In this document: piece by piece, positions 1 to 64,000 of the stretch
Numbering within the stretch: the stretch's first letter is position 1
Layout of the letters: each line of letters starts with the position of its first letter
Assembly: GCF_003967195.1 (NCBI RefSeq)
Contig: NZ_AP018725.1
Coordinates: forward strand, 1,240,001 to 1,304,000
Direction: 5' to 3'
DNA length: 64,000 nt
DNA from: Sulfuriflexus mobilis
GTDB taxonomy: Bacteria > Pseudomonadota > Gammaproteobacteria > AKS1
Position numbers and translations under genes: made by a program
The notes under the pieces: model-generated
What the model saw: only the letters and a program-made list of their open reading frames with translations
Told to the model about the DNA's origin: nothing
The model's database searches: none

Positions 1-162
1 ATCACTGAAGTTATGCAGGGCATCGGCGATCAAGGACAGGCTGCCGGAGACAAGTCCGCCGACCACCTGTGCCAGTGTCAGTAGCATATTTGCGGCAATG
101 GCCAGGCCTAGCCGCCTGTCACCGACAGAATCGTCTATGCCGTGATGGTGAGTAGAGCTCAT
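1..162 (-). CDS. Cation diffusion facilitator (CDF) transporter, N-terminal fragment
   Basis: Only the first 54 codons are inside the window; the gene continues past position 1. The start is ATG at 162-160 with an AAGGA ribosome site 6 nt upstream. The N-terminus is His-rich (HHHG). It is followed by the beginning of a membrane segment and the stretch SLIADALHNFSD, which matches the metal-binding second helix (HxxxD) of CDF exporters of the ZitB/CzcD type. Such proteins export Zn2+, Co2+ or related ions from the cytoplasm in exchange for protons. The metal cannot be decided from this fragment. The family call is fairly sure because the HN-x-x-D signature and the small-residue helix are both present. 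Confidence 0.8.
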   Translation of the reverse strand, partial: MSSTHHHGIDDSVGDRRLGLAIAANMLLTLAQVVGGLVSGSLSLIADALHNFSD

Positions 163-281
163 TTATGATCCTTCGTGTGAGAACCGGCTGCGTCTAGTAG
201 CATTTCATAAGATGTCGGCGTAATAATAGCATCTTCAGCTGGCATGCATGTGTACGGGTTCCCCAAAATGTGGGCAATAAA

Positions 282-311
282 AAACCGGGTACCCATCACG
301 GTACCCGGTTT
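282..311 (-). terminator. Rho-independent terminator of the cytochrome/peroxidase operon
   Basis: A perfect 12-bp inverted repeat (282-293 and 300-311) encloses a 6-nt loop. On the minus strand it is followed by a run of T (complement of 276-284). It lies 18 bp beyond the stop codon of the cytochrome gene, so it most likely ends the minus-strand operon starting near 3029. Confidence 0.85.
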
Positions 312-328
312 ATTCTCGTCATTAAACC

Positions 329-733
329 TTAATGTTTTCCTGGTGCCAGCTTGACATTGCGTCGTTCGAAGGTGATATAGGCCTGCAGCGCGATCATATC
401 AGGGGAATCGGGCGACAGGTCCTTGCCTTCCAACGGGTTACGTATGCACCAGTTGACCATTTCCCACATTACGGCGACCCGGCCCAGTTGCTTCTGTAGC
501 TTGGGATAGGTCTCCGGGTGGGTATTGGCGCCATTGGGATGGCACTGCGCACAAACTACGCCGTTACTACCGAGGTTGGGGTCGGTAAATAACTTACGGC
601 CCTGTATTACTGCAGTTTGAAAATCCTGTTCCCAGTTTTTCAGGTCCTGATCAGTAAATTCATCGGCAAACGCTGATGTTGCATATACAAGAAACATAGT
701 AGCCGCGATGGCAACATGATGTATTGATTTCAT
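329..733 (-). CDS. Periplasmic monohaem c-type cytochrome
   Basis: This 134-aa protein has a Sec signal peptide (about residues 1-24, ending ATSAFA) and one haem c site, CAQCH at 61-65. The C-terminal part (NWCIRNPLEGKDLSPDSP, then an AYITFERR helix) resembles the cytochrome domain of thiosulfate dehydrogenase/SoxA-like cytochromes. I chose ATG 733 rather than 754 because GGGAGGA sits 6 nt before it and the signal peptide then starts with MKSIHH. It is the last gene of an operon with a Tat-exported phosphoesterase and a dihaem peroxidase. It is therefore likely an electron carrier or small redox partner in the periplasm. The exact partner and substrate are inference. Confidence 0.8.
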   Translation of the reverse strand: MKSIHHVAIAATMFLVYATSAFADEFTDQDLKNWEQDFQTAVIQGRKLFTDPNLGSNGVVCAQCHPNGANTHPETYPKLQKQLGRVAVMWEMVNWCIRNPLEGKDLSPDSPDMIALQAYITFERRNVKLAPGKH

Positions 734-753
734 TCGTTTATCCTCCCTGATCA

Positions 754-1809
754 TTAATAGTGCTTCTGCGGTGGAATGCGATCGGACTGATACTTGGTGT
801 CCTCGGGTTGTTTATGCTTTTTGTTGTATGCCACGGTGCGGGGGCTATTTTCCGGCAACTGGAAATGCATGCTGGTATTGCCGCTCCAGACATCGATAAA
901 TTGCCAGCCGGTGGCATCCCGCTCGAAGAAGGGGTCGGCGCGGTTCATCTCCACTGTTAGTTTTGGCAACTGACTGGGTGCCTGACTGTAAGTAGAGGGG
1001 TACGGCCAGGGCCAGGCCGTAGCCATCACCGAATGGAAGCTGATGTTACCGATCTGGTTGTACTGGATCTGGTGCACGTGACCGTAGAACACATTCACCT
1101 TCTTGAAAGGCTTCAGAATGGCCTGGATCTGCTCGGCATCATCGGTCCAGAAGTTCCAGCCCTTGTAGATCTTTTGCAAGGGTGAATGCGAGAGTACCAC
1201 CAGGGGGGTATCCTTACTGACCTTGGCGAGATCATTTTTAAGCCAGGCACGTTGTGCAGCACCGACCATGAAGGGTGAACCAAGAGGATTGTCGAGTCCG
1301 GCCATCACACCCATGCGTTCCTCGCCACTCGACCACTTGTTGGTCCATTTTTCATCGACGATGATGCTGTTTAGTACTACGAAGTGCACGCCCTTGTGGT
1401 CAAAGCTGTACCACTGCGGCCCGAGTTGTGATTCCCAATACTGACCCAGGTCCAGGTAGTAATCATGTTCACCCATAACGTAGTGGACTTTGTGTTTGCA
1501 GGCCGACATGATCTCCAGCCCATGGTCGATTTCCGGCTTGCTGCCAAGCTGTGCCAGGTCACCCCCATAGATCACAAAGTCAGGTTTTGGGTCCATCAGG
1601 TTGCACTCGGCCACGGCACGGACCAGGCCACGGTCAAAATTGCGGACAAATTTGTTACCCTTGATTTGCTGGATATGGGAATCAGAGATATAGGCAAAAG
1701 TGAAATTTTCGTGTTTGCTTTTACCAAAGGCGACTTCCACCAGACTAATGGGAAGTACACTACCTGCCAGGAGTGCACCGGCACTTTTTAGAAAATTACG
1801 ACGTTCCAT
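754..1809 (-). CDS. Tat-exported calcineurin-like metallophosphoesterase
   Basis: This 351-aa protein starts with a twin-arginine signal (RRNFLK at 3-8, then a hydrophobic segment to about 29). The metallophosphoesterase motifs follow in order: DSH (43-45), GGDLA (82-86, D84), GEHD (113-116), LSHSP and GHVH. In the usual family the third motif is GNHD; here the metal-ligand Asn is Glu, which may change the metal or activity. The Tat signal suggests a cofactor-loaded enzyme exported folded. GGAGGT lies 7 nt before the ATG. It sits between a cytochrome c gene and a dihaem peroxidase gene on the same strand with gaps of about 15-20 nt, so it is probably co-transcribed. The substrate is unknown. 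Confidence 0.85.
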   Translation of the reverse strand: MERRNFLKSAGALLAGSVLPISLVEVAFGKSKHENFTFAYISDSHIQQIKGNKFVRNFDRGLVRAVAECNLMDPKPDFVIYGGDLAQLGSKPEIDHGLEIMSACKHKVHYVMGEHDYYLDLGQYWESQLGPQWYSFDHKGVHFVVLNSIIVDEKWTNKWSSGEERMGVMAGLDNPLGSPFMVGAAQRAWLKNDLAKVSKDTPLVVLSHSPLQKIYKGWNFWTDDAEQIQAILKPFKKVNVFYGHVHQIQYNQIGNISFHSVMATAWPWPYPSTYSQAPSQLPKLTVEMNRADPFFERDATGWQFIDVWSGNTSMHFQLPENSPRTVAYNKKHKQPEDTKYQSDRIPPQKHY

Positions 1810-1824
1810 AATGTGTACCTCCGT

Positions 1825-2925
1825 TTACTTGTATTCAGGACTGGTGAGCGCTTCCATGAAGGCAACCAGATCGTCCATTTGCTCATCACTCAGGTCCAGA
1901 GGACGGATCCCGCCACTCTGGAAATCAAAGGTGGGATCACTTTCCTTTACACGCCCGCCATTGTTATAGAACTTGACTACGTCAAGCAGTGATTCAAGAC
2001 TGCCGTCATGCATATAGGGAGCGGTTTTGGCCACATTACGCAGGGTTGGTGTCTTGAAACTTCCTACGTCGCGTGATTGTATCGAGACAGCATAACGTCC
2101 CAGCTCAGAGGTGTTTTTGTTGGTTAGCACGGCCACATCGACCTCGGCGGCATTCCTTTTCGCCTTGGCAAAGGCGCTGGTCAGTTCGCCTACATCCTTG
2201 TTTATGCGCTCAAAGCCAACGCCAAGATTATGGAAACGGCTGTCGGTAAAGAGGGCATAGGATTGTGAAACGGTATGACAGGAGATGCAGCGGCCTTGCT
2301 CCCGGAAGACCTTAAAGCCACGTACTGCGGCCTCGTCCATGGCGTGTTTGTCGCCGCCATATTGATACTGGTCAAAGGGCGAATTACCGGAGATGATAGT
2401 GCGCTCAAAGCTGGCAATGGCTTGTTGCACATGTTGCATCTTGATTTGCTTGCCGTGCTTGTTAAATGCCTGTTTGAAGAGTTTTGTGTATTCTGCATCA
2501 CTGCGGACGATCTTTAAAATGGGTTCATGGTTGGGCAGCCCCATTTCAACCGGGTTGATAAACGGACCCGCCGACTGGCCCTCCAGGTCAGGCTCGCGCC
2601 CATCCCAGAACATGGAGTGCATATAGGCCGCATTGACTACGGTCGGGGCATTACGCGTGCCCATCAGTTTATTAATCCCCTCCGATACCTTTAATGGGCT
2701 ATCGGTAAAGGTTTTTTTCTTGTCGTGACAGGTGGCACAGCTCACTTCGCCTGTGGCGCTGAAACGCGTGTCGTGAAATAACTTGTCGCCGAGTTGGATT
2801 TTTTCAGGGGTCAGGGGGTTATTTGCCGGCACGGGTACCTCGGGGAGTCCAAGTGGTGCGGCAACAGGGGCCAGGGTCGTAGTCGTTAGCAATACTCCGC
2901 CAAGGGCAGAAACGAAAGTTTTCAT
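1825..2925 (-). CDS. Dihaem cytochrome c peroxidase / MauG-family protein
   Basis: This 366-aa protein has a Sec signal peptide and two c-haem sites, CATCH at about 63-67 and CISCH at about 213-217. That spacing is typical of bacterial dihaem peroxidases (CcpA) and MauG-like enzymes. Conserved surroundings include NAPTVVNAAY, FWDGREPDLEGQ, a QAIASFERT helix and a C-terminal PYMHDGSLESLLDVV region. The enzyme would reduce H2O2 in the periplasm using cytochrome c electrons, or oxidise a protein or small partner if MauG-like. The start is ATG 2925, 5 nt after GGAGG; a GTG at 2931 lies inside that ribosome site. It is first in the operon and is preceded by a strongly structured leader. Confidence 0.88.
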   Translation of the reverse strand: MKTFVSALGGVLLTTTTLAPVAAPLGLPEVPVPANNPLTPEKIQLGDKLFHDTRFSATGEVSCATCHDKKKTFTDSPLKVSEGINKLMGTRNAPTVVNAAYMHSMFWDGREPDLEGQSAGPFINPVEMGLPNHEPILKIVRSDAEYTKLFKQAFNKHGKQIKMQHVQQAIASFERTIISGNSPFDQYQYGGDKHAMDEAAVRGFKVFREQGRCISCHTVSQSYALFTDSRFHNLGVGFERINKDVGELTSAFAKAKRNAAEVDVAVLTNKNTSELGRYAVSIQSRDVGSFKTPTLRNVAKTAPYMHDGSLESLLDVVKFYNNGGRVKESDPTFDFQSGGIRPLDLSDEQMDDLVAFMEALTSPEYK

Positions 2926-3029
2926 ATTCACCTCCAGTTGTGGAAAGCAAATGACGGGAATCTTTCCCGTCTTCTGGTCACGGTGGATTGACCAGTCCAG
3001 ACTGATTAACTGAGCATTAGAATCAGTCT
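2926..3029 (-). promoter_or_regulatory. Structured 5' leader of the peroxidase operon with three perfect hairpins
   Basis: Three consecutive perfect inverted repeats lie between the predicted transcription start and the peroxidase start codon. They are 2953-2960/2964-2971 (8-bp arms, 3-nt loop), 2974-2980/2989-2995 (7-bp arms, 8-nt loop) and 2999-3007/3021-3029 (9-bp arms, 13-nt loop). The outermost one begins almost exactly at the expected +1. They could form an RNA leader, stabilise the mRNA, or be operator sites in DNA. I do not recognise a known riboswitch here. Confidence 0.6.
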
Positions 3030-3035
3030 AAGCGA

Positions 3036-3064
3036 AAAATAGTGTCAGGGCGTAACAAAGTCAA
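3036..3064 (-). promoter_or_regulatory. Sigma-70 type promoter of the peroxidase operon
   Basis: On the minus strand TTGACT (complement of 3059-3064) is separated by exactly 17 bp from TATTTT (complement of 3036-3041). This predicts a start near 3029 and a leader of about 105 nt. Confidence 0.65.
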
Positions 3065-3244
3065 TAGAAATATATCCGTATTTTTTAAGTTATTATTTGC
3101 CGCAGCACTACTTAAGGCAGGTGTGCAGGGGTACGTGATGGCAAACAGAGACGAGGCTTTATGGCAGGTGATAAATAAATTTTATTAATAACGTCTGCAT
3201 CAATATAGACAGCAGGCTGAGATATGCGTCAGCAGGCTCCTGTA

Positions 3245-3267
3245 TACTTGATGAAAACCATCAAGTA
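3245..3267 (+). promoter_or_regulatory. Perfect hairpin just before the DUF255 gene
   Basis: A 9-bp inverted repeat (3245-3253 and 3259-3267) with loop AAAAC ends 9 nt before the ATG at 3277. The sequence between has no clear Shine-Dalgarno site. The hairpin may be an operator or may influence initiation. I see no convincing sigma-70 promoter in 3065-3244 for the plus strand. Confidence 0.45.
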
Positions 3268-3276
3268 CCAGGCCCT

Positions 3277-5361
3277 ATGAAACCGCAGACACCATCAGCA
3301 CCGAACGCACTCTGTCACGAAACCAGCCCCTACTTGCTCCAGCACGCCGATAACCCGGTGCACTGGTATCCCTGGGGTGAAGAGGCGATCGGACTCGCCC
3401 GCGCCGAGAACAAACCCATCCTGCTGTCGATCGGTTATTCGGCCTGTCACTGGTGCCATGTCATGGCCCACGAATCCTTTGAAGACCCGGCTACGGCCAA
3501 GGTCATGAATGAGCTGTTTATTAATATTAAAGTGGATCGTGAGGAGCGGCCTGATCTCGACAAGATCTATCAGACTGCCCACTACTTGCTCACACGGCGT
3601 AATGGCGGCTGGCCGTTAACACTGGTGTTAAACCCGCAGGATCACACCCCGTTTTTTGCCGGTACCTATTTCCCCCGCGAACCGCGGCATGGCCTGCCAG
3701 CCTTTACTTCGCTACTGCGTCAGGTAGAGGGGTTTTATCGTCAGCGCGGCGATGAATTAAAAAAACAGGATGATTCGCTGCGGGAGGTATTGGCACGTAT
3801 GCACATCGCGCCAAGTGCCGAGTGCCCGGATGCCAGGCCGCTGGCGGATGCCCGGCAACAATTAGAAAAGGCCTTTGACCGGCGTTATGCCGGTTTTGGC
3901 CAGGCACCGAAATTTCCGCATCCAACCAATCTTGACCGTCTGTTGCGGCACTGGGCCGCCACCTCAGACGACGAGGAAGCGGATACGAACGCACTGGAGA
4001 TGGTGCGCCTGACCTTGCACGCCATGGGATCCGGTGGCATGTTTGACCAACTTGGTGGAGGGTTTTGTCGTTATTCGGTGGATGACCAGTGGATGATCCC
4101 GCATTTTGAAAAAATGCTTTACGACAATGGTCCCCTGTTGACACTGTATGCCGAGGCCTATGCGGCCACGGGCGAAGCCGCGTTTGCAGATATTGCCACG
4201 GATACTGCTGACTGGGTCATGCGCGAGATGCAGTCGCCGAATGGTGGCTATTATTCGACCCTTGATGCCGACAGCGAAGGCGAGGAGGGCAAGTTTTATG
4301 TCTGGACGCCCACAGAGGTGAAGTCGCATCTCGATACAGAGGCCTATGCAGTGTTCAGTCGTCACTTTGGGCTGGATCGCAAACCCAACTTTGAAGGTGC
4401 ATGGCATCTACACGTCTTCCGTGGCCTGCCAGAGATCGCAGAGGAACTCGGCATCACCGTGGATACCGCCGAGGCATGCATCAGTCGGGCGCGCGAAAGC
4501 CTGTTTGCGGTGCGTGAGCAACGTATCCACCCGGGTCGTGATGAGAAGATCCTCACCAGCTGGAATGGTCTCATGATTAAGGGTATGGCCACGGCCGGTC
4601 GCCTGCTTGATCGTCAAGACTGGATCGCGTCGGCACAGCGTGCCCTGGATTTTATCCGCGCACAGTTATGGCAAGATGGGCGCCTGCTGGCCACGCACAA
4701 AGACGGTAAATCACACCTGATGGCTTATCTCGATGATTATGTCTTCCTCATCGATGGCATTCTTGCCTTATTGCAGGCTCGCTGGCGTGACGGCGATCTG
4801 GCATTTGCCATTACCCTGGCCGAGACAACCCTGGCACACTTTGAAGATAAACGGGATGGTGGTTTTTACTTTACCGCCGATGATCACGAACAGTTACTGC
4901 AGCGGCCAAAGTCTTTTACGGATGAGGCCATCCCCTCCGGTAACGGTATTGCCGCACAGGTACTGAACCGGCTCGGCCACCTTCTCGGTGAGCCGCGTTA
5001 CCTTGATGCCGTCGAGCGCACCCTGCAAGCCGCCTGGACGGGCATGACTGAAATGCCGCGTGCACACACGGCCCTGCTGACGGCCCTTGAGGAATGGCTG
5101 CAACCGCCACAAACCATTGTCTTGCGTGGTAGTGAGGCGAGCCTGCAGACATGGCTGACCCGTTGCCATGCCGGTTATGCCCCACACCGAGTGTGTCTGC
5201 CGATCCCGGCACAGGCAGACACATTGCCCGGCCTGCTGGCGCAACGTGTGTCGCAGGGTGACTGTGTTGCCTGGGTGTGCAGCAGACATACTTGCCAGCC
5301 ACCTATTACCGATATCGAGGCCTTTCAGAACGTGCTCGATGAGACCACGGCAAGCCGATAA
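3277..5361 (+). CDS. Thioredoxin domain-containing DUF255 protein (YyaL/SPATA20 family)
   Basis: This 694-aa protein is of the usual length for the YyaL/spermatogenesis-associated-20 family. The N-terminal 160 residues form a thioredoxin-like domain with [20 protein letters not shown] and the redox motif CHWC (C57, C60) followed by [10 protein letters not shown]. The remainder has the alpha/alpha-barrel signatures of the family, such as [21 protein letters not shown] and [12 protein letters not shown]. No signal peptide is present, so it is cytoplasmic. The biochemical role of the family is not firmly established; it is often annotated as a thiol-redox or sugar-binding fusion protein. It stands alone on its strand, downstream of a hairpin. 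Confidence 0.92.
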
Positions 5362-5435
5362 CCCTAAGGCGGACCATTATCGTTCAGGGTTGGGAGTGAA
5401 CCATTGGCAACTTTCATGTTGTCGATAGGACCATA

Positions 5436-5463
5436 AGGGATTCATACACAGTCCCTGTTTTTG
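5436..5463 (+). terminator. Weak terminator candidate after the DUF255 gene
   Basis: AGGGA (5436-5440) can pair with TCCCT (5452-5456), and GTTTTT follows. The stem is only 5 bp with a long loop, so this is a low-confidence call. Confidence 0.3.
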
Positions 5464-5505
5464 ATGCTATTCTACTTGTCAATCATGAACATGGAAGGAG
5501 TTATT

Positions 5506-5979
5506 ATGCGTTGGATATTTAGTATCGTTTTGTCTGTCTTTGCCTGTGTACCCGCCTATGCTGCGGACAACGCCCCCTGGGGCAGTGGCAATGTCAATAA
5601 CATTCAATATAAGCCGCAACGCGTGGTCTACGATGTGGCGGCGGGTAGTCTCGCACAATTTAGAAATGTGCTGGATCGCGTCAGTTACCTGAGCAAGGTA
5701 TACAATGCAGACCCCTTTGCCGCCTCTATTGTTATAGTCCTGCATGGTGACGAAATTCCGTTTTTTGCCACAAAAAATTATCAAAAATATAAAGACCTCA
5801 TGCAGCGTGCACAAAGCCTGAGTTTTGATGAAGTCATAAAATTTCGCATGTGTCGCATCGCCGCACAGGGACACGGTTATGAGCCAAAGGATATTCATGG
5901 TTTCGTCGAAATGGTGCCCATGGCCGATGCGGAAATCGTTCGCTTACAACAGGAAGAAGGCCACGTTTATATGCGTTAA
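5506..5979 (+). CDS. Periplasmic DsrE-like protein
   Basis: This 157-aa protein has a clear Sec signal peptide (1-19, cleavage after AYA). The mature part reads RVVYDVAAGS, then an alternating beta/alpha pattern with SIVIVLHGDEIPFF. A Cys (C116) follows in KFRMC, and the C-terminus is DAEIVRLQQEEGHVYMR. This matches the layout of DsrE/DsrF-like domains, which handle sulfur-relay or sulfur-binding reactions and usually keep one Cys at this position. I chose ATG 5506 because GGAAGGAG precedes it and it opens directly into the signal peptide. Periplasmic DsrE proteins are common in sulfur-metabolising bacteria, but the substrate here is unknown. A second DsrE-like domain occurs nearby in the anti-sigma factor at 8247. 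Confidence 0.75.
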   Translation: MRWIFSIVLSVFACVPAYAADNAPWGSGNVNNIQYKPQRVVYDVAAGSLAQFRNVLDRVSYLSKVYNADPFAASIVIVLHGDEIPFFATKNYQKYKDLMQRAQSLSFDEVIKFRMCRIAAQGHGYEPKDIHGFVEMVPMADAEIVRLQQEEGHVYMR

Positions 5980-6037
5980 CGGCTGTTGCGCATTCTACTG
6001 CGATGAGGTGTCTTTCAGAACGCGGCAGTAGGCGCTG

Positions 6038-6745
6038 TCAGCACACATAGGCCTGTTTGCGCGCAGCGTAATCGTTTTCCAATTGCTCAATGGTTTGCTG
6101 TTCGAATTCGCGCAGGCCACTGAGAACCATATTCTTTTTCCCCTTACCGACCACCTGTCCTGCTGACTTGATACAGAACTCCAGGCACACACTGCCACGC
6201 TTGCCTTCAACATTAAGTGTCGACTGGCTCAGCTCCAGTTGCGGGTCGCTGATATCCAGGCGCTCCATGTCGATGGCCATGCTTTCATAGATCACCAGGG
6301 GGCGATCCGGGTTGATCATGACCTTGTGTTTGGCCATTAGTGGTACGAGTATGTGCGGGAAAGTCTGGCCGGAAAACTCGACATAGCGCTGGATCAGGTT
6401 CTGGACAAGCCCTGGGTCCTTCGAGGTCAGACCTTCATGTTCGATACGCAGGTAGTCCTTACCGTTGTTATCAGTGATTATGATTGGTTCGACGTCGGCT
6501 GCAGGAAAATGCAATTTTACCCCATCACCGACCATGCCCGAGAAGACAAAGCGCATATGTTGACTAAGGCCGTATTTATTCAGTACCAGGGCAAACAGCA
6601 GGTCGCCGGGCACGCAAAAACGCTTGGCGTCCTCGTCGTGAATGGGGTTAAAGTCACCGGCCACCCTTTTGGCAAAGTCGCTGGCCTGTTGACGAGAGAT
6701 GCAGAGACTGCCCTGGTTCTCATCATAATAGTCGTCTAATAACAT
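6038..6745 (-). CDS. DUF3581 family protein (hotdog-like)
   Basis: This 235-aa soluble protein has no signal peptide. Near residue 30 it has AKRVAGDFNPIHDEDAKRF, closely resembling the DFNPIH dehydratase motif of MaoC-type hotdog enzymes. That pattern and the overall length fit the DUF3581 family found in Gammaproteobacteria, whose function is unknown. The C-terminus is charged and helical (REFEQQTIEQLENDYAARK). It is transcribed opposite to the DsrE-like gene, so the two stop codons face each other across about 58 bp. The family assignment is from memory of the motif pattern; enzymatic activity is not established. Confidence 0.6.
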   Translation of the reverse strand: MLLDDYYDENQGSLCISRQQASDFAKRVAGDFNPIHDEDAKRFCVPGDLLFALVLNKYGLSQHMRFVFSGMVGDGVKLHFPAADVEPIIITDNNGKDYLRIEHEGLTSKDPGLVQNLIQRYVEFSGQTFPHILVPLMAKHKVMINPDRPLVIYESMAIDMERLDISDPQLELSQSTLNVEGKRGSVCLEFCIKSAGQVVGKGKKNMVLSGLREFEQQTIEQLENDYAARKQAYVC

Positions 6746-6843
6746 CGTTTATGCTCATGAGTTTTTAATAAGACAAATAGCTGCGGTATTTTAAACCATG
6801 ACGGCTACAAATGCTGGAAAAATAGACGTGGAGACTGAATTGT

Positions 6844-7500
6844 TTATGTGCGATTTTTGTCCAGTCGGTATTTTATTATTAGGCCGGTAATGATGAATGC
6901 CGAGATCAGCAATGGTGGGCCGTAGGTTGAGAACTTTAGCAATTCAGTCAATGCATCGGCACTGGTAGCATTGTAGATCACCTTGGCATAGACATAGGAC
7001 TTGGCGCCGATGCCGATGATGGTCGCAGGGATAAAATAGTGCCATTTTATACGCAGTATTCCCGAGCTGTAGTTGATCAGGGAATGTGGAAAGGCCGGCA
7101 TAATACGCATGGCCAGCAGGGTGAAAAATTGATCCTGTTTTTCGAGCAGCCGATAGACACGTGAGCCCTGTACCCTGGCGGACCAATCCTCGGTGAGTTT
7201 GGCGGAAAACAGGTAAGCGGATAGTCCACCGAGTGTGGCACCGGCAGCGAGGATAAAGGTGGCCGTGAGTGGGGGATAGAGTGTGGCCGCGACCCAGAGG
7301 AACTGCGAGCCGGCCAGGGCAAAGGTAAACAGCAACACCTGCAGCAGGATGATGACTGCGATCAGCCACCATTGATCGGCGTAGTCGCGGCCGATACTGA
7401 TAAGTTCCTGCGGGTTGAACAGGTCAAAGACCTGCAGGGTAATGCCGGCGGCGATGAGTACTATGAGTACAACTAATTTATTCCGGTGTTTGCGCAACAT
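6844..7500 (-). CDS. TVP38/TMEM64 (VTT-domain) membrane protein
   Basis: This inner-membrane protein of about 218 aa has an N-terminal TM helix, then WLIAVIILLQVLLFTFALAG. The VTT-domain centre follows: AAGATLGGLSAYLFS, then FFTLLAMRIMPAFPHSLINY and a final pair of TM helices. This domain is shared with DedA proteins, which are implicated in lipid scrambling or undecaprenyl-phosphate recycling; the role of the TVP38 branch is less clear. The start could instead be GTG 7536, adding 12 residues. Neither start has a convincing ribosome site, so ATG 7500, leading directly into the basic RKHRNK segment, is preferred. Confidence 0.82.
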   Translation of the reverse strand: MLRKHRNKLVVLIVLIAAGITLQVFDLFNPQELISIGRDYADQWWLIAVIILLQVLLFTFALAGSQFLWVAATLYPPLTATFILAAGATLGGLSAYLFSAKLTEDWSARVQGSRVYRLLEKQDQFFTLLAMRIMPAFPHSLINYSSGILRIKWHYFIPATIIGIGAKSYVYAKVIYNATSADALTELLKFSTYGPPLLISAFIITGLIIKYRLDKNRT

Positions 7501-7692
7501 AGTATTAAGTGTAATGGATAAGGCGGGTTCTGGCACGAAAAACAGGTGTTTTTTCCGCGAGATTGCCGCGCTTTGTTCTCAATCCTGGTTAATGGCGTTG
7601 GGATGGGGCCATATTTCTTTCTGTGGGAGGGAATAAAAGCCGACTTTCTGCATCTAACTTATTCACGCCAGCGACAGGAACAATAAGTCACT

Positions 7693-8250
7693 GTGAAAAC
7701 AGGGGGTTTGAGCAGAAAGGAGACGGAGGCGCGCGTTAGTGCGGTGATCCCGCGCCTGTACGTCATTTGTCGGGCCTGGGGCTGTGCGCCGGATGTTTGT
7801 GATGAGGTCGTGCAGGAGGCGGTCATTGCTGCGCTCGACAAGTACCAGCAATTGCGCGATCCGGATCTACTCGAAACCTGGCTGATCAGTATCCTCAACA
7901 ACTGCCACCGTATGTACCTGCGCAAATATCGTCGCGAAACCTGTTATGAGGAGGATTCGCTGATCGATGAGCGGACACCGGATGCGAGCCTCGAACAGGA
8001 ACGTATCGTCATCCAGGTGCGTATTGCCATGAGTCACCTCTCAGATGAACACCGTAAGGTCCTGACCCTCGTTGATATGGAAGGCTTGAGTTACCGTGAT
8101 GTCGCCGATGCCCTGGGTATTCGTATCGGTACGGTCATGAGCCGCGTCAGTCGCGCACGTGAAAGTTTACGGCGCCAACTCAAACAGCTATTGAATCAGC
8201 AGGAACAGCCAAGCGGGCAGTCGGCGCCTACGTTGCGGAGTCTTAAATGA
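7693..8250 (+). CDS. ECF-type RNA polymerase sigma factor
   Basis: This 185-aa protein has two sigma-70 domains. Region 2 spans about 15-80 (PDVCDEVVQEAVIAALDKY, LLETWLISILNNCHRMYLRKYRRE). Region 4 spans about 110-160 (LSDEHRKVLTLVDMEGLSYRDVADALGIRIGTVMSRVSRARESL) and ends in a classic helix-turn-helix. There is no region 3, as expected for the extracytoplasmic-function class. The start at GTG 7693 is uncertain; TTG 7708 is possible. The stop codon overlaps the start of the anti-sigma gene by 4 bp, so the two are translationally coupled. It most likely controls its own operon and the secreted-protein gene at 9108, but target promoters are not proven. Confidence 0.9.
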   Translation: MKTGGLSRKETEARVSAVIPRLYVICRAWGCAPDVCDEVVQEAVIAALDKYQQLRDPDLLETWLISILNNCHRMYLRKYRRETCYEEDSLIDERTPDASLEQERIVIQVRIAMSHLSDEHRKVLTLVDMEGLSYRDVADALGIRIGTVMSRVSRARESLRRQLKQLLNQQEQPSGQSAPTLRSLK

Positions 8251-8993
8251 AACAGCCTTTATCGATATCCAAAGAATTATTAAATGCCTTTGTCGATGAT
8301 GAACTTGATACCGAGGAGCGTCAGACTGTGCTCAATGCGCAGCTCAAGGACCCGCATCTCGTCGAGATGATTGCTGAGCTCAGGATGCTCAAGGATATGG
8401 TTAAGGCCGCACGTCCACAGAGTGAAATACTGGATATGCCGGTTAGGTTGCCGAAGAAACGTCGTCTCTTCAGCCGCTGGTTTGCTGCCGCATCGGTGTT
8501 AATGATGTTGTTTTCGTTAACAGCCAGCACGGCCTGGTATATGCGTGGTGAGGCGGTCATTGCCAGGGATGTATCACAACCTTATACCAATGTCACTTCA
8601 TTACTGCAGACACAAGCAGCCGGAGAAGAGCTGAAGCTGGTGCTGCATATTACCCATGCCGGGCATGATGCCGCCTTGCTTATGTTTGCGGAACTGGAGG
8701 AACTTTTGGCGCACGCGCAGGCAGGTGAGAATCGTTTGCGTGTGCAGGTCGTTGCCAGCGGACAAGGCATTCGTTTATTGCAAGAGGGTGTGTCGCCGTA
8801 CTCTGACAGGATTCATTTTATCAGCACACACTATGACACGGTTGAGTTTGTGGCCTGTCAGCGTTCGATGTTACGCCAGGCCAGGGTAGAAAACACAGAG
8901 ATCAGTATTTTGCCGGAGGCGTTGATTACGCATTCGGGCCCGGAGTTGATCAAACGTCGGCAAAGACAGGGCTGGGCAACGATCGCGATTTAA
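8247..8993 (+). CDS. Membrane anti-sigma factor with a C-terminal DsrE-like periplasmic domain
   Basis: This 248-aa protein overlaps the sigma gene (ATGA). The cytoplasmic N-terminus (1-60, LLNAFVDDELDTEERQTVL) is the usual anti-sigma helical domain but has no HxxxCxxC zinc motif. A basic stretch KKRRLF leads into one TM helix (about 77-98). The periplasmic part (128-248) reads ELKLVLHITHAGHDAALLM, RVQVVASGQGIRLLQEGV, FVACQRSML with C204, and a final IKRRQRQGWATIAI. This is the fold pattern of DsrE-like sulfur-binding proteins, including the single conserved Cys and the C-terminal GWAxI. The arrangement suggests that a sulfur or redox signal in the periplasm releases the sigma factor. That is inference. 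Confidence 0.8.
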   Translation: MKQPLSISKELLNAFVDDELDTEERQTVLNAQLKDPHLVEMIAELRMLKDMVKAARPQSEILDMPVRLPKKRRLFSRWFAAASVLMMLFSLTASTAWYMRGEAVIARDVSQPYTNVTSLLQTQAAGEELKLVLHITHAGHDAALLMFAELEELLAHAQAGENRLRVQVVASGQGIRLLQEGVSPYSDRIHFISTHYDTVEFVACQRSMLRQARVENTEISILPEALITHSGPELIKRRQRQGWATIAI

Positions 8994-9059
8994 TTAACCT
9001 GGGACTATATATAAAAAGTTTGTCAGCGAGGGGTCGTGGTGTTCTCAAGGCAATAAACA

Positions 9060-9080
9060 GGTATCACTGATAACGATACC
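9060..9080. promoter_or_regulatory. Inverted repeat upstream of the secreted protein gene
   Basis: GGTATC (9060-9065) and GATACC (9075-9080) are separated by 9 bp, and the repeat ends 27 nt before the ATG at 9108. It could be an operator or an mRNA hairpin. A loose ECF-like pair, GGGACT (9001-9006) and GTCAGC (9022-9027) with a 15-bp spacer, lies just upstream. Both readings are tentative. Confidence 0.35.
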
Positions 9081-9107
9081 ATTTAACCAAAGCAAGGAGG
9101 AGATACT

Positions 9108-10265
9108 ATGCATAAGATAATTCAACAAAGTGGATGGTTGCTGGGGGCGTTGTTATTGGGGGTAACGGTGGTTTGCCCGGCCGATGATAAGCCCGACAAT
9201 ATTCTTGTCGATATTATTAACGCCCCGGTGGTGTCTAACGGTCTGGTGGCCGATGCGCCCACCGAGTTCAATGCGATACTGAATGCGAAGGGTGCGGATG
9301 ACCCGGCCTTTGCCCTCGACCCGGCTCGTTTTGGCCACCAGATCCCAGCGGGGGGCCGTATGGAGATCCAGTTGACCGGGGCCTTTATTATCAACCCTGT
9401 CCTGGAGGTGGACCCATCCGGGTTTTTGACCAATGGCCACGTGATCCTGACCACCGGTCCGCAAAACCCGATTCATGGTAATGCCGGTGACAGTGTGCAA
9501 CTGGGCAACTGGACGGCGACCCTGTCACCAAACGTGTCGTCAGGTGGCCATATCATAACGATTACCCCCGATGGTGGTAATGGAAAAAATGGCCTGGAAG
9601 GTGAGCGGGCGAAAAAGATCGGGGTGAAAATAGCCCATGTGCGGCCACGCGCCGGTATCGCGCCGTTCAGCAACGGCCCAGCCGGTAGTGTCGGCACGGT
9701 TGCTGTTCGTATCTATGATGCCGATGGCACATTGCGCGAAGCGGGCGTAGCGGATGTGATGTTCCGCAGCAAGGCAGATGTCGGCCCGCAAGTGGCGATC
9801 ACCAATATTGGTGTGTCTACCGGAGGGGCGGGTGCGCCGCAGCCGACCATGGAGGTTAATGAAAATACCAATTTCCAGCGCGTTGCCCCGAATAGCGTGT
9901 TGCAGAATACCGCACGCCTGCCAGGAACCACTACCTTCTCGGAAAGTGCCCCGTATGCCCCGCGTTTTATCTTGTTTCAGGCCGCTGCGGCCGGTGAGCC
10001 CAACAATGTCCGTATTGTCGCCAATTATAGCGTCGACCCGGCACGGCCTTACCTGGCCACCCTGTCAGACGGGAGTGCTCAGATAGGCACCGTGAGCATC
10101 AATGGCCCGAGCGAGGCCAGTCGTGGTAGCCTGCTGGCCGACCCGGCTACAGGCAGTAATATTCTCAGTGTGCCGGTGCAGGTGGGTGCGGAGAAGGGTG
10201 TGTATCGCGTCACGGTCAGGTTGCTCGGCGGTAACGAGTCGGTGAATACGATAATAGTGAAATAA
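9108..10265 (+). CDS. Secreted protein of unknown function downstream of the ECF sigma/anti-sigma pair
   Basis: This 385-aa protein has a Sec signal peptide (about 1-25, ending VVCPA). The mature part is rich in Gly, Asn, Val and Pro and lacks Cys. It shows repeated beta-strand patterns (HVILTTGPQNPIHGNAGD, GTVAVRIYDADGTLR, NVRIVANYSVDPARPY, GVYRVTVRLLGG), suggesting immunoglobulin-like or other beta-sandwich modules. I do not recognise the family. AAGGAGGAGAT gives an excellent ribosome site. A strong terminator follows, so it is either the last gene of the sigma operon (114-bp gap) or a separate sigma-dependent target. Its role at the cell surface or in the periplasm is unknown. Confidence 0.75.
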   Translation: MHKIIQQSGWLLGALLLGVTVVCPADDKPDNILVDIINAPVVSNGLVADAPTEFNAILNAKGADDPAFALDPARFGHQIPAGGRMEIQLTGAFIINPVLEVDPSGFLTNGHVILTTGPQNPIHGNAGDSVQLGNWTATLSPNVSSGGHIITITPDGGNGKNGLEGERAKKIGVKIAHVRPRAGIAPFSNGPAGSVGTVAVRIYDADGTLREAGVADVMFRSKADVGPQVAITNIGVSTGGAGAPQPTMEVNENTNFQRVAPNSVLQNTARLPGTTTFSESAPYAPRFILFQAAAAGEPNNVRIVANYSVDPARPYLATLSDGSAQIGTVSINGPSEASRGSLLADPATGSNILSVPVQVGAEKGVYRVTVRLLGGNESVNTIIVK

Positions 10266-10313
10266 TGAAAGTGAATAATTAAAGGCTAAATTGTCAGGTT
10301 TTGAATAGGTAAT

Positions 10314-10347
10314 AAAAAACCCCGGCCAGCGTAGCCGGGGTTTTTTT
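10314..10347 (+). terminator. Strong rho-independent terminator
   Basis: A 13-bp perfect stem (10314-10326 with 10334-10346), 7-nt loop and T-run lie 48 bp after the secreted-protein gene. The A-run on the left arm would also let it act on the other strand. Confidence 0.9.
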
Positions 10348-10584
10348 ATTGTGTAGCGCGCCGCGTCATGCCGTGCACAACAGGCTGGCATATCGGTTCA
10401 GAATGGTGCATCGTTAGGTGTAAGGCCTTTTCTGGCAGGTATCACTGCTTACTCGTTTTCATTGTCATACCTGTTAATGTCTAGGCCGCAGGGTGATGGT
10501 GGCCGCCGGTCGTGCTGGTATAAACCTTGCAGCGGTTATTTCATAGTGGCAAACCATGCCTGAATGGTGACGGGAGAGTGAGTA

Positions 10585-11499
10585 ATGAAACTAGCGATGG
10601 TCGGTTTGGGCAAGATGGGTGCAAATATGGTGCGGCGACTTGTTCGCGATGGGCACGAGGTTATTGCCTATAACAAATCACCCGATACGGCGATAGAACT
10701 CGAAAATGAGTTGGAAAATGTGACGGCGGTAAGCAGCCTTGAGGAATTGATTAAAACGCTTACGCCTCCTCGAGTGATCTGGTTAATGATACCTCACCAG
10801 TTTGTCGACGACAGCATCGAGGCCTTGCTGGCGGCAGGGCTGGAGAAGGGTGACCTGCTCGTCGATGGAGGCAATTCCAATTTTAATCTGAGTAAACAGC
10901 GCGCCGAACGGCTGGCTATGTCAGGCATACACTTTGTCGATTCAGGCACGTCCGGCGGTGTCTGGGGGCTCGAAAACGGCTACAGCATCATGGTCGGGGG
11001 TACGGATGCAGCTATCGCCATGATCCGCCCGGCACTCGAGTCCCTGGCCCCGGCAAAAGACAAGGGCTGGGGCCATGTCGGGCCGAGTGGTGCCGGCCAT
11101 TACGTGAAGATGGTCCATAACGGTATCGAGTACGGCATGATGCAGGCCTTTGCCGAGGGTTTTGAGCTTCTCGAGGCGAAAGAGGAGATGGGTCTGGACC
11201 TGCACCAGGTCTCGGAGATCTGGCAACACGGCAGTGTGGTGCGTTCATGGTTGCTTGACCTGATGGCGGATGCCTTCGCCTCTGATAGGGCACTGTCTTC
11301 GCTGAGCGACTACGTTGACGATTCCGGTGAGGGCCGCTGGACGGTACAGGACTCGATCGAACTCGGTGTCCCGACACCGGTCCTGACCCTGGCGCTGCAA
11401 ATGCGTTTTCGCAGTCGCCAGTCGCCATCGTTTGCCGGCAAGGTGTTGAATGCAATGCGCGCCGGATTTGGCGGGCATGCAATCAAGCCGGCCGAGTAG
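10585..11499 (+). CDS. gnd: 6-phosphogluconate dehydrogenase, decarboxylating (short, GndA/YqeC type)
   Basis: This 304-aa enzyme oxidatively decarboxylates 6-phosphogluconate to ribulose-5-phosphate. Its length is that of the short, often NAD-preferring class, not the 470-aa E. coli enzyme. Motifs in order are GLGKMGANMVRRL (nucleotide binding), LVDGGNSNF, DSGTSGGVWGLENGYSIMVGG and the catalytic GAGHYVKMVHNGIEYGMMQ segment. GGGAGAG precedes the ATG. The next gene, zwf, starts 16 nt after its stop and pgl follows, so all three steps of the oxidative pentose-phosphate pathway are in one operon. No 6-phosphogluconate dehydratase is seen in the window. Confidence 0.95.
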   Translation: MKLAMVGLGKMGANMVRRLVRDGHEVIAYNKSPDTAIELENELENVTAVSSLEELIKTLTPPRVIWLMIPHQFVDDSIEALLAAGLEKGDLLVDGGNSNFNLSKQRAERLAMSGIHFVDSGTSGGVWGLENGYSIMVGGTDAAIAMIRPALESLAPAKDKGWGHVGPSGAGHYVKMVHNGIEYGMMQAFAEGFELLEAKEEMGLDLHQVSEIWQHGSVVRSWLLDLMADAFASDRALSSLSDYVDDSGEGRWTVQDSIELGVPTPVLTLALQMRFRSRQSPSFAGKVLNAMRAGFGGHAIKPAE

Positions 11500-11515
11500 G
11501 CCAAAGGGACGAAGC

Positions 11516-13015
11516 ATGACAGGGGATATCTACAAACAGTGCATAGGCGAGCCGACCGAGCCGAGTAATATTGTCATCTTCGGTGCCGGCGGGGATCTGA
11601 CCAAACGAAAACTGGTACCAGCACTGGTAAAGATGCTGCGTTGCGGCCTGTTACATAAAAAGAGCCGTATCATTGGTGTCCTCAAGGGACGCACGCAGGC
11701 GGATTGGCTGGATTCACTTTACCACGGTATGCACGAGTATGCGCCTGACATCGACATTGATGCACAACAATGGCAGACATTCAGTGCCCTGTGCAAGATG
11801 GTGCCTGGCGACCTGCAGGACGAGAGCACTTATGCCGAGCTGGCGACGGCACTGGAAACCATCGATGGTTGTACGCATGCGATGTTTTACTGTGCGGTGC
11901 CGCCGGAGTGGTACACGACGATCGCCATCGGCCTGAACAAGGTGGGACTTGGTGAAGAAAAAGACGGCTTTCGCCGCATGGTGATCGAAAAACCCTTTGG
12001 CATGGACCTGGAGAGTGCGAAAAAGCTTAACCGCGAATTGCAGGCCGTGCTGGATGAGTCACAGATCTATCGCATTGATCACTATCTGGGCAAGGAGAGT
12101 GTGCAAAACCTGCTGGTGTACCGCTTTGCCAACAGCATTCTCGAACCGTTGTGGAACCGTAACTTTATCGACCATATTCAAATCTCGGCGGCCGAGTCGA
12201 TCGGCATTGAATACCGTGCCAATTACTACGAGAAGTCCGGCGCCTTGCGCGACATGATCCAAAGTCACCTGATGCAGGTGATGACACTGGTGGCCATGGA
12301 ACCGCCTGTAGAATTTACTGCCGATGCCGTACGTGATGAAAAGATAAAAGTGTTGCGTGCGGTACGGGCCATCGAACCTGAAAATATTAAAAAGCAGACT
12401 GTCGCGGCGCAATACAGTAGCGGTACTATAGATGATGAACCCGTAGGCTCTTACGTGTCCGAAGAGGGGGTGTCGCCAGAGTCGGCCACCGAGACCTTTG
12501 CGGCGGTACGCTTTTATATTGATAACTGGCGCTGGCAGGGCGTGCCATTCGTGCTCTGGACCGGTAAGCGTCTGCCACGAAGGGTCTCGGAGATCGTGAT
12601 CCGTTTCCGCAAGCCACCGTTCAACCTGTTTGATGCACAGGCCAGTTCGCCACTGGCCAATGCGCTGGTGTTTCGCCTCCACCCTGACGAGGGGATCGCC
12701 CTGCGCATGAATGCAAAACTGCCGGGACTGACCACGGAGATGCGGCGTAGCGTGATGCGCGCCCCCTATTCCGAAGAGGGTGGGGATGTCGCGGATGCCT
12801 ACGAAGTCTTGTTGCACGATGTGCTTATCGGCGACGCGACACTGTTCTCACGCGCTGACGAGGTCGAGGAATCATGGTCGATTATCCAACCGATTCTTGA
12901 GGCCTGGAAAGACCGACTTGCGATCAACCGTTATCATGCCGGGACCTGGGAGGTAGAAGGTATGGAAGAATTGTTATCCGACTGCGTGCTCGGCTGGCAT
13001 AAGCCGCCTTACTGA
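11516..13015 (+). CDS. zwf: Glucose-6-phosphate 1-dehydrogenase
   Basis: This 499-aa enzyme converts glucose-6-phosphate to 6-phosphoglucono-lactone with reduction of NAD(P)+. Motifs are the N-terminal FGAGGDLTKRKLVPAL cofactor site, VIEKPFG, the substrate signature RIDHYLGKE around H189, and NRNFIDHIQIS. The frame is open upstream to 11450, but ATG 11516 has AAGGGAC before it and gives a normal length without overlapping gnd. The stop codon is one base from the pgl start. It is the middle gene of gnd-zwf-pgl. Confidence 0.96.
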   Translation: MTGDIYKQCIGEPTEPSNIVIFGAGGDLTKRKLVPALVKMLRCGLLHKKSRIIGVLKGRTQADWLDSLYHGMHEYAPDIDIDAQQWQTFSALCKMVPGDLQDESTYAELATALETIDGCTHAMFYCAVPPEWYTTIAIGLNKVGLGEEKDGFRRMVIEKPFGMDLESAKKLNRELQAVLDESQIYRIDHYLGKESVQNLLVYRFANSILEPLWNRNFIDHIQISAAESIGIEYRANYYEKSGALRDMIQSHLMQVMTLVAMEPPVEFTADAVRDEKIKVLRAVRAIEPENIKKQTVAAQYSSGTIDDEPVGSYVSEEGVSPESATETFAAVRFYIDNWRWQGVPFVLWTGKRLPRRVSEIVIRFRKPPFNLFDAQASSPLANALVFRLHPDEGIALRMNAKLPGLTTEMRRSVMRAPYSEEGGDVADAYEVLLHDVLIGDATLFSRADEVEESWSIIQPILEAWKDRLAINRYHAGTWEVEGMEELLSDCVLGWHKPPY

Positions 13016-13016
13016 G

Positions 13017-13703
13017 ATGCATCACTGGGCGACTTATCCCTCACTCGACGCGGCGGCCGTGGCCGCGGCTGATTATATCGCGGAGGCTATCGTCGCAAGT
13101 ATTGGCGCGCGTGGCGCCTGTCATGTGATCGTCCCGGGTGGCACGACACCGGCCGGCTGTTTTACGCGGCTGGCAGAAAAGGACCTGCCATGGGATAACA
13201 TCCACTGGTATCCCGGCGATGAACGCTGCTACCCGACAGGTCACCCGGAACGCAATGACGTAATGATCGCCGAACACCTGTTGTCACGTCTCGCAACCGT
13301 ACACTTTCATCCCATGCCGGCAGAACTTGGGCCGGAGCAGGCCGCGGTGGCCTACCGCGAAATGATTAAGGGTATTGATGCCTTTGATATCGCCTTTCTC
13401 GGCATGGGTGAGGACGGCCACACGGCGAGTCTGTTTCCCGGCAATGCCGCCCTGCAGGAAACGACATCATCGGTAGTTGCCGTGCATGATGCACCGAAGC
13501 CGCCCACCGATCGAGTGAGCATGGGCCTTGCGACTTTGCGCCAGGCACGCCTGCGCGTGGTACTCGCCGCCGGCCCGGCGAAGGCGGCGATTATTCAGCG
13601 CATCCGCGAGGCTGAGGTGCTGCCCGTGAACCAGGTGGGCGATATACACTGGTTTGTTGATACGGCATGCCTGGAACATGCTACGCAGGCGGGCAGGGGA
13701 TAA
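13017..13703 (+). CDS. pgl: 6-phosphogluconolactonase (DevB type)
   Basis: This 228-aa enzyme hydrolyses 6-phosphogluconolactone to 6-phosphogluconate, linking zwf and gnd. Family motifs are VPGGTTPAGCFTRLA, the sugar-binding WYPGDERCYPTGHPERND and FLGMGEDGHTASLFPG. Length is normal. The ATG comes one base after the zwf stop, so translation is probably coupled. No terminator is obvious immediately downstream. Confidence 0.95.
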   Translation: MHHWATYPSLDAAAVAAADYIAEAIVASIGARGACHVIVPGGTTPAGCFTRLAEKDLPWDNIHWYPGDERCYPTGHPERNDVMIAEHLLSRLATVHFHPMPAELGPEQAAVAYREMIKGIDAFDIAFLGMGEDGHTASLFPGNAALQETTSSVVAVHDAPKPPTDRVSMGLATLRQARLRVVLAAGPAKAAIIQRIREAEVLPVNQVGDIHWFVDTACLEHATQAGRG

Positions 13704-13874
13704 TGTATGCACGCACGCGTGCAGGCTAGTGAGTTGTTACGGTGCATGGTATACACTTTTCCTGCCGTACCCGGGTTTACATGCGGGTAAAAAGGGGGAG
13801 AGGGTATTGGTGCAGTTTTTGCTGTGTTTTTAATGGTGATAGATAATTTTTTATTGCTACTGAAAGGAGGATAC

Positions 13875-14081
13875 ATGATGAATATGCAGGAAATACGTAG
13901 TGTGGCCAAGGACTTCGGGATCAAGACCGGGCGTATGAGCAAGGTACAGCTGATTCAGACCATTCAGTTAAACGAGGGCAATTTTAATTGTTTTGCCTCG
14001 GCCGTTGACGGCGAGTGTGATCAATCACAATGCAAGTGGCGCGAAGACTGTTTCGCCGCCGCGAAAAAACTGCACAGTTAA
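13875..14081 (+). CDS. Small SAP-like domain protein
   Basis: This is a 68-aa protein. ATG 13875 follows a near-perfect AAAGGAGG site; an upstream in-frame extension to 13824 is unlikely. The first half (MQEIRSVAKDFGIKTGRMSKVQLIQTIQ) has the helix-loop-helix pattern of SAP or Rho-N nucleic-acid-binding domains. The second half has four Cys in FNCFASAVDGECDQSQCKWREDCF, possibly a small metal site. Small proteins of this type occur in other proteobacteria without known function. Its stop overlaps the stop of glgA on the other strand, leaving no room for a terminator. Confidence 0.75.
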   Translation: MMNMQEIRSVAKDFGIKTGRMSKVQLIQTIQLNEGNFNCFASAVDGECDQSQCKWREDCFAAAKKLHS

Positions 14082-15541
14082 ACCATCGCCTTGTCGCGGT
14101 CGGCCAGTGCCTGCTGGTAGAGGTCGATATAGTGACCGGCACTGGCCTGCCATGAAAAGTCACCGTTCATAGCGGTAAGTTGTAACTGACGCCAGCTATC
14201 ATTCTGTGCGTACAGCTTCACTGCGCGTTTCAGCGTGGCGAGGAGTGACGCCGGGCTTTGTTTTGCCACAACAAAACCATTGGCCAAGGCCTTGTTGATA
14301 TTTTTCTTATTCGCATCGACCACGGTATCGGCCAGTCCCCCCACATTTCTGACGATCGGCAGTGTGCCATAACGCAGGCTATATAACTGGTTCAGGCCAC
14401 AGGGTTCAAAGGCCGAGGGCATCAGGAACAGGTCACTGCCGGCCTCGATCTGGTGTGAAAGCGGCTCGTTATAACCAATAATGACCTTGAGTCGTTCGGG
14501 GTGCCTGCGGGCCCACTCGGCGAGTTTCATCTCATAGCGAATCTCCCCGGTGCCGAGGATGACCAGTTGTACGGGCAGGGCAAGGATCCGGGGCATTGCC
14601 TGCAGGATGATGTCGAGCCCCTTTTGTTCGACCATGCGGCTGATCATACCGATGAGGGGGGGCGTGGCATCGACGGGCAGGTCGAGTTGCTTTTGCAGGG
14701 CGGCTTTGTTCAGCAGCTTACTATCGAGATGGTCCTGGTCATAACGGGCCTTGAGGTGCGGGTCAGTTGCCGGGTTCCAGATAGTGTCATCAATACCGTT
14801 GAGGATGCCGGTGAGACGTTCTTGCCGGTGTTGCAATAACCCATCCAGTCCATAGCCGTATTCGGCCTGAAGGATCTCTTGGGCATAGGTCGGACTGACG
14901 GTATTAATGCGGTCGGCAAACACCAGTCCACCCTTGATAAAGGACATCTGGCCATGAAACTCCAGCCCATCCAGCTGCCAGAGTCCGGCCGGTAGCTCAA
15001 GGTCGAGAAAGGTCTGATAATCGAACAACCCCTGGTAAGCCAGGTTATGCACGGTGAATACGGTTGCCGGTCGTTGCTTGTGCGAATGCAGTAATGCCGG
15101 TACCAGCCCGGATTGCCAGTCGTTGCCGTGCATGATGTCGGGTTGCCAGTCCAGGTTCAGCCGGTTGAGGGCAATATCGACCGCCACTTTACAAAATATG
15201 GCAAAGCGCAGGGCATTATCATGCCAGGGCTGACCATTGCTATCCATGTATGGCCCACCGGGCCGGTCAAAGGCCGCAGGGCATTGCACCAGCCACGTCG
15301 TGACCTCGCTGCCCGGCATCTGCGCCTCGAGGAGGGTGACGTCGAGATTATAATACGTGCCGCTGGCCAGTGGTCTGGCCTTTTTGACCTGCTGCATGAC
15401 CTCCGGGTAGGCGGGCAGGAGGATGCGGACATCCTCTTCCAGGCCCTTCAGTGCGGTTGGCAGGCTGCCGGCGACATCGGCGAGGCCACCGGTTTTAATC
15501 AGCGGGAAGGCCTCGCTGCTGACGTACAGGACCTTGCTCAT
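14078..15541 (-). CDS. glgA: Glycogen synthase (ADP-glucose)
   Basis: This 487-aa GT5-family enzyme adds glucose from ADP-glucose to the growing alpha-1,4-glucan. The N-terminal substrate loop [13 protein letters not shown] is at about 17-29. Other family motifs are [33 protein letters not shown] and the C-terminal [19 protein letters not shown]. The ATG overlaps the glgB stop (ATGA), so glgB-glgA is a coupled pair. It is transcribed away from glgC. Confidence 0.97.
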
Positions 15542-17745
15542 ATCCTGACAAGGACCAGTCCGGCCAGTGGTGGCAGGTCGAGGCTCAGTGAGGCAGGCCG
15601 TTCCATCCAGGTACTGTTGTCGGCGACGATGAGATCATCACTGCCCGCGTTGCTGCCGGCATAATAGCCTGAGTCGGAGTTAAAAATGACCTTGTATTCC
15701 CCTGCCATGGGTACACCAATCCGGTAAGCATGTCGGATCACCGGCGTAAAATTCAGGACTACGATGATCGTTTCGCCATTGGCCTTTCTCATGTAAGAGA
15801 GCACGGACTGGTCCGTGTCGTGGCAGCTGATCCATTCAAAGCCATCGTGATCAAAGTCATAGTGATGCAGTGCGGTCTGTTGTGTGTAAAGTCGGTTCAG
15901 GTCCGTGACCAGTTGTTTGATGCCGGCGTGAAGCGGATATTGCAGGACATACCAGTCGAGAACGCTGTCATGGTCCCATTCATCACCCTGGCCGAATTCA
16001 CAGCCCATAAACAGCAGTTTTTTGCCGGGGTAGGTGAACATGTAGGTATAGAGCAGGCGCAGATTGGCAAAACGCTGCCATTCGTCGCCGGGCATCTTAT
16101 ACAGCATCGAACTTTTGCCATGCACGACCTCGTCGTGTGAGAACGGCAGGATAAAATTTTCACTGAACAGATACAGCAGGCCAAAGGTAAGCTGGTCATG
16201 GTGATAGTGACGATGAACCGGGTCCAGGCTCATATAGTTGAGTGTGTCGTGCATCCAGCCCATGTTCCACTTCATGCTGAAACCCAGGCCACCGAGATTG
16301 ACCGGGCGTGTTACCTGCGGCCAGGCCGTCGACTCCTCCGCCATCATGATACTGCCGGGATGGCGGGCATGTGTGACCGTATTCAGTTCACGCAGGAAGG
16401 CAATGGCCTCGAGGTTTTCATTGCCGCCATGTTGATTGGGCAGCCAGTCCCCATGCTCGCGTGAGTAATCAAGATAGAGCATGGAGGCGACGGCGTCGAC
16501 GCGCAGGCCGTCTATGTGAAACTCTTCAAGCCAGAACAAGGCGCTGGCGAGGAGAAAGTTTTTGACCTCGTTACGACCGTAGTTATAAATAAGTGTGCCC
16601 CAGTCACGGTGTTCGCCGCGACGCGGGTCTTCGTGCTCATAGAGGGCGCTGCCATCAAAGCGGGCAAGACCGTGTTCGTCCTTGGGGAAGTGTGCCGGCA
16701 CCCAGTCAAGTAACACGCCAATACCCTGCATGTGGCAGTAATTGACAAAATAACGAAAATCGTCGGCCGAACCAAAACGTCTGGTCGGGGCGAAGTAGCC
16801 AGTGGTCTGGTAACCCCACGAGGCATCCAGCGGGTGCTCGGTGATGGGCATAAGCTCAATATGGGTGAAGCCCATCTCTTGCACATAGGCGACCAGGCGG
16901 TGGGCGATTTCACGGTAATTGAGAAACTGGTTGTTTTCGTCGCGCTGCCATGAGCCGAGGTGACATTCATAAATCGACAGTGGGCTATGCAGCCAGTCCT
17001 GCTCCTGGCGACTGGCCAGCCAGGTAGTGTCCTGCCAGGCAAACTCCGGCGGCTCGTTAATCACCGAGGCCGTACGCGGGCGCAGCTCCATTTGTTGCGC
17101 ATAAGGGTCGGTCTTGCTGAGCACCTCGCCGCTATGGCGGTTGCGGACCTCATACTTATAAAGGGCACCGTCTTCCAGGTCCGGGATGAACAACTCCCAG
17201 ACGCCATTACCGCCGCGAGACGTCATGGGGTGACGCCGGCCATCCCAGTCATTGAAATCACCGATGACACTGACGCGCTCGGCATTCGGCGCCCAGGTGG
17301 CAAAGAGCACCCCATTGATGCCGTCGATGCACTTTTTGTGTGCCCCCAGGAGGTTATAGATATGAAAATGACGTCCCTCGGCAAACAGGTGCAGGTCGTA
17401 ATCACTCAGCTGGGGGGAAAAACTGTAAGGGTCATGGTAGTCATGCCTGTCCTGGTGGGCATCGACCCGGCTTAGCCGGTAGTGTTCGGGGAGGGCCGCC
17501 AAATCACCGCGATAGATAAAAAAGTCTGTGCCGGGCACAGGCTGCGTCGCGACATCGAGGTCAGTTAGACTCAGTTCCAGGGTATCGGGCGAATAGAAGA
17601 GGATAAACGGCCGTGTAGAGCCGGCCTGTCTGCCAAGGATACAGGCCGGGTCATGATGCGCCGCACGGGCGATCTTGTCCATATCCGCCCGCAGCCCTTC
17701 AGGGAGGGTCGACGGCGTCTGCTTATTAGAAGATTTTACTCGCAT
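15538..17745 (-). CDS. glgB: 1,4-alpha-glucan branching enzyme
   Basis: This 735-aa GH13 enzyme introduces alpha-1,6 branches into glycogen. It has N-terminal CBM48-type modules, including [29 protein letters not shown]. The GH13 motifs are [32 protein letters not shown] with nucleophile D417, the acid/base region [10 protein letters not shown] and [12 protein letters not shown]. Length equals that of the E. coli long-type enzyme. The ribosome site before the ATG is weak (AAGGAAAA at about 13 nt). It is the first gene of the glgBA pair. Confidence 0.97.
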
Positions 17746-18148
17746 CTGCGGGTATTTTCCTTGTTATGAGGTTAAGCATACACCGATTAGCCCTTATAAA
17801 ACGTAGCGATGCATGTTCTAGGTATGTCGATGCAATTTTTGTGCAAAGAATTGTTGTATGCAAGAATTAGGTGATAAGTTGTATTTATTGACACTATAAC
17901 TAATAACTCTTGGTAATCAAGCGCTATGCTGCATACATTGGTCATGCACCCTCATGACGCGGGTGCTTCACCCTCAACCAGTTTATGCACCTTAAAAATG
18001 CATTTTATGGGCGAGCACAGCAGTATTAACAGTTAAATCACAGTATTTCTGAGTGGCTCAATTTTTGCAAAAACATTAGTACGTTCAGCATCACGGATAG
18101 GTTCATGCTGAACGCAGCCATTTGGATAAAGGCACGGGTAGGGAAAGA
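17746..18148. other. Divergent intergenic region between glgB and glgC
   Basis: This 403-bp AT-richer stretch separates the glgBA and glgC operons. It contains a TTGACA (17888-17893) with no good -10 at 17 bp, a 6-bp inverted repeat (17946-17951/17961-17966), and the longer hairpin at 18082-18114. No ORF of note is seen. Promoters for both directions must lie here, but I could not place them confidently. Confidence 0.6.
18082..18114 (+). promoter_or_regulatory. Hairpin in the glgC leader
   Basis: A perfect 10-bp inverted repeat (18082-18091/18105-18114) with a 13-nt loop ends 34 nt before the glgC ATG. There is no T-run after it, so it is not a terminator. It may be an operator or an RNA element affecting glgC translation. 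Confidence 0.5.
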
Positions 18149-19417
18149 ATGAAGTCACACAAGTCACCACGTTTTGTTAGTAACCTGACCAGGAATACCC
18201 TGGCCCTGATCATGGCCGGTGGCCGTGGTGCACGCCTGAAACACCTGACGACCTGGCGCGCCAAACCGGCTGTCCCCTTTGGTGGCAAGTTTCGCATTAT
18301 CGATTTCCCCTTGTCGAATTGCATCAATTCCGGCATTCGTCGCATTGGCGTGCTGACCCAGTACAAGGCGCACTCACTGATTTTGCACATCCAACGGGGT
18401 TGGGGGCATTTACGTGGTGACTTTGGTGAATTCGTGGAACTACTGCCTGCACAACAGCGGATTGAATCGTCCTGGTATTCGGGTACGGCGGATTCCATTT
18501 ATCAAAACCTCGATATTATTCGCGCCCATTCACCAGACTATGTATTGATACTCGCCGGTGATCACGTTTACAAAATGGATTATGGCGCCATGCTTGCTAA
18601 ACACGTGGAAAACCAGGCCGACCTGACCGTGGGTTGTATTGAGGTGACCCTGGACAACGCATCGGCCTTCGGCGTCATGGGTGTCGAGGAAGACATGCGC
18701 ATCCGCAGTTTTGTTGAAAAACCGGATAGGCCAACCCCCATGCCGGGGCATGATGATCACGCACTCTGCTCGATGGGAATTTATATCTTTAATACTGAGT
18801 TTCTGTTTGAACAATTGATCCGTGATGCCGATACCCCAACCTCATCACATGATTTTGGTAATGATATCATCCCTGAGTCGATCAAGAATTACCGCGTTTA
18901 TGCCTACCCATTCACGAATTCGGCCACGGGGATCCAGTCTTACTGGCGTGATGTCGGCACGGTCGATGCCTTTTGGGAGGCAAACCTTGAATTAATCGGC
19001 ATTACACCGGAACTGAACCTGTATGATGATCAATGGCCTATCTGGACCAGCCAGGAACAACTGCCGCCGGCAAAATTCATTTTCGATGACGACGACCGGC
19101 GTGGTATGGCCGTGGATTCGATGGTTTCAGGCGGCTGTATTATTTCCGGGGCGCTGGTGCGTCACTCGTTGTTATTTTCCAATGTCAGTGTCGATGATTA
19201 TTCCCGTATTGAATCATCCGTGATCTTGCCAGATGTAGAGATTGGCAGACATTGCCGGATATCCCATGCCGTGATCGACAAGGGCTGTGAAATCCCTGAT
19301 GGTACTGTTATCGGTGAAAACGAGGTGGAGGACAGGAAGAAATACTATGTTTCACCAAAAGGTGTGGTGCTGGTAACGCCAGACATGTTAGGCCAGGAAT
19401 TACATCATGCCCGCTAG
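18149..19417 (+). CDS. glgC: Glucose-1-phosphate adenylyltransferase (ADP-glucose pyrophosphorylase)
   Basis: This 422-aa enzyme makes ADP-glucose from ATP and glucose-1-phosphate, the committed step of glycogen synthesis. Motifs include [17 protein letters not shown] (nucleotide binding), [39 protein letters not shown] and [17 protein letters not shown]-terminal left-handed beta-helix follows, with [16 protein letters not shown] 18149 follows GGGAAAG; a TTG at 18122 would only add a basic extension. Its last 11 bases overlap the start of the GH57 gene. It is typically allosterically regulated. Confidence 0.97.
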
Positions 19418-21116
19418 TCTAAAGCCAAAGCGACCTTTGAATGTGGTGCTTTACTGGCATATGCACCAGCCGGACTACCGTGACCTGCGTAATGGTGAAT
19501 ACCATTTGCCGTGGACCTACCTGCATACGATTAAAGACTATGTCGATATGGTCGCACACCTGGAGAATAACGAGCAGGCGAGGGCAGTGGTCAACTTTGC
19601 ACCGATCCTGCTCGAACAGATCGCCGATTACGCCCAACAGCTTGAGGATTACCTGCACCATGGCAAGGCCCTGCGCGACCCGTTGTTAGCGGCGCTGGCT
19701 GACCCGGTCCTGTATCTTGACCCTGACGCGCGTCTAAGGCTTATCAAGAATTGCCTGCGTGCCAACCGAGAACGGCTGATAGCACGTTTCGAGGTCTTCG
19801 ATACCCTCGCGGAGATGGCGGAGACGGCGATAAAGGAACCGGCAAAACTCGCCTATTATTCGGAGCAGTACTTTATTGATATCCTGGTCTGGTATCACCT
19901 CGCCTGGATGGCCGAGACCGTGCGCCTGACCGACTCGCGTATCCAGACCCTGATGAAACAGGCCACGCACTTTAGCATTCACGACCGGCGCAGCCTGATC
20001 GAGGTGATCCATGAACTCATCGCCGGGGTCATCGGTCGCTATAAGTCCCTGGCCGAGGCAGGCAGGATAGAGTTGTCGATGACACCCTATGCCCATCCGA
20101 TCCTGCCGCTGTTGATTGACCTGCAGAGTGCGCAACAGGCCATGCCGGAGATGGAACTGCCCCTGTCACCGGCCTACCCGGACGGGCTGGCAAGGAGTCG
20201 CTGGCATATCGATAAGGGTCTGACCGTGTTCAAAGATACCTTTGGTTTTATGCCGAGTGGTTGTTGGCCGTCCGAGGGTAGCATTAGTGCAGAAACCATC
20301 GAACTCATTGGTGAGATGGGCCTGAAGTGGCTGGCCAGTGGCGAGACCGTGTTGCGCAAATCCCTGAAAAAATCGGCGGCCAGTGTTGACGAATGTATTC
20401 ACGAGGTTTGCCAATACCGGGACACTGAAGTGGCCTGTTTCTTTCGCGATGATGGCCTGTCGGACATGATTGGCTTCAAGTATTCAGACTGGCATGCCGA
20501 CGATGCTGTGGCGAATCTCGTTCATCACCTGGAAAACATTGCCAAGAGTTGTGTTGCCAAGCCCGATGCCCTGGTCTCCATTATCCTCGATGGTGAGAAT
20601 GCCTGGGAGTACTACCCGGAGAACGGTTACCACTTCCTCTCGGCCTTGTATGAGAAACTGGCACAACATGAAGGTATTCATCTGACCACCTATTCTGACT
20701 ATCTGTCCACGCATACACAGCGCGTACGCCTCCCGGAAGTGGTCGCCGGCAGTTGGGTCTATGGTACCTTCTCCACCTGGATTGGCGAGGCGGACAAGAA
20801 CCGGGCTTGGGATATGCTGGTGGAAGCAAAGAAGGTTTATGACAGGGTCGCCAAGGAGGGCCAGTTAGATGAGCAACAATTACATAGTGCAACGATGCAA
20901 CTGGCAACCTGTGAAAGTTCTGACTGGTTCTGGTGGCTGGGGGAATACAACTCGGCTGAGTCGGTGGCGGCATTCGATGAGCAATTCCGCATGCACTTGA
21001 GTAACCTCTATCAGATACTCGATGTCAGCCCGCCGGACTACCTGGCCAGGGCATTTTCATTCGGTTGTGGTGCGCCGGCAATGGGTGGTGCAATGTTACC
21101 CGGCAAGCAACAATAG
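19407..21116 (+). CDS. Glycoside hydrolase family 57 alpha-glucanase
   Basis: This 569-aa cytoplasmic protein is of the GH57 alpha-amylase/4-alpha-glucanotransferase class. The N-terminal [15 protein letters not shown] is GH57 region 1. [10 protein letters not shown] around E290 holds the probable nucleophile, and [15 protein letters not shown] is region 4 with the acid/base Asp. It overlaps glgC by 11 bp and is followed 2 bp later by malQ, so it belongs to a glgC-GH57-malQ-glgP operon. There it probably trims or rearranges glycogen chains. The exact activity (hydrolase, transferase or debranching) cannot be told from sequence alone. Confidence 0.9.
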
Positions 21117-21118
21117 GT

Positions 21119-22612
21119 ATGGCCGCCGCGCGCAACGCCGCCAGTATCTTCGCCGAGCGCAGTGCCGGGATATTGCTGCACCCGACCTCGTTGCCAGGAC
21201 CACTGGCCAATGGTGATATAGGCCACGATGCCTATCGCTTTATTGAGTTATTACATCAATGCGGAGTCAAGGTATGGCAAATGTTGCCGCTGGGGGCCAC
21301 GCATGAAGACAAGTCACCTTACCAGTGCCTGTCGGCGCATGCCGGTAACCCGGCACTGATCAGCCTCGACTGGCTGGTTGACCGCGGCTGGCTGGATCGT
21401 AAACGGATAAAGGTGGCAGAAACGGATGATAATTATCGTTCGCAATGCCTGTTGCAGGCTGAGTCTCAGTTTTATACACATGCAGGTGAGGAGTGGGCAT
21501 CGCGGCTGGCTGCCTTCAGGGAGGAACACGTCGCCTGGCTGGAAGACTATGCCTTGTTCATGGTCCTGAAGCAGAAATACCAGTGGCAGCCCTGGTTCAC
21601 CTGGCCGGCGGTGGTTCGTCACCGTGATGTCGAGGCCATGCGGGAAGTCAGCCTGGAACTGGCCGACGAAATGGCCCAGGTGATTTTTGAACAGTTCGTG
21701 TTCTTTACCCAGTGGCACGAGGTGCGCGCCTACGCGGCGCGTCACAATGTGAAACTGTTTGGCGATATGCCAATCTTTGTTGCCCTTGACAGTGCCGATG
21801 TCTGGGCGAAGCGCAGCAACTTCCTCATGGACGATGACGGCGAGATGAGCTATGTCTCCGGGGTGCCGCCGGACGCCTTCTCCGACACGGGCCAGCGCTG
21901 GGGCAACCCGCTGTATGACTGGGCATTCATGCAGGCGAATGACTTTGACTGGTGGAAGAGTCGCTTTGCTACCCAGGTAGAATTATTCGACCTGGTGCGC
22001 ATCGACCATTTCCGTGGCCTTGATGCCTGCTGGATGATCCCGGCCAGGGAGGAAACGGCAATTCATGGTCACTGGGAAGATGTACCGGGTGAGGCCCTGT
22101 TATCCGCCTTGTTTGCGCACTTCCCGAATTTGCCACTGGTGGCCGAAGACCTGGGGGTGATCACCGATAAGGTCATTGCGCTGAAAGAGGCCTTTGGTCT
22201 GCCGGGGATGAAGGTGCTGCAGTTTGCCTTTGACGGCAATAATAAGAACCCCCACCTGCCACACCGGCATCGCCGTGAAGACCTGGTTTATACCGGCACA
22301 CACGATAATGATACGACCCTGGGCTGGGCGAAAGATAAGAATAGCTATAACCAGAAGTTTTTTAAAGACTACTCGGGTTGCGAGAGTGACCTGGCTGAGG
22401 ACAAGTTGCTGGCCATGCTGCGCATGGCCATGAGTTCCGTCTCCTTCCTGTGCGTGTTGCCTATGCAGGATATGCTGATGCTGGGTTCAGAGGCGAGAAT
22501 GAATGTGCCCGGCACGGTGGGGGGCAACTGGCAATGGCGATTTGACTGGCAACAGCTCAAACCGGCGATGATTGAAAGAATGAAGGGCTTGATCAGCCTG
22601 TACCAGAGGTAA
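21119..22612 (+). CDS. malQ: 4-alpha-glucanotransferase (amylomaltase)
   Basis: This 497-aa GH77 enzyme transfers alpha-1,4-glucan segments between maltodextrins and releases glucose. Characteristic segments are RSAGILLHPTSLPGP, WQMLPLGATHEDKSPYQ, GDMPIFVALDSADVWA, VSGVPPDAFSDTGQRWGNPLYDW, VRIDHFRG, VAEDLGVITD and YTGTHDNDTTLGW. ATG 21119 lies two bases after the GH57 stop; the frame is open further upstream inside the previous gene, but that extension is not needed. It recycles short dextrins left by phosphorylase, and the glucose formed can be phosphorylated by the nearby glk. Confidence 0.95.
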   Translation: MAAARNAASIFAERSAGILLHPTSLPGPLANGDIGHDAYRFIELLHQCGVKVWQMLPLGATHEDKSPYQCLSAHAGNPALISLDWLVDRGWLDRKRIKVAETDDNYRSQCLLQAESQFYTHAGEEWASRLAAFREEHVAWLEDYALFMVLKQKYQWQPWFTWPAVVRHRDVEAMREVSLELADEMAQVIFEQFVFFTQWHEVRAYAARHNVKLFGDMPIFVALDSADVWAKRSNFLMDDDGEMSYVSGVPPDAFSDTGQRWGNPLYDWAFMQANDFDWWKSRFATQVELFDLVRIDHFRGLDACWMIPAREETAIHGHWEDVPGEALLSALFAHFPNLPLVAEDLGVITDKVIALKEAFGLPGMKVLQFAFDGNNKNPHLPHRHRREDLVYTGTHDNDTTLGWAKDKNSYNQKFFKDYSGCESDLAEDKLLAMLRMAMSSVSFLCVLPMQDMLMLGSEARMNVPGTVGGNWQWRFDWQQLKPAMIERMKGLISLYQR

Positions 22613-22616
22613 GTGT

Positions 22617-25094
22617 ATGTCGACCAAAAAACCAGCATGTGATATCAAAATTCCGCCAATGGAAAAACTGCCCACCGATAGTGCAGCACTGGCCAGTGAC
22701 TTTCAGCGTTACCTGACCCGTTATCTCGGTCGTTACCTCGGTTGTGTGCCCTTTTACCTCTATGAGGCCATGTCGTATACGATTCGCGACAGGGTGATGG
22801 CCGACTGGCGTAGCACCTGGCGGCGTTATGAAAATAAAGGTGTCAGGAAGGCCTATTACATGTCACTCGAATTCCTCATTGGCCGCTCGCTCGGTAATCA
22901 TATTCTCAACCTCGGGCTGGATAGCGAATCCGAGATGGCCATGAATACCTTTGCCCTGGACCTGGAAGAGGTCACCAGCGCGGAACACGATGCCGGGCTC
23001 GGTAATGGTGGCCTGGGACGACTGGCGGCCTGTTTTATGGATAGCTGTGCGAGCCTGAAGCTGCCGGTGATCGGTTATGGCATTCGCTATGAATACGGCA
23101 TGTTCAGGCAGGAGTTCGACAATGGTTACCAGATAGAAGAACCCGACCACTGGTTGCGTGACGGTAACCCCTGGGAGCTGGAGCGACCGGAATATACGCA
23201 AGTTATCAAGTTTGGCGGTCGGTTGGAGTACATCTCCGACATCAATGGAGGATCTCGCCACCTGTGGCTGGACACGGACGATGTGCTGGCGATCCCCTAT
23301 GATGTGCCGATCTCTGGTTACAAGAATAACACGGTGAATACGCTACGGCTGTGGTCGGCCAGTGCCACCAATATCTTCAGCCTGGAAGACTTTAATGCCG
23401 GCAGTTATCCCGAGGCCGTAGAGGCGAAGAATGACGCCGAACACATCACTATGGTCTTGTACCCGAATGATGCCAGTGAGAACGGCAAGGAACTGCGCCT
23501 GAAACAGCAATACTTTCTTGCCTCGGCGAGTTTGCAGGATGTGATCCGCATGTGGGAGATCAATGAAGGCAATGACTATAGTCGGTTTGCCGATGAGAAC
23601 GTCTTCCAGATGAACGATACCCACCCGACCATTGCCGTGGCCGAGTTGATGCGCCTGCTCATGGATGAAAAGGGCCTGTCATGGGATGAGGCCTGGGCCA
23701 TTACCAGCAAGACCATGGCCTATACCAATCATACCCTGTTGCCTGAGGCACTGGAAAAGTGGCCCGTGTTCCTGTTTGAGCGCTTGTTGCCACGCCCCTT
23801 GCAGATTATTTATGAAATCAATGCGCGCTTTCTCAAGCAGGTTGCACGGCAGTGGCCGGGGGACACGCAGCGCCAGATGCGGATGTCGATCATCGAGGAG
23901 GGTGAGGTCAGGCAGGTGCGCATGGCCTATCTGGCGATTGTCGCCAGCTTCTCGGTCAATGGTGTCGCGGCCCTGCATTCAGATTTGTTGACCAAGGGCC
24001 TGTTCAGGGATTTTTATGAACTCTGGCCGGAGCGGTTTAACAACAAGACCAATGGTGTCACCCCCAGGCGCTGGGTGGCACATGCCAATCCAGACCTGAG
24101 TTCACTGATCACGGCGCAAATCGGCAATGACTGGGTGCATGATTTTTCGCGCGTGGCTAAACTCAAGGCGCATGTTGGCGACAAGGACTTTGCCGAACGC
24201 TGGCATACGGTGAAAACGGCCAACAAGAAACGTCTCGCCGCATTGGTGAAAAAACACTGCGATGTCGACTTTGATACCGACTCGATGTTTGATGTGCAGG
24301 TAAAACGTATCCATGAGTACAAACGCCAGTTATTGAATATCCTCCATGTAATCCATCTCTATGATCGGATTAAACGTGGTGATACCAAAAACTGGACCAA
24401 TCGATGCGTATTGATCGGTGGCAAGGCGGCGCCGGGTTATCATATCGCCAAGATGATTATTAAGCTGGTCAATAATGTGGCCGATGTGATCAATAATGAC
24501 CCGCAGGTTGGCAACCGCCTGAAACTGGCCTTTATCCCGAATTACGGGGTTTCCAAAATGGAGATCGTCTGCCCTGGCACGGATCTGTCTGAGCAGATAT
24601 CCACGGCGGGTAAAGAGGCCTCAGGGACCGGCAATATGAAGTTTATGATGAATGGTGCCGTCACCATTGGCACTTACGACGGGGCGAATATCGAAATACT
24701 CGATGCCGTCGGTGAGGAAAACTTCTTCCTCTTTGGTCTCAAGGCCGAAGAGGTCGAAGCGCGTCGCCAGCATTATCATCCTCAGTCACTGGTCGATGAG
24801 GACGATGACCTTGAACGCGTCATGCACCTGCTACAGTGCGGACACTTCAACTCCCTGGAGTCAAAGATCTTTGATGAGATAATCGACTCGCTGTTAAACC
24901 CCCATGACCCCTGGCTAACCCTGGCGGATTTTAGAAGTTATGTTGATGCACAAACACGTGTTGCGGCGACGTATCGTGACAAGTCGGCCTGGTTGGCAAT
25001 GAGTATCAACAACACCGCCAGCAGTGGTCACTTCTCCGCAGACAGGACCATAGGTGAATATAACGAGGATATCTGGAAGTTGACGAGTATATAG
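22617..25094 (+). CDS. glgP: Glycogen/maltodextrin phosphorylase
   Basis: This 825-aa GT35 enzyme releases glucose-1-phosphate from alpha-glucans with inorganic phosphate. Landmarks are YYMSLEFLIGRSLGNHILNLG, GNGGLGRLAACFMDS, VNDTHPT-like QMNDTHPTIAVAELMR, NKTNGVTPRRW and the pyridoxal-phosphate site EASGTGNMKFMMNGA with Lys675. GAGGTAAGTGT precedes the ATG, 4 bp after malQ. It is the last gene of the operon. The convergent pgm gene ends 16 bp away and would convert its product to glucose-6-phosphate. Confidence 0.97.
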   Translation: MSTKKPACDIKIPPMEKLPTDSAALASDFQRYLTRYLGRYLGCVPFYLYEAMSYTIRDRVMADWRSTWRRYENKGVRKAYYMSLEFLIGRSLGNHILNLGLDSESEMAMNTFALDLEEVTSAEHDAGLGNGGLGRLAACFMDSCASLKLPVIGYGIRYEYGMFRQEFDNGYQIEEPDHWLRDGNPWELERPEYTQVIKFGGRLEYISDINGGSRHLWLDTDDVLAIPYDVPISGYKNNTVNTLRLWSASATNIFSLEDFNAGSYPEAVEAKNDAEHITMVLYPNDASENGKELRLKQQYFLASASLQDVIRMWEINEGNDYSRFADENVFQMNDTHPTIAVAELMRLLMDEKGLSWDEAWAITSKTMAYTNHTLLPEALEKWPVFLFERLLPRPLQIIYEINARFLKQVARQWPGDTQRQMRMSIIEEGEVRQVRMAYLAIVASFSVNGVAALHSDLLTKGLFRDFYELWPERFNNKTNGVTPRRWVAHANPDLSSLITAQIGNDWVHDFSRVAKLKAHVGDKDFAERWHTVKTANKKRLAALVKKHCDVDFDTDSMFDVQVKRIHEYKRQLLNILHVIHLYDRIKRGDTKNWTNRCVLIGGKAAPGYHIAKMIIKLVNNVADVINNDPQVGNRLKLAFIPNYGVSKMEIVCPGTDLSEQISTAGKEASGTGNMKFMMNGAVTIGTYDGANIEILDAVGEENFFLFGLKAEEVEARRQHYHPQSLVDEDDDLERVMHLLQCGHFNSLESKIFDEIIDSLLNPHDPWLTLADFRSYVDAQTRVAATYRDKSAWLAMSINNTASSGHFSADRTIGEYNEDIWKLTSI

Positions 25095-25110
25095 GCTACG
25101 TTAAGTGTGC

Positions 25111-27067
<1,957 letters not shown>

Positions 27068-28723
27068 ATGTCTCGATTACAGCAGACCAGGGCGTGGTTG
27101 GCACTGCAGCAGCATTACAATGAAATGCATACTCTTCATATGCGTGAGCTGTTTGAGGCGGATCCGTCCCGGTTTGAACACTTTTCACTGCAGCTGAATG
27201 ACATCCTCTACGATTATTCGAAAAATCGTTTCACGCAACAGACCCTCAGCCTGTTGCTGGAGCTGGCCAGGGAGCGTGGTCTGCCGGGCTGGATAGAGCG
27301 CTTATTCAGCGGTGACAAGATCAACCATACTGAGTCACGTGCGGTATTGCATACGGCCTTGCGGGAGCGGGCTGATCACGCCGTCATGCTGGACGGGGTG
27401 GATATCATGCCCGAGATCAGGGCAGAACGTGAGCGGGTCAAGACACTGGCAGAAAATATCCGTTCCAGAAAATGGCGGGGCGTAGGTAACCAGCCGATAA
27501 CGGATGTAGTCAATATCGGTATCGGTGGTTCACACCTGGGGCCGCAAATGGTCACCGAGGCCTTGCGACCTTATGCCCTGCATGATTTGAAAGTTCACTT
27601 TCTGTCAAATATCGATGAGAACCATATTAATGACACGCTTGAATTCCTGAACCCGAAAACTACGTTTTTTATTATCGCCTCGAAGACTTTTACGACTCAG
27701 GATACGATGGTCAACGCGGAGACCGCCAGGCAGTGGTTTGTTAATGCCGTTGGTAATGATGAATACATTCATCGTCATTTTTCGGCAGTGACCTCGAATG
27801 TGCAGCTGGCCAGGGCGTTTGGTATTGCCGATGAAAACATCTTCCAGATATGGGACTGGGTCGGTGGGCGTTACTCGCTATGGTCGGCTATTGGCCTGTC
27901 TATCGCCATTGCTATTGGCCCCGAACACTTTGAAGAACTTCTTGAAGGCGCCCGTGATGTGGATGTGCACTTCAGGCAAACACCACTGGAGAAAAATATC
28001 CCGGTCATTATGGCCATGCTGGGTATCTGGTATAACAATTTTTTCAATGCCCAGTCATCAACGGTATTGCCCTATGATCAACACCTGCACCGTTTCCCGT
28101 CTTATCTGCAGCAGGCCGATATGGAGAGTAATGGAAAATTCGTCGACAGGGGTGGGCAGGACGTGGGTTACAGCACGGGGCCGGTGATCTTTGGTGATGT
28201 GGGAATATCCAGCCAGCATGCCTTTTTTCAGTTGTTGCACCAGGGTACCAAGTTGGTGCCTGCGGATATCCTCGCGCCGATTTACGACTATGATTGTATT
28301 GTCAAACATCATCGTGCACTGATGTCGAATGTATTTGCCCAGACCGAGGCGCTCATGAAGGGCAAGACCCGCGAGGAGGCCTATGACGAGTTAAAGACGA
28401 CGGGTCTGAGTGAAGAAGAGATACAAGCACTTCTGCCATACAAGGTATTCCCCGGCAACCGACCCACCAGCACCTTGTTGTTCGAGACCCTTAACCCCAA
28501 GACCCTGGGCTCCCTGATTGCCCTGTATGAACACAAGATTTTCGTACAGGGCGTGATCTGGGATATTAATTCTTTTGACCAGTGGGGGGTGGAACTGGGC
28601 AAGCAACTGGCGAGTAACATCCTGCATGAACTGGATAGTAATGAAGACGTGTCAACACATGACAGTTCGACAAACGGCCTGATCAATTATTATAAAAAAT
28701 GTCGGCCGGGCAGTGGCCATTAG
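27068..28723 (+). CDS. pgi: Glucose-6-phosphate isomerase
   Basis: This 551-aa enzyme interconverts glucose-6-phosphate and fructose-6-phosphate. Signatures are VVNIGIGGSHLGPQMVTEAL, FIIASKTFTTQDTMVNAE, WDWVGGRYSLWSAIGLSIA, MESNGKFVDR and the C-terminal INSFDQWGVELGKQLA. Length is as in E. coli. glk starts 2 bp after its stop, giving a pgi-glk pair that handles free glucose and glucose-6-phosphate. Confidence 0.97.
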   Translation: MSRLQQTRAWLALQQHYNEMHTLHMRELFEADPSRFEHFSLQLNDILYDYSKNRFTQQTLSLLLELARERGLPGWIERLFSGDKINHTESRAVLHTALRERADHAVMLDGVDIMPEIRAERERVKTLAENIRSRKWRGVGNQPITDVVNIGIGGSHLGPQMVTEALRPYALHDLKVHFLSNIDENHINDTLEFLNPKTTFFIIASKTFTTQDTMVNAETARQWFVNAVGNDEYIHRHFSAVTSNVQLARAFGIADENIFQIWDWVGGRYSLWSAIGLSIAIAIGPEHFEELLEGARDVDVHFRQTPLEKNIPVIMAMLGIWYNNFFNAQSSTVLPYDQHLHRFPSYLQQADMESNGKFVDRGGQDVGYSTGPVIFGDVGISSQHAFFQLLHQGTKLVPADILAPIYDYDCIVKHHRALMSNVFAQTEALMKGKTREEAYDELKTTGLSEEEIQALLPYKVFPGNRPTSTLLFETLNPKTLGSLIALYEHKIFVQGVIWDINSFDQWGVELGKQLASNILHELDSNEDVSTHDSSTNGLINYYKKCRPGSGH

Positions 28724-28725
28724 TC

Positions 28726-29727
28726 ATGCGGATACTGGCAGGGGATATAGGCGGAACCCATACACGGCTTGTTTATGTACAGGATGACACTGTCCCTTGC
28801 ATCAGGCATGCAAAGACCTATCCCAGTGGTGAATATCCCGATCTCATAGATGTTATCGAAGACTTTCTGTCAGAGCATGCGATTCAAAAACCGTTTGATG
28901 CGGCCTGTTTTGCTATTGCCGGACCGATACAGGATGACGGTGTGGCGGTAACAAACCTGCCCTGGTTTATCCGTACCACCGACCTGCAGCTCGCCTTGCA
29001 AACAACACAAGTGACGCTGATAAATGATTTTCTTGCCATTGCCTATGCCATTCCCGCCCTGACAGAAAAAAACCTCGTCAGTCTGCAGGAGGGGGAACCC
29101 GCGCGGGCGGGAGACAGGCTGAACGCGGCCGTGCTGGGTGCCGGCACCGGGCTAGGTGCCGCGCACCTCGTCTGGCAGCGTGATCACTATCAGGCCTTTA
29201 GCAGTGAGGCCGGGCATGCCGGTTTTGCCCCGGAGACAGCCATTCAGGAGCAATTACTTACCTGGCTGCACCAACAGCACGCGCACGTCAGTGTGGAGAT
29301 GCTCCTCTCCGGCCGTGGTATAGACAGACTTTATGCATTCTTCAGGGACGTACTCGGACTGCCTGAATCCGACACGGTCAGGGACGCCCTGCATAGGACA
29401 GACCCGGCACAGGTGATCAGTGAACATGCCCTGGCCGGTGATGATGTCCTATGCAGGCGTACACTGGCCTGCTTTGTTGAAATTTACGGTGCCGTGGCCG
29501 GTGATATCGCCCTGCATTATTACCCGGTAAATGCCGTCTACCTGGCTGGTGGTATCGCACCGAAGATAAAGGGCCTGCTGGCATCGAAGGCCTTTACCGA
29601 GGCCTTCAGTAATAAAGGCCCAATGCGAGACAACTTGCAGAAACTCCCGGTCAAACTGGTCTTGAGCGACACGCCCGGCCTCGATGGTGCCATCTCCTAT
29701 GCACGACAGCATTACCTGCCAACCTAG
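28726..29727 (+). CDS. glk: Glucokinase
   Basis: This 333-aa enzyme phosphorylates glucose with ATP to glucose-6-phosphate. It is of the bacterial hexokinase-type glucokinase family (Glk of E. coli type). Motifs are the phosphate loop LAGDIGGTHTRLVYV, ACFAIAGPI, TLINDFLAIAYAI, AVLGAGTGLGAAHL, SSEAGHAGFAPET and VYLAGGIAPK. ATG 28726 lies directly after the pgi stop; the frame is open upstream into pgi, but the phosphate loop then starts too far in. It uses the glucose that MalQ and other glucanases release. Confidence 0.93.
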   Translation: MRILAGDIGGTHTRLVYVQDDTVPCIRHAKTYPSGEYPDLIDVIEDFLSEHAIQKPFDAACFAIAGPIQDDGVAVTNLPWFIRTTDLQLALQTTQVTLINDFLAIAYAIPALTEKNLVSLQEGEPARAGDRLNAAVLGAGTGLGAAHLVWQRDHYQAFSSEAGHAGFAPETAIQEQLLTWLHQQHAHVSVEMLLSGRGIDRLYAFFRDVLGLPESDTVRDALHRTDPAQVISEHALAGDDVLCRRTLACFVEIYGAVAGDIALHYYPVNAVYLAGGIAPKIKGLLASKAFTEAFSNKGPMRDNLQKLPVKLVLSDTPGLDGAISYARQHYLPT

Positions 29728-29752
29728 TTGCCCGCCGCAGTCCAGTAAAAGA

Positions 29753-29775
29753 CCAACTGTCTAAGTTGGCTTTTT
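29753..29775 (+). terminator. Probable terminator after glk
   Basis: CCAACT (29753-29758) pairs with AGTTGG (29764-29769) over a 5-nt loop, followed by CTTTTT. The stem is short but lies 26 bp past the glk stop, so it plausibly separates pgi-glk from the TonB operon. Confidence 0.6.
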
Positions 29776-29793
29776 AATCGAAGACTAACATGC

Positions 29794-29810
29794 TGCGACA
29801 ATATGTCGCA
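29794..29810. promoter_or_regulatory. Perfect 17-bp palindrome upstream of the TonB-dependent receptor
   Basis: TGCGACA-ATA-TGTCGCA is a perfect palindrome ending 64 bp before the receptor ATG. It does not look like a Fur, Zur or CueR site. It is a good candidate operator for the receptor operon, but the regulator is unknown. Confidence 0.5.
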
Positions 29811-29874
29811 TGGTGCTCGCTAATTGGGGTCTGTAACATTTCAAACCATTAGAAAATAACAATATGGTTTGTTT

Positions 29875-31941
29875 ATGAACAAGAAATTTACCCGTGTGTT
29901 TGGGTTTCTGCTCAGTGGTGTCTTGGTAAGTAATATCAGTTTAGTTGTGGCAGAGGAGAAGCGAACCTCCCTTGACGAGATTACGGTAACCGGTACACGT
30001 GAAGCAACGGCCAAGTCTGAGTCATCTGCATCGACAGTGCTTGTGCAGGAAGAAGAAATTCACCGCCTGCGTCCAAGCCATCCCGCTGAGGTCATTAATC
30101 GTGTGCCGGGGGTACATGTTAATGTACTGACCGGTGAAGGGCATATGACGGCGATACGCCAACCTATTACAACCTCGCCCGTTTACCTTTTTCTCGAAGA
30201 TGGCATCCCGACACGTTCAACAGGGTTTTTTAACCATAATGCACTCTATGAAGTGAACGTGCCTCAGGCGGCTGCCATTGAAGTACTCAAAGGACCGGGT
30301 ACAGCTTTGTATGGCAGCGATGCCATTGGCGGAATTATTAATGTGATGACCCGACCAGCCCCCGCCGAGGCCGAGTTTGAGGCCAATCTGGAATTAGGCG
30401 GTCATGGCTGGGAACGTACCTTGCTGACAGGTGGTAACAGCTGGGGCGATGACGGTTTTCGTGCCGACCTGAATATTAGCCACAGCGATGGCTGGCGAGA
30501 TGACACAGAATATGACCGACAAAGCACCACTCTGCGTTGGGATCGCTTCCTTGATAGTGGTGCATCATTAAAAACGGTATTGGCGGCCTCCTTTATTGAT
30601 CAGGCGCAAACGGGGGCAGTTTCACGCCCCGACTTCGAAGATCACCCGACTATTAACTACACGCCTATTGGTTTTCGCGAGGTAGAGGCGATTCGCCTGT
30701 CATCGGCCTATGAACATGAGACGACCGATTCCCTCACCAGTATCACTCCGTATTATCGCCACAATGTCCTTGACCTTATGCCGACTTGGGCGCTGACATA
30801 CGATCCGACCCTATTCACCACGCAAAACGATTCGTTCGGCCTGACCTTGAAACATCGCCGTGATTATGCACCGATGCGCACCCGTGTGATCGTCGGTGCG
30901 GATATTGATTACAGCCCGGGTAGCCGGGATGAGCAGAGTATTATCCCTGTGAGAGTGGGAAATATTTATAACACTTACACCATTAATCAAACGGTGTACG
31001 ACTATGATGTCACGTTCAAGGGATTCTCGCCGTACGTGCACGTCGAGACTTCACCCAGTGAGCGCCTGCGTCTGCATGCAGGTCTGCGTTACGATGTGCT
31101 TTCCTACGACTACGATAACAAGCTGAGTGTAGTAACCACAGGTTTGCATCGCCGGCCGGATGATACAACAGTGGACTTTAACCATCTAAGCCCGAAGTTG
31201 GGCGCAACCTATGCCTGGACTGATGATATAAATGGTTTTATCTCTTATAAGCATGCCTTCCGTGCGCCATCAGAGGGCCAGCTTTTTCGCCAGGGTCGCG
31301 CACTGAATACCGTCGATCTGAAACCGGTCAAGGCTGATAGTTTCGAAGTCGGGCTTCGTGGGAAGGTCGGTACGGAGTTTAGTTATGAGCTATCTGTTTA
31401 CCACATGACTAAGCGTGACGATATTATCAGTTTCCAAAACACAATAGATGGCACACGTGAGACGCTTAATGCGGGCAAGACCCTGCACCGAGGTATTGAG
31501 GTTGGGCTTGGCGCAACTATTATGCCACGACTTCGGGTCAATGCCAGTCTCTCCTATGCCAAGCATACCTATGAGGACTGGAGTCCAAAATCAGGCATAG
31601 ATTATAACGGCAATGAGATTAAGCAGGCGCCAAGATTCTTCGCTAACCTGAGTATCCGTTACAGGCCCATAGTGCTTGATGGTGGCAGTGTTGAACTGAA
31701 CTGGGAAAGTCTGGGCTCATACTGGGAAGACGATGAGAACAGCAATAAGTATGAAGGCCACGACCTGCTTAACCTGCTGGTTAACTATCCGGTCAGTCGG
31801 AGCCTCGAATTCTACGGCAGACTGAATAATATCACCGATGAACGATATGCGACGGGCGCCTCGTTTACCCAGTTCCGCGGTGAAGAATTAACGCCGGGGT
31901 TGCCACGGACCTTGTATGCCGGTTTGAATTACAAGTTCTGA
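29875..31941 (+). CDS. TonB-dependent outer-membrane receptor
   Basis: This 688-aa protein has a signal peptide (about 1-26), then a TonB-box-like TSLDEITVTGTRE at 31-43. The plug domain follows (PAEVINRVPGVHV, AAIEVLKGPGTALYGSDAIGGIINVMTRP), then a 22-strand barrel ending ...YAGLNYKF with the terminal Phe needed for Bam insertion. A terminal RYATGASFTQFRGEELTPGLPR is typical of siderophore and vitamin receptors. It imports a chelated metal or similar ligand using energy from TonB-ExbBD. The PepSY protein directly downstream, and its own ExbB, ExbD and TonB, suggest an iron- or copper-chelate system. The ligand is not predictable. ATG 29875 is chosen over an upstream TTG. Confidence 0.93.
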   Translation: MNKKFTRVFGFLLSGVLVSNISLVVAEEKRTSLDEITVTGTREATAKSESSASTVLVQEEEIHRLRPSHPAEVINRVPGVHVNVLTGEGHMTAIRQPITTSPVYLFLEDGIPTRSTGFFNHNALYEVNVPQAAAIEVLKGPGTALYGSDAIGGIINVMTRPAPAEAEFEANLELGGHGWERTLLTGGNSWGDDGFRADLNISHSDGWRDDTEYDRQSTTLRWDRFLDSGASLKTVLAASFIDQAQTGAVSRPDFEDHPTINYTPIGFREVEAIRLSSAYEHETTDSLTSITPYYRHNVLDLMPTWALTYDPTLFTTQNDSFGLTLKHRRDYAPMRTRVIVGADIDYSPGSRDEQSIIPVRVGNIYNTYTINQTVYDYDVTFKGFSPYVHVETSPSERLRLHAGLRYDVLSYDYDNKLSVVTTGLHRRPDDTTVDFNHLSPKLGATYAWTDDINGFISYKHAFRAPSEGQLFRQGRALNTVDLKPVKADSFEVGLRGKVGTEFSYELSVYHMTKRDDIISFQNTIDGTRETLNAGKTLHRGIEVGLGATIMPRLRVNASLSYAKHTYEDWSPKSGIDYNGNEIKQAPRFFANLSIRYRPIVLDGGSVELNWESLGSYWEDDENSNKYEGHDLLNLLVNYPVSRSLEFYGRLNNITDERYATGASFTQFRGEELTPGLPRTLYAGLNYKF

Positions 31942-31951
31942 GCGGGTCATA

Positions 31952-33418
31952 ATGATATATAAAAGCCTGTATAAATGGCATAAGTGGATTGGCCTGGTTA
32001 TCTGTGTGCCGGTCATACTGTGGGCCTTGAGTGGTTTGTTGCATCCTACGCTGCGCCTGACCAAGCCCGTGTTGGCAACGCACAAGTTGATTCAGCAACC
32101 GTTCGCAGTTGAGGCTATTGTGTCTGAGCCTGCTGCCATCATGGCGAGATATGGCATAAAGCAGGTGAGTAATGCCAGGGTCATCACGATGCATGGCAAG
32201 CACTATTATCGCGTAAGCCTGGCTGATGGCAATATATCATACTTTGATATGCAATCGGGCAGCAGGCTTATTGATGGTGAACTACGCTATGCCGAGTACC
32301 TGGCGCGTTACTATCTGGGCGATCAGCATACAGCCATCTCCAGTATTGTTGCGGTTAAGCAGTTTAGTGAAGAGTACGCACCGATTAATCGCTTTCTGCC
32401 AGTATGGCAGGTCTCTTTCCAGCGTGATGATGAACTCCGCCTGTATATCGATACAGAGAGTTCCCGCCTGGCCGCGGCTGTAGATAACCTGCGCGCCGAG
32501 TTGTTGTGGTGGTTCGGGACACTACATAATTGGAGTTTTCTCGATAAGGGTAGTTTGACCCGAATTAGTCTGTTCATGGTCGCGATGCTGGCAATGTTCA
32601 TCATTGGCCTAACGGGTCTGCTGCTCTACGGCCTGCGTTATCAATGCATGAAAAAGATATCCAGTGAGCAAACATCTACCGGGGTGGCGTACTTCCATCG
32701 CACAGTAGGCCTGCTTATCTCGCTTTCGACCCTCATGTTTTCCTTTAGTGGTGGCATGCACGTCTGGCACAAGCTGAGCCCTGATGAGCGCCATACACAC
32801 TATATTGAAGACAGCTTTGCAGTAGGAGACCTGGTCATTGGTCTGAAGCAGGCGCTGTTCGCATCAAGTCAGCATGGCCCGGTAAAGGCAGTTTCCATGG
32901 TGAGAATCAGCAATGAACCCTACTATCGGCTCGTACATGCGACAGCTCAGCGCGACGGCGTCAGGCATGCAGGCCGGGGATCGGCTGTTAGCTATGTACA
33001 TGGCCAGAGCGGCGCACTATTAGCAGACGCGGACAGCCTTTATGCACAGCAACTGGCCAGCCGGATTTCCGGGCGTCATAGCCATCAGATCAGTTCAGTA
33101 CAAGCGGTCACACGATTTAACGCCGAATACGGGTTTATCGACCGACGTTTGCCTGTGGTAGAGGTTCAATTCAAGGCAGGAGACAAGCCAAGTTACTATG
33201 TCGATCTCGCAACGGGCAGGTTGGCTGCTATGGTTGATGACAGTCGTCGTTTTGAACAATTTACTTTTCGTATGTTCCACAAGTGGCGCTTTGCAGATGG
33301 TCTGGGTAAGAACGGCCGTGATGCAATTATTGCACTATTCACAATGCTAAACGTTATCGTGATCATCCTCGGGGTAGTGCTGTTTATTTCAAGGCGTCGT
33401 CGAAATACTTCTCGGTAA
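31952..33418 (+). CDS. PepSY domain-containing membrane protein
   Basis: This 488-aa inner-membrane protein has about four TM helices: near the N-terminus (WIGLVICVPVILWALSGLLHP), near 210-235, near 252-275 and at the C-terminus. Two long periplasmic parts between them look like PepSY repeats (NARVITMHGKHYYRVSLADG; SRISGRH then FIDRRLPVVEVQF). His residues close to the membrane (KWHKW, HRTVG, MFHKW) could bind haem, as proposed for ferric-reductase-like PepSY proteins found beside siderophore receptors. It starts 10 bp after the receptor stop and is clearly in the same operon. A role in reducing the imported metal chelate is inference. Confidence 0.88.
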   Translation: MIYKSLYKWHKWIGLVICVPVILWALSGLLHPTLRLTKPVLATHKLIQQPFAVEAIVSEPAAIMARYGIKQVSNARVITMHGKHYYRVSLADGNISYFDMQSGSRLIDGELRYAEYLARYYLGDQHTAISSIVAVKQFSEEYAPINRFLPVWQVSFQRDDELRLYIDTESSRLAAAVDNLRAELLWWFGTLHNWSFLDKGSLTRISLFMVAMLAMFIIGLTGLLLYGLRYQCMKKISSEQTSTGVAYFHRTVGLLISLSTLMFSFSGGMHVWHKLSPDERHTHYIEDSFAVGDLVIGLKQALFASSQHGPVKAVSMVRISNEPYYRLVHATAQRDGVRHAGRGSAVSYVHGQSGALLADADSLYAQQLASRISGRHSHQISSVQAVTRFNAEYGFIDRRLPVVEVQFKAGDKPSYYVDLATGRLAAMVDDSRRFEQFTFRMFHKWRFADGLGKNGRDAIIALFTMLNVIVIILGVVLFISRRRRNTSR

Positions 33419-33439
33419 TGGCTTATTCAGGACGGACCA

Positions 33440-33874
33440 ATGGATTTTTTAAAGAATAATCTGGATATGTTGATATTTGGCATTCTCGGCCTGATGAGCT
33501 TTCTCATGCTGTGGGTGACGATTGAGCGCTGGTTATATTTCCGCCGTGTAGATTTGAAAAAATTCAGTCACCCGGATGAACTCAATATAGGCCTTACGCA
33601 TAACCTGACACTTCTTTATTCAGTCGGTGCCAACGCACCCTATATCGGTCTGTTAGGCACGGTACTGGGGATCCTCATTACCTTTCATGATCTGGGTCAG
33701 GGGGGCACGGCCGATGTAAATACCATTATGCTTGGTCTGGCACTGGCACTGAAGGCAACCGCTACAGGGCTGTTCGTCGCTATCCCGGCGATACTTTTTT
33801 ATAATGGCTTGTTGCGTAAAGCGGATGTTTTGACGGCCATATGGCGTAAGGAACATGGCCATGAAGCGCTTTGA
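33440..33874 (+). CDS. exbB: ExbB-type proton channel subunit (MotA/TolQ/ExbB family)
   Basis: This short (144 aa) ExbB-like protein has three TM helices: MLIFGILGLMSFLMLWV, YIGLLGTVLGILITF and ATGLFVAIPAILFYN. The family core GLLGTVLGILITF and the conserved TATGLFVAIPA stretch are present. With ExbD it forms the proton channel that energises TonB. It overlaps exbD by about 14 bp. It is shorter than E. coli ExbB (244 aa), lacking the large cytoplasmic loop, as is common in accessory TonB systems. Confidence 0.92.
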   Translation: MDFLKNNLDMLIFGILGLMSFLMLWVTIERWLYFRRVDLKKFSHPDELNIGLTHNLTLLYSVGANAPYIGLLGTVLGILITFHDLGQGGTADVNTIMLGLALALKATATGLFVAIPAILFYNGLLRKADVLTAIWRKEHGHEAL

Positions 33875-34238
33875 TTCGATTAATGTTATCCCCTTCATCG
33901 ACATCATGCTCGTACTGCTGGCTATTGTCCTGACCACGGCCAGTTTTATTGCTCAAGGCCAGATAGCCATTGAACTGCCGGTAGCCAAGGCTGCGGCAGT
34001 AAAATCTGATACAAGTGCCATAGAGATTGGGATCGACCGGCTGCAAATAATATATTTTAACCAGGCATCGATCGACCTGGATGGTCTACAGCAACGCCTG
34101 GCCGTTACAAGAAAAGATAAGCCTATTATATTGCGTGTGGACGCGAGTGTACCATTCGAAACCTTTGTCGCCGTCGTCGACATACTCAAGGCAGAAAATC
34201 TGCAACAACTGACCATCCAGACCCGTCGGACACCATGA
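33861..34238 (+). CDS. exbD: ExbD/TolR family biopolymer transport protein
   Basis: This protein of about 125 aa has one N-terminal TM helix carrying the proton-accepting Asp (FDSINVIPFIDIMLVLLAIVL, Asp about 14) and a small periplasmic domain (KPIILRVDASVPFETFVAVVDILK). ATG 33861 has AAGGA at 8 nt; ATG 33855 is also possible but would be too close to it. The gene overlaps exbB upstream and tonB downstream (ATGA), so the ratio of the three proteins is probably set by coupled translation. Confidence 0.93.
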   Translation: MKRFDSINVIPFIDIMLVLLAIVLTTASFIAQGQIAIELPVAKAAAVKSDTSAIEIGIDRLQIIYFNQASIDLDGLQQRLAVTRKDKPIILRVDASVPFETFVAVVDILKAENLQQLTIQTRRTP

Positions 34239-34918
34239 GCCCGCAAAGAATCGGTCTACTGGTCTCGAGCATTGTTCATCTTGGGCTGTTGTTAGCCATT
34301 TTTTTTACTGTAACGTTTAATGTACCGGAGCAAAGCAGTGACGAGGTGCTGTCCGTATCACTGGCTATGTTTGCCTCTGAAGCCGGACCAGAGCCCATAC
34401 CTGAAGTCGTGACGCAGGATACAGCTGCCGCAGTGGTCCCCGAAATAACAGAGATTATTCCGGGGCGACAAGACAGCATGGCAGAAAAATTCGTGGAGAA
34501 AACAGAATCACTGTCTGCACCGGTCGCGAAAGCCCGGCCCGCAGCGAGGCAAAATCAAGCCACACAGCCAAATGAGGCAGCAGAGATACTGATAGCCTCT
34601 ACTGACGCGGACATAACCTATATTCGTATGCTGGAACAGCAATATACCGATGCACTCAAACAGGCCATCGAGGCGCGTAAATATTACCCCTCACGCGCTC
34701 GGCGCCGGGCGCATGAAGGTGTCGCCGTGGTTGCTTTCAGGGTCGGCCGCGAGGGTGATATTAAACATATCCATGTTGTGCGCAGTTCATCTGTCCGTAT
34801 TCTTGATAAAGCCGCGGTGAACGCCGTACACAGCGTCGGTAAATTCAAGCCGATCCCAGCGGATATCCGGCGTGAATGGTGGGAATTCGAAGTCTCGCTG
34901 ACATACAATCTATTGTGA
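34235..34918 (+). CDS. tonB: TonB energy-transducing protein
   Basis: This 227-aa protein has an N-terminal TM helix with the SxxH-type motif (LLVSSIVHLGLLLAIFF) and an extended middle region of about 100 residues that is Glu/Pro/Ala-rich but not strongly Pro-Lys repeated. The C-terminal TonB domain (YPSRARRRAHEGVAVVAFRVGREGDIKHIHVVRSSSVRILDKAAVNAV) ends with EFEVSLTYNLL. It transmits force from ExbBD to the outer-membrane receptor at 29875. It is the last gene of the TonB operon. Confidence 0.93.
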   Translation: MSPQRIGLLVSSIVHLGLLLAIFFTVTFNVPEQSSDEVLSVSLAMFASEAGPEPIPEVVTQDTAAAVVPEITEIIPGRQDSMAEKFVEKTESLSAPVAKARPAARQNQATQPNEAAEILIASTDADITYIRMLEQQYTDALKQAIEARKYYPSRARRRAHEGVAVVAFRVGREGDIKHIHVVRSSSVRILDKAAVNAVHSVGKFKPIPADIRREWWEFEVSLTYNLL

Positions 34919-35141
34919 AGGGCACCATGAACCTGTCCCAGCCCTACCTGGGGGTACAATATTTTCCTTGGTTAGCCCGGATGGCACTCTTGGCCTCGTT
35001 GAACAATTATTCTGACTAATGAGATGACCTGCGATCAGGACGAAATAGGGTATTTATGCGATAGAGTTAAAGCGGTAAGCTGCAGTACTTATGTCTGTGT
35101 TCAGGTCTCAGACCAGGTAGGATTTATACTGGGAGTTTACA

Positions 35142-35912
35142 TTGAAGGACCTCACTAAAGGATTGCTATTCATAGGCATGCTCATGGCAATGCTATTCAG
35201 CAGTGCCTGTGCGGTCATCGATGATCGGGCGGCCCGGGCAGTTTCTGACGTGCCCTTGTACCTGGAGGTGGGTGAACTTAATCAGCTACGGATCAGCGAG
35301 CTCGAACGTTTCGTGCTGGCAGAGTATTACGGTGCGGAAACCGCGGAACAGGCACTCGAGACGATACCACGCATTGTCCAGGTGCAATTACCCTTTAAGC
35401 CATCCCTGCACGGCCTGCATATCGCCTATGGTTATTTACTGGATCACCTGATGATTCGGCAGCCGGACCATCCTGCACTGTCACAAAGTATCGAATTTTA
35501 TTCCGAATTAGTCAGGCAGCACCCGAATAATGATGTGGTGTTGTACTGGGCGGCGCGCGCCTATGACCGGCGAGGATTGGCCAGCGATGGCTTGGCAGCA
35601 CGCTACTATGAGCGTGCCATTAAAATCAATAACAATAATCGTTGGTACTTGCGCGACTATATACGCGGGCCAAATCCGCCGCCGTCATCCGCGCCACAGC
35701 CCTTTTTTCGTGCCGAGTCGGGCAAGTATCGGCACCTATATCCCATGTATGTACGCCTGGTAGTGTTGGCGGCGACTGACAAGGAGGCAAAACGCTGGAA
35801 AGAGGAGTTTCGCCTGCTGAAGGCATGCGAAGGACGTATTTGCGACTTTGGGACCCTTGCTGAGCAGGGAACCTCTGGAGAATCATCAGGTCAAAAGTCG
35901 CAGAGTCGCTGA
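35142..35912 (+). CDS. Predicted lipoprotein with TPR-like helices, unknown function
   Basis: This 256-aa protein is read from TTG 35142 with GGGAG 6 nt upstream. The N-terminus is a lipoprotein signal with lipobox LFSSAC (Cys at about 23). The middle (residues about 90-180) has repeating helix pairs: HPALSQSIEFYSELVRQHPNNDVVLYWAARAYDRRGLASDGLAARYYERAIKINN is laid out like TPR units. The C-terminus is charged and disordered. I do not recognise a family. It lies between the TonB operon and the copper cluster with 223 bp before it and 47 bp after, so it could be the first gene of the copper group. Confidence 0.7.
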   Translation: MKDLTKGLLFIGMLMAMLFSSACAVIDDRAARAVSDVPLYLEVGELNQLRISELERFVLAEYYGAETAEQALETIPRIVQVQLPFKPSLHGLHIAYGYLLDHLMIRQPDHPALSQSIEFYSELVRQHPNNDVVLYWAARAYDRRGLASDGLAARYYERAIKINNNNRWYLRDYIRGPNPPPSSAPQPFFRAESGKYRHLYPMYVRLVVLAATDKEAKRWKEEFRLLKACEGRICDFGTLAEQGTSGESSGQKSQSR

Positions 35913-35959
35913 GTATTTACTTGACTAGGTGGTAAAGCGGATTATTATTAAAAACTCAT

Positions 35960-36328
35960 ATGAAACGCACTTTATCTAAATTTGTGCACTATTTCTTGTT
36001 GCTCGCCCTGGCGGTAGCGCCTCTGTATGGTGTGAGCATGTCGGCCATGGCGCAATCACACAATGCGCATGATTCACAACCGCAAACAACAGATAGTCAG
36101 CACCTGGGGATGAGTTGTTGTGACGCACATGGCGGAAAAGGCAATTGTCACGGCTCCACGCCATGTCAGTCGGCCTGTGGTACCTGCATGCATTACAGCA
36201 TCGGCGCCCTGAGTCAGAGTTTTTATTCCACCACCTATTATTCCTATATCAACGTGCCGATGCCGATGAATGCCTATTACGGTATTGTTCCGCCCGTTGA
36301 AATTCGACCGCCCCGCATCCAAGCCTGA
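35960..36328 (+). CDS. Secreted Cys/His-rich protein, probable copper binding
   Basis: This 122-aa protein has a signal peptide (about 1-31, ending SAMA). The mature protein is short and carries six Cys within 24 residues (53, 54, 63, 69, 73, 76) interleaved with His (SCCDAHGGKGNCHG). It then has a C-terminal Tyr/Met-rich segment (YYSYINVPMPMNAYYG). This composition suits a periplasmic metal-binding or metal-storage protein. It precedes a multicopper oxidase by 92 bp on the same strand, so a copper role is likely but inferred. A 7-bp hairpin (36333-36339/36346-36352) without T-run lies in the gap. Confidence 0.65.
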   Translation: MKRTLSKFVHYFLLLALAVAPLYGVSMSAMAQSHNAHDSQPQTTDSQHLGMSCCDAHGGKGNCHGSTPCQSACGTCMHYSIGALSQSFYSTTYYSYINVPMPMNAYYGIVPPVEIRPPRIQA

Positions 36329-36420
36329 ATTCTCATCACCCTAGCGTGATGATGTGTTGCCGGACAGTATTTGTTTGGCACGGTGTGCAATGTATAAGCA
36401 TTCAATCAGGATGACAGCAA

Positions 36421-37743
36421 ATGAATGATATTGATAAAAAAGTCCCCGTTATGGGGAAATCCTCCAGCCCCGAGGTGAGTGCGGACAAACCGGCCGAAAA
36501 CTCTCGGCGCAGTTTCCTGCGTTCGGCCGCGGCGGTAACCGGTGGTGCCCTAGCCACGGCCACAGGCGCAACAGTCGCGGCCGCAGAGGGCAGTATGGCC
36601 GGTATGGACCATAGCAGTATGGGACATGATATGGGGGGCAATGGATACGGTTCCATGATGTTCCTGGAAGGGCATTCCATGCAGCCGGGTCTGATCATTG
36701 AGCCGCCAGGCTCACCCGCTGACCATGAAGTGAACTACAAGGAATTCGACATGGATATCCGTCTCGTCGAGCACGAGATCCTGCCGGGTATCAAGACACA
36801 TTTCTTCGCCTTTAATGGCCAGGTGCCAGGACCGGAGTTTCATGTCATGGAGGGCGACTGGGTCAAGGTCAACTTCACCAACCATACCGAAGAGATGCAT
36901 ACGATTCACTGGCACGGCATTGTCCTGCCTTACACAATGGATGGTGTGCCGATGATCACTCAGGACCCGGTGCACCCGGGACAGACCTTTGTCTATCGTT
37001 TTCAGGCGAAGCCGGCCGGCACGCGCTGGTATCACTGCCACTGGGGTACCCCCCTGCATGCCACGCATGCCATGCACGGTGCCTTTATCGTGCATCGTAA
37101 GGACGAGCCACTGCATAAGCGTTTTCCGTATACCCGTGACTATACCCTCATGCTCGAGGCCTGGGATATCGATTATTCCCGGGAAGAGATCAATGAGCTG
37201 CTGAGAGGCATGAAAGAGGTCAATACCCTGATGGCACAGGGTAAGCTGGATTACCAGACGCATGGTTTCTTCCGCGACTACACCGAGTTCAAGGGTGCGG
37301 TTGAGAGTGGTGAATACAAGGCACCGTTCCTGCCCAGCCGTTCGAATGGTCTGCATATTAAACATAACTTCTTTGGTATCAATGGTAAGTCTTATCCGGC
37401 AACCAAACGTGTTGGCATCAAACAGGGTGAGTGGATCCGGGTGCGTATGATTAATGCCAGCGGTCTGACCCACCATATGCACCTGCATGGCCATGATTTC
37501 TGGTGGGTGGCACAGGATGGCAACGATCTTGAACACCCACGTCATCTGAATACGATCCATGTTGAACCGGGAGGTACCTATGACATCATGATTTATGGTG
37601 ATAACCCGGGTTACTGGACCTTCCACGATCACAAGACCACACATACCACTAATAACGGGATTTACCCGGGCGGTATGCTGACGGTACTTGAGTATGAGGG
37701 CTTTGAGCCATCATACATTCCATCAACGTCTGTGGATCAGTAA
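36421..37743 (+). CDS. Two-domain (type C-like) multicopper oxidase, Tat-exported
   Basis: This 440-aa protein has a twin-arginine signal (RRSFLR at 29-34), then a Met/His-rich stretch (MAGMDHSSMGHDMGG) likely to bind extra copper. Two cupredoxin domains follow. Domain 1 has HWH (163-165) and a type-1 copper motif HCHWGTPLHATHAMHG (C206, H213 or H216, M218). Domain 2 has HHMHLHGH (351-358) and FHDHKTTH, where D403 stands where three-domain laccases have the type-1 Cys. The single type-1 site in domain 1 marks the type C two-domain oxidases, which form trimers with the trinuclear site between subunits. The likely role is periplasmic Cu(I) oxidation and copper tolerance. Confidence 0.88.
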   Translation: MNDIDKKVPVMGKSSSPEVSADKPAENSRRSFLRSAAAVTGGALATATGATVAAAEGSMAGMDHSSMGHDMGGNGYGSMMFLEGHSMQPGLIIEPPGSPADHEVNYKEFDMDIRLVEHEILPGIKTHFFAFNGQVPGPEFHVMEGDWVKVNFTNHTEEMHTIHWHGIVLPYTMDGVPMITQDPVHPGQTFVYRFQAKPAGTRWYHCHWGTPLHATHAMHGAFIVHRKDEPLHKRFPYTRDYTLMLEAWDIDYSREEINELLRGMKEVNTLMAQGKLDYQTHGFFRDYTEFKGAVESGEYKAPFLPSRSNGLHIKHNFFGINGKSYPATKRVGIKQGEWIRVRMINASGLTHHMHLHGHDFWWVAQDGNDLEHPRHLNTIHVEPGGTYDIMIYGDNPGYWTFHDHKTTHTTNNGIYPGGMLTVLEYEGFEPSYIPSTSVDQ

Positions 37744-37761
37744 GTGAAGAGGGATATGACA

Positions 37762-38964
37762 ATGAATATGAAACTTAAAACACTCTCTATGGCACTTTTG
37801 GCTATGTTGGGTATTCAGTCAGTCGCAGCATTGGAAGTCGATCGTGAGGTTATGCCGCGTGTAACCGTTGGCGGTCGCCTTATCGCCACCCCTTCAGCCG
37901 GTAAGAGCGAAGGCTTTGCCGCCACTGACGATGAGGAACACAGTGCGGTCGATATTTCTGACTCAAGCCTGTTACTGCGCTTCGACAAACGTCTCTATGA
38001 TGGTGGTGTGGCTGGAGCCTTTGTTGGCTTTACCAAGCCGGATGCTGATAGTGACCTGGATGATGATATCTATTTTCACCAGTTAAATGCCTTCTTCTGG
38101 AATAAGGACTTTGAGGCTGTGCTTGGACGTACACGCCTGCCCAACACCCTGATTGAATTCCCGACCCTGCGTGATGATGATCTGCTGAGTTATACACATG
38201 TTCAGAACCTGACCTCATTTGCCGAGAACGATCAATATCAGATATATGGTGATGTGGTCTCGCTGGGCTGGCATATCAATCCTACGTTGACCCTGTCGGG
38301 CTGGGTGGGCACGCGTACGGAAACCGATGCAACGGGTGACAAACTGGGAGAGTTCAATGTCAATTCCGCCGGTTTCGGACTGGTTTATGCGCAGCCGGAG
38401 GAACTGGCCTACCTGAAGCGACTACGGCGTGCCGGTATTCTTATCGATTACCAGGATGTGGATGACGTCACAGGTGATGACAGTAGCTATTCGGCGATCG
38501 CCGGTGCCGAGTGGAACCTGAACAATGACCCGACTCGTAACTGGTCAACGGCAGTGCAGGCCATCTACAACGATGGCCTGGATGGGGCGACACTGGCCGG
38601 TCCGAATGGCCTGCGCCGTACGGAATCCTGGTCAGCGGCCGGTTCGGTACGCCTGACCAACAGACCGAAGTTGCTAACCCGCTGGCAGGCGGGGGTGACC
38701 GCAGCCTACAAGGATTATGATGAGGCAAATGCGAGCCAGTTCAGTATCATACCGAGCTTCGTTTATCGTCTGGGCTCCGGTGTCGATCTGGTAAGTCAGG
38801 TGGCTTACACGAACCTGGATGATGGCCTTGCCGCAGTCACCGGTTATGACCGTGATTACAGTATTATGGCCGGCCTGTCATTCAGTTTCGACATGAAATT
38901 CAACGATACGATTGGTGAACGGACGTCGATCCTCGATACCGAACACAGTTACATCCGACGCTAA
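37762..38964 (+). CDS. Outer-membrane beta-barrel protein of the copper locus
   Basis: This protein of about 400 aa has a signal peptide (about 1-23, ending SVAA). It has many short alternating strands typical of a porin-like barrel (YDGGVAGAFVGFTKP, VLGRTRLPNTLIEFP, TLSGWVGTRTE, RLTNRPKLLTRWQAGVTAAYKDYDE) and acidic turns. Cysteines are absent. It starts within a cluster of ATGs (37756, 37762, 37768); 37762 is best spaced from AGAGGG. It directly follows the multicopper oxidase (stop at 37743) and precedes a His/Met-rich protein by 13 bp, so it may be the outer-membrane part of the copper system, analogous in position to CopB/PcoB. No sequence match to CopB is claimed. Confidence 0.75.
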   Translation: MNMKLKTLSMALLAMLGIQSVAALEVDREVMPRVTVGGRLIATPSAGKSEGFAATDDEEHSAVDISDSSLLLRFDKRLYDGGVAGAFVGFTKPDADSDLDDDIYFHQLNAFFWNKDFEAVLGRTRLPNTLIEFPTLRDDDLLSYTHVQNLTSFAENDQYQIYGDVVSLGWHINPTLTLSGWVGTRTETDATGDKLGEFNVNSAGFGLVYAQPEELAYLKRLRRAGILIDYQDVDDVTGDDSSYSAIAGAEWNLNNDPTRNWSTAVQAIYNDGLDGATLAGPNGLRRTESWSAAGSVRLTNRPKLLTRWQAGVTAAYKDYDEANASQFSIIPSFVYRLGSGVDLVSQVAYTNLDDGLAAVTGYDRDYSIMAGLSFSFDMKFNDTIGERTSILDTEHSYIRR

Positions 38965-38977
38965 ACGGAGACAGAAA

Positions 38978-39439
38978 ATGATAAATCGTAAACTGGTTAT
39001 TGTAATGATAGCGGCGCTGACTACCCTGAGTGGCGGCACTTTACGCGCTGCCGAGGTGGATCATAGTGCACATGCCGGGCATGACAAGAAGACTCAACAA
39101 GCTTCGCATGACGGCCCGTACTTCGGTGTGAGTAAGTCAGGTAGTTATGATGCCAAGCTGCAAAAACTCGACAAGGTCCCGCCGAGCGGGCGTGCGCGTG
39201 AGGCGACTTCGGATGATCGTTATATCATGGAGTCGACATCGGCATTGAACGATACAGCCACACAGTGTGCGCACGGCAGTCGTGGCCTGGTCATGGTGGA
39301 TAATGCCACCTGGGAAAAGTGTGGTGGTAAGCCACAAGGTGCCGCTAAGGGCGCGGGTTATTATCCGGCCATGCCACCGTGGAACAAGGAGGGCACTGGC
39401 GAGGTCCATAAAATGGACCATTCCAAGCATAATATGTAG
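38978..39439 (+). CDS. Secreted His/Met-rich protein, probable copper binding
   Basis: This 153-aa protein has a signal peptide (about 1-25, ending LRAA). The mature N-terminus has DHSAHAGHD (28-36) and the C-terminus MDHSKHNM, both copper-type His/Met motifs. The middle has two Cys (TQCAHG, EKCGG). ATG 38978 follows CGGAGAC; an in-frame upstream extension runs into the barrel gene and lacks a signal peptide. It ends the operon just before a strong terminator. It may be a periplasmic copper carrier; the family is not recognised. Confidence 0.7.
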   Translation: MINRKLVIVMIAALTTLSGGTLRAAEVDHSAHAGHDKKTQQASHDGPYFGVSKSGSYDAKLQKLDKVPPSGRAREATSDDRYIMESTSALNDTATQCAHGSRGLVMVDNATWEKCGGKPQGAAKGAGYYPAMPPWNKEGTGEVHKMDHSKHNM

Positions 39440-39450
39440 TCTTCAAAATC

Positions 39451-39480
39451 AAATGCCCCGGACTGAGCCGGGGCATTTTT
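39451..39480 (+). terminator. Rho-independent terminator of the copper operon
   Basis: A perfect 11-bp stem (39451-39461/39468-39478), 6-nt loop and T-run begin 12 bp after the last gene of the copper group. The following 207 bp to 39687 hold no gene that I can support. Confidence 0.9.
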
Positions 39481-39687
39481 TCTTGAGCAGTTTGTATGTG
39501 GTTTCGTCGCGCTCATACTTTACACGTGTAACAAAATAGATTGACACCTGCCTTTGTTAGCCTACCCGGAAAGAGTGCAACGCTGGATTGCAACATGGAG
39601 ACGCTATGGCGTCTGCCATTGAGCGCTGTATCTGGACGGGGCAGGTGACCCGTCATGCTCTTTGCTGAGTGTTTTATTAATGCAGAT

Positions 39688-40485
39688 CTACTGTATCAGG
39701 GTCTGAATCTCCTTGGCACCGAATATAATAATCTCAATAGCAATCAGGATAATGATAATCCATTCCAGAAAGGATGAATGCTGATGTTTCTGTTCATCTG
39801 CGAGCATCTCGAACAGTTCATGGATAGTTTCCAGCTTTTTAGACAATAACTCCACTCGTTGATGAATCTGCATATAGCGTGCCGCTATATTATAGGTCGA
39901 TTCAAACTCCGGGTACTCCCAGAAAAAATCCGGCGTATCGAGCAATCCATAATGGAGAATAATGTCACTTTTTGTGCTGAATAGCCGACCGCGAATTTTG
40001 GCTATTTCACTGCGACTCAGGGCAATTTTTCCTGTAGTGGCCAATGCTTCTGGAAGATTCGAGTGGTTTTGTATGGTGCCTTGCGCCTGCAACTCGTATT
40101 CAGTCAGTTTTAATGACTGCGCGAGGGCATGACTGATAGCAAGCCGTGTCAGCGGGTTATCATCTGTGAGGGTGATGGTATCTTGATGGATACGTACCTC
40201 TTGGCCTGATGTTGTGAATCGAAAATGTTCCTGACGAGCACCTTCGATGATAGCATTGTCAAGCTGAAGACTATTTAAGAAAGCCTGGCGTTCATCCTCA
40301 TCAACTGCCCAGAATACAACCACGCCGTAGTCAAATACCCATGCCTCACCGCCAGGCAAACTAACCAGCACAGCGTCGCGGTAACGTGCCCCACGTATAT
40401 TATTTAACAGGTCCTGTTCACCCGGTAATGCTAATAACACATCACCAAGATTGAACGCCGATAAACGGTCATTACTAAATACCAT
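39688..40485 (-). CDS. RMND1/RMD1-like DUF155 protein
   Basis: This 265-aa protein belongs to the DUF155 (Rmd1/RMND1) family. The central motif VFDYGVVVFWAVDEDERQAFL at about 50-70 and the TRLAISHALAQSLKLTEYE stretch are characteristic. A C-terminal coiled-coil (RVELLSKKLETIHELFEML) is followed by one TM helix (FLEWIIIILIAIEIIIFGA). Eukaryotic members act at mitochondria; bacterial functions are unknown. The ATG has AGG 6 nt upstream. It is convergent with the copper operon. Confidence 0.85.
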   Translation of the reverse strand: MVFSNDRLSAFNLGDVLLALPGEQDLLNNIRGARYRDAVLVSLPGGEAWVFDYGVVVFWAVDEDERQAFLNSLQLDNAIIEGARQEHFRFTTSGQEVRIHQDTITLTDDNPLTRLAISHALAQSLKLTEYELQAQGTIQNHSNLPEALATTGKIALSRSEIAKIRGRLFSTKSDIILHYGLLDTPDFFWEYPEFESTYNIAARYMQIHQRVELLSKKLETIHELFEMLADEQKHQHSSFLEWIIIILIAIEIIIFGAKEIQTLIQ

Positions 40486-40735
40486 GGTTACCTAATCCTA
40501 TGCATGCCAAGCAGTTAAGTTTGTTATTCTGGCGTGACGCCCGTGTTCGAGGCAAGCCTGAAATTATCGTCAATATACTTGTCCACAATGCCACTGTCGA
40601 TACTTGACCGTTAAAAATGCCGCATAGGATAAATCTCAAATATTGGCATTGTAGCGAAGATATTATCCGTAGTTTTATCGTCTCCCGCCCCATGTTCCTA
40701 TCCTCACTGGCCTCCAAAACAAAACGGGTGGCACC

Positions 40736-40790
40736 CAGAGAGTGTGCCCCGTTCTGTTTGATTGGTGGAGGTGGAGGAGCGACGCGTAGG
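40736..40790 (-). repeat. Degenerate tmRNA-3'-end-like sequence with terminator, copy 2
   Basis: A hairpin able to act as a terminator on the minus strand (about 40723-40755) is followed by TTGGTGGAGG (40762-40771), the reverse complement of a CCTCCACCA end like that of ssrA. The next bases, GGAGCG-AC-GCGTAGGT, match the copy at 41122 rather than functional tmRNA. It lies 361 bp from copy 1. Confidence 0.5.
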
Positions 40791-40920
40791 TTGCACTGAC
40801 CCGGTACGGGTAGTGTGCTCATGATGAATCCTGCAAGCGTTCTTTGAGACAGCCTAATTACCAGAGATTGCATAGCTGGATCAGGGTATCCCTAATGATG
40901 CCCGAAGGGCTTCTAGGGAG

Positions 40921-41001
40921 AAACTCCGAGGGAGGTTCTAGGTGCATGGCGGGCGCCGCTTAGCGGCATTAGCACTTCCAGTGCGTCATCTGCCCATAGA
41001 A
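40921..41001 (+). repeat. 81-bp direct repeat, copy A
   Basis: This is identical base for base to 41163-41243. It contains the hairpins at 40924-40934, 40955-40967 and 40972-40984. Confidence 0.9.
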
Positions 41002-41087
41002 TCCCTTCGGGGTTCATTATGGATGCCCTACACCTTCGGTGTCAGAGCAACCCGCTGCGCGGTTTCATGTCTCTGTCACCCATCCAA

Positions 41088-41150
41088 ATAAAAAAGACAC
41101 CCACAAGGGGTGCCTTTTCTATTTGGTGGAGGTGCTGGAGCGTAGCGTAG
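41088..41150 (-). repeat. Degenerate tmRNA-3'-end-like sequence with terminator, copy 1
   Basis: On the minus strand a CCTCCACCAAAT end (complement of 41122-41132) is followed by a hairpin-plus-T-run terminator (about 41090-41118). This repeats the arrangement at the real ssrA 3' end (41495). The sequence inside is GGAGCG-TA-GCGTAGGT, shared with copy 2 but not with ssrA. It lies 371 bp from the ssrA 3' end. Confidence 0.5.
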
Positions 41151-41162
41151 GTACACCTAATG

Positions 41163-41243
41163 AAACTCCGAGGGAGGTTCTAGGTGCATGGCGGGCGCCG
41201 CTTAGCGGCATTAGCACTTCCAGTGCGTCATCTGCCCATAGAA
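41163..41243 (+). repeat. 81-bp direct repeat, copy B
   Basis: This is an exact copy of 40921-41001, displaced by 242 bp. Sequence diverges immediately after the AGAA end of both copies. Confidence 0.9.
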
Positions 41244-41457
41244 CCCCTTCGGGTTACACCATAGAACCCTATGGGTTCATTATGGATACCCTAACCACTT
41301 ACAGTGGTTCAGGGCAATCATGGGTACCTCAACCATCTCCTGATGGGTCAGGGCGCGCAAAGAATCCCTTCGGGCTTCATTATGCATACCCTACCCATCT
41401 CCCGATGGGTCAGGGCAACCCGGAACGCGGGTCCTCATCCATACCGTCGCCAGAAAC

Positions 41458-41488
41458 AAAAAAGGGCCACCTATTCAGGTGACCCTTT
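41458..41488 (-). terminator. Terminator of ssrA
   Basis: A 12-bp stem with one mismatch (41461-41472/41477-41488) and loop ATTC is followed on the minus strand by a run of six T. It starts 7 nt after the CCA end of tmRNA. Confidence 0.9.
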
Positions 41489-41494
41489 GTTGTT

Positions 41495-41857
41495 TGGTGG
41501 AGGCGGCGGGAATCGAACCCGCGTCCGTCAATCCTCTGCCTTCGGCTCTACATGCTTATCCGCATCTATTAAATTTAACTGTCAGCAACCCGATGGGCAG
41601 GGTGCACTGATAGCGATTCCGTTAGGTTTTAACGCATCCACTCCGGACAGGTTTCAGCGCGATCTTATGTGAGTCGACCCCGGTTAACTGAGCGCATAAG
41701 CACGCATCAGGCCGAGGGCTTTACGCTGGTGTTTAAGCAGCTAAAGCGTAGTTGTCGTCGTTGGCAACTATATGGTTTGCAGCTGGATTTACGAGGTGAT
41801 CTGCGCCTCGGCATGCACCTTGGGTTTTGCAATCGGCGTCGAAGCCAGGTCGCCCCC
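41495..41857 (-). ncRNA. ssrA: Transfer-messenger RNA (tmRNA)
   Basis: This 363-nt one-piece tmRNA rescues stalled ribosomes together with SmpB. The 5' end GGGGGCG (from 41857) pairs with the 3' CGCCUCC, followed by A-CCA (41495-41498). The T-arm GGUUCGAUUCC is visible near the 3' end. The reading frame at 41765-41733 encodes the degradation tag ANDDNYALAA followed by UAA, a gammaproteobacterial type. smpB lies 80 bp upstream on the same strand, and a terminator follows. Confidence 0.96.
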
Positions 41858-41936
41858 TAAGTGTTACTTACTATATGGGGGATTATAGGCGGCTTTCAAG
41901 GGTGAGGCGAGGGAATTTTCGATGCTCGGCGGGTGC

Positions 41937-42410
41937 TCAGTGCTTCAGTATGCGTGATTTTTCACGCTCCCAGTCCCGGCCTTTCTCGGCGGCACGCTTA
42001 TCGTGCAGTTGTTTACCCTTGGCGAGGGCGATTTCAAGCTTGGCGCGGCCGCGCACCCAGTACATGGCCGTTGGCACAATGGAGTAGCCCTTGCGGTCTA
42101 CGGCGCTGATCAGCTTGTCCAGTTCATTATGGTGCAGGAGTAGCTTGCGCAGCCGGGTCGCGTCTGGGCTGATGTGTGTCGAGGCCGTCTGCAGCGGTGA
42201 GATGTGGCAGCCGATCAGGTAGGCCTCACCGTTCTGGATGATGATATAGCTGTCTTTGAGCTGCACGTGGCCGGCGCGCAGAGACTTGACCTCCCAGCCC
42301 TCGAGCACCAGTCCTGCCTCAAAACGGTCCTCCAGGCTGTAATCGTGGCGGGATTTCTTGTTCAGCGCGATGGTATTGCTGACGACTTTTTTCTTTTTTG
42401 GCTTGGCCAT
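41937..42410 (-). CDS. smpB: SsrA-binding protein
   Basis: This 157-aa RNA-binding protein escorts tmRNA to stalled ribosomes. It has [36 protein letters not shown] at the N-terminus. The OB-fold follows ([22 protein letters not shown]), with [25 protein letters not shown] as the basic tail that enters the ribosomal mRNA channel. The ATG is at 42410. It is adjacent to ssrA, the usual arrangement. Confidence 0.97.
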
Positions 42411-42497
42411 GGAGGCATTATATCAGGCTGGCTTGAGCCGGCGAGGAAATTCGCACACAATGTGCCTCATATATATAAGAATAAGCCTGGAGGCTCC

Positions 42498-43886
42498 ATG
42501 ACATCACCACGTACCTCTATCCACGGCGAATGGTCTTCACGTATGGCCTTTGTGCTGGCTGCTACGGGTTCTGCGGTCGGGCTTGGCAATATCTGGCGTT
42601 TCCCTTATATAACGGGCGATAACGGCGGCGGTGCATTTGTCATCGTCTATCTGATCTGCATACTCGCGATTGGCCTGCCAATCATGACTGCGGAGATCCT
42701 GCTTGGGCGTCGTGGCAGACAAAGCCCAATCAACTCCATGCGTAGCCTGGCAAAGGAAGAAGGATGTCACAAGGCCTGGCAGGGTCTTGGTTGGATGGGG
42801 GTTGTCGGGGGTTTCATGATCCTGTCGTTTTACAGTGTTGTCGCAGGCTGGACGCTGGCCTACGTATTTCGTACAGGCAGTGGAACCTTTGTGAATGCAA
42901 CGGCTGATGGTGTGAGTTATATCTTTGACCAATTCGTCTCCGACCCGGAACGTTTGCTTGCCTGGCACACGATATTCATGGCCATGAGTATCGTCGTCGT
43001 CTCGCGTGGTGTCAGCCATGGGTTGGAAAAGGCAGTGCGTTACCTGATGCCGACATTGTTTGTGTTGCTCATCGGTATGGTATTTTACGCCATGAGCACG
43101 AGCGGGTTCAGTCTGGCACTTGATTACTTGTTCACACCCGATTTCAGTAAGTTGACGACGTCCTCGATCCTGACCGCGATGGGACAGGCCTTCTTCAGCC
43201 TGAGCCTTGGTATGGGTGCGATTATGATCTACGGCTCGTACCTGCCACGTGATGTCTCGATACCCAGAACTGCCGTGATTGTCGCGGGCATGGACACGCT
43301 GGTGGCACTTCTAGCCGGCCTCGCCATCTTCCCAATCGTGTTTGCCTATAACCTGGAACCGGCACAGAGTGCCGGTCTTGTATTCAAGGTATTACCGATC
43401 GCATTTGGTGAAATGCCGGGCGGTACATTGTTTGGCACGACGTTCTTTTTGTTGCTCGTATTTGCAGCATGGACCTCGGCAATCTCCCTGCTTGAACCCG
43501 TAGTGGCGTGGTTGGTGGAAAACCACGGCATGACCCGTGTGATGGCCTCGGCCTGGTCTGGCCTTACAGCCTGGCTTCTTGGTGTGGCCTCGTTATTATC
43601 ACTGAATATCTGGTCGGCTTATACCTTGTTTGGTCGGAATATCTTCGGCTTGCTTGAGGATTTGACCACGAATATTATGTTGCCACTTGGCGGGGTGCTG
43701 ATCGCGGTGTTTGTTGGCTGGAAGATGCGGAGGAAATCTTCGAAGCACGAGATGGACATTGAGGGCGATCACATTGTCTATAACCTGTGGATTTTTCTTA
43801 TACGCTATGTTTCACCGCTTGCGGTGGCGATCGTACTGTTGAAGGTAAGCGGCTTGCTTGACTGGATCACGCAATTATTGAAATAG
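42498..43886 (+). CDS. Sodium-dependent transporter (NSS/SNF family)
   Basis: This 462-aa inner-membrane protein has about 12 TM helices. TM1 contains the sodium/substrate-binding signature GSAVGLGNIWRFPYITGDNGGGAFV. Further family segments are LPIMTAEILLGRRGRQSP, SFYSVVAGWTLAYV, GQAFFSLSLGMGAIMIYGSY and WTSAISLLEP. Members co-transport amino acids or related amines with Na+; the substrate here is unknown. ATG 42498 follows CTGGAGG; the long in-frame extension upstream is antisense to smpB and is not real. It is divergent from smpB. Confidence 0.94.
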   Translation: MTSPRTSIHGEWSSRMAFVLAATGSAVGLGNIWRFPYITGDNGGGAFVIVYLICILAIGLPIMTAEILLGRRGRQSPINSMRSLAKEEGCHKAWQGLGWMGVVGGFMILSFYSVVAGWTLAYVFRTGSGTFVNATADGVSYIFDQFVSDPERLLAWHTIFMAMSIVVVSRGVSHGLEKAVRYLMPTLFVLLIGMVFYAMSTSGFSLALDYLFTPDFSKLTTSSILTAMGQAFFSLSLGMGAIMIYGSYLPRDVSIPRTAVIVAGMDTLVALLAGLAIFPIVFAYNLEPAQSAGLVFKVLPIAFGEMPGGTLFGTTFFLLLVFAAWTSAISLLEPVVAWLVENHGMTRVMASAWSGLTAWLLGVASLLSLNIWSAYTLFGRNIFGLLEDLTTNIMLPLGGVLIAVFVGWKMRRKSSKHEMDIEGDHIVYNLWIFLIRYVSPLAVAIVLLKVSGLLDWITQLLK

Positions 43887-43892
43887 AATATT

Positions 43893-44330
43893 ATGCCTGT
43901 AATTAGTAAAAGTGCCTTGGTGCCATACTCAGCGGCGGAGATGTATGCCCTGGTGAATGATATTCCGGCCTATCCGGATTTTCTGCCCTGGTGCGGTGCC
44001 AGCTCAGTACTGGACAGTAACGAGGATGAAATCCGTGCCCGTGTCGAGTTGGTACGTAGCGGGATAAAAAAGTCGTTTACCACCCTGAATCGCCTGCAAA
44101 AAGACAAGATGATCGAGATGCGCCTCGTCGAAGGGCCGTTTCAGCACCTCGAGGGTTTCTGGCGTTTTGAAAGCCTGAACGAGACGGCCTGCAAGGTCAT
44201 GTTCGATATCGAATTTGAGTTCTCCAGCAAGATCCTGGCGATGACGGTGGGGCCGGTATTTAGTCAGATCACCAGCACCATTGTCGATGCCTTTAGCAAA
44301 CGCGCGGTAGAGGTTTATGGAAAACGCTGA
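43893..44330 (+). CDS. ratA: RatA/coenzyme Q-binding START-domain protein
   Basis: This 145-aa protein of the COQ10/RatA family has SKSALVPYSAAEMYALVNDIPAYPDFLPWCGAS at the N-terminus and GPFQHLEGFWRFESL in the middle of the START-like fold. E. coli RatA was described as a ribosome-association toxin; the family is also linked to ubiquinone binding, so the true role is debated. Its 3' end overlaps rnfH by 14 bp. The pair ratA-rnfH next to smpB is conserved in Gammaproteobacteria. Confidence 0.93.
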   Translation: MPVISKSALVPYSAAEMYALVNDIPAYPDFLPWCGASSVLDSNEDEIRARVELVRSGIKKSFTTLNRLQKDKMIEMRLVEGPFQHLEGFWRFESLNETACKVMFDIEFEFSSKILAMTVGPVFSQITSTIVDAFSKRAVEVYGKR

Positions 44331-44661
44331 TACACCATCCCGGATCAACATTGAAGTGGCCTATGCCTTGCCCGATAAGCAGCAGCTCATCGCCTTGCAG
44401 GTGGAGGCAGGCACCACGATTGAACAGGCCATTCAACAGTCAGGCATCCTTGAACAATTCCCGCAGATCGACCTGGCGAACAGTAAGGTGGGGATCTTTG
44501 GAAAGCTGAAAAAGGCCGATGTGCCCGTGCGCGAGGGGGAACGGGTCGAAATCTACCGCCCCTTGATCGCCGACCCGAAGGTGGTGCGCAAACAGCGTGC
44601 TGCGGAAGGCAAGCGTATGCGTAAGGGCGGCGGGGATGCTAAAGGGGTGTCAACTCCCTGA
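44317..44661 (+). CDS. rnfH: RnfH family (UPF0125/RatB) protein
   Basis: This 114-aa ubiquitin-like beta-grasp protein has INIEVAYALPDKQQLIALQVEAGTTIEQAIQQSGIL, then VGIFGKLKKADVPVREGERVEIYRPLIADPKVVRKQRA. That is the standard RnfH/RatB pattern. The molecular function is not established. It overlaps ratA and ends 13 bp from the convergent bamE. Confidence 0.95.
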   Translation: MENADTPSRINIEVAYALPDKQQLIALQVEAGTTIEQAIQQSGILEQFPQIDLANSKVGIFGKLKKADVPVREGERVEIYRPLIADPKVVRKQRAAEGKRMRKGGGDAKGVSTP

Positions 44662-44674
44662 GAGGGCGAGTGGC

Positions 44675-45157
44675 TTACTCTTCCTTCTTTTTCAGGCGTA
44701 ACACGCCGAGGGTCTTGTCAAAGATGCCTTCGCTACGATCCTGAACCGGCACTTCCACAACCTGGGTCTTTTTCGCCTCGGCACCTGCCTCAACCGGTAG
44801 TGGACGAATATCACCCTCAATACCCACCAGTTGCTCCTTATCAAAGTGCAGGGAGACGCGCTTGGTTTCAGTGGGGGCATGACCGCTCTTGTGGAAACGG
44901 TACAGGTAGTCCCAGCGTGAAGCGTGGAAGGTGTCACTGATCATAGGTGAACCCATGATGAAGTGTACCTGGCGCTTGCTCATACCGGGCTCGAGCTTGT
45001 TGATCATGTCCTGGTTGACGATATTGCCCTGCTGAATGTCAATCTTGTGCACGAGGTCCGGTACCGAATCCGGCATGGAAAATTCGGGCATGGACAGGTT
45101 TGAACAGCCCCCGAGCAGGGCAGAGCTGGCAATAATCGAAATGAGAAGCTTTTGCAT
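44675..45157 (-). CDS. bamE: Outer-membrane assembly lipoprotein BamE
   Basis: This 160-aa lipoprotein (ATG 45157; an in-frame ATG at 45190 is less likely) has a lipobox ending ALLGGC. The core [34 protein letters not shown] is the BamE/SmpA signature. The C-terminus is Lys/Glu-rich. It is part of the Bam complex that inserts beta-barrel proteins. It is divergent from fur across an 85-bp gap, the conserved arrangement. Confidence 0.96.
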
Positions 45158-45242
45158 TTGAGTCTGAATTACACTATCGTCTGAATTCAACAGATTCTAC
45201 CCCAAATCCTGCGGTGACGCAGTACTCAAACGGATACTAATT

Positions 45243-45650
45243 GTGGAAAGCGAAGACATTAAAAAGGCCGGGCTAAAGGTCACCTTACCACGGGTCAAGA
45301 TCCTGGAGATCCTGGAAAACAGCGAATTGCGACACCTCAGTGCCGAGGACGTCTACAAGCAATTGCTTGAGGGCGGAGAGGAAGTCGGCTTGGCCACGGT
45401 CTACCGTGTGCTGACCCAGTTCGAGGGTGCTGGCCTGGTCACGCGTCACCACTTCGAGGGCGGGCACTCTGTTTTTGAGCTGGAGGAGGGCAAGCACCAC
45501 GACCATATCGTCTGCGTCAAATGCGGCAAGATCGAGGAGTTTGTCGACGAGACCATCGAACAACGTCAGCGCGACATCGCCAAAAAGGCCGGTTTCGAGA
45601 TCACCGACCACTGCCTGTATATCTACGGGATCTGTAAAGACTGCAAGTGA
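45243..45650 (+). CDS. fur: Ferric uptake regulator
   Basis: This 135-aa iron-responsive repressor starts at GTG 45243. The N-terminal winged helix (KKAGLKVTLPRVKILEILE, HLSAEDVYKQLLEGGEEVGLATVYRVLTQFEGAGLV) is followed by the metal-binding dimer domain. That domain has HHDHIVCVKCGKIEEFVDE and the second CxxC pair near the C-terminus (CKDC). It probably regulates iron uptake genes elsewhere; I see no clear Fur box before the TonB operon in this window. Confidence 0.97.
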   Translation: MESEDIKKAGLKVTLPRVKILEILENSELRHLSAEDVYKQLLEGGEEVGLATVYRVLTQFEGAGLVTRHHFEGGHSVFELEEGKHHDHIVCVKCGKIEEFVDETIEQRQRDIAKKAGFEITDHCLYIYGICKDCK

Positions 45651-45677
45651 ATAAATTCTGGTTTTATAAAAGCTATA

Positions 45678-45766
45678 AATAGACAGGATTAACAGGATTT
45701 ACTGGATAAAAATCTCTGAATCAGTTGGCCCTTTGAAATCATGTTAATCCTGTCCAATTATTTTTT
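45678..45766. repeat. Inverted-repeat intergenic element that may double as fur terminator
   Basis: Arm 45678-45699 contains AGACAGGATTAACAGGAT and arm 45737-45759 carries its near-complement GTTAATCCTGTCC. Only a few mismatches separate them across a loop of about 37 nt. T-rich sequence follows on the plus strand. A third, single-arm copy is at 59981-60000. Sequences like this are scattered in many bacterial genomes. Confidence 0.65.
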
Positions 45767-47440
45767 CTAACTGGCCGCCTTGCTGAGCATTTCTTTCGCA
45801 TGGGCGAGGGTCTGTTCGGTAATCTCCACACCACCGAGCATGCGCGCAATTTCCTGGCCACGTGCCGTTTCTTCCAAATGCTGAATCGAGGTGCCAGTGT
45901 GACCCTTACCGAGGGTCTTGCTGACGTGCAGGTGATGATGCGCCTGGGCCGCGACCTGCGGCAGGTGGGTCACACACAGTACCTGACGGTTATCAGCGAG
46001 GCTGCGCAGACGGTTACCGACGATCTCGGCGACACCCCCACCGATACCGACATCGACTTCGTCAAAGATAAGGGTCGGGATACGTACGTTGTTCGCCAGC
46101 ACCACCTGAATCGCCAGGCTGATACGTGACAGCTCACCACCGGAGGCGACCTTGCTCAGTGCCTTCAGACCTTGCCCCGGGTTGGCGCTGACCACGAATT
46201 CGATTTTTTCCATGCCCACGGCAGAGGGCGTGGCCTGGTCGCGGGCATGCAGGACGATATCAAACTGGCCACCGGGCATGCCGAGTTCCTGCATGTGCGC
46301 GCTGACCTGTTTGGCGAGTGCGCGTGCCTGCTTGCGACGACTCTTGCTGAGTGTGTCGGCCAGTGCCTGGTAGTGGGCAAGGTGTGTGGCGATTTCTTCC
46401 TGCAAACCCTCGAGACGTGTCTCGGCATGTAACAGCGCATCGAGTTCATGGCGCAGCGTCTCGAATTGTTGTATCAGCTCAGCAGGTTTTACGTGGTGTT
46501 TGCGCGCCAGGTCAATAAACAAACCGAGGCGTGCCTCAACCTCATTCTGCCGCGCAGGGTCGGCATCAAGGCTGTCGAGGTAATGACGCAGTTCCTTGCT
46601 GGCATCTTCAACACTGGCCAGGGCACCATTCAGGTTGTCAGCAATCTCGCCAAGTCGGCTGTCGACCTCGCGCAGGCCATTGAGCGCGTTCACTGCGCGT
46701 GCGAGCAGGTGGGTAACAGAAGACTGTTCGTTTTCGTCCAGCGCCTCGACCTGCTGGTGGGCAGTGTCTTGCAGTCGCCCAACATTGGCCAGGCGGGCGT
46801 GTTCCTGTTCCAGTTCGAGGTATTCGTCTTGCGCGGGGGCCAGTGTCTCGAGTTCCTGTACCTGATAACGCAAAAAATCCAGGCGGGTATCGCGATCACT
46901 GGCGGCCTGTCGCAGGCGCTCATATTCCTCGTTGGCATCGCGCCAGGTCTGGCAGGCTACGGCCAGTTGCTCGAGCAGTTTGCCGTGCCCGGCATAATCA
47001 TCGACCAGTTCGCGCTGTGCATTCGCACGCATGAGGGACTGGTGTTCGTGCTGGCCATGGATGTCGACGAGAAAGTCGCCGAGGGCACGCAGTGACTGGA
47101 TCGGCACGGGGCTACCATTAATAAAGCCCTTGGAGCGGCCTTCGGCGGCAATGGTGCGACGGATCAGGCACTGGCCATCATCATCAAGTTCGTTTTCTTC
47201 CAGCCATGCCTGCGCCTCGGGCAAGTCAGCCAGTTCGAAGTTGGCGGTGATCTCGGCGCGTTTACTGCCGGCGCGTACCACGTCGGAATCGGCCCGGTTG
47301 CCAAGCGCCAGCCCGAGTGCATCAATCAGGATTGATTTGCCGGCACCGGTTTCCCCGGTGAGCACACTCATACCCTGGTGCAGGTCGAGGTCCAGTTTAT
47401 CAATGATGGCGAAATCACGAATATGTATATGATTGAGCAT
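45767..47440 (-). CDS. recN: DNA repair protein RecN
   Basis: This 557-aa SMC-like ATPase of double-strand-break repair has Walker A GETGAGKS at 29-36. A long coiled-coil middle (about 150-370) follows, then the ABC signature LSRISLAIQVVL near SGGE (VASGGELSR) and Walker B TLIFDEVDVGIGGGVAEIVG. Length is standard. It lies 15 bp after nadK on the same strand. Confidence 0.97.
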   Translation of the reverse strand: MLNHIHIRDFAIIDKLDLDLHQGMSVLTGETGAGKSILIDALGLALGNRADSDVVRAGSKRAEITANFELADLPEAQAWLEENELDDDGQCLIRRTIAAEGRSKGFINGSPVPIQSLRALGDFLVDIHGQHEHQSLMRANAQRELVDDYAGHGKLLEQLAVACQTWRDANEEYERLRQAASDRDTRLDFLRYQVQELETLAPAQDEYLELEQEHARLANVGRLQDTAHQQVEALDENEQSSVTHLLARAVNALNGLREVDSRLGEIADNLNGALASVEDASKELRHYLDSLDADPARQNEVEARLGLFIDLARKHHVKPAELIQQFETLRHELDALLHAETRLEGLQEEIATHLAHYQALADTLSKSRRKQARALAKQVSAHMQELGMPGGQFDIVLHARDQATPSAVGMEKIEFVVSANPGQGLKALSKVASGGELSRISLAIQVVLANNVRIPTLIFDEVDVGIGGGVAEIVGNRLRSLADNRQVLCVTHLPQVAAQAHHHLHVSKTLGKGHTGTSIQHLEETARGQEIARMLGGVEITEQTLAHAKEMLSKAAS

Positions 47441-47455
47441 GCGCGAATAAGCCGT

Positions 47456-48340
47456 TTACAGGCGATGACCCCAGTGCAGCTTGGCACGCAGGATTTCGTA
47501 GTAGTTATAGTCAGCCGGGTGAATCAGGTGTACCGGGATTTGTTTTTTTGTGATGCGCACACTGTCACCGATACTCAAGTTGACATTCAGCTGCCCATCG
47601 CAGGTAACCAGTGCATCTCCGTGATTGTTATCACTGATACGGATCTCGATATCGCTATCGCCATCGATGACGATGGGGCGCTGGCTCATGGTGTGCGGGC
47701 AAATCGGTACCAGCACCAGGGCGTCGAGTTCCGGGTGCAGGATCGGCCCACCACCGGACAGGGCATAGGCGGTTGAGCCGGTCGGGGTCGAAACGATCAG
47801 GCCATCGGCGCGCTGAGTGTTTACATACTGGCCATTAATATACAGGTCGAGCTCGATCATACGGGCGACGTGGCCCTTGTGAACGACGATATCGTTAAAG
47901 GCATCACTGGAGGTGATCTCGCCATCACCGGCATCGTATTCAAAACGCCCATGCAGCAGGAAGCGTTTCTCATCGATGTATTCACCGTCGAGGATGGCAC
48001 CGAGGCGGCCACGGATCTTCTTTGAGTGAATATCGGTCAAAAAACCGAGTCGGCCGAGGTTAATGCCAAGCAGGGGCACACGATAGTCATTGAGGGTGCG
48101 TGCGGCATTCAAAAAGGTGCCATCGCCGCCCACCACGATGACGAGATCCGAATTTTCGCCCAGTTCGTCACGGTCACCGACAGGGATATCCAGCCCCGGC
48201 AGCACCATGGCGCTGACCTCGTCAAGCAAGACCTCGCAGCCACGTTCAATGAGAAAGTCATAGAGGGTCTGGATGGTGTCGCCAACACCGTCATCGCGGA
48301 ACTTGCCAATAATGCCGATTTTCTTGAATTTGCCCGACAC
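47456..48340 (-). CDS. nadK: NAD kinase
   Basis: This 294-aa enzyme phosphorylates NAD+ to NADP+. I chose GTG 48340 because AAGGAG lies 6 nt upstream and the protein then starts at KKIGIIGKFRD like its relatives; the frame is open to 48406. The catalytic motif is VVGGDGTFLNAAR (Asp about 73). SKKIRGRLGAILDGEY, GLIVSTPTGSTAYALSGGGPI and PICPHTMSQRPIV are the NAD-binding family segments. It is divergent from hrcA and is followed by recN. Confidence 0.95.
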   Translation of the reverse strand: MSGKFKKIGIIGKFRDDGVGDTIQTLYDFLIERGCEVLLDEVSAMVLPGLDIPVGDRDELGENSDLVIVVGGDGTFLNAARTLNDYRVPLLGINLGRLGFLTDIHSKKIRGRLGAILDGEYIDEKRFLLHGRFEYDAGDGEITSSDAFNDIVVHKGHVARMIELDLYINGQYVNTQRADGLIVSTPTGSTAYALSGGGPILHPELDALVLVPICPHTMSQRPIVIDGDSDIEIRISDNNHGDALVTCDGQLNVNLSIGDSVRITKKQIPVHLIHPADYNYYEILRAKLHWGHRL

Positions 48341-48462
48341 GCGGGGCTCCTTATGCCTATAGCTACGTAAATTGTTCTTATTATATAGAGAACATGCCTC
48401 GAACATTAACCGAAATTCCCGTCCCGGGCCATAGCCAGCCTTTTCAAGCGCCTGGCTCGTGT

Positions 48463-48500
48463 TTGATTTGCCCCTGGCACTCTCCTATTATGAGTGCCAA
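48463..48500 (+). promoter_or_regulatory. hrcA promoter overlapped by a CIRCE operator
   Basis: TTGATT (48463-48468) and TATTAT (48486-48491) are 17 bp apart, a sigma-70-like promoter. CTGGCACTC-N9-GAGTGCCAA (48474-48500) is a CIRCE-like inverted repeat with the classical 9-bp spacer. It lies over the -10 and ends 25 bp before the hrcA ATG. HrcA probably represses its own transcription here. Confidence 0.85.
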
Positions 48501-48525
48501 GGGTCCTTGAGGTATAGCAGCAATT

Positions 48526-49569
48526 ATGGCGAAAACCGAGCCATTGAACGAACGCGCACAACACCTGCTACGGGTGTTGATTGGCCGTTATATTGAAGAC
48601 GGTAAGCCGGTGGGCTCGCGGACCCTGTCACGGGAGGCGCGCCTCGACCTGAGCCCGGCCACCATTCGCAATGTTATGGCGGACCTGGAAGACCTCGGTC
48701 TGGTCATCTCCCCGCACACCTCGGCCGGGCGTGTACCTACGGTCAAGGGCTACCGCTTTTTTGTCGATACCTTGCTCTCCCTCAAACCCCTCGGCGGCAA
48801 TGAGGTGAATATCCTTCAGCAACGCCTGAGCGTGGGGAACACAGAACAGGGGTTGATCACCTCGGTCTCCGATATGCTTTCCGGTATTACCCGCCTGGCG
48901 GGCGTGGTCACCACCCCCCGGCGTGAGGTGACGGCCTGGCAGCATGTTGAGTTCCTGCCGTTGTCCGATCAGCGCGTATTGACGGTGCTCGTGCTCAACG
49001 ACCAGCAAGTACAGAACAAGGTTTTCACTACCGACAAGGCCTATAGTGCCGCCGAGTTGCAGCAGGCCGCCAACTACCTGAACCAGACCTTCAGCGGCAA
49101 GAGCTTCCAACAAGTACGCGAGCAATTGCTCAGGGAAATGCATGATGCCAAGACCCGCATGGACCAGATGATGCTGGCGGCGATGGAAATGGCCGGCAAG
49201 GTCTGTGATGAAGACAAGCCGGGTGAGGACTATGTGCTGGCCGGGCAGAGCAACCTCATCGGCAATGCCGGGCTCTCGGATATGGACAAGCTGCGCGAGC
49301 TGTTCGAGGCCTTTAATGCCAAGCGCGATATCCTGCATATCCTCGACCTGAGTCACCGGGCCGAGGGCGTGCAGATCTTTATCGGCGAGGAATCCGGTTA
49401 CCGGCCACTGGATGAATGCAGCGTGGTTACCTCACCCTATCAGGTCGATGGCCAGGTCGCCGGTGTACTCGGCGTCATCGGCCCGACCCGCATGGCCTAT
49501 GAGCGTGTGATCCCGATTGTCGATATCACGGCAAAATTACTCGGCGCAGCCTTGAATCCCCGCAACTAA
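48526..49569 (+). CDS. hrcA: Heat-inducible transcription repressor HrcA
   Basis: This 347-aa repressor binds CIRCE and is stabilised by GroEL in other species. The N-terminal winged helix (ERAQHLLRVLIGRYIEDGKPVGSRTLSR, LSPATIRNVMADLEDLGLVISPHTSAGRVPTVKGYRFFVD) is followed by the GAF-like regulatory domain. That domain has VFIGEES-like IFIGEESGYRPLDECSVVTSPY and VLGVIGPTRMAYERVIPIVD. HrcA is present in only part of the Gammaproteobacteria. It is the first gene of hrcA-grpE-dnaK-dnaJ and has its own CIRCE. Confidence 0.97.
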   Translation: MAKTEPLNERAQHLLRVLIGRYIEDGKPVGSRTLSREARLDLSPATIRNVMADLEDLGLVISPHTSAGRVPTVKGYRFFVDTLLSLKPLGGNEVNILQQRLSVGNTEQGLITSVSDMLSGITRLAGVVTTPRREVTAWQHVEFLPLSDQRVLTVLVLNDQQVQNKVFTTDKAYSAAELQQAANYLNQTFSGKSFQQVREQLLREMHDAKTRMDQMMLAAMEMAGKVCDEDKPGEDYVLAGQSNLIGNAGLSDMDKLRELFEAFNAKRDILHILDLSHRAEGVQIFIGEESGYRPLDECSVVTSPYQVDGQVAGVLGVIGPTRMAYERVIPIVDITAKLLGAALNPRN

Positions 49570-49597
49570 GCCCCATATCCCGTGCAATAGCCCATTT

Positions 49598-49621
49598 TCA
49601 GCGGTGAAAATTGCCCGCTGA
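49598..49621 (+). promoter_or_regulatory. Hairpin between hrcA and grpE
   Basis: A 7-bp perfect stem (TCAGCGG 49598-49604 / CCGCTGA 49615-49621) over a 10-nt loop has no T-run after it. It may be an mRNA processing or attenuation element. Confidence 0.4.
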
Positions 49622-49664
49622 GAGCCATTTTTGACGAATTTTGCAGTTTTGGAGCGAAAAACGA

Positions 49665-50237
49665 ATGAGCGATAACGAAAACGCCGCCAACCCAATCGAA
49701 CAGGAAGAAAATACCACCGCTGCCGAGTCTGCCGAAACCGGAAATACCACCGGGCAGGGTGAACAGGACCACCTCATGTTACTCGAAGATGCCCGCGCCA
49801 AGGCCGATGAGCACTGGAATCTCTATCTGCGTACCCAGGCCGAGCTGGAAAATCTGCGTCGCCGCGCCGAGCGCGATGTGCAAAACGCACATAAATTTGG
49901 CCTGGAAAAATTCGTTAACGAACTGCTGCCGGTCATGGACAGCATGGAACTGGGTATGGACGCCGCCAATGCCGAGGACGAGGCCGTGGCGCCACTGCTC
50001 GAGGGCATGGGGCTGACCCTGAAGATGTTCCAGTCGGTACTGGAAAAGATGGGTGTCACCGCCGTCAACCCGCAGAACGAGGCCTTTAACCCGGAATTCC
50101 ATCAGGCCATGAGCATGCAGGAAACCGCCGATGCCGAGCCGAATACCGTACTGGCAGTGATGCAAAAGGGCTATGTCCTCAACGAGCGTCTGGTGCGCCC
50201 GGCCATGGTCGTGGTTTCCAAGGCCCCCGTGGCATAA
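49665..50237 (+). CDS. grpE: Nucleotide exchange factor GrpE
   Basis: This 190-aa co-chaperone releases ADP from DnaK. It has an acidic N-terminus, then a coiled-coil (RAKADEHWNLYLRTQAELENLRRRAERDVQNAHKFGLEKF). The beta-wing domain follows (NPEFHQAMSMQE, VMQKGYVLNERLVRPAMVVVSK). ATG 49665 has GGAG about 10 nt upstream; the frame extends to 49641 without support. It lies between hrcA and dnaK. Confidence 0.96.
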   Translation: MSDNENAANPIEQEENTTAAESAETGNTTGQGEQDHLMLLEDARAKADEHWNLYLRTQAELENLRRRAERDVQNAHKFGLEKFVNELLPVMDSMELGMDAANAEDEAVAPLLEGMGLTLKMFQSVLEKMGVTAVNPQNEAFNPEFHQAMSMQETADAEPNTVLAVMQKGYVLNERLVRPAMVVVSKAPVA

Positions 50238-50283
50238 CCCTTCGGTATAAACATGGAGCGGGTAAAGAATTTTACGGGGAATA

Positions 50284-50311
50284 CTTGAACTTATCTGCAC
50301 TACCCCCATAT
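50284..50311 (+). promoter_or_regulatory. Sigma-32 heat-shock promoter of dnaK
   Basis: CTTGAA (50284-50289), a 14-bp spacer and CCCCATAT (50304-50311) match the sigma-32 consensus closely. It is 66 bp before the dnaK ATG and is independent of the CIRCE site in front of hrcA. Confidence 0.8.
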
Positions 50312-50377
50312 CCATAAGCAGATACTGATTTATTCAAACTTTTACAGTTTTACAGAACATTTACGGAGATACTCAAC

Positions 50378-52306
50378 ATGGGCAAGATTATCGGAATCGA
50401 CCTCGGCACCACCAACTCCTGCGTGGCAGTGATGGATGGTAAAGAAACACGCGTGATTGAAAATGCCGAAGGTGATCGCACCACCCCCTCTATTGTTGCC
50501 TTTACCGAAGACAATGAAGTCCTGGTGGGCCAGTCCGCCAAACGCCAGGCCGTGACCAATCCGGCAAACACCCTGTTCGCCGTCAAGCGCCTTATTGGTC
50601 GTAAGTTTGAAGACGCCGAGGTACAGAAAGATATCTCCATGGTGCCTTACAAGATCATCAAGGCCGACAACGGTGATGCCTGGGTCGAGGCGCATGGCAA
50701 CAAGATGGCGCCGCCTGAAGTCTCAGCCCGCGTGCTCATGAAAATGAAAAAGACCGCCGAAGATTTCCTCGGCGAGCCAGTCACCGAGGCGGTGATCACG
50801 GTGCCGGCCTACTTCAACGACTCACAGCGTCAGGCCACCAAGGACGCCGGCAAGATCGCCGGTCTGGATGTGAAGCGCATTATCAACGAACCTACCGCGG
50901 CCGCACTGGCCTATGGCATGGACAAGAAGCGTGGCGATGCCAAGGTTGCCGTCTATGACCTCGGTGGTGGTACCTTCGATGTCTCGATTATCGAACTGGC
51001 CGACATCGACGGTGAGCAGCAGATCGAAGTGCTGTCTACCAACGGTGACACCTTCCTCGGTGGTGAAGACTTTGACATGCGCCTGATCGATTACCTCTCT
51101 GACGAGTTCAAGAAAGACAGTGGTATCGACCTGCACAATGACCCGTTGGCCCTGCAGCGTCTGAAGGAAGCCGCTGAGAAGGCCAAGATCGAACTGTCTT
51201 CAGCCAGCCAGACCGACGTCAACCTGCCATACGTTACCGCAGATGCGAGTGGTCCGAAGCACCTGAACATCAAGATCACCCGTGCCAAGCTGGAGTCACT
51301 GGTCGATGAACTGATTCAACGTACTATCGCACCCTGCAAGCAGGCCCTGAAGGATGCCGGCCTGTCAGCCTCAGAAGTGGATGATGTCATCCTCGTCGGT
51401 GGCCAGACCCGTATGCCGAAGGTCCAGGAAGCCGTGCAGGCCTTCTTTGGTAAGGAACCCCGTCATGACGTGAATCCGGATGAGGCTGTGGCCATGGGTG
51501 CCGCGATTCAGGGCGGTGTGCTCGGTGGTAGTGTGACCGACGTGCTGTTGCTGGATGTCACACCGCTGTCACTCGGTATCGAAACCATGGGTGGCGTGAT
51601 GACCAAGCTCATCGAGAAGAACACCACCATCCCGACCAAGGCTGGTCAGACCTTCTCGACGGCCGACGACAACCAGACCGCGGTGACCGTACACGTGTTG
51701 CAGGGTGAACGTGAACAGGCCGCGGCGAACAAGTCACTGGGTCGCTTCGACCTGGCCGACATTCCACCGGCCCCGCGCGGTACCCCGCAGATTGAAGTGA
51801 ACTTCGACATCGATGCCAACGGTATCCTTAACGTCTCGGCAAAAGATAAGGCCACCGGTAAGGAACAGTCGATTGTCATCAAGGCCTCGAGTGGTTTGTC
51901 TGAGGAAGAGATCGAACGTATGGTCACGGATGCTGAGGCACACGCCGACGAAGACAAGAAATTCCATGAACTGGTGACTGTGCGTAACACGGCCGACCAG
52001 ATGATTCACGCGGTCAAGAAGTCGATGGCCGACCTGGGTGACGATAAACTTGAAGACGGCGAGAAGGAAACCATCGAAGCCGCCATCAAGGACCTTGAAG
52101 AAGCCATGAAGGGTGACGACAAGGATGCGATTGAGGCCAAGACCGCGGCCCTGACCGAGGTCTCGGGAAAGATGGCTGAACGCCTGTATGCCGAACAAGG
52201 TGGTACTGACGCCGAAGGCAAAGCCGATACCGGTGCCCAGGCCAGTGGTGATGATGATGTGGTCGACGCCGAGTTCGAAGAAGTCGACGACGACAAGAAA
52301 AAATAA
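50378..52306 (+). CDS. dnaK: Molecular chaperone DnaK (Hsp70)
   Basis: This 642-aa ATP-dependent chaperone has [16 protein letters not shown] at the N-terminus, [13 protein letters not shown] and [12 protein letters not shown] in the nucleotide-binding domain. The linker [19 protein letters not shown] is followed by the substrate-binding domain and a C-terminal lid ending in acidic [11 protein letters not shown]. Full length. ATG follows TACGGAGATACTCAAC. It works with GrpE and DnaJ encoded either side. Confidence 0.98.
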
Positions 52307-52333
52307 GACCCCTGCAGGTACGGGTGTCGTGAA

Positions 52334-52381
52334 AAGCTCCAGGGGCCGGTTATTTAATGATGACCTGGTCTCTGGGGCTTT
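52334..52381 (+). terminator. Attenuator-like hairpin between dnaK and dnaJ
   Basis: AAGCTCCAG (52334-52342) can pair with CTGGGGCTT (52372-52380) with one G-U pair, over a long loop that contains a further CCTGG/CCAGG partner. The T-run is poor, so it may only reduce dnaJ expression. Confidence 0.4.
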
Positions 52382-52421
52382 CGCATGTATATTGAAAACC
52401 TAATCTTTACGGCTGATTTAT

Positions 52422-53555
52422 ATGGCAAAGCGTGATTTTTACGAAGTTCTTGGTGTGGCAAAGAATGTCAGTGAGGCGGAGCTGAAGAAGGCTTACCGTC
52501 GTCTGGCCATGAAGCATCACCCGGATCGCAACCCGGATAACAAGGAATCAGAGGAAAAGTTCAAAGAGGCCAAAGAGGCCTTCGAAACCCTCAACGACCC
52601 GCAAAAGCGTGCCGCCTATGACCAGTTTGGTCATGCCGGGGTCGATCCGTCCATGGGTGGCGGGGGGGGCGGCTACGGTGGTGGGGCCAGCTTCAGCGAC
52701 ATCTTCAGCGACATCTTCGGTGGGGGTTTTGGCGGTGGAGGCGGTGGCAGTGGCCCGCAGACTTACCGCGGTGCCGACCTGCGTTACAACCTGACCTTAA
52801 GCCTGGAAGATGCCGTAAAGGGCACGACGGTAAAGATCCGTGTGCCAACCCTGGTCAAGTGTGAGCCATGTGGTGGCAGCGGCGCCAAACCGGGCACGAG
52901 CCCGGAAACCTGTAGCACCTGTGCCGGGCATGGCCAGGTACGCATGCAGCAGGGCTTTTTCTCCGTGCAACAGACCTGCCCGGACTGTCGCGGTAGCGGC
53001 CAGCAGATCAAGCACCCGTGCTCAAGCTGCCATGGCCAGGGCCGGGTGCAGGAAAACAAGACCCTGTCGGTGAAGGTGCCGGCCGGTGTGGATAACGGTG
53101 ATCGTATTCGTCTCTCAGGCGAAGGTGAGGCCGGCGAGAACGGTGGCCCACCGGGTGACCTGTATGTGCAGATGGTGGTTAAGCCACACGATATCTTTGA
53201 GCGCCATGACAATAACCTGCTCTGTGAGGTGCCGATCGATATGGTCACCGCCACCCTCGGCGGTGAGCTCGATGTGCCGACCTTGAGCGGTCGTGTAAAA
53301 TTAAAGATCCCGCCCGGTTCACAGAGTGGCAAGGTATTCCGTCTGAAGGGCAAGGGCGTGAAGCCGGTACGCGGTGGTGCCGTGGGTGACTTGCTCTGTG
53401 CTATTGCCGTGGAAATTCCCGTGAAGCTGAATGGCAAGCAGGAAGAACTGTTGCGTGAGTTCGGCGATAGCCTGAAGGGTAACGGCAAGCACAGCCCAAA
53501 GACCGCCTCCTGGCTCGGCGGTGTGAAGAAATTTTTTGATGACATGAAATTTTGA
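52422..53555 (+). CDS. dnaJ: Co-chaperone DnaJ (Hsp40)
   Basis: This 377-aa type I J-protein stimulates DnaK ATPase. The J domain (1-70) has the HPD motif in [13 protein letters not shown] very Gly/Phe-rich linker follows ([23 protein letters not shown]). The zinc domain has four CxxCxGxG repeats ([32 protein letters not shown]), and C-terminal substrate domains follow. It is the last gene of the chaperone group. Confidence 0.98.
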
Positions 53556-53644
53556 TGTTGCACTGATTCGTATCGAGTAAGAAACGCAAAGGGTCGCTCT
53601 CGTGCGTCCTTGCACTTTGCGACACTTGTTCATCCTGAACATCG

Positions 53645-53804
53645 CGCAGAGACGCAGAGAACGCAAAGGAAATGAAAATATAACCCCGCTAAATTGGGTT
53701 ATAGATAGGTGCTCCAGGTTGTTGGTTTATTTAATGACTTCTCCGAAGTATTTTATTTAATATTTTCTCTGCGTACTTTGCGTCTCTGCGACCTCTGCGT
53801 TCCC
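53645..53804. repeat. Palindromic intergenic repeat element between dnaJ and dapB
   Basis: Arm 53645-53669 (contains GCAGAGACGCAGAGAACG) and arm 53766-53804 (contains TTTGCGTCTCTGCG) are imperfect inverted copies. Between them lies a perfect 7-bp hairpin ATAACCC/GGGTTAT (53680-53686/53696-53702). A partial copy of the arm, AACGCAAAGG, occurs at 53583. The whole 53556-53887 gap holds no gene. This arm sequence recurs widely in unrelated bacterial genomes, so a mobile origin is plausible. Confidence 0.65.
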
Positions 53805-53848
53805 TTCCAGAGAATCAGGTACTGGCTGATTGACCTGTAGCCTGATAG

Positions 53849-54691
<843 letters not shown>

Positions 54692-54791
54692 AAAAATGCC
54701 CCCTGCGTCTTTCGTCAAAGCGGCGTTTGCGCTAGAATACGAACCCGGTCGGACAGTCTGTTTGACCACGTTTGACCAGTCATTTTTTCAG

Positions 54792-54820
54792 GCGGGAGGC
54801 TTCTCACAGAGTCCTCCCGC
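54792..54820 (+). promoter_or_regulatory. Hairpin in the dapB-carA gap
   Basis: GCGGGAGG (54792-54799) and CCTCCCGC (54813-54820) form a perfect 8-bp stem over 13 nt, ending 26 nt before the carA start. The following bases are not T-rich, so it is either a weak dapB terminator or a carA leader element. A -10-like TAGAAT lies upstream at about 54735. Confidence 0.5.
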
Positions 54821-54846
54821 TTCGTATATCTGAGGACGGAGGTTCT

Positions 54847-55977
54847 GTGCGCCAGCCCGCTTTATTGGCACTTGAAGACGGCAGCCTGTTTTATGGCGAG
54901 TCGATTGGTATAGATGGGCAGACCACGGGCGAGGTGGTATTTAACACCTCGATGACGGGCTACCAGGAAATCCTCACCGACCCGTCTTATGCCCGTCAGA
55001 TCGTCACCCTGACAGCTTCCCACGTCGGTAACACCGGCACCAATAACGAAGACATTGAATCCGCCACCGTGCATGCCGCCGGCCTGGTGATCCGCGACCT
55101 GCCGTTGCTGCACAGCAGCTGGCGCGCCGAGCAATCCCTGCAAGACTACCTCGTTGCGAATAAGGTCGTGGCGATTGCGGGTATCGACACACGCCGCCTG
55201 ACCCGCATCCTGCGCGAGAAGGGTGCGCAGGGCGGTTGCATTGTCGCCGGTAACCCCTCTGACGAACAGGCCGCCATCGCCGCCGCCAAGGGCTTCCCCG
55301 GTTTGAAGGGCATGGACCTGGCCAAAGAGGTCACCACCGACAAGGCCTACAGCTGGCAGCAAAATGTCTGGGCACTCGAAAACGGTTACAGCGATGTCGA
55401 TCCCGGGTCACAGGCCTTCCACGTCGTCGCCTTCGACTTTGGCGTCAAGTACAACATCCTGCGCATGTTGGTCGAGCGCGGCTGCCGCCTGACGGTGGTG
55501 CCGGCACAGACCCCGGCCGCCGAGGTCCTGGCCCTGAAGCCGGATGGCATTTTCCTTTCCAACGGCCCGGGTGACCCCGAGCCGTGTGATTACGCGATTA
55601 CGGCTATCAGTGAGCTGCTCGAGACCGACATCCCCGTGTTTGGTATTTGCCTTGGCCACCAGTTACTGGCGCTGGCCTCCGGTGCCCGCAGCATGAAGAT
55701 GAAGTTCGGTCATCACGGCGCCAACCACCCGGTGCAGGATGTCGACACCGGTGTGGTCATGATCACGAGCCAGAACCACGGCTTCGCCGTCGACGAAGAC
55801 TCGCTGCCGGCTAACCTGCGCACCACGCACCGTTCCCTGTTTGACGGTTCGTTGCAGGGCATTCATCGTACCGACAAGCCGGCCTTCAGCTTCCAGGGCC
55901 ACCCCGAGGCGAGCCCGGGTCCGCGCGATGTGGCGCCATTGTTTGATCACTTTATTGACTTGATAAAAGCCAGATAA
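54847..55977 (+). CDS. carA: Carbamoyl-phosphate synthase, small (glutaminase) subunit
   Basis: This 376-aa subunit hydrolyses glutamine to supply ammonia to CarB for arginine and pyrimidine synthesis. GTG 54847 follows ACGGAGG and gives [16 protein letters not shown], the normal N-terminus; the upstream open frame is not used. The amidotransferase core is [12 protein letters not shown] and the nucleophile motif [13 protein letters not shown] with Cys268. HPEASPG supplies the catalytic His-Glu. carB follows after 16 bp. Confidence 0.97.
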
Positions 55978-55993
55978 ATTTTTAAGAGTAGTT

Positions 55994-58900
55994 ATGCCAA
56001 AGCGTACAGACATAAAAAGCGTTCTCATCATCGGTGCCGGGCCGATCGTTATCGGTCAGGCCTGTGAGTTTGATTATTCCGGTGCCCAGGCCTGTAAGGC
56101 GCTGCGCGAGGAAGGCTATCGCGTCATCCTGGTGAACTCGAACCCGGCGACCATCATGACCGACCCGGAAACCGCCGATGCGATTTATATCGAACCGATC
56201 CTCTGGCAGACGGTTGAACGCATTATTGAAAAAGAAAAACCCGATGTCCTGCTGCCGACCATGGGCGGCCAGACCGCATTGAACTGTGCGCTGGACCTGG
56301 TGCGCGAAGGCGTGCTGGAAAAACACGGCGTGGAAATGGTCGGCGCCTCGCGCGAGGCCATCGACAAGGCCGAAGACCGTGACAAGTTTCGTATCGCGAT
56401 GCGCAAGATCGGCCTCGACATGCCGAACTCGGCCATCGCCCACAGCATGGAAGAGGCCCTGCAGGTACAGGTGCAGATAGGCTTCCCGACCATTATTCGT
56501 CCGTCCTTTACCATGGGTGGCAGTGGCGGGGGTATCGCCTATAACAAGGAAGAGTTTGTCGAGATCTGTGAACGTGGTCTGGACCTCTCACCAACCAACG
56601 AACTGTTGATCGAAGAATCCATTCTCGGCTGGAAAGAATACGAGATGGAAGTGGTGCGTGACCACAAGGACAACTGCATCATCATCTGTTCGATTGAAAA
56701 CCTCGACCCGATGGGCGTGCACACCGGTGACTCGATCACGGTTGCCCCGGCACTGACCCTGACCGACAAGGAATACCAGATCATGCGCGACGCCTCGCTG
56801 GCCGTACTGCGCGAGATCGGCGTCGATACCGGTGGCTCGAACGTCCAGTTTGCGATCAATCCGGAAAATGGTCGCATGATCATTATCGAGATGAACCCGC
56901 GTGTATCGCGTTCCTCGGCACTGGCCTCAAAGGCCACTGGCTTCCCGATCGCCAAGGTCGCCGCCAAGCTGGCCATCGGTTACACACTCGATGAGTTGCA
57001 GAACGAGATCACCGGTGGTGCCACCCCGGCCTCGTTCGAGCCGAGTATTGATTATGTTGTCACCAAGATCCCCAGATTTACCTTTGAAAAATTCCCGAAG
57101 GCCGATGACCGCCTGACCACACAGATGAAATCGGTGGGTGAGGTCATGGCCATTGGCCGGACCTTCCAGGAATCGCTGCAGAAGGCCCTGCGCGGTCTCG
57201 AGATCGGCACCGATGGTCTGAACGAAATGGTCGACCTCGATGGTGATGACGATGATGGTCGTATCATCAAGCGCATCGAGGCGGAGATGGCGACACCACG
57301 CGCCGATCGTCTCTGGTATGTCGGTGATGCCTTCCGTGCCGGTATGACCAGGGAAGAAATTTTTGATATCTGCAAGATCGACCCGTGGTTCCTTGCCCAG
57401 ATCGAAGACCTCATCAAAACCGAACAGTCACTCAAGGGTGTTGATCATAAATCACTCGATCAACGCGCCATGCAGGCACTCAAGCGCAAGGGCTTTGCCG
57501 ACAGCCGCTTGGCCAGTCTGATGGCCACCACGGAAAACGAACTGCGTGCGCATCGTCACAGCCTGAATGTGCGCCCGGTCTATAAGCGTGTCGATACCTG
57601 TGCCGCCGAGTTTGCGACCAGCACCGCCTACCTGTATTCCACTTATGAAGAAGAGTGCGAAGCGGAACCGAGCGGCAATGACAAGATCATGGTACTCGGT
57701 GGCGGTCCGAACCGTATCGGCCAGGGTATCGAGTTTGACTACTGTTGTGTGCATGCCGCCTTCGCCATGCGCGATGCCGGTTATGAAACCATCATGGTTA
57801 ACTGTAACCCGGAAACCGTCTCCACCGATTATGACACCTCGGACCGCCTGTATTTTGAACCGCTGACACTCGAAGACGTGCTCGAGGTCATCCACAAGGA
57901 AAACCCGAAGGGTGTCATCGTCCAGTACGGTGGCCAGACCCCCCTGAAACTCGCCCGTCCACTCGAGGCCGCCGGTGCACCGATCGTCGGTACCAGCCCG
58001 GATGCCATCGACTGCGCCGAAGACCGCGAGCGTTTCCAGCAGATGATCGACAAGCTCGGCCTGCGCCAGCCACCCAACCGTACCGCGCGTGAGCCGGAAC
58101 AGGCCGTAAAACTGGCTGAAGAGATCGGTTACCCTTTGGTGGTGCGTCCCTCCTACGTGCTCGGTGGGCGGGCGATGGAGATCGTCTATAACGAAGACGA
58201 ACTGCGCCGTTACATGAAAGAGGCCGTGCAGGTCTCGAACGAGTCGCCGGTACTGCTGGACCGTTTCCTCGACGACGCCGTCGAGCTGGATGTCGATGCC
58301 ATCTGTGACGGCAAGGACGTCGTCATTGGCGGCATCATGCAGCACATTGAACAAGCCGGTGTGCACTCGGGTGACTCGGCCTGTTCGCTGCCACCATACA
58401 ACCTCTCGGAAGTCATCACTGAACAGGTGCGCAAGCAGATCAAGGACATGGCGCTGGAACTCGGCGTGGTCGGCCTGATGAACACCCAGTTTGCCATCCA
58501 GGGTGATGATGTCTACATCCTCGAGGTGAACCCGCGCGCCTCACGTACCGTGCCGTTTGTCTCCAAGGCCACCGGCCGTTCCCTGGCCAAGATCGCCGCC
58601 CGTTGCATGGTTGGTGAGAGTCTGGCGGAGCAGGGCGTGGTCGGCGAAATCATACCGCCGTATTATTCGGTAAAAGAGGCCGTGTTCCCGTTTGTGAAAT
58701 TCCCGGGGGTCGACCCTATCCTCGGCCCGGAGATGAAATCCACCGGTGAGGTCATGGGCGTTGGCCGCAGCTTTGGTGAGGCCTTTGCCAAGGCCTCCCT
58801 CGGTGCCGGTGTGACCCTGCCGCGCAAGGGCATGGCCTTTATCAGTGTCCGTGATGCCGACAAACAGGCCGTGGTCGCGGTTGCCAGGGAACTGGCCGAT

Positions 58901-59227
58901 CTCGGCTTTACATTGAGCGGGACAGGTCGTACCGTTGAAGTCATTAAGGCCGCCGGCCTGGAATGTAAACGTGTTAACAAGGTCAGCCAGGGGCGCCCGC
59001 ATATCGTTGATATGATCAAAAATGATCAAATCGCGATCATTGTGAACACCACCGAAGGCCGTCAGGCGATTGCTGATTCCTCTACGATTCGTCGTGAGGC
59101 GCTGATGCACAAGGTCACGTATTCCACCACGATTGCCGGTGCCGATGCGCTCTGCCAGGCAATGAAGTACGAATGCGAAGGTGAAGTAAACCGTCTGCAG
59201 ACATTACATGAGGAGCTGAAGGCATGA
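55994..59227 (+). CDS. carB: Carbamoyl-phosphate synthase, large subunit
   Basis: This 1077-aa enzyme has two ATP-grasp halves that make carboxy-phosphate and carbamoyl-phosphate. Halves begin at [22 protein letters not shown] and [24 protein letters not shown]. Each carries its own ATP-grasp segments, for example [16 protein letters not shown] in the second. The C-terminal 140 residues are the allosteric MGS-like domain ([32 protein letters not shown]). Full length. greA starts 4 bp before its stop (ATGA overlap). Confidence 0.98.
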
Positions 59228-59703
59228 GTAACAAGGTTCCGTTAACCATTGTCGGTGCAAAGAAACTGCAAGATGAATTACACCAACTGAAAACCGTTGA
59301 GCGCCCGCGCATTATCCAGGCGATCGCCACAGCCCGTGAGCATGGCGACCTGAAAGAAAATGCCGAGTACCATGCCGCGCGCGAGCAACAGAGTTTTGCC
59401 GAAGGCCGCATTGCTGATATCGAAGGCAAGCTCTCCAATGCCGAGATCATTGATGTCACCAAGCTCAACCCCGGTGGCAAGATCATCTTCGGCACCACCG
59501 TCGTACTGAGCAATGTCGAAACCGGTGATGAAGTCACCTACCGCATCGTCGGTGAAGACGAGGCCGACATCAAGCAAGGCCTGATCTCGGTTGGCTCTCC
59601 GATTGCACGCGCCCTGATTGGCAAAGAAGTCGACGATGTCGCCATCGTGCAAACCCCGGGTGGCGTGGTCGAATACGAAATCCTCGAAGTAAAATACATC
59701 TAA
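59224..59703 (+). CDS. greA: Transcription elongation factor GreA
   Basis: This 159-aa factor rescues backtracked RNA polymerase by promoting transcript cleavage. The N-terminal coiled-coil carries the acidic tip ([24 protein letters not shown]; Asp/Glu of DLKENAEY). The C-terminal domain has [26 protein letters not shown] and [18 protein letters not shown]. Its ATG overlaps the carB stop; the carAB-greA order is conserved in this group. Confidence 0.97.
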
Positions 59704-59710
59704 CTTCTAA

Positions 59711-59871
59711 ATTCCCCCTCCCCTGGAGGGATAACCAGCGCCTTGGCTGTCGTTGTTTGACAGCTTAGGCGAATGGTTAATTGTTCCATCAGGGGGCGAG
59801 GGGGAGGGGGATCTATTTCTGGGTAAAGCCTGATCCCCTACCCTGATCCTCCCCCTGGAAGGGGAGGGCAT
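59711..59871. repeat. GC-rich palindromic intergenic repeat after greA
   Basis: Three related C-rich/G-rich segments (about 59711-59730, 59800-59821 and 59848-59870) are arranged so that CCCCCTCCCC pairs with GGGGGAGGGG. An inner perfect stem GCTGTC/GACAGC is at 59746-59751/59759-59764. No gene fits the 302-bp gap 59704-60005. It may also slow or end transcription after greA. Confidence 0.6.
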
Positions 59872-59980
59872 AACTAGCTAAGAGCGTTATCAGTAAAGTT
59901 ATTCCAGCACAGGCCCGGAACCCATGTACTTAGCCCCTGTTTCGATATATAAATAAGAATAACGTTTAATCAAGTGAATC

Positions 59981-60000
59981 CAGTTAATCCTGTCTAAAAT
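59981..60000. repeat. Single-arm copy of the fur-recN repeat
   Basis: GTTAATCCTGTC here matches the second arm of the element at 45678-45766. It ends 5 bp before the start codon at 60006. Confidence 0.55.
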
Positions 60001-60005
60001 TAAGT

Positions 60006-60440
60006 ATGAAATTTTTCCCCTACAGTGAACGCGCCCTTTTAACCCTCTGGGTCGGTGGCATGTGGGCCATCGGCTACATCGTCGCCCCAATCCTCTTCAA
60101 CGTCCTCGACGACCGCCAACTGGCCGGTATGCTCGCCGGTCACACCTTCACCGCCATAAGTTACATCGGCCTCGCCTGTGGTGGCCTGTTATTGATCGGC
60201 GGTGCCTACAGCCACGGCTGGAAACACTGGCGTCACGCGGTGTTGCTACTCATGCTCATCATCGTCTGTGTCGGCCAGTTTGTCCTGCAACCGATGATGG
60301 CAGAACTAAAAGCCACAGGGATCGCAGAGGGCAGTGTCGCCGTGGCCACGTTTGGCAAACTGCACGGTGTCGCATCGATCCTATTTTTAGTTAACAGCCT
60401 TGCCGGGCTGGTCTTGATTGTTTCATCCGCTAAGGAATAG
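60006..60440 (+). CDS. DUF4149 (TMEM205-like) membrane protein
   Basis: This 144-aa protein has four TM helices: LLTLWVGGMWAIGYIVAPILF, AISYIGLACGGLLLIGGAY, AVLLLMLIIVCVGQFVLQP and a C-terminal VASILFLVNSLAGLVLIV. The WVGG-W-GY-VAP-LF start is typical of DUF4149 proteins, which often lie near greA or carAB in Gammaproteobacteria. The function is unknown. There is no convincing ribosome site before ATG 60006, where the repeat ends. Confidence 0.85.
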   Translation: MKFFPYSERALLTLWVGGMWAIGYIVAPILFNVLDDRQLAGMLAGHTFTAISYIGLACGGLLLIGGAYSHGWKHWRHAVLLLMLIIVCVGQFVLQPMMAELKATGIAEGSVAVATFGKLHGVASILFLVNSLAGLVLIVSSAKE

Positions 60441-60563
60441 CCTACAGATTTTTCCGTTCTGTAATAATAAGGATACTTTGTTGATCGAGAACTTTAATCG
60501 AGTCTGATCAGATAGGTCTAGACTCAATTTACTGCTGCTATAGGTTTTCTCCACAAATTTTTA

Positions 60564-60662
60564 TTATAAATTGCTTAGGAGTCTGTTGCCTGGTTTATCT
60601 TTCAAACAATTAATTTTCCAGAGCCGCTTCCTTGTAATGCTCGTGATGCTAGCGCGCTGGAA
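60564..60662 (-). pseudogene. Decayed partial copy of the gene at 61339-61647
   Basis: Read on the minus strand this stretch resembles the 3' third of the small secreted-protein gene at 61339. Matching blocks include CACGAGCA, TTGTTTGAA, GGCAACAGAC and the terminal AAT...TAA. Identity is roughly 70% over about 95 bp, with a deletion of several bases that shifts the frame. No 5' part is visible. The remaining 60441-60833 gap has an inverted GAGTCT/AGACTC (about 60499-60527) and no other gene I can support. Confidence 0.65.
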
Positions 60663-60833
60663 CCAGACACCGACCTCTTTTACCCGGTATCCCATTTACT
60701 TAACTTACTCCACAGGTGCTCTATGTGAACTTTTGGACGTATGTTTTGCAGTTCATCAGCGGTTTATTCACAGTCGTCCCTACATAGCCGTCTTACATGA
60801 TGACGACCTTTTATCTAAGATGGAGAAATACTC

Positions 60834-61286
60834 ATGAACAGGGACCATTATAGACGCTTGTTAGCTATCATACCGGCTTTGTGCCTCTTCTATTCCGTTT
60901 TGGCACATTCAGATGCAGAAGCAATATACGATGTTCGACTATTTTTCGGTAGGGATATTGCTCTCGATAAAAAATGTGGTGCGCTTTATGTTACAGACAC
61001 CCTGTGGTCCAACTTTGTTGCGCAGCAAGTGTCGACGAAATTTGATGGGTTCACGGTCTTAGATTCCATCGGCTATTGGAAAGGGGCAAAAGAAGACACT
61101 AAAATAATTATTTTTACTTTTAAGTCTGGCGATGACGCGAATGATAATTTGACTAAAACCACCACAATAGCGGGATCCTACGCGAAAACATTCTGTCAAG
61201 ATGCAGTCATGCAGGTATATGAAAAAAATGACGGCAAGCCATATCGCGATTTCATTCCCCCTACCCCTGACATCGTGGACGATTAG
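60834..61286 (+). CDS. Secreted DUF3574-like protein
   Basis: This 150-aa protein has a signal peptide (about 1-24, ending VLAHS). The mature part has VRLFFGRDIALDK, VTDTLWSNFVAQQVSTKFDGFTVLDSIGYWKG and KIIIFTFKSGDDAN. This follows the pattern of DUF3574 proteins (xLFFG, WxxFxxxxVTPRFPDGLTVLDxxGxW, KxxxxxxxD). Two Cys (KKCGAL and TFCQDA) could pair. The function of the family is unknown. Its base composition is more AT-rich than its neighbours. Confidence 0.65.
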   Translation: MNRDHYRRLLAIIPALCLFYSVLAHSDAEAIYDVRLFFGRDIALDKKCGALYVTDTLWSNFVAQQVSTKFDGFTVLDSIGYWKGAKEDTKIIIFTFKSGDDANDNLTKTTTIAGSYAKTFCQDAVMQVYEKNDGKPYRDFIPPTPDIVDD

Positions 61287-61338
61287 TGGCTTTTGAAAAA
61301 ACCCAAGGCAGAGAGCAATATCTCTGACTGGAGTTTTG

Positions 61339-61647
61339 TTATTTGAGATTTCTCAGGCGTCTGTTGCCCGGCTTGTCTGCCCGGTGTTCAAACAACCAGT
61401 TCTCCAGCGCCACGGCCTTTTCCTGCTCGTGTTGTTGGCGTGCCGAGGCCTGTGTTTCTGCACACAGCCCCAGGCTGATAGCCCTGGCACGTGATTCGGC
61501 CTCGGCCGAGCCGGCAATCAGCCCCTCGCTGGATAGTCTGGCGACCATATTCTCCGCCAGTTCTTCACAACGCAGGTCGATCGCTTGCGCATGGCCTGGC
61601 AGGCCGAGCATGAGGGGAAACAGGCAAATAACGGTTCTGGCTAGCAT
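61339..61647 (-). CDS. Small secreted protein of unknown function
   Basis: This 102-aa protein has a signal peptide (1-22, ending GHAQA). The mature part is helical and charged with two Cys (LRCEELAEN and LGLCAET). It ends RADKPGNRRLRNLK. I do not recognise a family. A degenerate piece of the same gene lies about 0.7 kb away at 60564-60662. It is convergent with the DUF3574-like gene and shares a strand with the downstream oxidoreductase genes. Confidence 0.6.
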   Translation of the reverse strand: MLARTVICLFPLMLGLPGHAQAIDLRCEELAENMVARLSSEGLIAGSAEAESRARAISLGLCAETQASARQQHEQEKAVALENWLFEHRADKPGNRRLRNLK

Positions 61648-61711
61648 AAATTATCCAAGGTCAAAGATTATAGGGATAGACTCGATTGATCGAAACATTC
61701 ACTAATCGTTT

Positions 61712-62707
61712 TTATTTTTTATAACTCTTAATCACATCAAAATAATTACTGTGTTCAAAGGCCGCCGGGTCGATGGCGCAGGCCTGGCTGACGCTGCCTT
61801 GCATCTGCGTGACGGATTCGTATTCACGTTCCTCCAGCCATAGTCGAAGTTGCTGCAATAGCTCGGCATAATAGGCCGGGCCTTTTTCCAGCAAGACACT
61901 GCACAGGTATACCACGTCGGCACCGGCCAGCAGGGCCTTGAGGATCGCATCAATATCATGGAAGCCACCGGTTGCGGCCAGTGACAGGTCAACACGGCCG
62001 CGAAGCAGGGCGATCCAGCGAATGCGCAGCAATGACTCCATCGGGTTGGATAGGCTTATACGTGGTTTTATGGTTAGGGTATCCAGGTCAATATCCGGCT
62101 GATAGAAACGGTTGAACAAGACTACGCCGGCCGCACCGGTCTGTTGCAGTTTGCTCACTATGTTGGCCACGGAGGAAAACTGCGAGGACAGCTTCATGGT
62201 CACCGGGATACTGACCTGTCCGCGCAAATCAGTCAGCAGCTGCAGGTATCTGTTTTCTACCTCTTCGCCGCTTTGGTGCGGGTCGGCGGCCACATAATAG
62301 ACATTCAGTTCCAACGCATCGGCGCCGGCCTGTTGCATGTCCTTGCCGAAATCAATCCAGCCGCTGGTGGAGATGCCGTTCAGGCTCGCGATTACCGGTA
62401 TGTCCAGGGTGGTTTTTAGCCTCTGGATATGTTCCAGGTAGTTCTCCAGGTCGCCGGCATACTCGTCCGGCACCGGCCGGTAGGAATCCGCCTCGTAATG
62501 GCCCAGGGCCTGTGAGTAGACATACTGTTCAAGTTGCTTTTGCTGATGGTGGACCACCTCTTCAAACAGGGAGGGCAGTACCAGGGCGCTGGCACCGGCG
62601 TCTTGCAGTCGCCGGGCATCATCAAAGTTGCCGGTCAGCGGCGAGGAGGCGGGCACCAGTGGGTTATCCAGCTTGAGCCCCAGATAGTCTGTCGTTAAAT
62701 CGATCAT
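61712..62707 (-). CDS. Dihydroorotate dehydrogenase-like flavoprotein
   Basis: This 331-aa TIM-barrel protein is related to PyrD (class 1). The N-terminal DLTTDYLGLKLDNPLVPASSPLT, VIASLNGIS and DALELNVYYVA resemble the FMN-binding strands, followed by VSIPVTMKLSSQFSSVANIVSKL and AATGGFHDIDAILKALLAGADVVYLCS. It lacks an obvious pyrimidine operon context. Its start overlaps the stop of the pyruvate:ferredoxin oxidoreductase gene (ATGA), an association known for this subgroup. A role linked to that enzyme, rather than to pyrimidine synthesis, is likely but unproven. Confidence 0.88.
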   Translation of the reverse strand: MIDLTTDYLGLKLDNPLVPASSPLTGNFDDARRLQDAGASALVLPSLFEEVVHHQQKQLEQYVYSQALGHYEADSYRPVPDEYAGDLENYLEHIQRLKTTLDIPVIASLNGISTSGWIDFGKDMQQAGADALELNVYYVAADPHQSGEEVENRYLQLLTDLRGQVSIPVTMKLSSQFSSVANIVSKLQQTGAAGVVLFNRFYQPDIDLDTLTIKPRISLSNPMESLLRIRWIALLRGRVDLSLAATGGFHDIDAILKALLAGADVVYLCSVLLEKGPAYYAELLQQLRLWLEEREYESVTQMQGSVSQACAIDPAAFEHSNYFDVIKSYKK

Positions 62708-64000
62708 GCTGACGGCTCCTCATTTTTTGCATCCGCCTGGGCCTTTACTACCGCCGCCAGTTTACGGTGAGGGGGTTGAACCGGTTCGCCATCATCCCAG
62801 GGCAGGCCGGCCAGTTGTTCGTAAAAGTGATAGCGATGCAGGACATCCTGTTGTGATTGCTCAAGCAGCCTTTCGGCCACCTCGGGATGGGTGCGCCAGA
62901 GCATATTAAAACGCACCTCGGATTCGACAAAGTCCCGGTAGGGGATAGAGGGGGCCTTACTATCCAGGTGCAGGGGGTTTTTGCCCTGCTGGGCCTGCAG
63001 CGGGTTGTAGCGAAATAATGGCCAGTGACCACTGTCGACGGCCAGTTGTTGCTGCATATGATTATTTTTTAAATCGATGCCGTGTGCAATACAGGGTGAA
63101 TAGGCGATGATCAGCGACGGCCCGGGATAGGCCTCGGCTTCATTAAAGGCATGAATCGTTTGTATGTCCTTGGCGCCATAGGCGACATGCGCGACATAAA
63201 CATTTTCATAATCCATCGCCAGCAGGGCCAGGTCTTTTTTCGGTGTGGGTTTACCCCCGGCAGAGAACTTTGCCACCGCGCCACGCGGGGTCGCCTTGGA
63301 GGTTTGCCCGCCGGTATTCGAATACACCTCGGTATCCAGTACCAGGATGTTCACATCACGACCGGATGCCATCACATGGTCGAGTCCACCATAGCCAATA
63401 TCATAGGCCCAGCCATCACCGCCGATGATCCAGACACTCTTGCGGCACAGGTTTTCGGCAACACTCTCCAGTTCCCGTGCCAGGGGGTTGTCAATGGTCT
63501 TTAATTGTTCACGCAGTTTCTCAATGCGATCACGCTGTTGCTGTATGCCTGCTTCATTCGATTCATCGGCGTTTAATATTTCTGTTACGCGTTCAGGACT
63601 AACCTCCCCACTTAGTCGTTCTAATAATTCCCGTGCATAACGTTGCTGTCTGTCGACGGCCAGGCGCATGCCGAGACCAAACTCGGCATTGTCTTCAAAC
63701 AGGGAGTTCGACCACGCCGGTCCTCGGCCCTGTGCATTTTTTGCCCAGGGTGTTGTCGGGAGGTTACCGCCATAGATAGAGGAACAGCCGGTGGCATTGG
63801 CCACCAGCATGCGGTCGCCAAACAACTGGCTGGCCAGTTTGATGTAGGGGGTTTCGCCACAGCCCTCGCAGGCACCGGAAAATTCAAACAAGGGCTGGAG
63901 CAGCATGGCACCCTTGATGGTGCCGGTTTTGACGACGGCACGATCATACTCAGGCAGGGAGAGGAAAAATTCCCAGTTATGCCTCTCCTGCTCGCGCAAG
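62704..64000 (-). CDS. nifJ: Pyruvate:ferredoxin (flavodoxin) oxidoreductase, C-terminal part
   Basis: About 431 C-terminal residues are in the window; the gene starts beyond 64000. The thiamine-diphosphate domain is visible: FSGACEGCGETPYIKLASQLFGDRMLVANATGCSSIYGG, WIIGGDGWAYDIGYGGLDHVMASG and NILVLDTEVYSNTGGQTSKATPRGAVAKFSAGGK. CEGCGE supplies one [4Fe-4S] ligand pair. The enzyme interconverts pyruvate and acetyl-CoA with ferredoxin or flavodoxin. The next gene, a dihydroorotate-dehydrogenase-like protein, is translationally coupled. Confidence 0.95.
   Translation of the reverse strand, partial: LREQERHNWEFFLSLPEYDRAVVKTGTIKGAMLLQPLFEFSGACEGCGETPYIKLASQLFGDRMLVANATGCSSIYGGNLPTTPWAKNAQGRGPAWSNSLFEDNAEFGLGMRLAVDRQQRYARELLERLSGEVSPERVTEILNADESNEAGIQQQRDRIEKLREQLKTIDNPLARELESVAENLCRKSVWIIGGDGWAYDIGYGGLDHVMASGRDVNILVLDTEVYSNTGGQTSKATPRGAVAKFSAGGKPTPKKDLALLAMDYENVYVAHVAYGAKDIQTIHAFNEAEAYPGPSLIIAYSPCIAHGIDLKNNHMQQQLAVDSGHWPLFRYNPLQAQQGKNPLHLDSKAPSIPYRDFVESEVRFNMLWRTHPEVAERLLEQSQQDVLHRYHFYEQLAGLPWDDGEPVQPPHRKLAAVVKAQADAKNEEPSA

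Follow-up and report, generated by a model that had tools for sequence, protein, structure and literature searches.

The dense array of short hairpins beside ssrA, located in the 64,000-nucleotide stretch of Sulfuriflexus mobilis DNA analyzed here (the window), can with somewhat more confidence than doubt be regarded as part of a dispersed, REP-like family of non-autonomous mobile palindromes, which is probably moved in trans by an enzyme acting on hairpins of single-stranded DNA (ssDNA). The stems of this family covary, its members are placed between genes, and they occur nested in each other and at species-specific sites. Decades after REP-like palindromes were first recognized, the movement of most of them is still unsettled. 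The combination of covariation within a single genome, readable nests, filled and empty sites and a one-contig carrier genome without a RAYT hit makes the present family a good test bed for hairpin recognition, and its fixed bases, namely the AT and C bulges, the RTA linker and the CAW tail, provide a ready prediction of the recognition signal.

When the array was used as a Blastn query, 25 places were hit in its own chromosome, a single contig of 3.11 Mb, and three genomes of the same genus contributed further ones. Side-by-side reading of these loci resulted in a unit of approximately 55-63 nt that consists of two different tandem hairpins, each of approximately 25-30 nt. Hairpin A, NCATAGAA(stem)TTCATTATGN, pairs over about 12 bp and leaves AT unpaired in its 3' arm. 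The linker RTA connects it to hairpin B, CCYYA(stem)TCRRGG, which pairs over about 11 bp, has a C bulging from its 3' arm and precedes the terminal CAA or CAT of the unit. A previous sequence-only reading had described approximately 14 perfect stem-loops at 40883-41435. The hairpins are indeed present, but the array begins at approximately 40791 instead of 40883, several of the hairpins are imperfect palindromes because each carries the conserved 3' bulge, and they are not independent of each other but represent the A and B halves of the two-hairpin unit. The conserved linker recognized in that reading (family TCATTATGSATRCCCT) was recovered at 41014, 41277 and 41377 by sequence reading and by a repeat finder, and the three stems it named as differing yet paired (ACACC/GGTGT, AACCACT/AGTGGTT and ACCCATC/GATGGGT) could be verified in the sequence.

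The first 20 sequences, in which 95.3% of the pair cells were standard and 68 cells were changed on both sides, had been picked by hand and hence served only for building the covariance model R1. Searched with R1, the own genome gave 111 matches at E<=1, approximately 90 of them at E<0.001, and the three congeners gave 22, 30 and 18 matches; a minority of other families also carry copies. At E<=1e-4, carriers made up 20 of 369 sampled Gammaproteobacteria in a patchy distribution. In a phylum-level draw (n=398) only the own genome matched, the genomes listed there all belonging to the same class, which leaves other classes poorly tested. A DNA pattern scan revealed carriers including Thiohalobacter thiocyanaticus, Thiohalophilus thiocyanatoxydans, Thiogranum and Sulfuriflexus as well as records of Lysobacteraceae, Acidiferrobacteraceae and Ectothiorhodospiraceae. 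The carriers are some of the sulfur oxidizers and their relatives. Carriage by viruses was also considered and rejected, since viral contigs contained no exact match to the unit pattern.

The array is situated downstream of the 3' end of ssrA (Table 1), and an ORF at 41937-42410 beyond ssrA is probably smpB, judging from its position and sequence. ORFs were also called through the array itself; they overlie the hairpin repeats and are regarded as mechanical. The folding energy of the array lies far below that of dinucleotide shuffles, with z = -9.8 for the plus and -7.5 for the minus strand. R1 recognizes three full units and one further B hairpin on the plus strand, together with units on the minus strand. 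Part of the hairpin density is explained by the 111-bp direct duplication and by a longer repeat of 70% identity with a spacing of approximately 363 bp. Taken as a whole, the array is explained by nested self-insertion, which gives the form A'[A B]B', in combination with inverted copies and a tandem duplication that included the ssrA 3' end. The evidence for the terminator-like fragment within the array comes from the inverted repeats I5 and I6 and from the direct repeats D6, D9, D11 and D17. The ssrA 3' end (TTTGGTGGAGG...) with a terminator-like hairpin occurs three times between window positions 40717 and 41503 at a spacing of approximately 365 bp, and these three copies resemble remnants of repeated insertion or of tandem accretion at ssrA.

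Table 1. Features of the hairpin array and of ssrA (window coordinates).
Feature	Position	Strand	Evidence and remarks
Inverted double-hairpin unit, outside the interval of the sequence-only reading	40791..40847	-	R1 46.6 bits
Degenerate inverted unit	40868..40918	-	R1 32.6 bits
111-bp direct duplication, copy 1	40920..41030	.	93% identity to 41162-41271
Double-hairpin unit 1, A then B	40994..41050	+	R1 58.9 bits
Terminator-like hairpin with ssrA-3'-end-like fragment	41084..41152	.	Duplicated from 41454-41503; third copy near 40717-40791
Partial inverted unit, convincing for hairpin A only	41110..41185	-	R1 26.4 bits
111-bp direct duplication, copy 2	41162..41271	.	93% identity to 40920-41030
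5' half of interrupted outer unit (A' hairpin arm pair and ACA junction)	41235..41258	+	CCCATAGAACCCCTTCGGGTTACA, then complete unit
Double-hairpin unit 2, nested in the outer unit	41259..41317	+	R1 78.2 bits; nested arrangement
3' half of interrupted outer unit (end of outer A stem and B' hairpin)	41318..41356	+	TCATGGGTACCTCAACCATCTCCTGATGGGTCAGGG; R1 16.9 bits
Double-hairpin unit 3	41357..41418	+	R1 79.3 bits
ssrA (tmRNA)	41495..41857	-	ARAGORN; Rfam RF00023, 229.7 bits

The sequence-only reading had argued that paired changes on both arms imply either selection for structure or an expansion that copies palindromes, and had proposed a covariance-model search. This search supports the claim: the roughly 90 own-genome copies have covarying stems, many further copies exist in other genera, and double changes occur at 21 of the 23 pairs. 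The own-genome alignment comprises 98 distinct rows, which were collected by the model and are hence biased toward it; 92.5% of its pair cells are standard, and 365 cells are changed on both sides vs 28 on a single side. Shuffled controls gave 105 +/- 8 double-changed cells and slid structures only 17-34, while the covariation was 0.391 compared to 0.133 in shuffled and 0.018-0.075 in slid controls. The records from other genera, with 168 double changes, led to the same outcome. It must be mentioned that the copies are related, which makes the counts of double changes inflated and not a number of independent events; however, the slid controls retain this relatedness and both sets agree. While the stems vary, the bulges (AT and C) and the linkers stay constant. 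Covariation alone is not new, since complementary stem variation has been reported for REP families (PMC3733652).

The vast excess of double over single-sided changes looks as if both arms change together, as expected if template switching or quasi-palindrome correction copied one arm onto the other and thereby kept the pairing without any selection. Such a mutational artefact is very unlikely as the main explanation, because arm copying would erase the AT and C bulges and the mismatched columns, which persist in nearly all copies. Moreover, it does not predict the strand-biased non-Watson-Crick pairs described below and leaves dispersal and nesting unexplained. Nevertheless, arm copying may contribute to the turnover of the stems.

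Regarding their placement, 78 of 81 units in the own genome lie outside ORFs as called with a home-made ORF caller. Among the unit-bearing intervals, 22 are co-directional, 20 convergent, 2 divergent and 9 undetermined, and several units adjoin tRNA genes. In 7 of 84 and 9 of 89 flanks, no gap separates the 3' end of the unit from the A-tract of an adjoining bidirectional terminator, where approximately 0.02 would be expected from shuffled flanks. In two loci (L024, L026), nested unit arrays lie within elements with GGGGTCAGAGCAC-type ends, which resemble the TIR repeats of TIRYT transposases.

That units follow genes and frequently occupy convergent intervals or neighbour terminators is also what one would find if the units were 3'-UTR hairpins, i.e. 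mRNA stabilizers, terminators or protein-binding sites whose stems are selected as RNA, and both the strong covariation and the better folding of one strand would agree with this explanation. However, relative to co-directional genes the units are oriented 17 to 14, i.e. without bias, so that no fixed strand is transcribed. Furthermore, G-U pairs are few on the modelled strand (23 vs 1587 Watson-Crick pairs and 9 vs 1313 in the two alignments), corresponding to approximately 1% of the pairs compared to approximately 4% on the other strand. No Rfam family reaches threshold for the repeats, and nests as well as filled and empty sites (see below) indicate mobility rather than conserved regulation. 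A structured RNA is hence considered unlikely, although somewhat less so than the copying of arms.

The mismatches point to the complement of the modelled strand as well. Counted on the modelled strand, A.C is more frequent than G.U (65 to 23 and 33 to 9) and T.C more frequent than G.A (32 to 8 and 55 to 2), which on the complementary strand correspond to G.T wobbles and G.A pairs; four columns account for much of this bias, which decreases when they are left out (26 to 16 and 8 to 7; 10 to 4 and 7 to 1). With DNA parameters, 62 vs 15 and 61 vs 7 units fold more stably as the complementary strand, a difference to which the loop sequence may contribute. Cruciforms or arm copying should be indifferent to the strand, whereas an RNA should be sensitive to it but is at odds with the gene orientation, so that folded ssDNA represents the best fit. 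We infer that the recognized form is probably single-stranded DNA with the sequence of the complementary strand. The orientation bias with respect to the replichore (lagging strand) is weak, and no claim is based on it.

A scan for an A hairpin directly adjoined by a complete unit identified nests at >=8 loci of the own genome and in one further genome (G048), some of them two or three units deep; the window holds one nest (41235-41356). The inner unit is always found at one place within the A hairpin of the outer unit, between the inner and the outer part of its stem, where the junction changes from GGTT-CA-TTATG to GGTT-ACA[unit ... CAA]TTATG. The TACA flank of the nested type occurs in 13 of 84 own-genome units. 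Apart from a possible 2-bp CA at the nested junctions, no regular target-site duplication was found.

Comparison with the relatives provides filled and empty sites. Downstream of ssrA, the congeners G001 and G002 have an ordinary terminator and no array, and in G003, where the contig begins at the end of ssrA, no units are nearby. Where the own genome has a gap with two units, the corresponding gap in G001 is short and contains no unit; conversely, one terminator is accompanied by units in G001 and G002 but not in the own genome. At another terminator, units are present at the same place in the own genome, G001 and G003 with several compensated differences, the nested unit occurring in the own genome only; such same-place units may result from independent insertion into one hot spot. 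The comparison of genomes supports the mobility of the units.

The units could also be passive and move only inside larger elements, such as CGTC palindromes or TIR mini-elements, or through tandem duplication at RNA genes. Many sequence-identical units do lie inside a larger inverted-repeat element in the Lysobacteraceae MAG27, where they point to a recent burst, and units are found inside CGTC-type palindromes in Thiohalobacter, PABG and G083. Furthermore, the tandem periods at tRNA-Pro and ssrA both include the 3' end of the RNA gene. At the tRNA-Pro locus (L030, G000:C1:2378491-2379222), seven tandem copies, six of them identical, follow each other with a period of 112 bp that consists of the last bases of the tRNA gene and one double-hairpin unit. 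Despite these cases, hitch-hiking is very improbable as a general explanation, because most units in the genus of the window lie outside such hosts and the nested and terminator-junction insertions have unit-sized boundaries. The MAG27 element (L104-L169) has the ends GAATGGCACTGACTTAA...TTAAGTCAGTGCCATTC, which are often followed by a CTAG-like target.

The sequence-only reading could not assign the array by eye to REP, BIME or CRISPR sequences. No Rfam family reaches threshold, so that a known Rfam RNA was rejected, and neither known REP tag is present. A CRISPR was rejected, since a regular spacer array is missing and the distances between hairpins reflect nested and tandem units. Integron attC sites were considered because they too conserve structure over sequence, and were rejected from a comparison by eye with attC cores described in the literature. 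Unlike classical MITEs, which have terminal inverted repeats and a target-site duplication, the units end in the feet of two different hairpins and not in an inverted pair.

In a broad definition, REPs are mostly extragenic, palindromic, multicopy sequences with a common motif, transcribed, and 14-40 nt long in E. coli (PMC12306157). The present units are extragenic, palindromic and multicopy in this sense; regarding length, each single hairpin would fall into the E. coli range while the whole unit is longer. They resemble GTAG REPs, REPINs and BIMEs with their RAYT/TnpA-REP (PMC3733652, PMC8266576, PMC6006769) in being short, multicopy, extragenic and located downstream of genes, in forming dimers or clusters and in the complementary variation of stems; one group of GTAG REPs also has an essential bulge, and GTAG REPs are processed as a folded single strand. 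Unlike them, the unit consists of two different tandem hairpins, is self-nesting and has a complementary-strand foot GWTG instead of GTAG. Neither GTAG nor GTRG or GYAG marks the hairpin foot, the B foot on the complementary strand being mainly GATG, GTTG or ATTG; among the searched bases, 16 of 173 units contained a GTAG, which is read as lying inside the B stem. The CGTC REPs (PMC3733652) are likewise palindromic extragenic repeats without a known transposase, and the units sit inside such palindromes in several genera, but CGTC is found at the foot of none of the 173 units, and stem and tail differ. Hence, the units are REP-like but outside both tagged superfamilies, since they share most of the broad features and lack the GTAG and CGTC tags as well as an association with RAYTs. 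Among systems beyond bacteria, the double-hairpin elements of fungal and algal mitochondria also have two tandem hairpins, compensatory stem changes and apparent mobility. The likeness is one of form between sequences that differ and belong to an organelle and a bacterium, respectively, and implies no homology. A two-hairpin unit was not found in the REP literature searched, whose coverage was incomplete; within this scope, neither such a unit nor its nesting in itself at a constant position nor its junctions with terminators have apparently been described.

Of the Y1 transposases in the own genome, one is intact, has inverted ends of the AGGGGTCAGG type and matches the TIRYT description in PMC3733652, and the other is a fragment. 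TIRYT elements are characterized by GGGGWSAS inverted repeats (PMC3733652), and some units stand beside GGGGTCAGAGCAC ends, but the unit itself lacks ends of this kind, and the TIRYT locus contains no unit. No RAYT gene flanked by the repeats was detected: none of the 12 Y1 loci examined contained a unit, and Y1 hits were absent from G083, a one-contig genome with 15 unit copies, and from the incomplete G093. A RAYT-carried REP was rejected on these grounds. We infer that an HUH/Y1 enzyme or another hairpin-specific enzyme probably moves the units in trans. For the E. coli TnpA-REP, a bulge is required and the substrate is one strand in folded form (PMC8266576); this serves as an analogy and not as proof of a Y1-driven movement of two-hairpin units. 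Similarly, the conserved bulges and strand-biased mismatches would fit the strand-specific hairpin recognition of IS200/IS605-type elements.

A constant unpaired signature of bulges, linker and tail in combination with freely pairing stems is what the enzymatic recognition of a folded strand would require. In the proposed mechanism, the enzyme would recognize the folded strand through bulges, linker and tail, leaving the stem sequence free as long as it is paired. Units would then insert downstream of genes, beside the A-tract of bidirectional terminators and into other palindromic repeats, and insertion into the bulge position of the A hairpin of another unit would generate the nests A'[A B]B'. 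At ssrA, tandem duplication of a block that contains the 3' end of the gene would subsequently have multiplied several direct, nested and inverted units. It is a more tentative, rather doubtful step to assume that the units, with their two hairpins, GWTG foot, self-nesting and targeting of terminators, constitute a third class of palindromic mobile elements in bacteria, mobilized by a non-RAYT enzyme specific for ssDNA hairpins.

Some further observations concern the family more generally. A second, related subfamily (CCCTAGAATC...CAGGGATTTCCTG...TTCTGGTYAT), in which a T.T mismatch replaces the bulged C, is also self-nested (L199:1814-1957, L207:512-573, L219:569-630, L222:337-479). Upstream of several own-genome units (L021, L027, L031), a longer conserved module (CTCCGATGTCCGTGGGGYTT...TTCACCAC) is present. 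In one two-contig genome, a single strong unit (75 bits) was found at G244:C1:1321507-1321567, perhaps a recent acquisition.
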